Shown here: positions 1 to 47,423 of the stretch, in pieces
How positions within the stretch are numbered: position 1 is the stretch's first letter
How the letters are laid out: each line of letters opens with the position of its first letter
NCBI RefSeq assembly: GCF_900129025.1
Contig: NZ_FQUM01000016.1
Coordinates: forward strand, 1 to 47,423
From: Mariniphaga anaerophila
GTDB taxonomy: Bacteria; Bacteroidota; Bacteroidia; Bacteroidales; Prolixibacteraceae
DNA length: 47,423 nt
Direction of reading: 5' to 3'
Translations under genes and position numbers: made by a program
The notes under the pieces: model-generated
Databases searched by the model: none
The model's input: the letters and a program-made list of their open reading frames with translations, nothing else
What the model was told of the DNA's origin: nothing

Positions 1-50
1 GCCAGCGCCGATGGTACTGCGTAAAAGTGGGAGAGTAGGCCGCTGCCGGA
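1..50 (+). rRNA. rrf: 5S ribosomal RNA, 3' end (partial)
   Basis: The first ~50 bases carry the conserved 3' part of bacterial 5S rRNA: the GCCGATGGTACTGCGT segment, then GTGGGAGAGTAGG and a closing GCTGCCGG. The 5' half lies outside the window. It is followed within ten bases by a strong terminator, as expected at the end of an rRNA operon. The exact 3' end is placed by the position of the closing helix and may be off by a few bases. Confidence 0.8.
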
Positions 51-57
51 TTTATCC

Positions 58-89
58 AAAGCCCATGTTCTTTGAGCATGGGCTTTTTT
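58..89 (+). terminator. Rho-independent terminator of the rRNA operon
   Basis: The stem AAAGCCCATG / CATGGGCTTT has a short T-rich loop and is followed directly by a T run (84-89). It lies just behind the 5S end and before the first protein gene. Confidence 0.85.
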
Positions 90-162
90 ATTGTTTAATA
101 TTTTCCATCAGATAATTATTCTTGTTTTTTTTCGTTCATTTCTTGAACTAACCCGGTAAAAT

Positions 163-1755
163 ATGGAGCAAAAAACTGTGTTGCACAATAAATGGAGAGA
201 GAACGTGTTTTTCGTATCTCTGATAGTTGCGGCTTCAGTTTTTCCTTTTTCCGAAGCATTGGTTAGTATTTCCGCCGGATTGCTCTTGTTTCAGTCTCTG
301 GCTTTCCAATTGAGTAAGAATAGAAATAAAGAGCTACAGTACCGAAGTATTATACTGTATCCAATTTCGATATTTGGAGTTTATTTAATCGGTACAATTT
401 TCACACTGGATTTTTCTTTCGCATTATACGAACTGAAAAAAGTTGCCTTTTGGCTAATTATACCACTTGCCTTTTATTTGTCTCCCCGGCTTTCGGATAA
501 GAGAGTTTATTTGGTTTTATTGATATTCGTAATTTCGGTTACAGTTGCCAGTTTGTTTTCTGTAGGGAAAGTTGTATTAAATGACTATTTGCAAATTGGC
601 GATTTTCGCTCAAATAGTATGGTTTCACACATCAGATTTTCGTTTCAGGTTATACTATCGCTTATTTTGGTTTCGTGGTTTGCCCTTAATAGCCGTAAGA
701 TTCCAATTAAGATCCATCCATTAGTTTTTGTTGGGGTGTTTTTGTGGTTAGGCTTTTTTCTTTTCTTTTTGAAGTCGTTGTTGGGGATTCTCGCATTCAT
801 CGGAACATTGTTGGTTTTTCTTGTTTTTATGGTTTTTTACACCAAGCGTAGAAAGCTGAAGTTGTTGTTGATTGCCCTTGTGTTGCTGGTTATTCTAATT
901 CCTTCGGTTTTTGTTGCTAATGTGGTGAAGGGTTTTTACAACTTTGAGAATATCGACGCAAGCGAGGTGGAAAAATACACCCCTTCTGGAAACACCTACA
1001 GTCATAATTTTGAAGATGGCACACGGGAAAATGGACATCTTGTTAATGTGTATGTTTGTGAGAAAGAACTTCGGCAGGAGTGGAACAAGCGCAGTGAAAT
1101 AAAATACGACGACGATTTGAATGGATACATGCTTGGCGCAACGCTTATTCGATATTTAACTAGTTTAGGATACCGGAAAGACAGTGTAGGCATGAGTAAG
1201 CTGACCGAAAATGATATTCAGCTTGTGCTTGAAGGGGTTACCAATTACAAGTTTAAAAACTATTCGTTTTCTATTTACCCACGGATTTATGAAACTGTTT
1301 GGGAGTTGGATTACTACACCCGCACAGGCGATCCCAACGAAAAAACATTAGCTCAGCGTATCGAATTTGTAAAGGCGTCGGTGGTTCTAATTAAAGAAAA
1401 CCCGCTTTTCGGGATTGGAACGGGAAATTGGGTGAAAGAGTATAATGAGGTTTATGACCGGATGGAAACGAAGCTTTTGCCCGAGAAGCGTGGTCCTTCC
1501 CACAATCAGTATCTGAATTACCTGGTTAAGTTTGGCCTTATTGGTTTTTTGTGGATTATTTTCGCAATTCTGTACCCGGTTTTTCGATTAGGACATCGCA
1601 CTAATTTTACATTTATTTTGTTTCTGATTGCTTACGCGTTTGCCAACCTTGGCGATGCCAACCTTGAATCACACATGGGATTGTCATTTTTTGTGTTTTT
1701 CTACAGTCTATTCTTGTGGAATTCCACCAGCGAAATGAAGAAATCTATTCTTTAA
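163..1755 (+). CDS. O-antigen ligase / polymerase-like membrane protein (Wzy_C family)
   Basis: This is a polytopic inner-membrane protein of 530 residues with about ten hydrophobic segments and one large soluble loop (roughly residues 265-400). Just after that loop comes the Wzy_C signature: NPLFGIGTGNW, then a PSHNQYLNYLVKFGLIG stretch with the His usual in WaaL/Wzy proteins. Family members join lipid-linked O-antigen or other glycan chains to an acceptor on the periplasmic face. WaaL (ligase), Wzy (polymerase) and PglL (protein glycosylase) cannot be told apart from sequence alone. The gene stands alone after the rRNA terminator. Its distance from other surface-glycan genes (GT2 and KdsC lie 10 kb away) leaves its partner pathway open. 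Confidence 0.8.
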   Translation: MEQKTVLHNKWRENVFFVSLIVAASVFPFSEALVSISAGLLLFQSLAFQLSKNRNKELQYRSIILYPISIFGVYLIGTIFTLDFSFALYELKKVAFWLIIPLAFYLSPRLSDKRVYLVLLIFVISVTVASLFSVGKVVLNDYLQIGDFRSNSMVSHIRFSFQVILSLILVSWFALNSRKIPIKIHPLVFVGVFLWLGFFLFFLKSLLGILAFIGTLLVFLVFMVFYTKRRKLKLLLIALVLLVILIPSVFVANVVKGFYNFENIDASEVEKYTPSGNTYSHNFEDGTRENGHLVNVYVCEKELRQEWNKRSEIKYDDDLNGYMLGATLIRYLTSLGYRKDSVGMSKLTENDIQLVLEGVTNYKFKNYSFSIYPRIYETVWELDYYTRTGDPNEKTLAQRIEFVKASVVLIKENPLFGIGTGNWVKEYNEVYDRMETKLLPEKRGPSHNQYLNYLVKFGLIGFLWIIFAILYPVFRLGHRTNFTFILFLIAYAFANLGDANLESHMGLSFFVFFYSLFLWNSTSEMKKSIL

Positions 1756-1935
1756 TTCCAATTACAGCTAAATACAACTATATGGCTGGTATTCTATTGA
1801 TTAAGAATACTGCCCTTTCTGGCTGCATTTGTGCTTTCAACAATTTCATAATTTTTTTCAACATAACTTAAAGTGTTTGCTCCAATTCTGTAAGTAATAT
1901 GCAGAAAACCAAAACACATTCATTTGTTGAGGCGA

Positions 1936-1943
1936 TACATTTG
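1936..1943 (+). promoter_or_regulatory. Candidate Bacteroidota -7 element upstream of the GH88 gene
   Basis: TACATTTG matches the Bacteroidota -7 consensus TAnnTTTG and lies 38 bases before the GH88 start. No clear TTTG -33 element is present at the expected spacing, so the call is weak. Confidence 0.3.
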
Positions 1944-1981
1944 TTCTGTATCCTATTTCTAAGAATTAACTGATATCACAA

Positions 1982-3157
1982 ATGAAGATGAGTACTATTC
2001 GCAATTGCACTTTATTCCTTTTCGCCTTTTTCATAATTTCATGTCAACAAACAGATGAAAACTGGTTTGACAATGCTTCGAAAACTGTCGACAGACAACT
2101 GTCATTAGCATCGGAGCATTATACTCCCGAAAATAATCCACGGTCGATTTATCCAGATGGTACCGTTCGCTTGTGTCACCTAAAAGACTGGACTGTTGGT
2201 TTCTTTCCCGGTTCTTTATGGTACGCCTATGAATTAACCGGAAATGCTTCGTTAAAAGAGCAGGCCGTTAAGTACACTGAAGTTTTGGATTCTATTAAAT
2301 ATTGGACCCATACTCACGATCTTGGGTTTATGCTGTATTGCTCATACGGCAACGCATATCGTTTAACTAAAAATGAATCTTACAAAAATGTACTTAAGAC
2401 GGGTGCCCGCTCACTTATTTCACGGTACAATTCCAATGTGCAAAGCATTCGCTCATGGGATTTTGGTGAATGGCAATTCCCGGTTATTGTAGATAACATG
2501 ATGAATTTGGAGTACCTGATGTGGACTGCAGAAGCGACCCACGATAAAGTCTATTCAGAGATAGCTGTTAACCATGCTAATACTACGCTTGCCAATCATT
2601 TTAGAGATGATTTTAGTTCGTACCATGTTGTTAGCTACGACACCTTAAGCGGCAAACCCATAGAAAAAGGAACGCACCAGGGATATTCAGATGAATCTTC
2701 GTGGGCAAGAGGCCAGGCATGGGGTTTGTACGGGTACACAATGATGTACCGTTTCACCAAAGACCCTGCTTACCTGCAAATGGCAGAGAATATTGCTAAG
2801 CTGATAATGAGCCTCGAAACCATGCCAGATGATAAAATTCCATACTGGGATTATAACGCACCGGATATTCCGAACGCCCCCAGAGATGCTTCTGCTGCTG
2901 CTATTACAGCAAGCGCTCTTCTGGAATTGTCTGAATTCACCAAAAACGGCCAGCCCTATTTCGACTATGCAGAGTCGGTATTAATGAGTTTGTCATCGCC
3001 TGAATATTTAGCTAACCCGGGGGAAAATGAATTTTTCCTATTAAAACACAGTGTGGGCGCATTGCCGAATAATTCGGAAATAGACACACCTATTAATTAC
3101 GCAGACTATTATTACATCGAATCACTTCTTCGTTATAAAAACCTGAAAAAAATCTAA
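1982..3157 (+). CDS. GH88 unsaturated glucuronyl hydrolase, lipoprotein
   Basis: This family (GH88, d-4,5 unsaturated glucuronyl hydrolase) hydrates the unsaturated uronic acid that polysaccharide lyases leave at the non-reducing end of oligosaccharides. It is an alpha/alpha-barrel protein of 391 residues, a usual length. The two catalytic aspartates are visible in HDLGFM (Asp113) and IVDNMMNL (Asp171), spaced much as Asp88/Asp149 of the Bacillus enzyme. The N-terminus is a lipoprotein signal ending in FIISC (Cys21), so it is probably periplasmic or outer-membrane anchored. A second ATG two codons in (1988) is possible. The PL12 lyase gene follows after 104 bases, so the pair forms a lyase-plus-hydrolase pathway. 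The usual substrates are chondroitin, hyaluronan or heparin disaccharides. Confidence 0.9.
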   Translation: MKMSTIRNCTLFLFAFFIISCQQTDENWFDNASKTVDRQLSLASEHYTPENNPRSIYPDGTVRLCHLKDWTVGFFPGSLWYAYELTGNASLKEQAVKYTEVLDSIKYWTHTHDLGFMLYCSYGNAYRLTKNESYKNVLKTGARSLISRYNSNVQSIRSWDFGEWQFPVIVDNMMNLEYLMWTAEATHDKVYSEIAVNHANTTLANHFRDDFSSYHVVSYDTLSGKPIEKGTHQGYSDESSWARGQAWGLYGYTMMYRFTKDPAYLQMAENIAKLIMSLETMPDDKIPYWDYNAPDIPNAPRDASAAAITASALLELSEFTKNGQPYFDYAESVLMSLSSPEYLANPGENEFFLLKHSVGALPNNSEIDTPINYADYYYIESLLRYKNLKKI

Positions 3158-3166
3158 ACGAAAAAA

Positions 3167-3261
3167 ATGAGCATGAGAATGGAATTTACACACCAAACGA
3201 GATGATTAAAATCTCATGCGAATTCCGTCTGTTGCCATAAAAAACTTAAAAATTAAAACAG
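3167..3261 (+). repeat. Leader element, diverged copy upstream of the PL12 lyase
   Basis: This 95-base leader resembles the three longer copies at 7406, 30879 and 33195. It shares GATGATTAAAAT...ATG.GA.TTCC and ends, as they do, in ACAGATGAAA at the start codon. Its stem GCATGAGA (3171-3178) / TCTCATGC (3212-3219) is perfect and sits where the other copies have ACATGAATTTT / AAAATTTATGT. Three stem pairs differ by compensatory changes. A further GGAATT (3181-3186) / AATTCC (3221-3226) pair is interleaved with the stem, so a pseudoknot is possible. Confidence 0.6.
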
Positions 3262-5208
3262 ATGAAAACAGGTATTCTGTTAACTGCACTTCTGGTCGCA
3301 ACTGCTTTTTTAAATCCGGTTTTTGCCGGTGATACTCCAAAAGTATATGAGATACTTAATCTCGATTTTCCTGGTTTTGAAAAAGTAAAACAGCACGTCG
3401 AAAATAAAGATTATACAAAAGCACAGGAAGCACTGCTCGATTATTATCGGCAGCGAACTTCAATCAAACATCCGGATGTAAATCGTGAGGATAAGCAAAA
3501 AATGAAGGGTAAACGTCTTGATGAATCGACCCTTGAAAAAGCCAATAACGGACTTAAACACCATTTCTTTGTTCATAAAGGGTATGGTTATTTTGATTTT
3601 GGCGATACTATTAACTGGCAATACTGGCCGGTGAAAGACAACGAAATACGCTGGCAGTTGAACCGAATGTACTGGTGGATTCCGATGGGAGAGGCCTACT
3701 GGTCAACCGGCGACGAAAAATATGCTAAAGAATGGGTCTGGCAAATGCGTGACTGGATTAAAGATAATCCGCGCGGGCTATCTAAAGAAAACGACCGTTT
3801 TGCCTGGAGGCCTCTGGAAACAGCACGAAGAGTGCAGGATCAGACAAATCTGTTTAACTACTTTATCGATTCTCCTAATTTTACGGCTGACTTTTTAGTG
3901 GAGTTCCTGGTTAATTATTACGTGCATGCTGAATGCATTCGCCAAAATTATTCAGAAAGGGGCAACCATCTTTTATTTGAAGCTCAACGGTTGATTTACG
4001 CCGGTGGCTTTTTCCCTGAATTCATTAACGCCGGTACCTGGCGTAAAGAGGGAATTGACATTCTGAATACCGAAATTGAAAAGCAGGTTTACGCCGATGG
4101 CATGCAATACGAGCTTTCGCTGAATTACCACATTGCCGCCATCAACATTTTTTTAAAGGCGCTGTATATGGCTCAGTTGTGCAATATGGAAGACGAGTTT
4201 CCCAAAAGCTACTCAGCCTGTATCGAGAATATGATAATCGCAATTGCCAACGCATCTTTCCCCGATTATACCTACCCGATGTTTAGCGATGCTAAAAGAG
4301 TTTCAGATGGTAGCATGCAAAAAAATTATCAGAGTTGGCTGAAAGTTTTTCCTGATAATGAGGTTATCCGTTATTTCGCAACCAAAGGAAAAAACGGGAA
4401 TGCGCCTGGCCATCTTTCCAAAGGGCTTACTAACAGCGGAATTTATACTTTTCGAAACGGGTGGAAAAAAGATGCGACCGTACTGATATTAAAGGCTTCT
4501 CCGCCGGCATTTTGGCACAGCCAGCCCGACAATGGAACTTTTGAGCTGTGGGTTAAAGGCCGGAATTTTATGCCCGATGCCGGCTGTTATGTATATAGTG
4601 GCGACGACGAGATTATGAAGCTTCGGAACTGGTATCGTCAAACGAAAGTACATCAGACATTAACGCTGAATAATGAAAACATAAATGTTGATGCACATCA
4701 AATTCGCTGGTCGGTATCTCCTGATTTGGATGAACTGAAGTACAGCAATCCCAGCTATGATAATCTGGACCATGAGAGAAACGTATTTTTTGTCGACCAA
4801 TCATTTTTTGTACTTGTTGATAAAGCCATCGGAAAAGGTACCGGGCAAGTTGATTTGCACTACCAATTAATAGAAGGAAATGCAAATGTAAATGCCAAAG
4901 CAAAAAGCATTGCCACAACATTTGATGATGGAAACAATGTAATCATCCGGTGCTTCGGGCCAAAAACAATGGAACTGATTGAAGAAGAGGGTAAAGTTTC
5001 CTATTCGTACCGGAAGGAAATTGAACGGCCGGCTGTGGCTTTCAGGCAACCGAAACCGGACGGAAAAACAGTAAAGTTCATTACCGTAATCTGTCCGTTT
5101 GACGGGCAAAAAGCTCCTGAAATAAAAGCTGCCTTTATTACTTCAAAAGACAATAAAGAGCAGGTTGAATTGGTCGTTAACGGCAAAAAACATCTATTAG
5201 ATATTTAA
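3262..5208 (+). CDS. PL12 heparinase III-like polysaccharide lyase
   Basis: A secreted lyase of 648 residues with a Sec signal peptide ending near residue 22, an alpha/alpha toroid N-terminal half and a heparinase II/III-type beta-sandwich C-terminal half. The residues I can match to the catalytic set of Pedobacter heparinus heparinase III are Asn235 (in ERGNHLL), Tyr289 (in SLNYHI) and His419 (in FWHSQP). From memory the reference residues are Asn240, Tyr294 and His424, a constant offset of five. Family members cleave heparan sulfate-like chains by beta-elimination, giving unsaturated ends that the adjacent GH88 could remove. Substrate could differ in an environmental strain: no sulfatase is present nearby, and heparinase II/III folds also occur in alginate lyases. 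The gene is downstream of GH88 and carries its own structured leader. Confidence 0.85.
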   Translation: MKTGILLTALLVATAFLNPVFAGDTPKVYEILNLDFPGFEKVKQHVENKDYTKAQEALLDYYRQRTSIKHPDVNREDKQKMKGKRLDESTLEKANNGLKHHFFVHKGYGYFDFGDTINWQYWPVKDNEIRWQLNRMYWWIPMGEAYWSTGDEKYAKEWVWQMRDWIKDNPRGLSKENDRFAWRPLETARRVQDQTNLFNYFIDSPNFTADFLVEFLVNYYVHAECIRQNYSERGNHLLFEAQRLIYAGGFFPEFINAGTWRKEGIDILNTEIEKQVYADGMQYELSLNYHIAAINIFLKALYMAQLCNMEDEFPKSYSACIENMIIAIANASFPDYTYPMFSDAKRVSDGSMQKNYQSWLKVFPDNEVIRYFATKGKNGNAPGHLSKGLTNSGIYTFRNGWKKDATVLILKASPPAFWHSQPDNGTFELWVKGRNFMPDAGCYVYSGDDEIMKLRNWYRQTKVHQTLTLNNENINVDAHQIRWSVSPDLDELKYSNPSYDNLDHERNVFFVDQSFFVLVDKAIGKGTGQVDLHYQLIEGNANVNAKAKSIATTFDDGNNVIIRCFGPKTMELIEEEGKVSYSYRKEIERPAVAFRQPKPDGKTVKFITVICPFDGQKAPEIKAAFITSKDNKEQVELVVNGKKHLLDI

Positions 5209-5277
5209 AAGAATAAGCTTCGAACCACAATACTCAGTTAATTCAACTCAGACATTATCTATTAATTTTTAATCAAT

Positions 5278-5835
5278 ATGAAGAACCAAATAACAAAACT
5301 CGTTTTAGCCGTATGTATTATGGCTATGTCGACTAGTATTTTTGCCCAAAAACCGCAAAACGTGCCCTACAAAGCTGGATGGGAAACGGATTTTGAAGAC
5401 TGGCAGGTGGTGGATGTAAAATATCAATCGAAAACCTGGAGATGGAAAGCCAGCGAAACCGTCACAATTACAGATAGTAAAAAAGAAAATGACGACTGGT
5501 TAATATCTCCGGCCATTAATTGTTCAGGTAAGAAATCTCTTAAAGTAACCTTCAATGCCGGTTGGAACAAAGCTCAATCATCAAATATCGGGCTTTATTG
5601 CGCTTTAAATTATGATGGTAATTTCGATACGGCTGAATGGATTTTGGTGGAAGATAATATTATTCCTGACAGCCATCCTTACGGATTTAAGTCTGATGAC
5701 TACCTGCGATACAGTAAAAATGTAAAAGTTAGCGGAAAGGAAATTCATTTCGCCATCAGGTACCATTCTAACAATTCTCCTGAAGATGTTCAAAATGAAA
5801 TTCGTATCAGGCGCTTTAAAGTGGCTGGTAAATAA
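5278..5835 (+). CDS. Single choice-of-anchor-J-like domain protein, secreted
   Basis: A 185-residue protein with a Sec signal peptide (cleavage near SIFAQ, residue 24) followed by one jelly-roll domain of the choice-of-anchor-J / cleaved-adhesin type. It begins WETDFEDWQV and ends in an NEIRIRRFKV strand. It is clearly paralogous to the second domain of the next gene: both have TITDSKKEN or SITDSKKEN, LISPAI, FNAGWN-AQSSNI and QNEIR. Unlike the neighbour it has no T9SS sorting domain, so after Sec export it would stay periplasmic or leave by another route. Such domains often bind carbohydrate, but no binding site can be identified here; a non-catalytic glycan-binding role is inference from its place between two lyases. 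Confidence 0.7.
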   Translation: MKNQITKLVLAVCIMAMSTSIFAQKPQNVPYKAGWETDFEDWQVVDVKYQSKTWRWKASETVTITDSKKENDDWLISPAINCSGKKSLKVTFNAGWNKAQSSNIGLYCALNYDGNFDTAEWILVEDNIIPDSHPYGFKSDDYLRYSKNVKVSGKEIHFAIRYHSNNSPEDVQNEIRIRRFKVAGK

Positions 5836-5858
5836 TTATAACTAAAATTAAACATACA

Positions 5859-7175
5859 ATGACTACAACTACAAACATTACAAAATCAGCATTGCTGCTA
5901 TTATTAACGCTGGCAGCCACATTTGTAACCAAAGCACAAACAACCGTTTATTCCACAAATTGGAACGACTCATTTGACGGGTGGACAGTAATTAACGACA
6001 AAGAAGACTCAAAAACGTGGGATCACAGGGGCTCAACCGACGGACTACAGGTAGATAATGAGTTAAATGCCAGAAGTGAAGAGTGGATTGTCTCTCCTGA
6101 ATTCGATTTCTCAGACGGTTCAGCTTATTCGCTGACTTTCGACAGGGCACAGGCCGATAATCCGACTCCCGCCGGAATTCTCGATGTATATTTTGCAGAA
6201 GACTGGACCGGTGATGTTTCTACAGCAACCTGGCAACTGATTGGCGAGGATATTACAAACGGTTTGCCGGTTGGATGGGACGGTGGAGCCGGTTACCGTG
6301 AATATACAAAGCAGATTAGCAGTTCTTCTGCTTCGGTTCGCATTGCTTTTAAATACCACTCTGAAACCGGTTTTGATGAAGTAGACAACAATAAAAATCG
6401 TATTCGCATAAGAAATTTTGCAGTAACAACCTCGGCTAGTGTCGACAAGTGGGAATTACCTTATGTTGCTGCTTGGGCTTCTGATTTGGAAGACTGGACT
6501 GTTGAAGACAGAGGAACAATCGGGAGAGTTTGGAAATGGAACAGATCTTCTACTGTTAGTATTACCGACAGTAAAAAAGAGAACAACGGCTGGCTAATTT
6601 CTCCTGCCATTAGTTGCGCCAGCAGCAGCCCCAAAGTTATCTCTTTCAATGCGGGGTGGAACAATGCCCAATCGTCAAACATATCGTTGTATTATTCCGT
6701 TGATTATGATGGCGACTTCGAAAGTGCTACCTGGGTACAAGTTGATGAGAACATTATTCCTGAAGCACACGAATTTGGGTTGGGAGTGTCATCAATGTAT
6801 AGTTATAGCAAAACAATAGAACTTGAAGCCGCTGTTGCTCACTTTGCTATTCAATATGCACCTTTTGGAGAAGCAGGAGACTCTCAAAACGAAATTCGCG
6901 TTAACAACTTTACGGTTGAAGAGGGCACAACTACAGGCATTGACCAACACAAATCTGCAACGTTAAATATATATCCGAATCCGGTTAAAGATGTTCTGAA
7001 CATTACTACGGTAGGACATTGTAAAATTGATATTTATAACCTTACCGGGCAGCTGGTGAAAAAAACTGCTGGCGAGCCAATGCAAATAGATGTTTCAGCC
7101 TTAACAAATGGTCAGTACATTATTACGGTAACGCAAGGTAATGAAGTGACTACTTCCAAATTTGTCAAACAGTAA
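5859..7175 (+). CDS. Two-domain choice-of-anchor-J protein with T9SS sorting domain
   Basis: A 438-residue secreted protein with a signal peptide (to about residue 26), a first jelly-roll domain (about 28-195), a second (about 200-355) and a type IX secretion sorting domain (about 365-438). The sorting domain begins LNIYPNPVKDVLNI and ends with VTTSKFVKQ. It is predicted to cross the outer membrane through T9SS and be surface-attached or released. Domain two matches the preceding 185-residue protein closely; domain one is a more distant relative of the same fold (WNDSFDGWTV...EWIVSP). The gene follows 23 bases behind its paralogue and is probably cotranscribed. A surface glycan-binding protein helping the neighbouring lyases is the most economical guess. 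No catalytic motif is seen. Confidence 0.75.
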   Translation: MTTTTNITKSALLLLLTLAATFVTKAQTTVYSTNWNDSFDGWTVINDKEDSKTWDHRGSTDGLQVDNELNARSEEWIVSPEFDFSDGSAYSLTFDRAQADNPTPAGILDVYFAEDWTGDVSTATWQLIGEDITNGLPVGWDGGAGYREYTKQISSSSASVRIAFKYHSETGFDEVDNNKNRIRIRNFAVTTSASVDKWELPYVAAWASDLEDWTVEDRGTIGRVWKWNRSSTVSITDSKKENNGWLISPAISCASSSPKVISFNAGWNNAQSSNISLYYSVDYDGDFESATWVQVDENIIPEAHEFGLGVSSMYSYSKTIELEAAVAHFAIQYAPFGEAGDSQNEIRVNNFTVEEGTTTGIDQHKSATLNIYPNPVKDVLNITTVGHCKIDIYNLTGQLVKKTAGEPMQIDVSALTNGQYIITVTQGNEVTTSKFVKQ

Positions 7176-7181
7176 TAGTCC

Positions 7182-7393
7182 TAACGAGATAAAGAGGTTG
7201 CCAAAAAGAGAACTGGCGTTGAACTAGTACTTTCAATTTGTAGCCCGTAACCTGCGAATCCCTTTAAACCTTCCTGTAAAATGGGAGGTTTAAAGGCTTC
7301 TGTGGTTGATGTAAGAGGCGACTATGTTGTTACTTGTAATTTGTAAGTTCTTCTGTTTTGACTAACGCTTTTTGGGGTGCCTCTTTCTCGTTA
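7182..7393 (+). repeat. Large imperfect inverted repeat with inner hairpin (possible terminator)
   Basis: The 349-base gap between the T9SS protein and the large lyase begins with a long stem. TAACGAGATAAAGAGG (from 7182) pairs with CCTCTTTCTCGTTA (to 7393), and CCAAAAAG pairs with CTTTTTGG further in. Inside lies a 14-bp hairpin, CCTTTAAACCTTCC (7261-7274) / GGGAGGTTTAAAGG (7283-7296), with one G-T pair. It probably ends the upstream transcript; the size is more than a simple terminator needs. Confidence 0.6.
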
Positions 7394-7405
7394 AAAGTAG
7401 AGCGT

Positions 7406-7524
7406 ATGAAACAAACATGAATTTTCTTCATTCAAAATTCACAAAAGGGAATGATTAAAATTTATGTGAGTTCCTGAATGTCTTCAAATTTTTTGAACAT
7501 TCATAAATCAAAAAAATTATACCG
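7406..7524 (+). repeat. Leader element copy 1, with 16-codon upstream reading frame
   Basis: This 119-base element starts with ATGAAACAAACATG and ends at the ATGAAAC of the lyase start. It is nearly identical to those at 30879 and 33195. Stem ACATGAATTTT (7415-7425) / AAAATTTATGT (7457-7467) has one G-U pair. An alternative inner hairpin, TGAATTTT / AAAATTCA, overlaps it. A small reading frame at 7478-7528 (MSSNFLNIHKSKKLYR) stops at a TGA that overlaps the lyase start codon as ATGA. This copy has seven A's where copy 3 has eight. Confidence 0.75.
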
Positions 7525-10500
7525 ATGAAACGGATTTCTATATTCTTATTCCTGGTTCTGATTTGCCGGATATTATTATTCGGGCAGGAGTATAATTACA
7601 AATCAACTTTACCCCAAAGTTCTAAACCCGGTCGTATTAAGCTTGACGCTAACGGAACTCTGTTTGTTACTCATCCTCTTACTCACCAGGTGCTACAAAT
7701 AAATATCGAGGACGCCTCTGTGATAGCTGAGGTAGGAGTTGCTGATACACCGGGGCGCAGCGCCACATTATTAGATACGCCAACAGATATTGATACTGAC
7801 AGTGAGGGCAATATTTACATAGCCGACAAAGGCAACTTTCGCATTGCAAAATTCTCTGCTGATTTAACGTACCTCGAAGAGTTAGAGCTTGGTACTAAAG
7901 CTCCGGAAGGAGTTACCGTTGGCCCCGATGGCAAACTGTATATTTGTTATTCAGGAAGTGAAGTCGGGTTGGCTATTTATAATGAATCGATTCTCGAACA
8001 AAATATTACTACTCTTTCAACCGATCGCTTCAGAAATCCTAAAAAAGTTCGGTTTACTTTTGATAGTCAGCTGTACATAGTGGATCGAAATACAGGCATC
8101 ATTAAAGTATCTTCTTTTACTAATGAACAGGCAAATGTAAGTCAACTGATTAAAAAAGAAGACGGCGCAACAGTTCTCGTCAGAAATGAGGATTGTGCTT
8201 TTTCATCGCAAGGCTCAATGATTGTAACCAGCAACGGCGATAATGATTCACATGGCTTGTACCAGGGATTGTATCGGTTTAACAGGATGGGGCTGTTTGT
8301 TGACAGAATTGGTTTTGCCGGAGCAACTGAAAGTAACGACGGTTTCAAGGCTCCTGTTGGTATTGACATTGACAGCAATGACAACATTTACATTGCCGAT
8401 TACAGCAACAGTCGGATTCAGATATGGGAAGCCACTGATGTTAATGCCCCTGAATTTATGAGTTTTAATATAATCAATAATTCAACTACCGGTGTCACTT
8501 TTTCTTTTTCGTTAAACGAAGCAGGCACGTTATATGGCATTATTCAGGAAACTTCTCTGTCAGCGCCCGAAATAGAAGAAATTCGTAACCCAACAACTGA
8601 ACAAATAGCATTTCAGGTGCCTTGTCGCACGCCCAATCAAAGTATAAACTATTCCGAGGGAAATCTCAGTACAAATACAGATTACACCATTTACTACATT
8701 GCGGTTGATGAAGCAGGCAATACTTCATCCCGTTTTAATTCCAGCGTGTTTTCAACAACGGCTCAAATTAACCATTTAGTGAGCCTGGAGAAGAATGTTA
8801 CTTCGGTGAAATTAGCACTTAATGCTTCAATGGTGGGTACAGTTTGGTACACTATCGAATCTTATTCGGGGCAGGAGCCTGCGTACACTACTTCCAACCA
8901 AATCAAAAACTCGCCTGACGGGAAAAGGTGTAATTATCCAGATGCCGGAAAAGATATTGAATTAAGCATTAATAATTTGTCTGAAGCATCAATATACCGC
9001 ATTTCATATTTTATTGAAGGCGAAAACGATGTGAAAACGCAGGTTTCCCATTATGTATTTAGCACCTTCAATAATTTTGAAAAGATGCTGCAACGCTATC
9101 GTTATTGGTGTGTGGGAGATAATGAAGTCGATTATGAAAATAGTTTGATTCAGGCGCGTTACCGAGCTATTGTTGCTGCCGGCGAAAAGGCTTTGGGAAA
9201 TCTCTATTTGTACGATGTTAACAATCCCGGGAATGTTTACGATTTGGTAAATAGCAGCGACGATATAAAACACATCAGGGAATTGATTCGCGAAACCCTG
9301 TTCCCTTTGGCATTGTTATACAATACACCCGGTTCGGTTAATCTTACAAATGCGTATTATAAAAATCCGGACACAGAACGACAATTGATGGACTTGTTCC
9401 GCTACCTCAACGCCCGCGGCTTTGCAGAAGGATGCAACAGCAATTTTAAAGGCGGCGGTGTTTATCTTGGCTTAACCGGCTATTTTTATGCATCAATGCT
9501 GATGAAACAAGAGCTTGATAAAGCCGGACTTCTGGAGCAGGTTAGTGAGAATATGCAATGGTGGACGCGTTGGGAATTGTTAGAAATAGCGCCTCAGCCA
9601 TGGTCGTACGAACAAAAGTCGGCTCTCAAACAAGCTGATTATGTCAGAACCTTTTACAACAATCATTTAATGACCATTTTAACCTTGCCAGACCATCAGC
9701 TGGATCGAAATTCAAAAATGTTGTTCCTGTCTGATATTTACAATGAGTCCTGCGAAATATCGTACGGCTGGGGTGGCTATATAAAGCCTGATTTTACCGG
9801 CTATCATCATCATGGAATCTGGGGAAGTGCCTACGTTACAGAAGCGCTCCACGTATCGTCGCAAATGAGCATGATTACAAAAGATACACCCTATGCTTTT
9901 AGCTTAAGTGCCCTAAATAACCTGAGTGAAGCAATGTTAGCGTATCGTTTTTATTGCAATACATATGATAATCCCGTTGGAATTTGCGGGCGCTTTCCTG
10001 CTAATCAGGGCAATTTGTTGTTGCACACTCCTGCATTTGCTTACCTGGCTGAGTCGGATATCAACAGCGAAAAAACAGTGGAATTAAAAGGAGCTTTCAA
10101 TCGCTTAATGGCGGCTCCTCAGAGTTTTTTGATTAATACCCTTGCTCCCGATGTACGTTCAGACATTCAGTTTAGAGGAGGAATAGGCGGTTTACAGAAA
10201 GTTGTTGAATTGTATGCTGCTACTGAAGCTGAAAATTCCCCGGAAGGGAACAGAACTTTTCCGTATGGAAACTTGCAAATTCATCGGCGAAACAACTGGA
10301 TGGTTAGTGTGAAAGGCTTTAGTAAATATGTTTGGGATTACGAAAACAATGGTGAGCAGAATTGGTTTGGCCGCAATCAGTCTGCAGGTGCTCTTGAGGT
10401 TTTTGCAACCCGTGAATCTGAGTCTGATATTGTTACAGCCGAAGCAAGTGGTTGGTCCGAAGCTGGGTATGACTGGAATCATGTGGCTGGAACAACCACG

Positions 10501-11787
10501 TTCAATCTTCCAAACTGGACCGATCATGACAAATCGTATATTTGGGCGAAATTTTCGCCTGAATCTTTTGTAGGCGGGGTGTCATTAAATAAGCAGAATG
10601 GAGTTTTTGCCCTCAAGTATGTAGATGTGAGAGAAACCGGCTGGGTAAAGCGTGATTATAAACTGAATGCCAACAAGTCTTACTTTTTTTTTGATGACCA
10701 GGTTGTTTGCCTGGGGTCTGACATCCAATCCATTCATCCGGATTACGAGGTGCATACAACCTTGTTCCAAAACTACCTGGAGGATACTTCAACGCCTTCT
10801 GCAATAAATGGGAACGAAAGCACAGGCACTGGCCTCAATTATGTTCAACCCGAAAGTAATCCGGTGTATCTGACTGATGTTACCGGCAACGCCTATTTTG
10901 TAAAAAACGGAGCCAATCTGAATGTGACCCGCTCTTTACAAACATCGCGCGACAATCGGGATAAGAATGATACCGAAGGTAATTTTGTTAAAGCGTGGAT
11001 CAATCACGGAAAACCTGATGGCGCCGGCTATGAATATCTGTTGTGGGTTCAGGCTCCGGACGGCAGAATTAAGGAACTTGCAACCAATCCGTCAGAATAT
11101 TATTCTGTGGATCAGAAAGATGACGTGGCGCACATTGTAACGCATCATCAAAAGAAAATGACTGGTTTTGCCATTTTTAAAGGCAATGAAATAATCGACA
11201 AGAAGCATATTTACAGCACGTCTGACGATTGTCTGATTATGACGCATCAGGTTGATAATAACACGTTGAACATAAGTGTTGCACATCCCGATTTGGGGTG
11301 GCTGGATAAAGATGAAAGCCTGTATCAGTGTTGGAGTGTTAACGACGGCAATCGGTGGCTGAAACCACAGGAACAACCGGTTGAGGTAATTTTAAGTGGC
11401 AAATGGACTATTGCAGAAGAACATCCTTCGGCGATATTTGCCGGCTATGATGAAATAAAAAATCAGTCGGCGTTTTTATTTAAATGCTACAACGGGGAGA
11501 GCATCGACTTGGAAATTCACGCAGAAAATGCCACTGCAATACAGCGTCTTTTAGACGATTTTCGGGTGGAATTGTATCCCAATCCCAGCAATGGAGTATT
11601 TACACTGGAAATATCAAAACCTGCAGAAAAAATGGAAATTGTAAGCAGTTGTGGAAAAGTTGTATCGTCTTACAACCAACTGCCAGCCGGAACACATCGT
11701 TTTGTGCATCAGTTTAAATCCGGTGTTTACTTTATTCGTCTTACGGACAATGCGTACTCGGCAACTAAAAAACTAATTATTCAGTAA
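7525..11787 (+). CDS. NHL-repeat / PL8-like polysaccharide lyase with T9SS sorting domain
   Basis: A 1420-residue exported multidomain protein. Order: signal peptide (1-20); NHL beta-propeller (about 35-305, with repeated D..GN.YIAD and DSNDNIYIADYSNSRI blades); two Ig/Fn3-like segments (about 305-515); alpha/alpha toroid (about 520-880); beta-sandwich region (about 900-1330); T9SS sorting domain (about 1345-1420, VELYPNPSNGVFTLEI...KLIIQ). The toroid carries KPDFTGYHHHGIWGSAY. Its His763 and Tyr770 have the same spacing as His501/Tyr508 of chondroitinase ABC, and Arg823 fits Arg560. A possible partner of Glu653 is Glu944 (GEQNWFGR), less certain. It should cleave a uronic-acid-containing polysaccharide at the cell surface by beta-elimination; chondroitin or hyaluronan would be the family's substrate. 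The N-terminal NHL propeller is unusual for PL8. The start is fixed by the signal peptide directly after the leader element. Confidence 0.75.
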   Translation: MKRISIFLFLVLICRILLFGQEYNYKSTLPQSSKPGRIKLDANGTLFVTHPLTHQVLQINIEDASVIAEVGVADTPGRSATLLDTPTDIDTDSEGNIYIADKGNFRIAKFSADLTYLEELELGTKAPEGVTVGPDGKLYICYSGSEVGLAIYNESILEQNITTLSTDRFRNPKKVRFTFDSQLYIVDRNTGIIKVSSFTNEQANVSQLIKKEDGATVLVRNEDCAFSSQGSMIVTSNGDNDSHGLYQGLYRFNRMGLFVDRIGFAGATESNDGFKAPVGIDIDSNDNIYIADYSNSRIQIWEATDVNAPEFMSFNIINNSTTGVTFSFSLNEAGTLYGIIQETSLSAPEIEEIRNPTTEQIAFQVPCRTPNQSINYSEGNLSTNTDYTIYYIAVDEAGNTSSRFNSSVFSTTAQINHLVSLEKNVTSVKLALNASMVGTVWYTIESYSGQEPAYTTSNQIKNSPDGKRCNYPDAGKDIELSINNLSEASIYRISYFIEGENDVKTQVSHYVFSTFNNFEKMLQRYRYWCVGDNEVDYENSLIQARYRAIVAAGEKALGNLYLYDVNNPGNVYDLVNSSDDIKHIRELIRETLFPLALLYNTPGSVNLTNAYYKNPDTERQLMDLFRYLNARGFAEGCNSNFKGGGVYLGLTGYFYASMLMKQELDKAGLLEQVSENMQWWTRWELLEIAPQPWSYEQKSALKQADYVRTFYNNHLMTILTLPDHQLDRNSKMLFLSDIYNESCEISYGWGGYIKPDFTGYHHHGIWGSAYVTEALHVSSQMSMITKDTPYAFSLSALNNLSEAMLAYRFYCNTYDNPVGICGRFPANQGNLLLHTPAFAYLAESDINSEKTVELKGAFNRLMAAPQSFLINTLAPDVRSDIQFRGGIGGLQKVVELYAATEAENSPEGNRTFPYGNLQIHRRNNWMVSVKGFSKYVWDYENNGEQNWFGRNQSAGALEVFATRESESDIVTAEASGWSEAGYDWNHVAGTTTFNLPNWTDHDKSYIWAKFSPESFVGGVSLNKQNGVFALKYVDVRETGWVKRDYKLNANKSYFFFDDQVVCLGSDIQSIHPDYEVHTTLFQNYLEDTSTPSAINGNESTGTGLNYVQPESNPVYLTDVTGNAYFVKNGANLNVTRSLQTSRDNRDKNDTEGNFVKAWINHGKPDGAGYEYLLWVQAPDGRIKELATNPSEYYSVDQKDDVAHIVTHHQKKMTGFAIFKGNEIIDKKHIYSTSDDCLIMTHQVDNNTLNISVAHPDLGWLDKDESLYQCWSVNDGNRWLKPQEQPVEVILSGKWTIAEEHPSAIFAGYDEIKNQSAFLFKCYNGESIDLEIHAENATAIQRLLDDFRVELYPNPSNGVFTLEISKPAEKMEIVSSCGKVVSSYNQLPAGTHRFVHQFKSGVYFIRLTDNAYSATKKLIIQ

Positions 11788-11859
11788 TTGGTTGTTTTTC
11801 GTTTTTAATGTTTGAAATTCGGCGTTGGGTTAACTAACCATCGTTTGGAAAGAAAGGGA

Positions 11860-11911
11860 AGGTTCATAACATAATTGAAAATGTACAGTTGTGTTAGGAA
11901 CCTGATTTTTT
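11860..11911 (+). terminator. Rho-independent terminator of the large lyase gene
   Basis: AGGTTC-TAACA (from 11860) pairs with TGTTA-GAACCT (to 11903) with one mismatch, and a T run follows at 11906-11911. It lies in the 168-base gap between the lyase and the convergent glycosyltransferase. Confidence 0.6.
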
Positions 11912-11955
11912 CCTCTCCAGTGACAGGGACGATTTGCGGAAGATTCTGTTTGTTT

Positions 11956-12759
11956 TTAGGAAAGATGGGCAGGTTCTTTTTTTAATCCGTAACTGCACCA
12001 TTTCAGCTTTTCGGTTACTGTTTTTTCCAATAGAAGCTGGTTTGTTGAAACCTTTTCTCTGCTTTCAATTTTATGCCAAAGGTGATAGGTAATGGCCTGA
12101 AATTTTATTTTTTTGAAAATGAGTCCCTGGTTAAATAGTCTGGCCACCAGTTCAGTGTCTTCCATTCCCCAACCCTGAAAATCCTCGTTCCAGCCATTTA
12201 CCGCCAGAATGTCTTTCTTCCAAACGCCAAGCAATCCTCCTCGCAGTCGCGATGAATATTTTAACGGTTTTAAAAATTTATTTATAAGGGGGAATCGAAG
12301 CGAATTTAAACGGTTCGTTTCAATTTCTTCTGACAATAGCGGAAATACAGCATTCGCGCGCTGATTTGCTATTCTTGAATCTGTTGCTGTTTTTTTTAGA
12401 AAAACCCGGGAGCCAATGAGCGCTTCGTTTTTTCTGGCATGGGTTTTAAAATCCCGAATAAAATTTTTGTGGAAGAACAGGTCGCCATCAGAAAAAATAA
12501 GGTAGTCGCCCGAACTCGATTTTATGGCCGAGTTCCGAATGGCCGCAGCTCTGAATCCTTTGTCTTCGTGCCAAACATGGAGAAGAGGCACCGGAAATTT
12601 TTTTTGAAATGTGTTAATAATTTGCAATGTGTCATCCGTTGAACCATCATCCGCAATAATTACTTCTGTCGGCAACACCGTTTGTCTTTCGATGCTTTTC
12701 AAAATTAAAGAAAGGGCTCCGGGGCGGTTGTATGTTACAATGATAAGTGACGTTTTCAT
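11956..12759 (-). CDS. Family 2 glycosyltransferase with galactosyltransferase C-terminal domain
   Basis: A cytosolic GT-A fold glycosyltransferase of 267 residues. It has the start SLIIVTYNRP, nucleotide-sugar-binding ADDGSTDDT (residues 36-44) and the metal-binding DGD of FSDGDLFFH (91-93). The C-terminal acceptor/catalytic region GWNEDFQGWGMEDTEL belongs to the Glyco_transf_7C type, where ED acts near the catalytic base. Relatives transfer galactose or N-acetylgalactosamine in LPS, capsule and chondroitin-like polymers; donor and acceptor are not determined here. It is transcribed alone, convergent with the lyase and divergent from the superoxide dismutase gene. Confidence 0.85.
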   Translation of the reverse strand: MKTSLIIVTYNRPGALSLILKSIERQTVLPTEVIIADDGSTDDTLQIINTFQKKFPVPLLHVWHEDKGFRAAAIRNSAIKSSSGDYLIFSDGDLFFHKNFIRDFKTHARKNEALIGSRVFLKKTATDSRIANQRANAVFPLLSEEIETNRLNSLRFPLINKFLKPLKYSSRLRGGLLGVWKKDILAVNGWNEDFQGWGMEDTELVARLFNQGLIFKKIKFQAITYHLWHKIESREKVSTNQLLLEKTVTEKLKWCSYGLKKEPAHLS

Positions 12760-12939
12760 AATTTACAGAATCTTTCGGTAAAAATAATCAGATTCAGCAA
12801 CTGCTTCTCATTTAGTAAAAATAATTGCACATTTTTTAGAGCGAGTAGGGCGCATGTTTTTTTGCAACGAGAAGACAAAAAAATACGAACTTTTTAGTGC
12901 TAATATTGTTCTGGGTTAAAAGAAAAAAGACAAAAAAGT

Positions 12940-13647
12940 ATGGAAAGGAGAAAATTTATTGCCGCCATTGGTGCCGTTGCTGTTGCTTCGCCTTTTATCG
13001 GAAGCTTCACTTCTTGTGCGTCAGAAACAAAAAGTTTTGAAGGACACAAGTTCCCCGAATTAGGTTATGATTTTAACGCATTGGAACCTTATATTGATGC
13101 ACAAACCATGGAGCTGCATTACACAAAACATCATCAGGGATATTTTAATAAATTTATGAAAGCCGCAGAAGGCACAGAGTTGCTTAACACCCCGATGGAA
13201 GATATTTTTGCGAAAATTAGTCAGCAACCCGGAGCAGTCAGAAATAACGGAGGAGGTTTTTACAATCACTCGTTGTTTTGGGAAAATATGACTCCTTCGA
13301 AAACTGAAATTTCGGCGGAGCTGAAACAGGCTATAGAAAATGATTTTGGTTCGGTTGAGGCATTTCAGGAAGAGTTTGGAAAAGCTGCAAAAACGCGCTT
13401 CGGAAGTGGATGGGCGTGGCTTGCGGCCGGTACTGACGGAAAACTGTTTGTCACTTCAACGCCGAACCAGGACAACCCGTTAATGGATGTTGCAGAGAAA
13501 AAAGGTTCTCCGTTGTTGGCGCTCGACGTGTGGGAACACGCCTATTATTTGAACTACCAAAACAGACGGGCGGACTATGTGGACAATTTCTGGAATATTG
13601 TAAACTGGGACGTTGTTAAAAAAAGGTTCGATTTGGCGAAAGCCTGA
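12940..13647 (+). CDS. Exported superoxide dismutase, Mn-type signature, probable lipoprotein
   Basis: Converts superoxide to peroxide and oxygen. The core (residues 36-235) is a full Fe/Mn SOD with all four metal ligands visible: His60 (ELHYTKHH), His110 (FYNHSLFW), Asp196 and His200 (LALDVWEHAYY). The second-shell pattern is of the manganese type: GGGFYNHS without the iron-type Gln, and Gln177 in NQDNPLM. The N-terminus adds about 35 residues: MERRKF with an arginine pair, a hydrophobic stretch and a possible lipobox at Cys26 (SFTSC). It therefore looks exported by Tat or Sec and perhaps lipid-anchored, which is less common than the cytosolic form. Metal preference from sequence is a prediction. 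It stands alone between divergent and downstream units. Confidence 0.9.
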   Translation: MERRKFIAAIGAVAVASPFIGSFTSCASETKSFEGHKFPELGYDFNALEPYIDAQTMELHYTKHHQGYFNKFMKAAEGTELLNTPMEDIFAKISQQPGAVRNNGGGFYNHSLFWENMTPSKTEISAELKQAIENDFGSVEAFQEEFGKAAKTRFGSGWAWLAAGTDGKLFVTSTPNQDNPLMDVAEKKGSPLLALDVWEHAYYLNYQNRRADYVDNFWNIVNWDVVKKRFDLAKA

Positions 13648-13653
13648 GATTTA

Positions 13654-13685
13654 ATTGGAACATTAGCGGTGGCGCATTATTTTTG
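13654..13685 (+). promoter_or_regulatory. Candidate Bacteroidota promoter for the DUF2520-kdsC-maf operon
   Basis: ATTG (13654-13657) and TATTTTTG (13678-13685) are separated by 20 bases, matching the Bacteroidota layout TTTG-N19/20-TAnnTTTG. The first start codon of the operon is 20 bases downstream. Confidence 0.5.
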
Positions 13686-13704
13686 AGGTCTCAAAATCAA
13701 AAAA

Positions 13705-14481
13705 ATGAACCATCGTTTTGTTTTTATAGGCGCAGGTAATTTGGCTACCCGGTTGTCAACCCGGTTTCAGGAAAAGGGCTTTTCCATCGAACAGGTTTAC
13801 AGTCGCACTGAAGATTCCGCTAAAGCACTTGCCGACCGGCTCCAAACAGCTTACACAACCTCACCTGAAGATATTATTTCAGATGCAGATATTTACTTTG
13901 TAGCGTTAAAAGATTCCGCTTTTCAAGAGGTCCTTCCAAAACTGGATATTCAGAATAAACTGCTGGTTCACTGCTCCGGAAGCATGCCGCTTTCCTCGCT
14001 TGAAGCGTATTCTGAAAACATTGGCGTAATTTATCCGCTTCAGACTTTCTCCAAAAAAAGGGAAGTCAATTTTTCGGAAATCCCTGTCTTTGTTGAAGCC
14101 AATTCTCCCGAAAACGAAAAGAAGTTGCTTCAGGTTGCAGGCGCAATTTCAGAAAAAGCCACGGTCTTGGATTCTGAAAACCGGATGTATCTGCACCTTT
14201 CGGCGGTATTTGCCTGTAATTTTGTAAATCATTTTTATACAATTGCCGGCGAATTGCTGAAATCGAAAAACATTTCGTTCGACGTGTTGCACCCATTAAT
14301 TCTTGAAACCTCGCAGAAAGTTCAGGCAATGGAGCCTGCTTTTGCCCAAACCGGGCCTGCTGTGCGTTTTGATAAGAATGTTATTGCAAAACACTTGAAC
14401 GTGTTAAGAGAGTTTCCCGAGTTTGGGAATTTATATGAGATAGTTTCGGAAAGCATTTTTAAATTTCATCAAAATAAATAA
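13705..14481 (+). CDS. Rossmann-fold DUF2520 domain protein
   Basis: A predicted cytosolic NAD(P)-binding protein of 258 residues. The N-terminal Rossmann domain (1-120) has the dinucleotide loop GAGNLA at residues 9-14, and LLVHCSGSMPLSSL and YPLQTFSK are typical of the family. The C-terminal helical DUF2520 domain (about 125-255) resembles the dimerisation domain of ProC and 6-phosphogluconate dehydrogenase-type enzymes. The reaction is unknown. In Bacteroidota this gene commonly precedes a KdsC-like phosphatase and maf, as it does here with a 3-base gap, so it is the first gene of a compact operon. Confidence 0.85.
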   Translation: MNHRFVFIGAGNLATRLSTRFQEKGFSIEQVYSRTEDSAKALADRLQTAYTTSPEDIISDADIYFVALKDSAFQEVLPKLDIQNKLLVHCSGSMPLSSLEAYSENIGVIYPLQTFSKKREVNFSEIPVFVEANSPENEKKLLQVAGAISEKATVLDSENRMYLHLSAVFACNFVNHFYTIAGELLKSKNISFDVLHPLILETSQKVQAMEPAFAQTGPAVRFDKNVIAKHLNVLREFPEFGNLYEIVSESIFKFHQNK

Positions 14482-14484
14482 TTC

Positions 14485-15015
14485 ATGTCATTTTTTAAAG
14501 AAGAGCTCAAAAATGTAAAAGCCTTTGTTTTCGATGTTGATGGCGTATTGTCGAAAGACACGTCGCCCCTCAATGAAAAAGGAGAGCCGGTAAGAACAGC
14601 AAATGTAAAAGACGGGTTTGCCATGCGGGTTGCAATTGCCGCCGGATATCCGGTTGCCATAATTACCGGAGGTTTTGTGGAGCGGGTTCGGCTGCGGCAT
14701 GAGCATTTGGGCGTGAAATTTTATTACGAAAATGCACACGACAAGGTGGAAAGCCTTGAAGATTTTTGCCGGAAAACCGGAGTTGCCCCCGAAAATGTAC
14801 TTTTTATGGGCGACGATTTGGTTGATTATCATGTTATGCTTCGGGTCGGAATTCCGGTGTGTCCGCACGATGCAGTGTATGACATAAAAAGTGTTTCTAA
14901 ATACATTTCTCACAAAAATGGTGGCGAAGGTTGTGTGCGCGACGTTATTGAGCAAACTCTGCGGGCTCAGGAAAAATGGCTGATTGATACGGCAACAATT
15001 AAAAATGCATTCTGA
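14485..15015 (+). CDS. kdsC: KdsC-like HAD phosphatase (3-deoxy-manno-octulosonate-8-phosphate phosphatase)
   Basis: A small HAD hydrolase without cap domain (176 residues, the usual KdsC length). Motif I is FDVDGVLS with nucleophile Asp17 and acid/base Asp19; motif II lies in AIITGG; motif IV is MGDDLVDY (Asp110, Asp111). KdsC removes the 8-phosphate of KDO-8-P on the way to CMP-KDO and lipid A core. Bacteroidota copies may act on related 2-keto-3-deoxy sugar phosphates instead, so the substrate is family inference. The gene follows DUF2520 by 3 bases and its TGA overlaps the maf ATG by one base, which suggests translational coupling. Confidence 0.85.
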   Translation: MSFFKEELKNVKAFVFDVDGVLSKDTSPLNEKGEPVRTANVKDGFAMRVAIAAGYPVAIITGGFVERVRLRHEHLGVKFYYENAHDKVESLEDFCRKTGVAPENVLFMGDDLVDYHVMLRVGIPVCPHDAVYDIKSVSKYISHKNGGEGCVRDVIEQTLRAQEKWLIDTATIKNAF

Positions 15016-15590
15016 TGAACTGGCTGCCCCGTTACAATTATATTCTGGCGTCAAAATCGCCACGCAGGCAGGAACTGCTCCGTTTGTTGGGCCTAGAGTT
15101 TTCCGTGAAGATAAAAGAAGCCGACGAAGTTTTCCCGGATGGATTATCGAAATGTGAAATTCCCGAGTTTCTTGCCCTACTGAAAGCGAAACCCGTTTTG
15201 CCAGAGCTTCAGGAAAATGATTTGCTGATTACTGCCGATACTATTGTTTACCTTGAAGGTGAAGTTTTGGGTAAGCCGGCAAACGAGCAGGAAGCCATAC
15301 AAATGTTGCAAAAGCTGAGCGGAAAAGAGCATCAGGTTATTTCGGGCGTTTGTTTGTCGTCGGTTCATAAACAAGTTGCTTTTCATGCAGAAACAAATGT
15401 TCGTTTTAAAGAGTTGAAAGAAAGTGAAATTCAATATTATGTGACCACCTTTAAACCCTTTGATAAGGCAGGTGCCTACGGAATTCAGGAATGGATTGGC
15501 TTTATCGGAATCACAAATATTGAAGGGTCTTTTTATAACGTTATGGGGCTCCCCATTCAGAAGCTTTACGAAGAGATTCTCCGGTTTTAG
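15015..15590 (+). CDS. maf: Maf-family nucleoside triphosphate pyrophosphatase
   Basis: Hydrolyses non-canonical or pyrimidine nucleoside triphosphates to the monophosphate; in the cell it is linked to house-cleaning and to division or septum control. The 191-residue protein has the family's ASKSPRRQELL loop at residues 13-23, the acidic TADTIVYL, GKP, and KAGAYGIQ near residue 155. It most resembles the dTTP/UTP-acting subgroup, but that is not certain. The start ATG shares its A with the stop codon of kdsC, so the start is well supported. It is the last gene of this operon. Confidence 0.9.
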   Translation: MNWLPRYNYILASKSPRRQELLRLLGLEFSVKIKEADEVFPDGLSKCEIPEFLALLKAKPVLPELQENDLLITADTIVYLEGEVLGKPANEQEAIQMLQKLSGKEHQVISGVCLSSVHKQVAFHAETNVRFKELKESEIQYYVTTFKPFDKAGAYGIQEWIGFIGITNIEGSFYNVMGLPIQKLYEEILRF

Positions 15591-16225
15591 GCGATTAATT
15601 GTATTTGAATAGTTATTGTTTTCTGTTGGAGAAAAAACATTTCGTTTTGTCTTACGAATTTTTGTTCCATCTTTTTCTATAACATGAAACTGTTCTCTTT
15701 TAATTTAATATAAAGTTGGAGGGGTGTGTTGAAAATTACCACTTCGTTTATTTTGATTTTTTAAATTTTTTATACTTTATTAGCTAAATAATTGTCGGAT
15801 GTTTTAAACATCTGCTTTTTATATTAGGAGAGTTATTTTTGTTAATACTGAGGAATAGTTTTTAAGTTATATTACTCTGATTGTGTTTTTATTGGGAAGA
15901 ATCGAAGTAATATAATTGAATCAGAGTAGTTTGTTGGTGTGAAAGTGTGGAACTGAAAAAAGGATTTTTAATTCATTTTTTTCAGTATAGGTTTTATGTC
16001 GTGCTAATAGCGCGATGTTTTTTTTATTGTTGCTTTTATGTCAGAAATTGGAGAATGGAAACGAAAAATGAGGCTTAGTATCTGTTTCGTGGAAGATTAT
16101 TAGAACTTTGTGATGCAGTAGAGCTTTGCTGTATTGAGCTTTAATAACCATAAATGCTACCGGAACGCGTCCCATAGATTATTCGATTGGAGCGTTAAAA
16201 ATATTTTTGTTTAATACATAAACTG
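15591..16225. other. 635-base gene-free stretch with several inverted repeats
   Basis: AT-rich, with no credible coding frame. It holds a palindrome GATGTTT-T-AAACATC (15798-15812) followed by CTTTTT, a possible maf terminator. It also holds two interleaved inverted repeats: TATATTAC (15868-15875) with GTAATATA (15907-15914), and ACTCTGATT (15874-15882) with AATCAGAGT (15919-15927). A hairpin CTGAAAAAA (15953-15961) / TTTTTTCAG (15977-15985) follows. A TATTTTTG -7-like box (16202-16209) is near the sigma-factor start, without a good -33 element. Confidence 0.6.
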
Positions 16226-16810
16226 TTGAAAAGAGAAAAACTAAAAACTGACTTGCTGATACTGTTGAAAAAAGGAGATATGCTCGCTTTTGATACTATT
16301 TATAAACAGTACTCTAAAAGGTTATATGCTTTTGTCTTTCGATACTTGAAACAGGATAACGATACAGAAGAAATTGTTCAGGAAGTTTTTTTGAAAATAT
16401 GGGAGTCTCGGAAGAAGATTGATTTGTATACGTCATTTGATTCTTTTCTTTTTACAATAGCATACAACAGTACCATCAGCCTGTTAAGAAAAAGGGTTAA
16501 CGAAAAAAAATATCTCGACCACATAAAAAGTCGGCAACAGGTCAATAATGCGGAAAATATAATTGATGATATTCACTTCAAAGAAATGAGCAGGCAGGTG
16601 GAAGTATTGTTAGACGAGTTAACCCCGAGGCAAAAAGAAGTGTTTGTGTTAAGCCGGGAGGACGGACTGACACATGACGAAATAGCAGAGAAATTAGGCA
16701 TCTCTTCAAATACAGTAAAAAATCATCTGGTAGCTACTTTGGCGTTTCTGAAGTCGAAACTGAAAGGAGATTTGATGATAAAACTATTATTTATTTCTCT
16801 TTTCTTCTAA
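16226..16810 (+). CDS. ECF RNA polymerase sigma factor, FecI-like (module 1)
   Basis: Directs RNA polymerase to the promoters of its polysaccharide-use genes when released by the adjacent FecR. The 194-residue protein has sigma region 2 (FDTIYKQYSKRLYAFVFRYL, with EIVQEVFLKIWE) and region 4 (LTPRQKEVFVLSREDGLTHDEIAEKLGISS cut here into its helix-turn-helix around residues 130-175). The start is read as TTG because region 2 needs the preceding residues; the next ATG (16280) would leave only the core. The protein ends in a hydrophobic tail, LLFISLFF, which the second sigma factor of this window also has. FecR follows after 130 bases. Confidence 0.9.
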   Translation: MKREKLKTDLLILLKKGDMLAFDTIYKQYSKRLYAFVFRYLKQDNDTEEIVQEVFLKIWESRKKIDLYTSFDSFLFTIAYNSTISLLRKRVNEKKYLDHIKSRQQVNNAENIIDDIHFKEMSRQVEVLLDELTPRQKEVFVLSREDGLTHDEIAEKLGISSNTVKNHLVATLAFLKSKLKGDLMIKLLFISLFF

Positions 16811-16940
16811 AAAGTTACATTTTCTATAGTCCTGTTTTCAGGCTTGTGCGTATAACTGTTCAAATTTATAAAAAGCAGGGGCTTAGTTTAAGTGTTGTGC
16901 CAAACAGAAATGTTTACTGCTCGTGCAATTTTTTAGAGAG

Positions 16941-18005
16941 ATGAGAGAGGAATTACTCATAAAATTTTTGAACGACGAATGTACAGAGGATGAGTTAAAA
17001 GATGTAATTCATTGGATAAAATTCGATTCATATACTGACTATTCGAAAGAAATGGGATATGGTCAATGGAATAATTATGATTATGAATCAGATGCAGAAT
17101 TGCCGGAAGAAAGAAAACTTGAGTCGTTACTGGATCAAATACATCACAAAATTAATGTAAAAGAACATTATAAAAGTGAGAAGTCAGTTGCCCTTTTCAC
17201 CAAATGGATGACAAGAGTCGCTGCTGTTTTGCTATTGCCTGTATTGGCATTATACATTTATACAATTACATCCAAACCTGACACAATTTCGCAACTTGAG
17301 GAATTTAGTGTTGATTCTCTTGAAATAGTTGCACCAACCGGTTCTAAAACATTTGTCCAGTTTTCCGACGGGTCAGAAGTCTATTTAAATCATGGAAGCA
17401 AGCTGAAATATCCACAAAAGTTTGCAGGAGAAACCAGAGGCGTTGTGTTAAGTGGCGAAGGTTATTTTAAAATAGCACATAATCCTCAAAAACCTTTTGT
17501 TGTAAAAACTAGAGGTGTCAATGTAAAGGCTGTTGGTACAACTTTTAACGTTTATGCTTATCCCGACGAAAAAACCATCGCAACAACTTTAGTCGAAGGC
17601 AAAGTCATCCTTGAGAAAAAGGCTCCCGGGATAACTCCCTCCCCAATAGGATCCATGGTTCCCGGTCAGCATGTTGAATATAATACAGAGAATGGAAACA
17701 TTAACAGCACTATCGGTGATATAGAAAAATATATATCATGGAAGGATGGGAAATTGATATTTAAGCGAGATAGTATAGCACGAATAGCAAGCAGACTTAG
17801 CCGATGGTACAGTGTAGATATTGATGTGGCAGATAACGATGCCAGAGAATATACATATACCGCAACTTTTACTGACGAACCTCTCTGGCACATTCTTGAT
17901 TTGTTGAAGAATGCAGCTCCTATCGAATATGAAAAAGTACCTCGTAAACGCTTGCCTGACGGAACATACTCCAAACAAAAAATTATAATATGGAAAAGAG
18001 ACTAA
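16941..18005 (+). CDS. FecR-family anti-sigma factor (module 1)
   Basis: An inner-membrane signal relay of about 354 residues from this start. The cytosolic N-terminus (about 1-85) should hold the sigma factor. One membrane segment follows (RVAAVLLLPVLALYIYTI, about 93-112), then the periplasmic FecR domain (EIVAPTGSKTFVQFSDGSE onward) and a C-terminal DUF4974 domain (about 270-345) that pairs with the STN domain of the receptor. A GTG start six codons earlier is possible, but ATG at 16941 gives the usual MREELL-type N-terminus. It lies between its sigma factor and susC, the classic order for trans-envelope regulation. Confidence 0.9.
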   Translation: MREELLIKFLNDECTEDELKDVIHWIKFDSYTDYSKEMGYGQWNNYDYESDAELPEERKLESLLDQIHHKINVKEHYKSEKSVALFTKWMTRVAAVLLLPVLALYIYTITSKPDTISQLEEFSVDSLEIVAPTGSKTFVQFSDGSEVYLNHGSKLKYPQKFAGETRGVVLSGEGYFKIAHNPQKPFVVKTRGVNVKAVGTTFNVYAYPDEKTIATTLVEGKVILEKKAPGITPSPIGSMVPGQHVEYNTENGNINSTIGDIEKYISWKDGKLIFKRDSIARIASRLSRWYSVDIDVADNDAREYTYTATFTDEPLWHILDLLKNAAPIEYEKVPRKRLPDGTYSKQKIIIWKRD

Positions 18006-18059
18006 TTAACTTCTAACAAAATGAATTTGCCTATGGAGAAAAATTGAAGCGGAAAAACA

Positions 18060-18131
18060 ACAGGGAAATGCGCCAACACTTCCCTGTGATATGTGAAAAA
18101 CAAACTCCTGTTATCCGAAATCCAACAGGAG
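18060..18131 (+). promoter_or_regulatory. Paired hairpins in the fecR-susC gap (module 1)
   Basis: Hairpin one pairs ACAGGGAA (18060-18067) with TTCCCTGT (18080-18087); an inner TG/CA leaves the loop CGCCAA. Hairpin two pairs CTCCTGTT (18105-18112) with AACAGGAG (18124-18131). Neither has a T run. The second ends 28 bases before susC. The same layout occurs before the second susC. Confidence 0.6.
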
Positions 18132-18159
18132 ATTTTCTAACTAAAAACATTACAAAAGT

Positions 18160-21100
18160 ATGAAAAAATTAAGAAAGAAGATGGCACGGGAGAGCTGTTT
18201 CCCATGCTTTTTTAAACTATTAAAGGTTATGAAACTGTCACTTATATTGATTTTGGTTTCTACTTTAAGCATTTTTGCCGGAGAGTCATATGCACAAAAG
18301 AAAAAGCTTACTTTGAAAATAGAAAATGCTAAGGTAGAGGAAGTCTTGTCTGATATTGAAAGGCAAAGTGAATTCTATTTTTTTGTTTATAGTGAAAAAG
18401 TGGTTGATGTAGACCGGAAAGTTTCAGTTGACTTAAAAGAAAAAAATATAGAAACGGTTCTGAATACACTTTTTGCTGAAACTGAAGTAATATATTCAAT
18501 TGAAGATCGGTTAATCGTGCTATCTACTCCCGAAGTAACCGGAATTAAAGAGGTAAAAAGTGCTCAGCAGCGCGCTGTTTCCGGGCTTGTTTCCGACTCA
18601 GGAGGCCTGCCTCTGCCGGGCGTGTCAGTTGTGATTAAAGGTACTACCCGCGGTACAGTTTCCAATACAGACGGAGAGTTTACATTGCCTAACGTTCCTG
18701 CCGGGTCAACGCTTGTGTTTTCTTTTGTGGGAATGCGCGTCGAAGAGGTGGTTGTTGGAGACCAGACCAGAATTGATGTGAAAATGGCTGAAGAAACAAT
18801 AGGAATTGAGGAGGTTGTAGCTATTGCGTATGGTTCAGTAAAAAAGAAGGACTTAACAGGTTCCATTTCTACCGTTAGTGCTGAGCTTATTGAAAAGCAA
18901 TCAAATTCTACGGTAACACGCATGCTCGAAGGTGCTGTTGCTGGGGTACAGGTGTCGGCCGTTGACGGACAGCCGGGTTATGATATGGGAATCCGTGTTC
19001 GTGGGGTTGGTTCAGCAAACCTCAACAGTTCCGGTGCTTTGGTTGTTATCGATGGAGTACCTGCTCAGACCAATAATCCGTTATCAACCCTTAATTCTTC
19101 TGATATTGCAAGCATTACCGTATTGAAAGATGCGGCCTCAACTGCATTGTACGGTTCTAGGGGAGCCAATGGAGTTGTATTGGTTACCACAAAAAAAGGA
19201 GATCAGGGAAAAACTAAAATTTCTTTTTCTTCGCGTATTGGTGTGAACTCAGTAGGCCCCTATAAACTCGGAAAGATTGATAATGCGAAAGATTATTATG
19301 AATTTGCATGGAGATCAATTTATAATTCTTACCGTTACGGAGTTGACGGAACAGGAAAACCACAAGACTGGACAACAAATGTGAATAACCCCAACTATTC
19401 GCACGAAGAAGCCGCTGAATTTGCAAGTCAACACCTGTTCAATTATATTAATTCCGAAACTGCTTTTGGTCGTAATAAACTAGGTAATTATATGGCATAT
19501 AATGTTCCGGGGGCCGTTTTTACCCCTGATGGGACAGGAACAAAAGCAAGCGCAACAATGACGGGGGCATATCTAGTAAATCCGGATGGAAGACTAAATC
19601 CTGCAGCCAGCTTGTTATATTCCGATAATTATAGCAATGAACTGCTCGAGAATGCGTTCCGGAAAGAATATAATGTTGCAGCCAACGGAGGAAATGAAAA
19701 AGTTGATTATTTCCTGTCTGCAGGCTATCTTCAAGATCCTTCGTACATTAGAAATTCCAGCTTTGACCGTTACAGCGGGAGAGCCAAACTGAATGCAAAA
19801 CTCTATGACTGGTTGAAAGTGGGTACAAATGTTGCCTATACTCGTACTTCTACCGATTTGATGACAACCACTTGGGGACGTAATCCCGGCTCAAATCCTG
19901 GAAACGTTTTCCGTTACATTAATGGAACATCTCCGATTGTTCCGGTGTATGCTTATAACGAAGACGGAAGTTACCGAACACAAGACGACGGCACAATTTA
20001 TAATGCATACGAAGGCAGCACATATTCTCCACTAGGAACTACAGGAGCAACCTACGCAAGTACTCCCATTATTTATGCAATGGATAAAGATACCTATCGC
20101 GAAAAAATGGATGTATTAAATACTCGGTCGTATATGGAAGTTAGTTTTCTGAAAGATTTTAAATTTACTTTTAATTTCTCTTTGGACAAAGAAGATTTCA
20201 ATCAGACAAAATACTTGAGTAGTGTTGCGAGCTATTATGGCAGGGCATATCATGGAGGTATGTACAAGAATATGTACGACAGGATGATTATCAATACTCA
20301 GTCTATACTGGGTTACAATAAAGATGTTGATAAGCACCATTTTGATGCAATTGCTGTTCATGAATACAATGATTGGCACGAGGAAGCAATACGTTGGGGA
20401 TCTAGTTATGAGTTGATTCCCGGGTTTATGTCTGTTGCGAATTTTGTTGGAAAATATGTAAATGTAAGAGGGTTGGGAACTCCGTATTATTCAGAAGACA
20501 TTGAACGTATGGAAAGTTACCTGGGCCGGGCAAACTATATTTTTGATGAGAAATATTACCTGTCAGCTTCAGTACGTGCCGATGGTTCTTCAAAATTCAA
20601 GAAAGATCGCTGGGGAACATTCTGGTCTGTTGGCACAGGCTGGCGTATTACTTCCGAACCGTTTATGGAAGGCACAAAAAACTGGCTGGATAATTTGAAA
20701 TTGCGTGCCAGCTACGGTGTGATCGGTAATGCAAACGCCATCGGACGATACAGCGGTTACCGTACATGGGGTTATGGAGCAAAATATACTACAACTTCGG
20801 CTGGTACAGGAACTCCAGCATCTTACACATTGAGTCCCGGAGGAATGGTGAATGACGCGTTAACATGGGAAAATACAAATACCTTCGACTGCGGTATCGA
20901 CTTTTCTTTGTTTAACAGGGTGTATGGAACATTCGATTTCTACAACAGGGTAACTGATAATACCTTCTACAATCAACCTGTTAGTTATATGGCAGTAGGT
21001 CAGGAATCGTTACAATCCAATAGTGCTACATTGCAAAACAAGGGAATTGAAATTGAGTTAGGAACAGATATTATACGCAACAGGGACTTTGTTTGGAATG

Positions 21101-21990
21101 TTTCTTTAAACGGAACGCATTTTACCACTGTATTAATCGATGTCCCGGCAGGTTCTATTCCTGAGAAAACAGAAGGACTTCCTGATAACACATACGAAGC
21201 AAACGGTGAAGGCTGGAGCACAACTGGTTCTGGAAATGCAGCCAGCGGAGCCTACTATTTGCGTGGTGAGGGTAGAGACTGGTATAACCTGTGGATATAC
21301 AAATACGCAGGAGTAGATCAGGAAACAGGGCTTCCTTTGTATTATCATCGTGTAACCGACGAAGATGTTACTGCCGGAACATATTCAGGAGCGAAGGCGG
21401 GTGACGATGTAAAAGTGAAAAATTACAACCAGGCGTCTAAATACGAGGTAGGAAGTGCTATTCCGAAATGGATTGGCGGTCTTACGACTTCTTTGAAATA
21501 CAAAGATTTTGATTTGTCTACTGTATTGGCTTACCAATTGGGTGGTAAATTTTATAGTGTAGAGTATGGAAACGGATTGTATCGTAGCAGTTTTTCGCTC
21601 TCGTATAGCCCGGGAGCTATTGCTGAAGATTTGATTGGCAATACCTGGACTCCCGAAAACAAAGATGCAAAATACCCGATGCAGTGGTATGATGCAGACA
21701 ATTATGACGGAGCTACTTTTGGCTCTTGGAAATATACCGATTTGTCTTTATTCTCAGCATCATACCTGAGGGTGAAAAATATTACACTTGGCTACAACAT
21801 TCCTAAACGCTTACTATCAAGAATTGGTATTGGAAACCTGAGAGTTTATGCTTCAGGAGACAACCTGTTTATGATTTCTGCTGCAAAGGGAATTGATCCC
21901 AGTATGTCTTTAACCGGTGGTATGGAAGTTGGAGCTTACACTTATCCAACGATGCGTACTATTTCTTTCGGAATAAATCTGGACTTGTAA
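18160..21990 (+). CDS. SusC-family TonB-dependent receptor with STN signalling domain (module 1)
   Basis: Outer-membrane importer of oligosaccharides powered by TonB, working with the SusD lipoprotein encoded next. The 1276-residue protein has a long charged N-terminus and signal peptide (to about 46), an STN domain (about 47-120, LTLKIENAKVEEVLSDIERQ), a carboxypeptidase-regulatory-like domain (about 137-210, PLPGVSVVIKGTTRGT), the TonB-box/plug segment (VVAIAYGSVKKKDLTGS, then TRMLEGAVAGVQV) and a 22-strand barrel ending FGINLDL. The STN domain indicates that it also signals to FecR and the sigma factor. The usual VVxVGYG is VVAIAYG here. The substrate cannot be read from sequence; the enzymes downstream suggest a rhamnose/galacturonate glycan. 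Confidence 0.95.
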   Translation: MKKLRKKMARESCFPCFFKLLKVMKLSLILILVSTLSIFAGESYAQKKKLTLKIENAKVEEVLSDIERQSEFYFFVYSEKVVDVDRKVSVDLKEKNIETVLNTLFAETEVIYSIEDRLIVLSTPEVTGIKEVKSAQQRAVSGLVSDSGGLPLPGVSVVIKGTTRGTVSNTDGEFTLPNVPAGSTLVFSFVGMRVEEVVVGDQTRIDVKMAEETIGIEEVVAIAYGSVKKKDLTGSISTVSAELIEKQSNSTVTRMLEGAVAGVQVSAVDGQPGYDMGIRVRGVGSANLNSSGALVVIDGVPAQTNNPLSTLNSSDIASITVLKDAASTALYGSRGANGVVLVTTKKGDQGKTKISFSSRIGVNSVGPYKLGKIDNAKDYYEFAWRSIYNSYRYGVDGTGKPQDWTTNVNNPNYSHEEAAEFASQHLFNYINSETAFGRNKLGNYMAYNVPGAVFTPDGTGTKASATMTGAYLVNPDGRLNPAASLLYSDNYSNELLENAFRKEYNVAANGGNEKVDYFLSAGYLQDPSYIRNSSFDRYSGRAKLNAKLYDWLKVGTNVAYTRTSTDLMTTTWGRNPGSNPGNVFRYINGTSPIVPVYAYNEDGSYRTQDDGTIYNAYEGSTYSPLGTTGATYASTPIIYAMDKDTYREKMDVLNTRSYMEVSFLKDFKFTFNFSLDKEDFNQTKYLSSVASYYGRAYHGGMYKNMYDRMIINTQSILGYNKDVDKHHFDAIAVHEYNDWHEEAIRWGSSYELIPGFMSVANFVGKYVNVRGLGTPYYSEDIERMESYLGRANYIFDEKYYLSASVRADGSSKFKKDRWGTFWSVGTGWRITSEPFMEGTKNWLDNLKLRASYGVIGNANAIGRYSGYRTWGYGAKYTTTSAGTGTPASYTLSPGGMVNDALTWENTNTFDCGIDFSLFNRVYGTFDFYNRVTDNTFYNQPVSYMAVGQESLQSNSATLQNKGIEIELGTDIIRNRDFVWNVSLNGTHFTTVLIDVPAGSIPEKTEGLPDNTYEANGEGWSTTGSGNAASGAYYLRGEGRDWYNLWIYKYAGVDQETGLPLYYHRVTDEDVTAGTYSGAKAGDDVKVKNYNQASKYEVGSAIPKWIGGLTTSLKYKDFDLSTVLAYQLGGKFYSVEYGNGLYRSSFSLSYSPGAIAEDLIGNTWTPENKDAKYPMQWYDADNYDGATFGSWKYTDLSLFSASYLRVKNITLGYNIPKRLLSRIGIGNLRVYASGDNLFMISAAKGIDPSMSLTGGMEVGAYTYPTMRTISFGINLDL

Positions 21991-22011
21991 AATTTTAAAA
22001 TTGTTTGAAAC

Positions 22012-23661
22012 ATGAAAAAGTATTTTTATTTAATATACATTGTTATCATAGGGGGATTTTTATTTTCCTGTAGCGACAAACTTGATGTTACACCTCCTAA
22101 TAATCTGACAGATGAGCAAATTCTGAAAATTCTGGCTTCCGGAGATGAGGATGATATTGAGCTTGTAATGAATAGTTTGGCTTCAGATTTAGATGCAAGC
22201 TTTCGATTGAACGGTAATTTTTCAGGATTCAGCGGCAATGCTTTAAATCCGCTTCAGAATCAGGATTTATTCGGAAATTTGCGCGGTAATGATATCGTAA
22301 TGGGTGAATCCGAATTGGGAGCAAGCGGGTATTATCAATCGTTTTATAATATTGATTCCAGCTTTGAACCCTGGAGATCGACAGACAGAACATTCAATTA
22401 CACCTGGTGGAAACTGGCTGCCACTCCTCACATTAATGCAAACAAAGTATTACAATATCTGGATACTGAAACCGTAGGTGCAAACAATACATTGAAGGAT
22501 TATCGTGCTCGTTGCCTGACTGTTAGAGCGTATGGTTATATGATGTTGATGGAACGTTACCAAAAAGCGTATTTGCACGGAGGAAAGGACGGTAAAGGAA
22601 TGCCGATTTATACCGAGTATGGAATCAACACTCCTTTGGCTCCTGCTTCTGCAACAGATACCTACGATTTCATCAAAAAAGACCTGAAAGAAGCGGTTAA
22701 TCTGTTTACTGAGTCAGAAATTGGCGAAGGCGCAGACGGCTATACGATGGAAATTACGAACGATATTGATTGCGCTGTAGCACAGTTTTTACTGGCACGT
22801 GTCGCATTGTGGACCGGCGATAATGAAACTTGTATCTCTTCGTGTGATGCAATACTAAATAAATATCCGGAATTGATCCAGGAAAGTGCGTATGGTGTTC
22901 CTACTTCAAGTAAACGTGCCTTGGCCGAAGGGACCCAGGATGCAGAAGCTTTAAACAATGCTTTTGCCAGTCTTGAAAAAAATCCTGAATGTATATTGGG
23001 ATGGGTTGATGGCAACGGAGCTCAGACATACCAATACAGTAATTTTAACTGCTTTGGCGAAGGTTCTGGTGGATTAAGTTCTTATTTCATGCGGATTGAT
23101 GACAGGTTATACAACAAAATCGCAGAAAACGATTATCGTAAAACTGTTTTTCTTGATGATACGTTAACCTATGTTTATCCGACAGATGGTATTAGCAGGC
23201 TTATTCCTAAATACACTAACTTGAAATGGGCAGCAACTATTTCGTTGCAGCAGTTGGAACGTAACAATCAGCTAAATTGCGATTTCTGTTATTACCGTTC
23301 ATCAGAAGTTCTGTTAATGAAAGCAGAGGCTCAGGCAAACAGCAGCAATGAAACAGGAGCCAAAGAAACGTTGAATATTCTTTTGGCCGCCCGCACAAAA
23401 GACGGAACACCAACATTAACCTGCGATAATTACCCGGCAATGGCTGGCTTGTCAGCGTTAGATATGGTGAAACTGCAGTGGCGTATTGAAATGTGGGGTG
23501 AAAATGGAACCGAGTACAGCAATAGTAAACGTTGGAACGTTAATATTGACAGAACTGGTTCGACCACACACTGGTCAAGTGGAAAAACATATAGTGTAGA
23601 TCATATGACGTATGAAATTCCAATTGAAGAAACATCTACAAACGGGAATTGGAATAATTAA
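22012..23661 (+). CDS. SusD/RagB-family glycan-binding lipoprotein (module 1)
   Basis: Surface lipoprotein of 549 residues that caps the SusC barrel and delivers glycan. The signal ends in FLFSC (Cys20). The helical TPR-like SusD fold is recognisable from RAYGYMMLMERYQKAYLHGG, VAQFLLARVALWTG and the late YRSSEVLLMKAEAQ segment, ending with a RIEMWGE region. It starts 21 bases after susC and is therefore cotranscribed with it. A strong terminator follows, so this operon is separable from the enzyme block downstream. The C-terminus (PIEETSTNGNWNN) is somewhat shorter than in many SusD proteins, which often end in a numbered repeat of ENPGY type. Confidence 0.93.
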   Translation: MKKYFYLIYIVIIGGFLFSCSDKLDVTPPNNLTDEQILKILASGDEDDIELVMNSLASDLDASFRLNGNFSGFSGNALNPLQNQDLFGNLRGNDIVMGESELGASGYYQSFYNIDSSFEPWRSTDRTFNYTWWKLAATPHINANKVLQYLDTETVGANNTLKDYRARCLTVRAYGYMMLMERYQKAYLHGGKDGKGMPIYTEYGINTPLAPASATDTYDFIKKDLKEAVNLFTESEIGEGADGYTMEITNDIDCAVAQFLLARVALWTGDNETCISSCDAILNKYPELIQESAYGVPTSSKRALAEGTQDAEALNNAFASLEKNPECILGWVDGNGAQTYQYSNFNCFGEGSGGLSSYFMRIDDRLYNKIAENDYRKTVFLDDTLTYVYPTDGISRLIPKYTNLKWAATISLQQLERNNQLNCDFCYYRSSEVLLMKAEAQANSSNETGAKETLNILLAARTKDGTPTLTCDNYPAMAGLSALDMVKLQWRIEMWGENGTEYSNSKRWNVNIDRTGSTTHWSSGKTYSVDHMTYEIPIEETSTNGNWNN

Positions 23662-23733
23662 ACATGAGTTTATTCAATTCACTGAGTAGATAGTACTAAA
23701 ACAATCAATTCTTAATATAAGGTGAAATTATTA

Positions 23734-23766
23734 ACGGGCGGAGCTGCTTGCCCCGCCCGTTTTTTT
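23734..23766 (+). terminator. Rho-independent terminator after susD (module 1)
   Basis: ACGGGCGG / CCCGCCCGT stem with a short loop, then TTTTTT at 23760-23766. It ends the sigma/FecR/SusC/SusD transcript. Confidence 0.9.
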
Positions 23767-24119
23767 CTGGTTACATGAACGGTGTTAAACACATCGTGAG
23801 CTGCTGTTATAATTAATTTTACCTGACGAGTGAGTCCTGTTTTAAAGAGTTTCCTTAAATACAGCCACTTTTTTTATATCAATTTTTGGTATAACCATTT
23901 GGCCTTTTTTAACCATGGAACAGTCTGGGGCGTAATGCATTTTTAGAGCCGATTTCGCCCAAATAGAAGTTCGAGACAGCAATTGAATATTGTCTCGGAA
24001 TAAACAAGAAACAATTGAAAATCACACTGATGAAACAAGCATGGAATTTTATCACGCAAAGGAGTATAACTAACGTGCTGGTTGCATGAGTCACCATTAG
24101 AATAAACAATAATAGACGA
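23767..24119. other. Upstream region of the enzyme block, with palindrome and leader-like segment
   Basis: No coding frame is evident. CGAGACA (23972-23978) and TGTCTCG (23991-23997) form a perfect inverted repeat around a 12-base AT-rich spacer, plausible as an operator or hairpin. From 24030, ATGAAACAAGCATGGAATTTT resembles the start of the leader elements (ATGAAACAAACATGAATTTT), and the following bases resemble the copy before the PL12 gene, but the conserved stem is absent. The distance to the start codon is 90 bases. Confidence 0.4.
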
Positions 24120-26987
24120 ATGAAAAGAAGAACTTTTATAATTCGAGGTGCGGCACTCTCCGCCGGATGTGTTGCAATCGGAAATATCCCCGCGTGGGGA
24201 ACAGATTCACTTTTAGCAGATAATGCCAGCCATAATGTGAATTTATCAAATGCATTTAGAAATCCGGAGTCGAAGTATCATCCGTTTGTTCGGTGGTGGT
24301 GGAACGGCGATAAAGTTCAAAAAGAAGAAATTATCCGGGAGTTACATTTGTTAAAAGAAGCAGGCATTGGAGGAGTAGAAATTAATCCGATAGCATTTCC
24401 GTCATCGGGCGATGATTTGGGCATTAAATCGCTGACATGGTTGAGCAACGAATGGATGGACATGCTGCAGGTTGCCTTTGATGAAGCGAAGAAGCTGGAT
24501 ATGGTCTGCGACTTAATAGTAGGTTCAGGCTGGCCCTTTGGCGCCGAGTCATTACCGCGCAACGAACGGGCGCAGGTAGCAATTATTTATGCTGAAACGT
24601 TGGAAGGTCCGACTACTTTTGAAACCTCTCAATTTAATATTTTTGACACGGTAGACCCGGGAGTTACCGACCCGTGCCCAAGCCGTACTTTTGAAATCCT
24701 GTCGTTAAAACTGGTTCCGGAGCCGATGAGCAGCCTCAATCAGGTGATCGATCTGTCGGAAATGCGAAATGAAAAGGTAATAAAAGTAGACATTCCGCAG
24801 GGCAAATATGTGTTTTACGCATTGGTGAAGGTTGATTCTTTCGCTAATGTAATCAATGGCGCTCCTGGAGCGGCAGGACCTATCCTGAACCATATGGACA
24901 GCAATGCTGTTCGCAAATACCTCAATCATATGTCTGATACAATTCAAAAACGGACAGGCCCGCTTTCTGACCATTTGCGTGCGTTGTTTTCTGATTCTAT
25001 GGAGTTGGAAGGTTGTAATTGGAATGAGGATCTTCCCGACGAATTTAAGAAACGCCGCGGCTATGATTTAATGCCTTATCTTCCGTTTACGATGTTTAAA
25101 GTGGGGCGTTTGGGCGCCGTAATTGATCCAAATTACGGGGTAACAAAAGCCGGTGATTTTGCAGAGGAAATCAAACGGGTTCGTTTCGACTTTGAATTGA
25201 CAAAAGCCGAATTGTTGTACGAACGGTTTACTAAAACTTATCTTCAGTGGTGTAAAGATTTGAACGTTAAGTCGCGGGCACAGGCTTACGGTCGGGGATT
25301 TTTTCCATTAGAAAGCAGCTTGGGGTACGACATTCCTGAAGGAGAATCGTGGACAACCAACTGGCTGAAACATCGCGTAGGCGAAGAAATGTCAGACGAA
25401 GACTACCGTCGCGGGCGCGGATATACAATGATTAATAAATACGTTTCTTCGGCAGCTCATCTCACCGGAAAGAGAGTGGTGAGTTGCGAGGAGATGACCA
25501 ATACATACAACGTTTTCAACATCACACTCGAACAGTTGAAGATTGGTTCCGACATGAGTATCATGTCAGGCATTACGCATTCAGTATGGCACGGCTTTAA
25601 TTACTCTCCGGCAGAAGCCCCATTTCCGGGATGGGTACAGTACGGTTCGTATTACAGCGAAAAAAATAACTGGTGGCCATATTTTAAATACCTTAACGAA
25701 TATAAAGCACGCCTCTCTTCTCTTTTGCAGAATTCCGATATGTACACCGATATGGCTATTCTTCCGGCTAATTACGACATGTGGGGCGAAATGGGCGTAC
25801 AAACCGATCCCTTCCCCGAAAGGTTGAATATCTCGTACACCTCGATAATTTGGGAATCGATTAACAAAAATGGCGGAGCAGCCGATTATACCACAGAAAT
25901 AATTATTAACGATTCCCGGGTGAAAAACGGTAAACTCTGTTATGGGCCAAAGGAGTACGGCACCCTTTTCCTGCCTGAAGTTACAAGTATAGGAATTTCT
26001 ACCTTACAGAAATTGCATGATTTTGTTGCTACCGGAGGGCGCATTTTCTGTATTGAAAAATATCCCGAAAAATCATTGGGATTGAAAAACTGGAAGCAGC
26101 GCGATGAACAGGTTGCGGAATTGGTTGAAAAAATGAAAAAATTTAAGGATAGGTTTATTCTTATCTCAAAGCCCGAAGACAACCGTTTTCTGGAGTGGTA
26201 CAAATCCCTGATGAAAGAGTACAATCTGCCTCACTACTTGACAATTGAAAAGCCAAATCGTTTTTTCATGCAAACCCGCCATAAGGCAGACGACGGAAGC
26301 GAAATGTTTTTCTTCCAAAATGTTCATAAGCACGACAGTTATAAAACCAGGGTTTCGTTTCCAAAATCGCTTGCCAGGAGCCGGTATCCATGGGTTTGGG
26401 ATCCGGAAACCGGTAACAGCTTCCGCATTTATTTAAGCGAAAATAGTTTTGAAATAGACCTGGGGCCCGCAGAAACTCGAGTTATTGTTTTCAGTAAAGA
26501 GAAAAACGGGGCGGAATGGAAACCCCTGCCGGTAAGTGGCGGTAATGTTGAAACTATCAACAACGATTGGGAAGTAGAACTCAGGCACAGCCGTGAAAAC
26601 TCCATTCAAACATTTAAAATGTTTGAACTACAGGATTTGAAAGAAACAGATTACGTGAATTTTACAGGAACCGCTGTTTATCGGAAATCAATTAATTTCA
26701 ACAAAGAGAGTTCGAATTATCTGAACCTGGGAAAAGTCTGGGGAGTTTCAGAACTGTTTGTCAACGGGAAATCCTGTGGCGTAAAATGGTACGGTAACCG
26801 GATTTACAACCTTTCAGGAATACTCAGGGAAGGAGAAAATGAAATAGAAGTGCACGTAATTACGTCAATGGGGAACTATGTAAAAACGCTCACCGAGAAC
26901 CGCACTGCCCAGAGGTTTACAATGTTGAGGACTAAAAACCAGCCCATTCAATCCATGGGAATACTTGGCCCTGTGACCATTTATTAA
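24120..26987 (+). CDS. GH106-like glycoside hydrolase (alpha-L-rhamnosidase type), Tat-exported
   Basis: A 955-residue enzyme with a Tat-like signal (MKRRTFIIRGAALSAG). The family hallmark is FVRWWWNGDKV (residues 57-67) followed by REL-LLKEAGIGGVEI, a distorted TIM-barrel opening seen in GH106 rhamnosidases and close uncharacterised relatives. Acidic residues suitable for catalysis occur in LEGCNWNEDLP and SCEEMTN, but I cannot assign the acid/base pair. The C-terminus (about 850-955) is a galactose-binding-like beta-sandwich (ELFVNGKSCGVKWYG). It would release terminal rhamnose in the periplasm. It is the first gene of an apparent operon with the GH28 genes (37-base gap), and starts the block after a terminator. 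Confidence 0.75.
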   Translation: MKRRTFIIRGAALSAGCVAIGNIPAWGTDSLLADNASHNVNLSNAFRNPESKYHPFVRWWWNGDKVQKEEIIRELHLLKEAGIGGVEINPIAFPSSGDDLGIKSLTWLSNEWMDMLQVAFDEAKKLDMVCDLIVGSGWPFGAESLPRNERAQVAIIYAETLEGPTTFETSQFNIFDTVDPGVTDPCPSRTFEILSLKLVPEPMSSLNQVIDLSEMRNEKVIKVDIPQGKYVFYALVKVDSFANVINGAPGAAGPILNHMDSNAVRKYLNHMSDTIQKRTGPLSDHLRALFSDSMELEGCNWNEDLPDEFKKRRGYDLMPYLPFTMFKVGRLGAVIDPNYGVTKAGDFAEEIKRVRFDFELTKAELLYERFTKTYLQWCKDLNVKSRAQAYGRGFFPLESSLGYDIPEGESWTTNWLKHRVGEEMSDEDYRRGRGYTMINKYVSSAAHLTGKRVVSCEEMTNTYNVFNITLEQLKIGSDMSIMSGITHSVWHGFNYSPAEAPFPGWVQYGSYYSEKNNWWPYFKYLNEYKARLSSLLQNSDMYTDMAILPANYDMWGEMGVQTDPFPERLNISYTSIIWESINKNGGAADYTTEIIINDSRVKNGKLCYGPKEYGTLFLPEVTSIGISTLQKLHDFVATGGRIFCIEKYPEKSLGLKNWKQRDEQVAELVEKMKKFKDRFILISKPEDNRFLEWYKSLMKEYNLPHYLTIEKPNRFFMQTRHKADDGSEMFFFQNVHKHDSYKTRVSFPKSLARSRYPWVWDPETGNSFRIYLSENSFEIDLGPAETRVIVFSKEKNGAEWKPLPVSGGNVETINNDWEVELRHSRENSIQTFKMFELQDLKETDYVNFTGTAVYRKSINFNKESSNYLNLGKVWGVSELFVNGKSCGVKWYGNRIYNLSGILREGENEIEVHVITSMGNYVKTLTENRTAQRFTMLRTKNQPIQSMGILGPVTIY

Positions 26988-27024
26988 AAGCATTTTGTAT
27001 TAACTGATATTTTAAATTTCAATT

Positions 27025-28497
27025 ATGAACAAATTAAGAATTATTGCACTAACTGCTGTTTTGTTTTCGTGCATCCAACTTTTTGCCGCCGATTACAATG
27101 CATCGGTTTTCGGCATTAAATCAAATGGAACTACCTTAAACACAACGGCAATTCAGAAGGCGATCGACTTTATTCATGAAAAAGGAGGCGGGCATCTGCA
27201 TTTTTATGTGGGGCGCTACCTGACCGGCACTATTGAATTAAAATCTAATGTACATGTTGTTTTGCATGAAGGTGCAATTTTAGTCGGTTCTACAAATATT
27301 TACGATTACAATATCGAAACTCCAAACACAGCTTTTGTGTATGCGAAAAATGCAGATAATATTTCAATAACAGGTCGTGGAGTTATTGATGGACAAGGAC
27401 GAGAAGTGGCTTACAGCCTAACAGACCAGGTTCATAAAGGTATTATTACAGATGAATTGAAATACGACCGCCCGGCAAGGCGGCGCCCGAAAGGAATTTA
27501 TTTTCGTGAATGTAAGAATGTGAAAATAGAAGAAATAACCATAAAAAATGCCGCTGAGTGGGTACAGGTATATGATCAGTGCGAGAACCTGGAAATCAAT
27601 AAAATTACCGTTGATAGCAAAGCTTTTTGGAATAATGATGGTCTCGATATTGTGGATTGCAAAAATGTACTGGTTGCCAATTCATTTATCGATTCTTCTG
27701 ACGATGCTATTTGTTTTAAATCGCACGATGCAACAAAAATGTGTGAAAATGTGGAGGTGAGGAACTGCGTTGCACGGTCGAGTGCCAACGGAATTAAATT
27801 TGGCACAGTGACAAGCGGAGGATACAAAAATTTCAAAATAGTGAATAACAAGGTATACGACACCTATCGGTCTGCCATTGCTATTCTTACTTCCGATGGA
27901 GGTGTAATTGAAAATATTTTTGTGGATAGTCTTTTTGCCTACAATACCGGTAATGCAATTTTTCTTCGGATTGGAGAACGTTGGGGAAAAAGAGGCGTGG
28001 GGTCGTTGAACGATATTACCATTCAGAATATGTATGCCGAAATTTCTGCTACAAAACCCGATGCCGGCTATCCTTACGAAGGCCCGGTTGAAGATCTGCC
28101 CCGAAATATTTCGCCGGCAAGCATTGTGGGTCTTCCCGGACACGATATTACCAATGTAACTCTAAAAAATGTTGAAATTGTGTATCCCGGCGGAGGAAAC
28201 AAAGCGTACGCATACAGAGGAACGAAACCTGCCGATTTGGACGGAATACCGGAAATGGCCGACAGATATCCTGAGTTTTCGCAATGGAAAGAACTGCCTG
28301 CCTGGGGTTTTTACGTGCGGCATGTCAAAAATCTGACTTTTGAAAATGTTACGCTCAGAGCAAAAGAGAAAGACTATCGCCCTTCGGTTGTATTCGACGA
28401 TGTAAAAGGAGCTGCTCTGAAGAGTGTTGAATATGATTTTCTGGGAAAAGGCAAAAAACTGGTGAAATATAAATCAACGGGTATTATTCAGAAATAG
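27025..28497 (+). CDS. GH28 family glycoside hydrolase (polygalacturonase-like), copy A
   Basis: A right-handed parallel beta-helix enzyme of 490 residues with a signal peptide (cleavage near FAADY). GH28 enzymes hydrolyse galacturonide bonds in pectin, including rhamnogalacturonan. Catalytic aspartates are in NNDGLDIVDC (Asp205, Asp208) and SSDDAICF (Asp226, Asp227). The usual GHG His motif is replaced by RSSANGIKFGT (residues 251-261). That pattern also occurs in a broad group of uncharacterised bacterial relatives, as far as I recall, so the bond cleaved could differ from classical polygalacturonases. A close paralogue follows after 42 bases. Confidence 0.85.
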   Translation: MNKLRIIALTAVLFSCIQLFAADYNASVFGIKSNGTTLNTTAIQKAIDFIHEKGGGHLHFYVGRYLTGTIELKSNVHVVLHEGAILVGSTNIYDYNIETPNTAFVYAKNADNISITGRGVIDGQGREVAYSLTDQVHKGIITDELKYDRPARRRPKGIYFRECKNVKIEEITIKNAAEWVQVYDQCENLEINKITVDSKAFWNNDGLDIVDCKNVLVANSFIDSSDDAICFKSHDATKMCENVEVRNCVARSSANGIKFGTVTSGGYKNFKIVNNKVYDTYRSAIAILTSDGGVIENIFVDSLFAYNTGNAIFLRIGERWGKRGVGSLNDITIQNMYAEISATKPDAGYPYEGPVEDLPRNISPASIVGLPGHDITNVTLKNVEIVYPGGGNKAYAYRGTKPADLDGIPEMADRYPEFSQWKELPAWGFYVRHVKNLTFENVTLRAKEKDYRPSVVFDDVKGAALKSVEYDFLGKGKKLVKYKSTGIIQK

Positions 28498-28539
28498 TAA
28501 TACGTAGCCCAATTTATTCAATAACAAAACAATAGAACC

Positions 28540-30027
28540 ATGAATAAGATGAAATTATTAATAACAGTAGTAGCCGCAGTTTTTGTTTTTCATGCATCGG
28601 CCAAAGATTATTTTGTGTCTGATTTTGGAGCGAAAGCTGATGGTACAACTCTAAATACAAGAACCATACAAAGCGCCATTAATTTTATTAGCGAAAAAGG
28701 AGGAGGCCGGTTGATTTTTCAGGTGGGAAATTATGTAACAGGGAGCATCTATCTGAAGTCGAATGTTACACTCCATTTAGAACCAGGTGCTACTATCTTA
28801 GGCTCAACCAATCCGTTCGATTATGTGATTGACCCCACCACAAAGTGGTGTTCAATGATTTTTGCGGTTAAACAGGAAAACATAGGAATTACCGGAAAGG
28901 GAACCATTAACGGACGCGGTTTCATCACGGCCAATAACCTGGTTGAATATATTCATCGCGGAATTTATGAGGATGAGTTAAAACTGGACCGACCCCGCGA
29001 ATGGAAGCGTCCGCAAAACATTAATTTCAGAGAATGTACAAACATTGTAATCACCGGTATTACATTGCGCGATCCTGCCAGCTGGAATCAGACTTACGAC
29101 CAGTGCAAAAATTTGTATGTAGATGGAATTACTGTAGACAGCAAGTCGTATTGGAATAATGATGGGATTGATATTGTTGACTGCGACGGAGTTGTAGTGA
29201 AGAACTCCTATTTCGATGCTGCCGACGATGTAATCTGTTTCAAATCGCACGATGCAAACAGCATTTGTCAGAATGTGGTTGTTGAAAATTGTGTAGGGCG
29301 TTCAAGTGCAAACGGAGTGAAATTTGGAACGGTTTCACGTGGTGGTTTTCGCAATTTCAAAATTAAAAATATAACCATTTTCGATACATTCCGGTCTGCA
29401 ATTACATTTGCTGCCGTAGATGGCGGTTTGGTTGAAAACATTGAAGTAGACAGTGTACGTTCAATAAATACCGGAAATGTAATTTTTCTTCGTATTGGCG
29501 ACCGGTGGAGTAAAGGGAAAAAACCGAGTATGAAAAACATCCGTATTTCAAATGTGTATGCCGAAGTGCCGATTACAAAACCCGATGCGGGTTATAATTA
29601 CGAAGGGCCTGTTGAAGATAACCCAAGGAACATTTCCCCGGCAAGCATTGTCGGATTGCCAGATTACAGAATTCAGGACGTAAAACTGAAGAACATCGAA
29701 ATTGTATATCCGGGAGCAGGAAATCCGTTGTACGCTTATCGTGGAATAACTTCTGCTGAACTGGACAGCATTCCTGAAATGCGAAAAAGGTATCCCGAGT
29801 TTTCGCAGTGGAAGGAGTTGCCCGCCTGGGGTTTTTATGTACGTCATGCCGACGGAATAGAATTCGAAAATGTAAAACTGGTTGCCGAAGAGAAAGATTA
29901 TCGTCCGTCGATTGTGATTGACGATGTGAAAGGTGCAACTTTTAACGACGTAGAATTTGTTGAACCCGGAAGTGAAGGGAAGGATCAGATCATTCAAAAC
30001 AGATCTGCCAACGTTGTTATCGAGTAA
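28540..30027 (+). CDS. GH28 family glycoside hydrolase, copy B
   Basis: A tandem paralogue of the preceding gene (495 residues; long shared blocks such as WNNDGIDIVDC, RSSANGVKFGTV, SQWKELPAWGFYVRH and KDYRPS). The signal peptide ends near ASAKD. Catalytic aspartates are present: NNDGID at residues 206-211 and AADDVICF with Asp229/Asp230. It too has SANG in place of GHG. The segment around residues 95-110 (FDYVIDPTTKWCSMIFAV) differs most from copy A, near the substrate-cleft end of the helix, which may mean a different subsite. It is in the same operon as copy A, with the shortened copy C 40 bases downstream. Confidence 0.85.
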   Translation: MNKMKLLITVVAAVFVFHASAKDYFVSDFGAKADGTTLNTRTIQSAINFISEKGGGRLIFQVGNYVTGSIYLKSNVTLHLEPGATILGSTNPFDYVIDPTTKWCSMIFAVKQENIGITGKGTINGRGFITANNLVEYIHRGIYEDELKLDRPREWKRPQNINFRECTNIVITGITLRDPASWNQTYDQCKNLYVDGITVDSKSYWNNDGIDIVDCDGVVVKNSYFDAADDVICFKSHDANSICQNVVVENCVGRSSANGVKFGTVSRGGFRNFKIKNITIFDTFRSAITFAAVDGGLVENIEVDSVRSINTGNVIFLRIGDRWSKGKKPSMKNIRISNVYAEVPITKPDAGYNYEGPVEDNPRNISPASIVGLPDYRIQDVKLKNIEIVYPGAGNPLYAYRGITSAELDSIPEMRKRYPEFSQWKELPAWGFYVRHADGIEFENVKLVAEEKDYRPSIVIDDVKGATFNDVEFVEPGSEGKDQIIQNRSANVVIE

Positions 30028-30067
30028 TTTCAGAATTTTTACAGAAAGAATATAAAAGCAGAGTACA

Positions 30068-30823
30068 ATGAAAAAATGTAAAATATTTATAATCAGTATT
30101 TTCGTATTGTTGTTTGCGCTGAGCCTTTCGGCTAAAGACTACAAAGCATCACTTTTCGGAGTGAAATCAGACGGGGTAACTTTAAACACAGGGTCTATTC
30201 AGTATGCCATCGATTACATCAGCGAAAATGGAGGAGGCCGCCTGGTTTTTTATGTGGGCCGATATCTTACCGGAAGTTTTTACCTGAAATCCAATGTAAC
30301 TATTCAACTGGAGGAAGGCGCGGTTTTAGTCGCTTTTCATTCAATTTACGATTACTTTGAGGTGAATGGAACCAATGGCCTTATTTTGGCCGATAGCGTT
30401 GAAAACATTGGCATCAGTGGGAAGGGAGTTGTTGAAGGCAACAGCAGTGCCGTATTAAAAAGTATAGACGAACAAATAGAAAAAGGGAATCTTGAAAAAA
30501 CAGCAAAGCAGGCAAAACCGGTGTTGGCAAATTTCAACGATTGCGGTAACGTAACAATAGAAGGTGTTATTTTGCAGGATGCGTGTGGTGATGTCCAGGT
30601 TTTTTCAGGTTGCAAAAATGTTCAGGTGAATAGTGTAACCGTAAAAAGCACATCAGTTCTCGAAAGTAAAGGAATTGTGTTTTCAAATTGTACCGGATTT
30701 GCTGTTAACGATTCCTATTTTGAGACTTTGGGAGAAGAACTAAGCTCAAAAGGAACTTCAAAAAATGTTTCGGTTTCGGGCTCTGTCAACTCAAAAGGGA
30801 AAAAGTTAAAAGCATCCAAGTAA
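30068..30823 (+). CDS. GH28-derived short beta-helix protein lacking catalytic residues, copy C
   Basis: A 251-residue protein that aligns with the first ~230 residues of copies A and B: DYKASLFGVKSDGVTLNTGSIQ, then FYVGRYLTGSFYLKSNV-type blocks and VENIGISGKGVVEG. It has an intact signal peptide. Where the enzymes have NNDGLDIVDC it has ESKGIVFSNC (199-208), and where they have SSDDAICF it has TLGEELSS, so all catalytic aspartates are lost. The frame then ends after a lysine-rich tail (KGKKLKASK). No frameshift or lost downstream remnant is visible, and the frame is open with good codon use, so it looks maintained rather than freshly broken. A binding or scaffolding role is possible; decay is the alternative. 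Confidence 0.7.
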   Translation: MKKCKIFIISIFVLLFALSLSAKDYKASLFGVKSDGVTLNTGSIQYAIDYISENGGGRLVFYVGRYLTGSFYLKSNVTIQLEEGAVLVAFHSIYDYFEVNGTNGLILADSVENIGISGKGVVEGNSSAVLKSIDEQIEKGNLEKTAKQAKPVLANFNDCGNVTIEGVILQDACGDVQVFSGCKNVQVNSVTVKSTSVLESKGIVFSNCTGFAVNDSYFETLGEELSSKGTSKNVSVSGSVNSKGKKLKASK

Positions 30824-30878
30824 TCCTGCCATAACGGTTTAAATAAACTACTAAGGGCTTGCATGATTGCATTTAAAT

Positions 30879-30998
30879 ATGAAACGAACATGAATTTTTG
30901 TTATTCAAAATTCACAAAAAGAAATGACTGAAATTTATGCGGGTTCCTGAATGTCTTCAACTTTTTTGAATACTCAGAAACCAAAAGATATTATACAG
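30879..30998 (+). repeat. Leader element copy 2, upstream frame fused to the gene
   Basis: A 120-base element starting ATGAAACGAACATG and ending at the ATGAAAC start of the next gene, nearly identical to copies at 7406 and 33195. The stem CATGAATTT / AAATTTATG is kept; the outermost pair is mismatched. The small frame that begins at 30951 (MSSTFLNTQKPKDIIQ) is here in frame with the enzyme, adding 16 residues if used. Confidence 0.75.
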
Positions 30999-33119
30999 AT
31001 GAAACGAAAAATGCTAGACGGTGGTGTGTCCTTGTTTTTTACATTTAATTTTGATAAAGTGAGTAAACTACGAACCCTGTTCCTTCTTCCTGTTTATTTT
31101 GTATTGTTTTCATGTTCTGAAAGCACAAGTGTTTTTGTTTCTCCTGCAGGGAATGATAAAAATAGTGGTACCCTGGAAAAACCGTTTTTAACCATTCAAA
31201 AAGCTTTGGATGTGGTCAGGGAGAAGCGGATGTCAGGGAATAATGTACCGTTCAACATTGTGCTGAGGGAAGGCGATTACTATTTTGCTGAAACACTTGA
31301 ATTTGCCGATTCAGATAGTAATTTGATTATTGCTCCATATAATGGCGAAAAAGTTCGGTTTACAGGTGGAATATCTGTTGAACCGGAAAAAGCCGTTTCG
31401 GTTTTGGGAACAGACAAAGAAAAATATTTTTCAAGAGAGAGTCGCGAACATATTTGTATGGTTCATCTGAAAAAGCTCGGAATAACAGATTATGGCGAGC
31501 TTCATCCGTTTGGCTTCCTGCGGCCTGAAAAACCATCGTGGATGGAGGTATTTATTAACGGAGAACCGTATCATTTGTCGAGGTGGCCAAACGATTCTTC
31601 AATACAAATAGGAGAAGTAATAAACAGTGGGGCTGTTGAGGCTGAAAAAAACAATGGAGAAGAAGGAGGAACTTTTAAGTATAGCGTGGAGCGCCCGTCG
31701 AAGTGGAGATATTCAGAGGATATCTGGATATTTGGATATTTCAATTACGGTTGGGCTGACGATGCTGTAAAACTGGCAACAATTGATACCACCGAAAAAA
31801 CGTTTACCACAGTCCAATCGCACATTTACGGATTTAGTTCCGGGAAACCATGGAACAGCTGGTATGCATTTAATTTAATCGAAGAAGTTGATACTGTCGG
31901 CGAGTATTATGTTGATCGCAAAGAAGGGATACTCTACTTTTATTCACCTGAAGAAACTGAAACAATCGAAGTGTCTGTTTTTAAAGATCCGTTCCTTTCT
32001 ATGAAAAGAGCATCAAGTATCACCGTTAAGGGAATTACTTTTGATTGTGCAAGGTGGTCTGCAGTAGAAATGTCCGGAACTCAAAACTGTCTGTTCTCAA
32101 ATTGTACTTTTAAAAACTTAGGCGGTTATGCTGTAAATATTGAGAATGACAAATCCGGAGCGTTAAATGGAGAAAAAACAGTTACGGGAAAAAATAATGG
32201 AATCGATAACTGTTCTGTTTTTCAAACCGGGTTGGGTGGAATCAGGTTGGGTGGGGGCAATAGGGAAACCCTTGAGGGATCCGGTGACTATGTTTCTAAT
32301 TGTACAATCCATAATTTCAATCGAATTGCAAACACGTATTGCCCGGGCATCAGAATTTACGGAGTGGGAAACCGCATTTCTAACAACGAAATTTTCGATG
32401 CTCCCCACGCTGCTATTTTGTTGAAGGGGAATGATCACCAGATTGAGTACAACGAAATTCATGATGTGTGCTTAACCACTGACGATGTTGGTGCGCTTTA
32501 CTACGGTCGAAATCCTTCGGAGAGGGGGAATGTAGCCCGGTTTAACTACTTTCATCATCTTGGAAATAAGTATCGCACAACTGCTGTTTATCACGACGAT
32601 GGCGCATGTGGAATGAAAGTTTACGGGAATGTTTTTTACAAAGCAGGAACCATTCCTTCGCTAATTGGAGGGGGAAGTGACAATATGTACACCAATAACA
32701 TTTTTATTGATTGTCCCATCGGAATAAAAGTTGACAACCGAATGCAGGCGTATGACTGGGCAATACCGATGATTGAAAAAGGTGGTGTGATTGACCAGCG
32801 ATTAAGCAAAATTAATTACAATCGGCCTCCATACAGCGAGAAATATCCAAGGCTCGCAAAGTATTGGGACGATAATCCGGCACTTCCGAAGCGAAACAAA
32901 ATCGATCAGAATGTATTTGTAGATGTAAACGAAATTATCAGGGGCGATAAGAAGTTTCTAGATTTTACTGAACGTAATTACATAACAACAGACGATCCCG
33001 GATTTGTAGATAAGGAAAATCAGAACTTTAAATTGAAGAGTTCATCCGTAATTTTTGAAAAAATACCCGGGTTTGAACAAATACCCTTTGAACAAATAGG
33101 GGTGACAAAAATGAATTAG
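30999..33119 (+). CDS. Right-handed parallel beta-helix enzyme, GH141/GH120-like, lipoprotein
   Basis: About 706 residues from this start. The signal peptide ends in VLFSC (Cys39), so it is a lipoprotein. The mature part begins SPAGNDKNSGTLEKPFLTIQKAL, typical of parallel beta-helix carbohydrate enzymes, with an inserted domain MEVFINGEPYHLSRWPND that I associate with GH141 and related xylosidase/fucosidase families. Later beta-helix coils contain SNNEIFDAPHAAILLKG and YNEIHDVC. The exact activity is not determined. An upstream in-frame ATG at 30951 would add 16 residues from the leader element; 30999 is preferred because the same leader precedes unrelated proteins. It lies behind the GH28 genes and before the UroD-like gene. 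Confidence 0.7.
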   Translation: MKRKMLDGGVSLFFTFNFDKVSKLRTLFLLPVYFVLFSCSESTSVFVSPAGNDKNSGTLEKPFLTIQKALDVVREKRMSGNNVPFNIVLREGDYYFAETLEFADSDSNLIIAPYNGEKVRFTGGISVEPEKAVSVLGTDKEKYFSRESREHICMVHLKKLGITDYGELHPFGFLRPEKPSWMEVFINGEPYHLSRWPNDSSIQIGEVINSGAVEAEKNNGEEGGTFKYSVERPSKWRYSEDIWIFGYFNYGWADDAVKLATIDTTEKTFTTVQSHIYGFSSGKPWNSWYAFNLIEEVDTVGEYYVDRKEGILYFYSPEETETIEVSVFKDPFLSMKRASSITVKGITFDCARWSAVEMSGTQNCLFSNCTFKNLGGYAVNIENDKSGALNGEKTVTGKNNGIDNCSVFQTGLGGIRLGGGNRETLEGSGDYVSNCTIHNFNRIANTYCPGIRIYGVGNRISNNEIFDAPHAAILLKGNDHQIEYNEIHDVCLTTDDVGALYYGRNPSERGNVARFNYFHHLGNKYRTTAVYHDDGACGMKVYGNVFYKAGTIPSLIGGGSDNMYTNNIFIDCPIGIKVDNRMQAYDWAIPMIEKGGVIDQRLSKINYNRPPYSEKYPRLAKYWDDNPALPKRNKIDQNVFVDVNEIIRGDKKFLDFTERNYITTDDPGFVDKENQNFKLKSSSVIFEKIPGFEQIPFEQIGVTKMN

Positions 33120-33194
33120 TAATTTTTGCATAACAAGACAACCTTTTCATAAAAAGAAACCGAGACTAATAATTTAATAACTAAGAACGATACT

Positions 33195-33314
33195 ATGAAA
33201 CGAACATGAATTTTCTTCATTCAAAATTCACAAACAGAAATGATTAAAATTTATGTGAGTTTCTGAATGTATTCAAGCTTTTTGGCCATTCAGAAATCAA
33301 AAAAAATTATACAA
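33195..33314 (+). repeat. Leader element copy 3, upstream frame fused to the gene
   Basis: A 120-base element, ATGAAACGAACATG to the ATGAAAC start. Stem ACATGAATTTT (33204-33214) / AAAATTTATGT (33246-33256) is the same as in copy 1. The small frame from 33267 (MYSSFLAIQKSKKIIQ) runs into the next gene in frame because this copy has a run of eight A's instead of seven. Confidence 0.75.
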
Positions 33315-34421
33315 ATGAAACCAAGAGAGAGAGTATTAAAAGCATTTAAAAAGTTGCCCGGATTACCCGACAGAATTCCTGTTCAGTTTGATTTATGCCG
33401 CCAGCTGGCCGACTACTTTGGAGAAAAGCTAAACATCCCGGTAAACTACACCGATAATTTGTACGAAGACGTAACTTACCGGATTAGTGCCAACGAGTTA
33501 CGTGTTGCTATGGGAAGCGATGTTGTTGTAACGGGTGCTTCTGTTTCCAATGATTATAAAATTGAGAAAGATGAAAATGGTCATTGGTTGAATGAATATG
33601 GGATGAAGATGAGGAAAGGAGCAATTTACGTAGAGGTAGTTGATTACCCGTTGGCAAATGCGCAAACAAAATCAGACATCGATAATTTTAAATTTCCCGA
33701 CCCTCTTGCCCCTGGTAGATACGACGATGCAGAGAGGCTGATTGAAAAATATCATGATGACTACTTGGTCTTTGGCGATATAGAAGTAACTGTTTTTTCG
33801 CTGGCCCATCAACTGGCCGGTATGGAAAAACTGCTTATTGATATGATGATGGAAACGGAATATGTTGTTCCGTTGTTCGAAGCATGTGGCGAATTTCAGA
33901 CACAAATTGGATTGCAGCTAATTGAAAGGGGAGTGGATGCTATCTGGTTTGGCGATGACTTTGGAACCCAATCCAGCCTTATTATTCCTCCCGAAATTTT
34001 TCGGTCGCAGTTAAAGCCAATTTACAAAAAAATGATCGACCGGTTTAAAGCTGCTAACCCCAACGTTATTCCCATTTTACATTGCGATGGTGCAGTAGCT
34101 GACTTGTTAGACGACATACGGGAAATAGGATTTGAAGTTTTTAATCCCGTACAGCCCGGCGTTCCCGGGCATCTTCCCAAAGATATGAAGGAGAACTTTG
34201 GCGATAAATTTGCTTTTTGGGGAGCAATTGATCAACAGGATTTACTCCCCAACGGAACAGATGACCAACTGGAAAAAGACATTGTTGAAAAGATGAATAT
34301 CCTGGGAAAAAATGGTGGATATATGATTGCTCCGGCTCACATTTTGCAGAATGATGTTTCTCCGGAAAGAGTACAGAAATTTATCGAGTTGTGCCTCAAA
34401 CACGGGAAAATATATGAGTAA
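33315..34421 (+). CDS. Uroporphyrinogen decarboxylase-family protein, catabolic subgroup
   Basis: A cytosolic TIM-barrel protein of 368 residues from this start (MKPRERVLKAFKK, the usual UroD-like opening). It belongs to the broad UroD/MtaA superfamily, which holds haem enzymes and corrinoid-dependent methyltransferases. It has FGDIEVTVFS, GVDAIWFGDDFGTQ and PILHCDGAVADLL (His256, Cys257), then FNPVQPG and a late IAPAHILQNDV. It is unlikely to be haem HemE: it is in a polysaccharide block, and the arginine-rich substrate start of HemE is not evident. Relatives are frequent in glycan-use loci of unknown role; methyl-group transfer from a methylated sugar is speculation. The frame is open 16 codons upstream within the leader repeat. 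Confidence 0.75.
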   Translation: MKPRERVLKAFKKLPGLPDRIPVQFDLCRQLADYFGEKLNIPVNYTDNLYEDVTYRISANELRVAMGSDVVVTGASVSNDYKIEKDENGHWLNEYGMKMRKGAIYVEVVDYPLANAQTKSDIDNFKFPDPLAPGRYDDAERLIEKYHDDYLVFGDIEVTVFSLAHQLAGMEKLLIDMMMETEYVVPLFEACGEFQTQIGLQLIERGVDAIWFGDDFGTQSSLIIPPEIFRSQLKPIYKKMIDRFKAANPNVIPILHCDGAVADLLDDIREIGFEVFNPVQPGVPGHLPKDMKENFGDKFAFWGAIDQQDLLPNGTDDQLEKDIVEKMNILGKNGGYMIAPAHILQNDVSPERVQKFIELCLKHGKIYE

Positions 34422-34451
34422 TGAAAAGTTTTAACAGGTGCAAATATATTT

Positions 34452-34491
34452 GAAAACAGACGGCTGCCTGTAATAGTAGCCGTTTGTTTTC
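34452..34491 (+). terminator. Hairpin terminator after the UroD-like gene
   Basis: GAAAACAGACGGCT (34452-34465) pairs over 14 positions, one of them G-U, with AGCCGTTTGTTTTC (34478-34491). The T-rich 3' arm serves as the tail. It separates the UroD-like gene from the C69 peptidase. Confidence 0.65.
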
Positions 34492-34598
34492 AATAAATCG
34501 GTAGGCAGTTAAAATTTGCTTTTTTTTTGTGTGAAATGCCGGAGCACATGTTTGGTGTTTTTATTACTACAGAAATGAAGGAGCTTAAATGATTTAGT

Positions 34599-36341
34599 AT
34601 GAATTATAAAGGAATTGTATTTTTATTTTTACTGGCATTAAATGTCATTGTTTTACCTGCATTTGCATGTACTAATTTAATTGTTTCAAAAGGTGCTTCC
34701 CAAGATGGTTCGGTGATGATAACTTATGCTGCCGATTCACATATCCGTTACGGAGCAGCCGTTTTTTTGCCCGCTGCCGACCATCAGCCCGGCGATGTTT
34801 GCGAAGTGTATCATTACGAAAACGGAAAGTTTATGGGAGCAATCCCCCAGGTGGCTCACACCTATTCGGTGGTTCATTTTATGAATGAATTTCAGGTTGC
34901 TGTTGGCGAATCAACATTTGGAGGGATGGGAGCATTGTACGGTCAGAAAGACGCCATTCTTGATTACGGATCGCTTATGCGCATTGGCTTGCAGCGGGCA
35001 AAAACAGCACGCGAGCTGATAAAAGTAATGACCGAACTGGTTGCCGAATATGGTTATGCGTCTGGTGGCGAGTCATTTTCTATCTCTGATTCAGAAGAGG
35101 CATGGATTATGGAAATGATTGGTAAAGGCAAATTTGGCAAGGGCGGTGTCTGGGTGGCACGCCGTATTCCTAATGATTGTGTTTCTGGTCATGCAAATCA
35201 GGCACGCATTACAACTTTTCCTTTTCAAAAAGCAAATAATTGGGATGATTTTCAGCAAACAGTATATCATTCCTCCGACGTGATCTCTTTTGCCAAAGAA
35301 CATGGGTTTTATAAAGGCGAGGACAAAGATTTTAGTTTTGCCGATGTGTATAATCCAATGACTTTTGGCGGCGCCCGTTATTGCGATGCACGTGTTTGGT
35401 CATTTTTTAGAAAAATAAATGAGGACATCAGAAATAACCAGAATATTACTGATTTTGCAATGGGGAAGCTTGAATTTGATGACGCGTTTTCTGACGGAAG
35501 CGCAAACCCCAATGGCTATCCGTCAAATCGTCTTCCCTTGTGGGTAAAGCCTGATTCTGCAATTTCTTTGCAACAGGTTATGAATGCCATGCGCGACCAC
35601 TACGAAGGAACTCCGATGGACATGACCAAAGGCGTTGGTGCGGGCCCGTTTGAAAGCCCTTACCGGTGGCGCCCGATGGAGTTTGAAGTGGACGGGCAAA
35701 AATATTTAAACGAAAGAGCCATCGGAACCCAGCAAACAGGATATAGTTTTGTTGCACAGTCACGCAACTGGCTTCCTGCACCTGTGGGAGGTATCATATG
35801 GTTTGGCGTTGACGATACTGATGGCTCTGTTTACACTCCGTTTTATTGCGGAATTAAAGAAGTGCCCGAAAGTTACCGCGAAGGAAACGGGTCGATGATT
35901 AGCTGGTCGGAGACGTCGGCTTTCTGGACTTTTAATCAGCTTACCAATTTTACTTACACGCGCTACAATACCATTCATCCCGAAGTAAAAGAGTACCAGC
36001 AAGAATTGGAGACCCGGTTTGTGGAAGAAGTACAGCTGGTTGATCTATTGGCGGAAAAACGTTTTGACGAAAACCCGGATTCTGCAAGAGATTACCTCAC
36101 TCAATATTCTGTTTATACCGCAAATAAACTGGTAAAGGACTGGAAAGATTTCTACCACTACCTGTTTATGAAATACATGGACGGAAACGTGAAAGAAGCA
36201 GAAAACAGGAGATTGAAAGATAATGGAAACGGAAAAAATATTCCACCTAGACCCAACCATCCGGGTTACGGAGAAGAGTGGGAGAGAATGATGATTCAGG
36301 GAACCGGCAATTTGCTGAAAGTACCCGTGGAAAAGAAATGA
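34599..36341 (+). CDS. C69-family dipeptidase, exported
   Basis: An N-terminal nucleophile hydrolase of 580 residues. After the signal peptide (about 1-23, LPAFA) the mature protein begins CTNLIVSKGAS, with Cys24 as the presumed nucleophile exposed by signal cleavage. Family C69 (PepD-like) cleaves dipeptides. GESTFGG and ASGGESFSISDSEEAWIMEMIG are conserved blocks. The protein would act in the periplasm. It is 37 bases upstream of the GH92 gene and probably cotranscribed, suggesting that the two act on peptide- and mannose-bearing parts of one glycoprotein substrate (inference). It is longer than the ~470 residues of the lactic acid bacteria enzyme, with an extended C-terminus. Confidence 0.85.
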   Translation: MNYKGIVFLFLLALNVIVLPAFACTNLIVSKGASQDGSVMITYAADSHIRYGAAVFLPAADHQPGDVCEVYHYENGKFMGAIPQVAHTYSVVHFMNEFQVAVGESTFGGMGALYGQKDAILDYGSLMRIGLQRAKTARELIKVMTELVAEYGYASGGESFSISDSEEAWIMEMIGKGKFGKGGVWVARRIPNDCVSGHANQARITTFPFQKANNWDDFQQTVYHSSDVISFAKEHGFYKGEDKDFSFADVYNPMTFGGARYCDARVWSFFRKINEDIRNNQNITDFAMGKLEFDDAFSDGSANPNGYPSNRLPLWVKPDSAISLQQVMNAMRDHYEGTPMDMTKGVGAGPFESPYRWRPMEFEVDGQKYLNERAIGTQQTGYSFVAQSRNWLPAPVGGIIWFGVDDTDGSVYTPFYCGIKEVPESYREGNGSMISWSETSAFWTFNQLTNFTYTRYNTIHPEVKEYQQELETRFVEEVQLVDLLAEKRFDENPDSARDYLTQYSVYTANKLVKDWKDFYHYLFMKYMDGNVKEAENRRLKDNGNGKNIPPRPNHPGYGEEWERMMIQGTGNLLKVPVEKK

Positions 36342-36378
36342 AAATAAAGAAATCAATCAATTCATTAATAGTAGTAGA

Positions 36379-38691
36379 ATGAAAAAAATAGTAGCCCTTT
36401 TTATCGCGGTTTGGTTTGCCGGAACATCTTTTGCGCAAATCAAAAACGAAAATCTAACCCAATATGTAGATCCGCTTATTGGAACCCGGGAAATGGGACA
36501 TGTGTTCCCCGGCGCCTGTGTGCCGTTTGGTATGGTGCAGCTTAGCCCCGATACGGACACTATTCCATTTGCTGTGGACGGGAAATATACCGGAACTGTA
36601 TATCGCTACTGTGCCGGCTACCAATATAACGATCCAACCATTGTCGGATTTAGTCATACCCATTTTAGTGGAACCGGGCACTCCGATTTGGGCGATTTTT
36701 TAATTATGCCTACTGTTGGGAAATTGCGACTGAACCCGGGAACCGCAGATCATCCCGAATCTGGCTACCGTTCACGGTTTAGTCACCAAACAGAAAAAGC
36801 GGCTCCTGGATATTACCGCGTAAAACTTGATGATTATAAGATTGATGCAGAGGTGACCACTGCCGAACATGTTGGGTTTCATCAATATACATTCCCCGAA
36901 AGTGACGATGCCCACATCATTCTCGATTTAACACACGGCATCTACAATTACGAAGGAAAAGTGCTGTGGTCGCAGGTCTGGGTTCAAAATGATACCTTGG
37001 TTACCGGTTATCGCATTACCAGTGGTTGGGCACGAACCAACTATCTGTATTTTGCTATGGTGTTTTCAAAACCGATTGAAAATTTTGGGTGCAGAAACGA
37101 AGAGGATTTGGTTTATAAAGGCTTCTGGAGAAAATTCGACCAGGAGAATAATTTCCCGGAAATGGGCGGGCGCAAGCTGAAAACGCATTTCGATTTTAAA
37201 ACCAGCGAAGGAGAAAAGGTAAAAGTGAAATTTGCAATTTCTGCTGTTAGTACGGAGGGCGCTTTGAAAAATCTGAAAGCAGAAGTTCCGCATTTCGATT
37301 TTGAAAAAGTAAAAACAGATGCCAATGCGAAATGGCAAAAAGAACTGGAAAAAATAGCCATTGACGCAACCCCTGAAAAGAAAGTAACTTTTTATACTTC
37401 GCTCTACCACACGTTTATTAATCCGGTGGAATACATGGATGTGGATGGGCAGTATCGCGGAATTGACCACCAAATTCATAGGGCTGACGGTTTTGTGAAT
37501 TATTCTGTCTTTTCGTTGTGGGATACCTACCGCGCGCTGCACCCGCTGCTCACGTTGATTCAGCCTAAACGTACATCAGATATGATAAATTCGATGTTGG
37601 CTCATTACGACCAGAGTACGCTCGGGATGCTTCCTGTTTGGAGCCATTTTGGAAATGAGAACTGGTGTATGATTGGTTACCATGCAGTGCCTGTAATTGC
37701 TGATGCTTGGGTAAACGGTATTCGTGGTTTCGATCCGCAACGTGCGCTGGATGCGTGTATTTCTTCCTCCACAAATAAGTATTACGGAGATATAACTGAT
37801 TATTTGGAGTTGGGCTACGTTCCGTATGATAAAAATAAAACCGGCTCTTCGATGACATTGGAATACGCATACGACGACTGGACTATTGCTCAATTGGCAA
37901 AATCTATTGGGAAAGACGACGTAGCTAAAGTTTATGAAGAGCGTTCGCAAAACTGGAAAAAACTGTTTAACGACGAAACAGGTTTTGTGGGTGCCAAAGA
38001 CAGTAAGGGAAACTGGAAAGAACCTTTTGACGCACTGCAAACACACGATGAAGGGTTTATTGAAGGAAACTCATGGAACTATTCACTTTATGTTCCGCAA
38101 GACATTGCAGGTCTCATTCGGAAAATGGGAGGGAACGATTATTTCTGCGATCATCTCGATTCTTTGTTTAGCATGCATTTGCCCGACAAATATTTTGCGG
38201 AAACAGAAGATATTACGCGAGACGGATTAATTGGTTGTTATGTTCACGGAAACGAACCCAGCCATCATGTTGCTTACATGTACAACTGGGCAGGCAAACC
38301 CTGGAAAACGCAGGAACGTGTTCAGCAGATTATTAATACCATGTATTTAAACAAACCAGACGGGTTATGTGGAAACGATGACTGTGGACAAATGTCTGCA
38401 TGGTACATATTTTCTTCCCTTGGATTTTATCCTGTTTGCCCTGGCTCAGGCGAATATTCAATTGGTTCTCCCTCAGTTAAAGAAGCGAAGATTCAGTTGG
38501 GTGAAGGGAAAGTTTTGGTCGTAAAAGCGCATAACGTTTCTGATAAAAACATTTACATTCGGTCGGTTACTCTAAATGGAAAGCCATTAAAAGCGCCGTC
38601 TGTTTCCAATAAGGAAATTAGAAATGGTGGTGAATTGATTTTTGAGATGGGAAGCCGTCCTGACAGAAAATTGTTTGGTGGAAAACAGTAA
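36379..38691 (+). CDS. GH92 alpha-mannosidase
   Basis: A calcium-dependent exo-acting alpha-mannosidase of 770 residues, normal for GH92. The signal peptide ends near SFAQI. The N-terminal beta-sandwich begins YVDPLIGTREMGHVFPG; the (alpha/alpha)6 domain holds HGNEPSHH with the likely acid Glu626, and GNDDCGQMSAWYIFSSLGF (residues 665-683) with the acidic residues on the base side. GH92 enzymes trim alpha-1,2, 1,3, 1,4 or 1,6-linked mannose from N-glycans and yeast or algal mannans; linkage is not assigned. It is the only mannose enzyme in a block otherwise aimed at rhamnose/galacturonate glycan. Confidence 0.93.
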   Translation: MKKIVALFIAVWFAGTSFAQIKNENLTQYVDPLIGTREMGHVFPGACVPFGMVQLSPDTDTIPFAVDGKYTGTVYRYCAGYQYNDPTIVGFSHTHFSGTGHSDLGDFLIMPTVGKLRLNPGTADHPESGYRSRFSHQTEKAAPGYYRVKLDDYKIDAEVTTAEHVGFHQYTFPESDDAHIILDLTHGIYNYEGKVLWSQVWVQNDTLVTGYRITSGWARTNYLYFAMVFSKPIENFGCRNEEDLVYKGFWRKFDQENNFPEMGGRKLKTHFDFKTSEGEKVKVKFAISAVSTEGALKNLKAEVPHFDFEKVKTDANAKWQKELEKIAIDATPEKKVTFYTSLYHTFINPVEYMDVDGQYRGIDHQIHRADGFVNYSVFSLWDTYRALHPLLTLIQPKRTSDMINSMLAHYDQSTLGMLPVWSHFGNENWCMIGYHAVPVIADAWVNGIRGFDPQRALDACISSSTNKYYGDITDYLELGYVPYDKNKTGSSMTLEYAYDDWTIAQLAKSIGKDDVAKVYEERSQNWKKLFNDETGFVGAKDSKGNWKEPFDALQTHDEGFIEGNSWNYSLYVPQDIAGLIRKMGGNDYFCDHLDSLFSMHLPDKYFAETEDITRDGLIGCYVHGNEPSHHVAYMYNWAGKPWKTQERVQQIINTMYLNKPDGLCGNDDCGQMSAWYIFSSLGFYPVCPGSGEYSIGSPSVKEAKIQLGEGKVLVVKAHNVSDKNIYIRSVTLNGKPLKAPSVSNKEIRNGGELIFEMGSRPDRKLFGGKQ

Positions 38692-38976
38692 ACTGATTGA
38701 TTTCAGTTTCAGAAGGAATTAGGTTTGTTATTTCTATTGAAAAATGTTGGTACATTTTGATTTGTTCATTCAGATAAATAACGTATTTTGAAGGTTAGAA
38801 AGTGATAGGAGAAAAGTTTACCGTACATTGATGTAACGAGGAGCAGATTGTAATAAGATTGCTTTAAAGAATCAGATAGTGAGATGATTCTTAATTGGTA
38901 AATAGTTTCCAGTTCGCATGTTTTGTACGGACTACTGGCCTTTTAATAATGTGATATGTTCAAAAACAAAATGTAA
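38692..38976. other. Gap between GH92 and the KduI/IolB gene
   Basis: 285 bases, AT-rich. I see no convincing gene, terminator or promoter motif in it. Confidence 0.4.
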
Positions 38977-39750
38977 ATGAAAGATTTAAAACACCCTTCC
39001 TCTTGGAAATACTCCAGCAGCATCGACGAGGGCTTTTTTGAGGTAGTTACTCCTGAAAATTCGGCATGTAAGCTAACCTGGGTTTTTCGTTTAAACCTAA
39101 AAAAGGGAAAGTCTTACAGTCTGAGCGATAAAAAGCTGGAGTTGAATGGTGTTGTAATTAAAGGGAGCGTCAGTATCAGGCATAGCTCAGGTGAACGTGG
39201 GTTGGATAAATTTGATTCGTTTTATTTGCCGGCAAAAGATCAGCTAACCATCATGGCAAAAGACGACTGTTCGCTGTTTTTCGGCGGAAGTTTGTACGAA
39301 AGGAGAGGCGAATATTTTGTTCGGGAATATGATTTGTCGATTCCGCTTGGAGGGATACACCAGATTCATGGCACGCCACCGTTCAGCCGGGAGGTGTTTA
39401 TGACCGTTTCTGAAAAAGATGTAGCTTCCCGGTTAATCTGCGGAATAACTGTCGGAGAGCCGGGAGCATGGACGAGCTGGCCGCCACATCAGCACACCCT
39501 GGATTTGGAGGAAGCGTATTGTTATTTCGATATTCCCGACCGAAGTTCTGTCCTTCACTGTTGTTCCAGGCAGCCCGGGAAAATAGAGTTTGTGCATCCA
39601 GCGTCGGCAGGCGATTGTGTAATTGTTCCCGAGGGGTACCATCCAACGGTTGGAATACCGGGCGTGAAGAGTTGCTATTTTTGGGTTATGGCGGCACATT
39701 CTTCCCAAAGCAGGAGATACGACTTGGCGGTGAACGACCCAATTTATTGA
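38977..39750 (+). CDS. KduI/IolB-family uronate isomerase
   Basis: A cytosolic double-cupin isomerase of 257 residues. Metal ligands are visible as His171, His173 (WPPHQH), Glu178 (LDLEEAYCYF) and His222 (EGYHPTVG), with nearly the same spacing as in KduI (0, 2, 7, about 50). WTSWPPHQH is closer to IolB, the 5-deoxyglucuronate isomerase, than to the MPCHTH type of KduI. No other inositol gene is present, and the neighbours produce unsaturated uronates. Isomerisation of 5-keto-4-deoxyuronate is therefore the likelier task, as inference. It lies behind GH92 after a 285-base gap and ends in a strong terminator. Confidence 0.8.
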   Translation: MKDLKHPSSWKYSSSIDEGFFEVVTPENSACKLTWVFRLNLKKGKSYSLSDKKLELNGVVIKGSVSIRHSSGERGLDKFDSFYLPAKDQLTIMAKDDCSLFFGGSLYERRGEYFVREYDLSIPLGGIHQIHGTPPFSREVFMTVSEKDVASRLICGITVGEPGAWTSWPPHQHTLDLEEAYCYFDIPDRSSVLHCCSRQPGKIEFVHPASAGDCVIVPEGYHPTVGIPGVKSCYFWVMAAHSSQSRRYDLAVNDPIY

Positions 39751-39807
39751 TAGACTCGAAAAATTTAGCAGATTACAAGCCGGTTTTTTTAGCCTTACAA
39801 TAGTAGT

Positions 39808-39855
39808 ACAAAAACATACAGCGATAAAATCTTAATTCTCTCTGTATGTTTTTGT
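39808..39855 (+). terminator. Terminator after the KduI/IolB gene
   Basis: A perfect 14-bp stem, ACAAAAACATACAG (39808-39821) / CTGTATGTTTTTGT (39842-39855). The A-rich 5' arm and T-rich 3' arm could allow action in both directions. Confidence 0.75.
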
Positions 39856-39989
39856 TAAATAGTATTCTTGTTGTGAGGGATTTTTTCTTGTTGTAATAAG
39901 TCAGTGTGCTAATCACTTATTTGTAAAATAGTTACAAAAAAGTATGTTTTAGAAACTTATTGCTTCTTTTTTTTTATCGGATTTTCCTC

Positions 39990-39997
39990 TAAATTTG
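39990..39997 (+). promoter_or_regulatory. Candidate -7 element before the second ECF sigma gene
   Basis: TAAATTTG matches TAnnTTTG only six bases before the start codon, so a transcript from it would be leaderless or nearly so. No -33 element was found at the right distance. Confidence 0.3.
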
Positions 39998-40002
39998 ATA
40001 CA

Positions 40003-40593
40003 ATGTTCAGTGTTGAGACAAGGAGAGAGCTTCAAAACGGAAATCCGGAAGCGTATAAAGAGGTATTCCGGTTACTGTATCCTCGCTTGAAAGGCTACTG
40101 TAAACTGTTTTTGGATGATGATGATGAGGTAGGAGACATCATCCAGGAGACGTTTATTAAGCTTTGGGAAAAACGCGATTCAATTGAACTAAACGGAAGT
40201 GTAGAAAGTCTCATCTTTATAATGACAAGAAATCGGTGCCTGAACGTTTTAAAAAATAAGCGTTTGGAATCCCAGAAAATCGATACTGAAAAACTGAATG
40301 TAAATGACCTGCAATACCTCTATCAGTTAGACTTTTCGGAGAAAGAAGAAAGAAGCCTCGAAGAAATGCTGATCCTCTCTTTTCAGGAGGAGGTGGAAAA
40401 GCTCCCTGCCAAAATGAAAACCGTTTTTGTTAAATGCAAAATTGAAAACAGGAAACAGCAGGAAGTTGCCGAAGAGTTGGGGATTAGTATTAAAATGGTA
40501 GAGAAACACATTGCCCGGGCAAAAGAGCAGATACGCCGTCAGTTGCTTAAAAAACATCCGCTTTTGTACATTTTAATCCTGTTGTTGCTGTAG
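40003..40593 (+). CDS. ECF RNA polymerase sigma factor, FecI-like (module 2)
   Basis: A 196-residue sigma-70 family protein. Region 2 is AYKEVFRLLYPRLKGYCKLFL with GDIIQETFIKLWEKRDSI; region 4 is around residues 135-180, with KTVFVKCKIENRKQQEVAEE as the first part of the helix-turn-helix and IKMVEKHIARAKEQIRRQL as the second. It recruits RNA polymerase to target promoters after release from the FecR encoded next. The C-terminal tail LLYILILLLL is strongly hydrophobic, like the tail of the first sigma factor. It is the first gene of the second regulatory module. Confidence 0.92.
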   Translation: MFSVETRRELQNGNPEAYKEVFRLLYPRLKGYCKLFLDDDDEVGDIIQETFIKLWEKRDSIELNGSVESLIFIMTRNRCLNVLKNKRLESQKIDTEKLNVNDLQYLYQLDFSEKEERSLEEMLILSFQEEVEKLPAKMKTVFVKCKIENRKQQEVAEELGISIKMVEKHIARAKEQIRRQLLKKHPLLYILILLLL

Positions 40594-40729
40594 TCGTTTA
40601 TTTTTCATAATGGCTTGCAAAAGTTAAACAGAAGCGCCTTTCAAAATTTTTTCAATTTGAATGTTATTTTTTTGTGATCAGAGGTAGGGTTTTGGTGTGC
40701 GGTATTGTACTCATTATAGAATATATGTT

Positions 40730-41737
40730 ATGAGGCAAATCGCTTATAAATATTTTGAAGACCAGGCCACAGAAGCAGAAAAAAGAGAGCTGCTGGAATG
40801 GCTGCGGCATAAAGAGAATCGATTAGTTTTTAGTAAGTTTAAGTTAGACTGGGAGAGTGATTTGGGGCACGACTGGTTTCCTGTTGGTGGAGGAAAAACC
40901 TGGAGTCGGCTTCAAGAAGAGCTTTGGAAGAGAAGCTTTAGCAGATGGCAGGATTCAAGAAAAACCTATAAATTTTTGAGGATTGCTGCCATCTTCTTTT
41001 TTGTTCTGAGCGTCGGCAGTTTCTCGTGGTTTTACATCAATCAGCGCCACGCTATGCCCGAAATATTTACCAGCGTTGTTACTGACAACGGACAGATGTC
41101 TAAAGTCGAGCTGCCCGACGGTTCGAAAGTTTGGCTGAACTTTGGTTCCCGAATTTCCTACAGTAATTACTATTCTGCAGAAAACAGAAAGGTTACGCTT
41201 TTTGGAGAAGCTTATTTTGATGTTGTCAAGAACGAAGATTTGCCGCTTATTGTTGATTGTAATGGGTTGCTTGTAAGGGTTCTCGGTACAAAATTCAATG
41301 TAAAAGCATATAATGAACCTCATGGCTCAATAGAAGTTGTGCTGGAAAAAGGGCAGGTAGAACTGGAGAATCCTAAATCGGGCGATGTGTTTTATAAAAT
41401 GAAACCGGGAGAAAGGGTTCAGATTGATATGTTAAACAATCGCTATTCTGCCGGAATGGTAAATACTTTTCGTTACACATCCTGGAAAGAAGGAATTATT
41501 AATATCCACGATCAGTCTATTGAAGAACTGATTAAACAACTGGAAAAACGTTATAAACAGCAGTTTGAACTTGCAGATGACGTAAAAAGACTACGCTATA
41601 CTTTTACCATCGAAAATGAATCTCTGGGAGATGTCTTAAAACTGATGGAACATATTACCCCCATAAAAGTGAAGCAAAAAGATGATATTATTACTATCAG
41701 CGCTGACGAAACTAAATTAAAAAAAGCTGGTGGCTAA
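40730..41737 (+). CDS. FecR-family anti-sigma factor (module 2)
   Basis: About 335 residues from ATG at 40730; a GTG eleven codons upstream keeps the frame open but gives an atypical N-terminus. The cytosolic part (1-80) binds the sigma factor. One membrane segment follows (FLRIAAIFFFVLSVGSFSWFYI), then the FecR domain (VTDNGQMSKVELPDGSKVWLN cut within residues 110-130) and the C-terminal DUF4974 domain (IEELIKQLEKRYKQQFELA onward) that contacts the receptor's STN domain. The order sigma - fecR - susC repeats that of module 1, with almost the same sigma-to-fecR spacing (136 against 130 bases). Confidence 0.9.
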   Translation: MRQIAYKYFEDQATEAEKRELLEWLRHKENRLVFSKFKLDWESDLGHDWFPVGGGKTWSRLQEELWKRSFSRWQDSRKTYKFLRIAAIFFFVLSVGSFSWFYINQRHAMPEIFTSVVTDNGQMSKVELPDGSKVWLNFGSRISYSNYYSAENRKVTLFGEAYFDVVKNEDLPLIVDCNGLLVRVLGTKFNVKAYNEPHGSIEVVLEKGQVELENPKSGDVFYKMKPGERVQIDMLNNRYSAGMVNTFRYTSWKEGIINIHDQSIEELIKQLEKRYKQQFELADDVKRLRYTFTIENESLGDVLKLMEHITPIKVKQKDDIITISADETKLKKAGG

Positions 41738-41742
41738 GAAAA

Positions 41743-41796
41743 AACCGGAGATGCGGCAACATCTCCGGTTGGCTACTTACCATCGGCAAATGGTAA
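41743..41796 (+). promoter_or_regulatory. Paired hairpins with identical CGGCAA loops in the fecR-susC gap (module 2)
   Basis: Hairpin one is a perfect 11-bp stem, AACCGGAGATG (41743-41753) / CATCTCCGGTT (41760-41770), with loop CGGCAA. Hairpin two is a perfect 7-bp stem, TTACCAT (41777-41783) / ATGGTAA (41790-41796), with the same loop. There is no T run after either. The second ends 31 bases before susC. Confidence 0.7.
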
Positions 41797-41827
41797 ATAA
41801 ATTGTTGTACTAAATCATTGTAAAATT

Positions 41828-44800
41828 ATGAAGAAAATCCGAATTATCGGGAGAGATATCTCTCCTTTTTGGAACAAATGCTTTAGACTTATGAAACTAA
41901 CATTTTTGTTCTTTTTTATCGGGCTGATGCATTTATATGCAAGTGTGTACAGCCAAACTACTACGCTTTCGCTGGAAATGCGAAACGCGAGAGTGGCCGA
42001 AGTTCTTGACGCAATCGAGAACCAGTCTGAATTTCGTTTTGCATACAGTTCTGGTTTTGTTGATCTCAACCGGGAAGTAACTGTTGACATTCACAACAAA
42101 ACAATCGACGAATCACTTAAATTAATATTTGCCGGAACTGGTGTAGAATATGGTATTTTTGATCGTCACATTATTCTTTACCTGGAAGGAATGGATGCCT
42201 CTGGTAACCACCGGAAGGGAATGTCTATGACCGATCAGCAACAGGCCGTTTCCGGACAGGTAACTGATACCAACGGGCAGCCTTTGCCGGGTGTAACTGT
42301 TGTGGTAAAAGGTACTACTCAGGGTACAGTAACCAATGCCGACGGAAACTACTCTTTCGCCGGTGTTTCGAGTGATGCGACGTTGCAGTTTTCGTTTGTG
42401 GGTATGCGTACCGAGGAAGTTGAGGTAGGTACTCAAAGCCTTATAAACATTGTACTGGAGGACGAATCTATCGGCATTGAAGAAGTTGTTGCCGTTGGGT
42501 ACGGAACAATGAAAAAGAATGACTTAACCGGTAGTGTCAGCCAGGTTTCCGGAGAAGATTTGAAAAACGTGGGAGTTCGTTCCGCTGCAGATGCTTTGCA
42601 GGGACGGTCTGCCGGGGTAATGGTAACTTCTACCAGTGGAAGCCCGGGGTCTATGGGAGCTGTCAGAATCAGAGGTGTCGGAACCGTTAATAACAACGAC
42701 CCGCTTTTCGTAGTTGACGGACTGCCTCAGTCAGGCATTGGCTGGCTTAATCCCAACGACATCGAATCAATCGAAATTCTGAAAGATGCTTCTGCTACAT
42801 CTATTTACGGTGCACGTGCGGCAAACGGGGTTATTATGGTAACAACAAAATCAGGTAAAACCGGCGAGCAATATTCAAGTAGTGTTTCGTTCGACATGTA
42901 CGTTGGTTTTCAGAATCCTGAAAAACGGTACAATATGTTAAACGCAGAGCAGTTTATGGAGTTTAAAAACAGAGCGTACACCGCTACCGGGCAGGCGCTT
43001 TTAGACGATTTTTCCACTGCTGAAAAGAGGGAGCAAATTCTTCAGTTCCTTGAAAAAAATACCGGAAGCCGGGAAGGTACCGACTGGTGGAATGAAATTA
43101 TGAATAAAAATGCTCCGATGCAAAGTTACAATGTTGCAGTTTCCGGAGGATTAAAGAAAATGAATTACCATTCGAGCCTTGGTTACATGGGGCAGGACGG
43201 TATTGTAAAGAATTCCGATTACGAACGTATCTCCTGGAGGAATACGTTGAATTCAGAATTGACAGACTGGTTTAAATTGTCGGCAAACGTTGGTATTATT
43301 TATGAAGATCGCCGTAATATCGATGAAGCAAATCCTTATTCCGGAACAATTTTCTCTGCCATGACGGCGGACCCGATTACTCCCGTGTATCGCGACAACC
43401 TTGTTGATGTTCCTTCATTTCTTGCTGCTAAGTTGATGTCGGGGTACGAGCCCAGTAATCCGTTCTCAAAATATGCCGGTATTCTTTATTCCAATAAACC
43501 TAACCCGGTGGCGCAGGTAAATCTAATGGGCCAAAGTATTTGGGAAGGAATCGCCATAAAAAGCGGGTTGAAAAGTGAGGTTTCGCTGTTTCCTTGGTTA
43601 AAATTCAGAACTAATTTTGGTCTGGATTTGAGCAGAGGTATTTCAAAAGGTTTCACTCCTTCGTATTACCTGAACGGGTATCAGAATTCCACAGATGCAA
43701 GAGTTAGCCGGACGTACTACAACACCAATTACTGGGTTTGGGACAACACCCTTACTTTCGAAAAAACATTCGATTTACACCATGTGTTGGCAATGGTTGG
43801 TACTTCTGCAGAGCAGAATAAATACGAACAAACAGGCGCATCAAAAGACGGAACAATCAATAACAACGAAGATCAGCGCATTTTAAACGCAGCAACGAAA
43901 AATCCGGCAGCCAGTGGCTACGATGTTACAAGCTCAATTAACTCCTATTTTGGCAGGTTCTTTTATACTTACCACGACAGGTATTTGCTGACCGTTAACG
44001 TTCGCCGCGACGGATCGTCAAATTTTGCAGAAGGAAACAGGTGGGGAGTTTTTCCGTCGTTTTCTGTTGGCTGGATTTTCAGTGAAGAAGAGTTCGCCAA
44101 AAAGTACGATTTCCTTTCTCTGGGAAAACTTCGTTTAGGGGCTGGTGAAATAGGAAACCACAACATAGGAAGTGGAGCTTACTTGTCTACTTTTGGCAAC
44201 AGCGGCTACTACGTTTTTGGTAACCCGAGAATGCCATTTTTAAGTGGAGGACGCACCGGCGTTGGAAATCCCAACATCCAATGGGAAACCACAAAACAGA
44301 TCAATATTGGGTTGGATGTAGGTCTCTTCAATAATAAAATTACGTTCACTACCGATTACTTTAAAAAGACAACAGAAGACATGTTGGTTCAGGTACCGCT
44401 GCCAACATCGTTTGGTTATCCCAATACTCCGTGGACCAACGCGGGAAGTGTAGAAAATAAAGGGTTCGAATTTGAGGTGAGCTACAAAGAGAGAATTCGT
44501 GAATTCAGATTTTCTGTAGATGCCAACCTTTTTACGTTTAAAAATAAAGTGATAAGCCTTGGTGGTGGCGAGCCCATTAACGGATCTACCCACCTCGGAA
44601 ACATGACACATACCAGAACCGAAGTTGGAATGCCTATTGGTTATTTCTACGGCTGGAAAACAGACGGTATATTCCAGTCCCAGTCAGAAATAGATGCGTA
44701 TGTAGGCGCAGATGGAGCACTTATTCAGCCAACTGCTTTGCCGGGTGACCTTAAGTTTTTGGATATAAACGGAGTGGATGAAGACGGCAATGTGGTAGAA

Positions 44801-45346
44801 GGGCCGGACGGCGTATTAAACGATGCCGACAGAACAATGGTTGGTAACCCGTTCCCTGATTTTACATGGGGCTTAACGCTAGGTGCCGAATACAAAGGAT
44901 TCGATTTGTCAATCTTCTTCCAGGGATCGGTAGGAAACGACATTCTTAATATTATTAAATATGATATTCGTTCAGGAGCCGGATGGTACAATGCTCCCGA
45001 CGATATGCTTGACATTGCCTGGAACGGAGCCGGTACATCAAATACCCAGTTCGCAATTAGTGCCAATTCAAGGCAAAATCTTCAAATGTCAGATTGGTAT
45101 GTTGAGGACGGAACCTATGTGCGATTAAAAAATGTTCAGCTTGGCTACACAATACCCAAACAGTTGTTGAAGAATTTGAACAACAGCATCAGAGTATGGG
45201 TTGGAGGCCAAAACCTGTTGACAATAACCAATTACACCGGGCTCGATCCTGAAATTGGTTCTTCAGATCCCAAATTTATGGGTATCGATCAGGGATTCTA
45301 TCCGCAATCCCGCATTTTTATGATGGGTGTTAATGCAACATTTTAA
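41828..45346 (+). CDS. SusC-family TonB-dependent receptor with STN signalling domain (module 2)
   Basis: Outer-membrane glycan importer of 1172 residues. The signal peptide (about 1-43) has a long charged front. The STN domain (about 45-118, LSLEMRNARVAEVLDAIENQ) marks it as a signalling receptor for the FecR encoded upstream. Next come a carboxypeptidase-regulatory-like domain (about 138-205, PLPGVTVVVKGTTQGT), TonB box and plug (VVAVGYGTMKKNDLTGS, LQGRSAGVMVTS), and the barrel ending FMMGVNATF. It differs strongly from the module 1 receptor in the barrel loops, so a different glycan is expected. The hairpin pair before it may set its expression relative to fecR. Confidence 0.95.
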   Translation: MKKIRIIGRDISPFWNKCFRLMKLTFLFFFIGLMHLYASVYSQTTTLSLEMRNARVAEVLDAIENQSEFRFAYSSGFVDLNREVTVDIHNKTIDESLKLIFAGTGVEYGIFDRHIILYLEGMDASGNHRKGMSMTDQQQAVSGQVTDTNGQPLPGVTVVVKGTTQGTVTNADGNYSFAGVSSDATLQFSFVGMRTEEVEVGTQSLINIVLEDESIGIEEVVAVGYGTMKKNDLTGSVSQVSGEDLKNVGVRSAADALQGRSAGVMVTSTSGSPGSMGAVRIRGVGTVNNNDPLFVVDGLPQSGIGWLNPNDIESIEILKDASATSIYGARAANGVIMVTTKSGKTGEQYSSSVSFDMYVGFQNPEKRYNMLNAEQFMEFKNRAYTATGQALLDDFSTAEKREQILQFLEKNTGSREGTDWWNEIMNKNAPMQSYNVAVSGGLKKMNYHSSLGYMGQDGIVKNSDYERISWRNTLNSELTDWFKLSANVGIIYEDRRNIDEANPYSGTIFSAMTADPITPVYRDNLVDVPSFLAAKLMSGYEPSNPFSKYAGILYSNKPNPVAQVNLMGQSIWEGIAIKSGLKSEVSLFPWLKFRTNFGLDLSRGISKGFTPSYYLNGYQNSTDARVSRTYYNTNYWVWDNTLTFEKTFDLHHVLAMVGTSAEQNKYEQTGASKDGTINNNEDQRILNAATKNPAASGYDVTSSINSYFGRFFYTYHDRYLLTVNVRRDGSSNFAEGNRWGVFPSFSVGWIFSEEEFAKKYDFLSLGKLRLGAGEIGNHNIGSGAYLSTFGNSGYYVFGNPRMPFLSGGRTGVGNPNIQWETTKQINIGLDVGLFNNKITFTTDYFKKTTEDMLVQVPLPTSFGYPNTPWTNAGSVENKGFEFEVSYKERIREFRFSVDANLFTFKNKVISLGGGEPINGSTHLGNMTHTRTEVGMPIGYFYGWKTDGIFQSQSEIDAYVGADGALIQPTALPGDLKFLDINGVDEDGNVVEGPDGVLNDADRTMVGNPFPDFTWGLTLGAEYKGFDLSIFFQGSVGNDILNIIKYDIRSGAGWYNAPDDMLDIAWNGAGTSNTQFAISANSRQNLQMSDWYVEDGTYVRLKNVQLGYTIPKQLLKNLNNSIRVWVGGQNLLTITNYTGLDPEIGSSDPKFMGIDQGFYPQSRIFMMGVNATF

Positions 45347-45363
45347 TTTTTAAAACTTAAACA

Positions 45364-46977
45364 ATGAAAAGCAAATATTATTTTTTGGTCATATTAATCT
45401 TTTGTATTGCCGGGTGCTCAGAAGATTTTCTGGATAATCCGCCAAAAGGGTCTTTCTCTGAGGAGGTGTTTTTTAAGACTGAAGATGCCGGGATAAAAAC
45501 TGTTGTTGGTTGCTACAAACCAATGGACGACCATTGGAACTTTCAGGTAATGTGGTACGACGTGGGGAATATTATTACCGATGATTCCAATAAAGGAGGC
45601 TCCGATGCCGGTGACGGTATCCGGAAAACCGAAGTAGGGAGTGGAAGACCTCTGCCAACAAATGTAATGTTGAATAATTTGTGGAATCACCGATACAGTG
45701 CCATTGCAAAATGTAACACTGCTCTCGAAAATATTACACTGGAAACACCGCTGATTAAAGCTGGCGGAGCTTATGTAACCGATGGGGAAAAAGCCAGATA
45801 CATCGCTGAAGTTAAATTCTTACGTGGATTTTATTATTACGGTTTGGTTACTGTCTTTGGCGGAGTTCCGGTTGTTACAACAACCCTTTCTCCAGATGAG
45901 AAGAATTCTTTAACGCGGGGAAGTATCGATGAAGTTAAACAGCAAATTTATAACGATTTGCAGGCGTGCATTGACGAGCCTAATATGCCCACCAGCGCCT
46001 CTTTGCCAAGTGCTGAATTTGGCCGGGTAACAAAAGATATTGCCTATGCTTTTAAAGCGAGGGTACATATGTTTTTCGACGAATATGCACCGGCAAAAGA
46101 TGCAGCCTGGCAGGTTATTAATTCCGGAACATTTGGACTTCAGGACGATTACCAGGATCTGTTTAATAGTTATGAAGACGGATATTTCTCAAAAGAATCT
46201 GTTTTTACAATTTTAAGGGAATACAATCCCGGTTATACCGGCTCCAGTGTTGTGCCGCAGATGAATATCGGCCGAAATAATTTAGGAGGCTGGGGAGGCG
46301 ACTGCCCCACTCAGGATTTGGTAGATGAATACGAAGTTGGAGATGCCCGGTTAATTCATACGGTTATTCAGGATGGTGACGAATTTATGAAGAATGACGG
46401 ATCAATTGAAGTTCATAATTATACCGGATACGATAATAATACCGGTTACCACAGCAGAAAAGCTTATGTTCCTCACCAACGCAGACCCGACGGTGGCCTT
46501 TGGCAGATCGACTGGACGTTCTACCTGATTCGTTATTCAGATGTATTATTAACCTACGCCGAAGCACTGCTGGAAACAGGAGGTGACAAGCAGGAAGTGG
46601 CTAACTATATCAATATGGTTAGGCGGAGAGCTTTCCTAACAACATCGCGCACCGACGACTGGGCATATATGCGCCAGATTGTGATTCCGGAAGTTACCGA
46701 ACAAGAGTTCGAGTCAAATTACAAGGTAAAAGCTTCAGACGATTTGAAAGCCGCAATTAAGCACGAACGGAGGGTCGAACTCGGAATGGAAGGCCTCAGG
46801 TATTACGACTTAATGAGGTGGGGCGATTTTATCTCAACCATGCAGGCATTCTCTAAGCTTCCGTATGCAAACGGTAAAGGAGCAAAAGTAGATAGCGAAA
46901 CATGGCCTTACCCGATTCCTCAAACGGAAATTGATAGAACTGCTGGCTCCATAAAACAGAATCCGGGATACGATTAA
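45364..46977 (+). CDS. SusD/RagB-family glycan-binding lipoprotein (module 2)
   Basis: A surface lipoprotein of 537 residues; the signal ends in CIAGC (Cys18). SusD features are the N-terminal DFLDNPPKGSFSEEVFF, KARYIAEVKFLRGFYYYGLV, the LIRYSDVLLTYAEALLE segment, RRVELGMEGLRYYDLMRWGD, and the typical C-terminal end YPIPQTEID followed by QNPGYD. It starts 17 bases after susC. It hands glycan to the SusC barrel. No enzyme gene follows within the window before a terminator and the oxidoreductase. Confidence 0.95.
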   Translation: MKSKYYFLVILIFCIAGCSEDFLDNPPKGSFSEEVFFKTEDAGIKTVVGCYKPMDDHWNFQVMWYDVGNIITDDSNKGGSDAGDGIRKTEVGSGRPLPTNVMLNNLWNHRYSAIAKCNTALENITLETPLIKAGGAYVTDGEKARYIAEVKFLRGFYYYGLVTVFGGVPVVTTTLSPDEKNSLTRGSIDEVKQQIYNDLQACIDEPNMPTSASLPSAEFGRVTKDIAYAFKARVHMFFDEYAPAKDAAWQVINSGTFGLQDDYQDLFNSYEDGYFSKESVFTILREYNPGYTGSSVVPQMNIGRNNLGGWGGDCPTQDLVDEYEVGDARLIHTVIQDGDEFMKNDGSIEVHNYTGYDNNTGYHSRKAYVPHQRRPDGGLWQIDWTFYLIRYSDVLLTYAEALLETGGDKQEVANYINMVRRRAFLTTSRTDDWAYMRQIVIPEVTEQEFESNYKVKASDDLKAAIKHERRVELGMEGLRYYDLMRWGDFISTMQAFSKLPYANGKGAKVDSETWPYPIPQTEIDRTAGSIKQNPGYD

Positions 46978-47024
46978 TAAATACGTAGAATAAATTTTAT
47001 AAAGTAGATTAAGATACTTGAGTG

Positions 47025-47100
47025 GCTGCCAAAAAATGATTGCATTGTCGGGATTTTCCGGAAACGGGGTGTTCAAAGTCGACAGGTATTTTTTGGCAGC
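47025..47100 (+). terminator. Long-loop inverted repeat, probable terminator after susD (module 2)
   Basis: GCTGCCAAAAAAT (47025-47037) and ATTTTTTGGCAGC (47088-47100) are a perfect 13-bp inverted repeat around 50 bases, with TTATTTTTTC just beyond. This is the main feature of the 300-base gap (46978-47277) before the oxidoreductase. The large loop is unusual for a simple terminator. Confidence 0.65.
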
Positions 47101-47277
47101 TTATTTTTTCTCCAAATAATTGAATTAGAAATTAATTGTCGGAAGGATTGTGAAAAAAATGAATTTCAAAGAAGTGCTTCTTCGGGAAATAACTCAGATC
47201 TGGTAATTGAGTGTAGCATTTTGAATAAGCGTTTTGTTGTGTTCATGCTTTTCTTTCGATGTCAAATATTAAATACC

Positions 47278-47423
47278 ATGACCAATATTAACCGAAGGAA
47301 ATTTGTAAAAGCCACGGCCCTGGCAGGTGCCGGGCTGACCATTGTACCCGGCACCGTGCTGGGCAAACGTTTCGGCCACGTATCGCCAAGCGACAAGCTG
47401 AACATTGCCGGAGTAGGCGTAGG
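47278..47423 (+). CDS. Gfo/Idh/MocA-family oxidoreductase, N-terminus (cut by window end)
   Basis: Only the first 48 codons are present. The protein begins MTNINRRKFVKATALAGAG, a Tat signal with the RRKF pair, then a hydrophobic stretch, a linker and SDKLNIAGVGVG, which opens a Rossmann domain in the manner of exported Gfo/Idh/MocA oxidoreductases. Such proteins in glycan-use loci oxidise or reduce sugars, and some act as glycosidases by an NAD-dependent mechanism. The coding DNA is visibly richer in G and C than the genes before it, though the sample is short. Confidence 0.75.
   Translation, partial: MTNINRRKFVKATALAGAGLTIVPGTVLGKRFGHVSPSDKLNIAGVGV

Follow-up and report, generated by a model that had tools for sequence, protein, structure and literature searches.

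A family of short Bacteroidota mobile elements with a preference for start codons

Insertion sequences of the IS200/IS605 group and REP sequences with TnpAREP (RAYT) lack both terminal inverted repeats and a long target duplication; they have a hairpin close to the end and a short guide that contacts a short target beside the element (PMC6006769, PMC3733652). Y1 genes associated with atypical secondary structures are on record in Bacteroidetes (PMC6006769). MITEs, such as that of Porphyromonas gingivalis (PMC4596501), are short, dispersed, non-autonomous and present or absent between relatives. The TAACTGA direct repeats, according to the sections of PMC4679880 used here, lie in forward orientation near start codons, also in a few Bacteroidetes, but they are heptamer arrays, and how they might move was not apparent to the authors.

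The element reported here, from Mariniphaga anaerophila and other Bacteroidota, resembles each of these systems in part, and no earlier description of it was found among the open-access papers searched. It has the features of IS200/IS605 and REP named above, the contact between guide and target being predicted, and, as those systems require for insertion, it lies beside a short fixed sequence, ATGAA (antisense TTCAT). Read on the antisense strand, its layout resembles theirs, with TTCAT next to the left end and the guide ahead (5′) of the foot of the hairpin. This order holds on the antisense strand only, whereas the G-U pairs of the element favor the sense strand. The element also differs from those systems: one guide of 7–12 bases apparently serves both ends, a start codon is the target, the GTAG tag is missing from the conserved parts, and in 38 Y1 loci no element was found beside the gene. 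It is MITE-like in size, dispersal, lack of autonomy and presence or absence between relatives. By contrast with the MITEs of DDE transposons, no terminal inverted repeat was present in 43 aligned elements, in which the first 14 bases and the reverse complement of the last 14 agree at 4.6 of 14 positions on average. From the TAACTGA repeats, which it resembles in orientation, in location and in occurring in Bacteroidetes, it differs in sequence and organization.

Copies in the window and in related genomes

The window, by which is meant the whole 47,423-nt stretch analyzed (contig NZ_FQUM01000016.1), contains three copies of subfamily A on the forward strand, as the preliminary description had proposed. 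Each ends at an ATGAAAC that opens a long ORF. Copy 1 (7406–7524; model match 118.1 bits) ends at the start codon of a PL8-like lyase at 7525, copy 2 (30879–30998; 108.4 bits) at that of a beta-helix protein at 30999, and copy 3 (33195–33314; 118.6 bits) at that of a URO-D-like protein at 33315. The copies are clearly related, but to call them near-identical, as was done initially, was somewhat strong given identities to copy 1 of 86% (copy 2) and 89% (copy 3). A diverged forward-strand copy of subfamily B with a decayed 5′ end (3162–3261; 48.8 bits, with the model match spanning 3162–3266) ends at the start codon of a heparinase II/III gene at 3262. Its stem differs from that of copy 1 in the manner originally described, the two halves being ACATGAATTTT/AAAATTTATGT in copy 1 and GCATGAGA/TCTCATGC in the diverged copy. 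That the downstream proteins are unrelated is borne out by their Pfam families, which all differ (lyase 8, beta helix, URO-D and heparinase II/III). The PL8-like lyase (7525–11787) additionally carries NHL repeats and, at its C terminus, a secretion sorting domain. A forward-strand segment at 24030–24119, which ends at the ATGAAA of a 955-aa ORF at 24120, is probably a fifth copy, from another subfamily and absent from the preliminary description. Its score is weak (27.1 bits, E 0.056), and the assignment was made from the exact end at a start codon and the likeness to another copy in the same genome (L210).

A search of the 5.05-Mb genome with copy 1 as query returned at least 36 places, 25 of which cover at least 120 of 126 positions; this count is a lower bound, the scoring having covered 40 of the 81 candidates. 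With the diverged copy as query, 16 places were obtained, and further subfamilies are present. Nine 5′ ends and nine 3′ ends in this genome were without an obvious partner, some belonging to other subfamilies and the rest resembling chance matches or lone ends. In five relatives, the exact first 16 bases occur 71 times, compared with 0 occurrences for the reversed control. Taken with the 36 matches in the own genome, this excludes chance. The preliminary description had named a search that yields neither further copies nor covariation as grounds for rejecting it; further copies are present, as is covariation (below).

Among 100 related genomes, the family was detected in 37, including the own genome (33 candidates scored per genome). 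Copy number varies within genera, as illustrated by values of 15, 24, 0 and 2 in g21. The distribution in Bacteroidota outside these relatives is sporadic, with the family detected in at least 2 of 395 genomes, own genome included, in a phylum survey that sets a lower bound (8 candidates scored per genome, strict filters). A pattern scan of named genomes yielded 72 stretches holding 75 elements, from Prolixibacteraceae (Draconibacterium, Puteibacter, JC049, Maribellus and Sunxiuqinia), a Saprospiraceae MAG, Flavobacteriaceae, other Bacteroidota MAGs and one contig labeled Methanohalobium. The latter, with a typical element at 746–874 (L108), is probably a misbinned Bacteroidota contig. At three loci of one genome (L306, L311 and L316 of G028), the contigs stop within the element, as though assembly had failed at the repeat.

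Elements start with ATGAAACGAAC and are about 95–155 bp long. The 43 that were aligned measure 103–150 bases, including the final ATGAA, and their longest ATG-initiated ORF encodes 39 aa. The element is therefore too short to encode its own enzyme and is non-autonomous. No autonomous partner was found, and inspection by eye of 44 element starts in five relatives for a larger, autonomous version revealed no long element.

Start codons and empty sites

Removal of four elements cut by contig ends left 71 of the 75 scanned elements, all of which have ATGAA at the 3′ border (the script sought ATGA); ATGAG was seen elsewhere, at L204. In copy 1, this pentamer lies at 7525–7529 on the forward strand, where sequence, scanned sites and empty sites identify it as both target and start codon. 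In the own genome, 22 of the 25 near-full copies terminate at an ATG whose ORF is at least 60 aa long or has no stop before the stretch runs out, the exceptions being L013, L019 and L028. For elements outside the own genome, four outer tandem members were also removed, and a start codon was accepted if it opened an ORF of at least 60 aa with an in-frame stop no more than 25 codons upstream in the joined flanks. By this rule, 52 of 67 elements end at a start codon. The other 15 comprise four with a long ORF that fail the upstream limit only (L112, L137, L141 and L173), one whose 56-aa ORF runs off the contig (L148) and ten that lack a qualifying in-frame ORF (L107, L108, L117, L119, L122, L123, L132, L162, L169 and L177). 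The joined sites of L107 and L177 lie inside ORFs of at least 90 aa, in sense and antisense. In a second sample, selected by the first 16 bases only, 35 of 41 elements end at the start of such an ORF (71 sites in five genomes, 44 read and 3 cut); of the six that do not, one is an outer member of a tandem.

In the DNA of the pattern scan, with elements masked, simple ORF calls placed 199 ATGAA pentamers at starts, 403 between genes and 1781 inside genes. The proportion of elements at start codons (52 of 67) exceeds the 33% of non-intragenic ATGAA found at starts (199 of 602; P = 1e-13) and also the 50% expected with upstream A content matched (P = 3e-6). In the 20 bases upstream, with flanks resembling older elements excluded, the A fraction is 0.52 for elements, 0.48 for background starts and 0.37 for intergenic ATGAA. 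The A-rich flanks explain some of the excess at start codons, and more of it may be due to selection against insertions elsewhere. The last 16 bases of the element consensus (AAAAAATTTTAAACAG) are themselves A-rich, like the start regions of host genes, with A at −6, −12 and −13 and C at −3. Adenines at −3, −6, −12 and −13 promote initiation in Flavobacterium johnsoniae, according to the part of PMC6847099 drawn on here.

Nine occupied sites in probable Draconibacterium genomes have an empty counterpart in a sister species, from which it follows that the element moves. Eight of these were found among four Draconibacterium-group genomes (L113, L120, L137, L141, L147, L158, L179 and L180). For seven, one relative or more carries an empty allele that reads ATGAA at the junction; for L141, the empty allele reads ATAAAG. 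An indel sits three bases away from the junction of L113, the upstream alignment of L158 extends to 45 bases only, and L137 and L180 have more diverged upstream flanks. At the ninth site (L183), the sister is empty with one base difference ahead of the ATG, and L183 is itself the empty counterpart of L147, at a neighboring gene. Tandem copies with one common ATGAA (L061, L118, L136, L145, L148 and L341) suggest serial insertion.

The preliminary description had raised the possibility of a small mobile element, and the empty sites, tandem copies and patchy distribution all support this. The idea that such an element brings its own start codon does not hold in simple form, as the empty allele already has that start codon. 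Nor is the ATGAAAC at both ends of the window copies a plain target duplication. In several scanned elements, ATGAAAC at the 5′ end (a sequence that the scan pattern itself demanded) occurs with ATGAAT or ATGAAG on the 3′ side, and the two ends therefore have five bases in common. We conclude that the family is real and mobile and has a preference for start codons.

Fold and internal guide

The outer part of helix H1 of copy 1 is formed by forward-strand positions 7415–7425 (5′ strand) and 7457–7467 (3′ strand), as assigned from sequence and covariation. Across the 43 aligned elements, H1 is paired in 85.5% of cells compared with 38–62% for slid versions. Eight of its 16 pairs have changed on both sides, a figure equaled by 1 of 500 shuffles, and the number of cells changed on both sides is 26 in the true register and 27 in a slid version (−3). 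The inner helix is weaker, with 77% paired. The RNA fold attributed to the leader is thus backed by covariation. H1 pair 14–83 (n = 43) is G-U in 28 elements, G-C in 10, A-U in 3 and U-G in 1. Because G-U at this pair would turn into an A-C mismatch if the antisense strand were the one that folds, the G-U pairs favor the sense strand. This alignment is free of any window choice favoring G-U, whereas the 27 to 3 ratio obtained with 39 representatives is biased because the H1 window was picked by a score that favors G-U over A-C. Those 39 representatives probably include at least one sequence that is no element. Their outermost pair is A-T in 25, C-G in 3 and G-C in 2; for position 7 and guide position 1, the combination is C-G in 33, T-A in 4 and other in 2.

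Predicted folds of five stretches gave z values of −2.4 to −4.1. Those of L009, L183 and L202 comprise an AAC:GTT pairing, a small internal loop and H1; the tandem L061 folds differently, and L075 was folded without its 5′ end. The predicted 3′ stem includes the AUG in L075, L183 and L202, and the AUG of the A-type L009 lies outside the stems of the element. On the forward strand of copy 1, the 5′ end ATGAAAC is at 7406–7412, where sequence, the fold of sister copy L009 and the covariation of position 7 with guide position 1 indicate pairing of AAC with guide GTT. The A-type guide segment GTTCCTG is at 7470–7476, with a role deduced from covariation and pairing in other copies, and the A-type 3′ hairpin, predicted from the L009 fold, is at 7474–7504.

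In several subfamilies, the guide (GTTNCAT and about five further bases) shows complementarity to the element 3′ end and start codon and, in its first bases, to the element 5′ end. Where the guide contains CAT, the five bases that follow it pair with the five preceding ATG at 3.5 of 5 positions, compared with 2.48 when shuffled (0 of 10000), in a set of 28 script-parsed pairs that retains some plainly misparsed rows. Earlier runs gave 4.36 versus 3.36 for 14 pairs (0 of 2000 shuffles) and 4.0 versus 2.95 for 28 pairs, 13 of them hand-typed (0 of 5000). A CAT guide is present in only 48 of 149 parsed sites, the other 101 being without one and unsorted by subfamily. The A-type guide GTTCCTG was read as GTTCCATCTG minus CAT. 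A pseudoknot of the H type, suspected by eye between GTGAG and the loop of H1, looked inconsistent from one subfamily to another and was left uncounted.

Comparison with Rfam 15 gave 0 matches at curated score in the window and none near the gathering score at the element. At 12 loci, one weak match was obtained, to the Bacteroides sRNA BTnc005 (L154, 2862–2966; E 0.0009), far below the gathering score and away from the element.

Explanations for the family and a working model

Taken as a whole, the observations are very probably explained by a family of short non-autonomous mobile elements of Bacteroidota, each lying immediately 5′ of an ATGAA that in most cases is a start codon. The most serious competing account, which we regard as a real but lesser prospect, is that insertion occurs at any ATGAA, with the concentration at start codons due to selection alone. 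The ATGAA found throughout at the 3′ border and the expected loss of most insertions within genes fit this account, and A-rich flanks lift the expected proportion from 33 to 50%, but the excess persists with intragenic sites removed and flanks matched (52 of 67 against 50%, P = 3e-6), a comparison that relies on simple ORF calling and is not decisive. Movement at the RNA level, in which the element RNA or a circle would be joined to mRNA at AUGAA via the guide and then copied into DNA, would explain the sense-strand fold with G-U pairs, the landing on start codons in the sense direction and the complementarity of the guide to AUGAA. It is nevertheless unlikely, since no Rfam catalytic RNA family matched the element and reverse transcriptase presence is unrelated to it, with matches in 18 of 37 carriers, several having none, versus 36 of 63 other genomes (P = 0.53).

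The preliminary description had also considered a cis-acting RNA that coordinates the downstream genes; here the guide would pair with its own 5′ end or the start codon and the leader would switch translation of a gene set. Covarying sense-strand helices, a covarying guide and predicted folds that pair the start codon (L075, L183 and L202) are compatible with such a role, which we nonetheless consider improbable. Near-identical copies stand in front of genes that are unrelated, some copies are decayed or arranged in tandem, sites occupied in one species are empty in its sister, and the A-type fold of L009 leaves the AUG outside the element's stems. Insertion may affect translation; the leader is unlikely to act as a switch for a whole regulon. 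Duplication of an upstream region by ordinary means would account for the high identity among copies, and yet similarity ends at the borders, the flanks look unrelated by eye and sister species have empty sites, so that an origin by block duplication is contradicted and this last account is scarcely tenable.

The working model is guide-directed, IS200/IS605-like insertion of an element mobilized in trans. The guide would bring both element ends into line with the target, an enzyme supplied in trans would join the ends to it, and the A-rich 3′ end would keep the host gene translatable after insertion. The likeliest type of enzyme, put forward tentatively, is a single-strand transposase of the Y1 HUH class that would act next to TTCAT on the antisense strand; some other recombinase is about as plausible. 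It is conceivable, if rather doubtful, that complementarity to AUGAA lets the guide steer the element into translation starts, possibly at the RNA level, with the gene gaining the element's start region; the family would then represent transposition steered by a guide to start codons.

None of 38 Y1 transposase loci (117.7 kb) had a model match to the element, and the own genome has one weak Y1 match only. The fit of the G-U pairs to the sense strand also speaks against a Y1 enzyme, as the HUH model calls for the antisense strand. Y1 genes are present in 35 of 37 carrier genomes versus 47 of 63 others (P = 0.014) and, within the same family only, in 31 of 32 carriers versus 20 of 28 others (P = 0.009), a weak co-occurrence in which kinship was ignored. 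Several Y1 genes of relatives (L217–L235 and L086–L105) appeared by eye to be flanked by GC-richer, palindrome-like repeats of their own.

Insertion exactly at a start codon with the gene still readable would allow spread in gene-dense genomes and would hand dozens of genes a new structured 5′ leader. With ends, target and guide all defined, the mechanism is open to direct testing.
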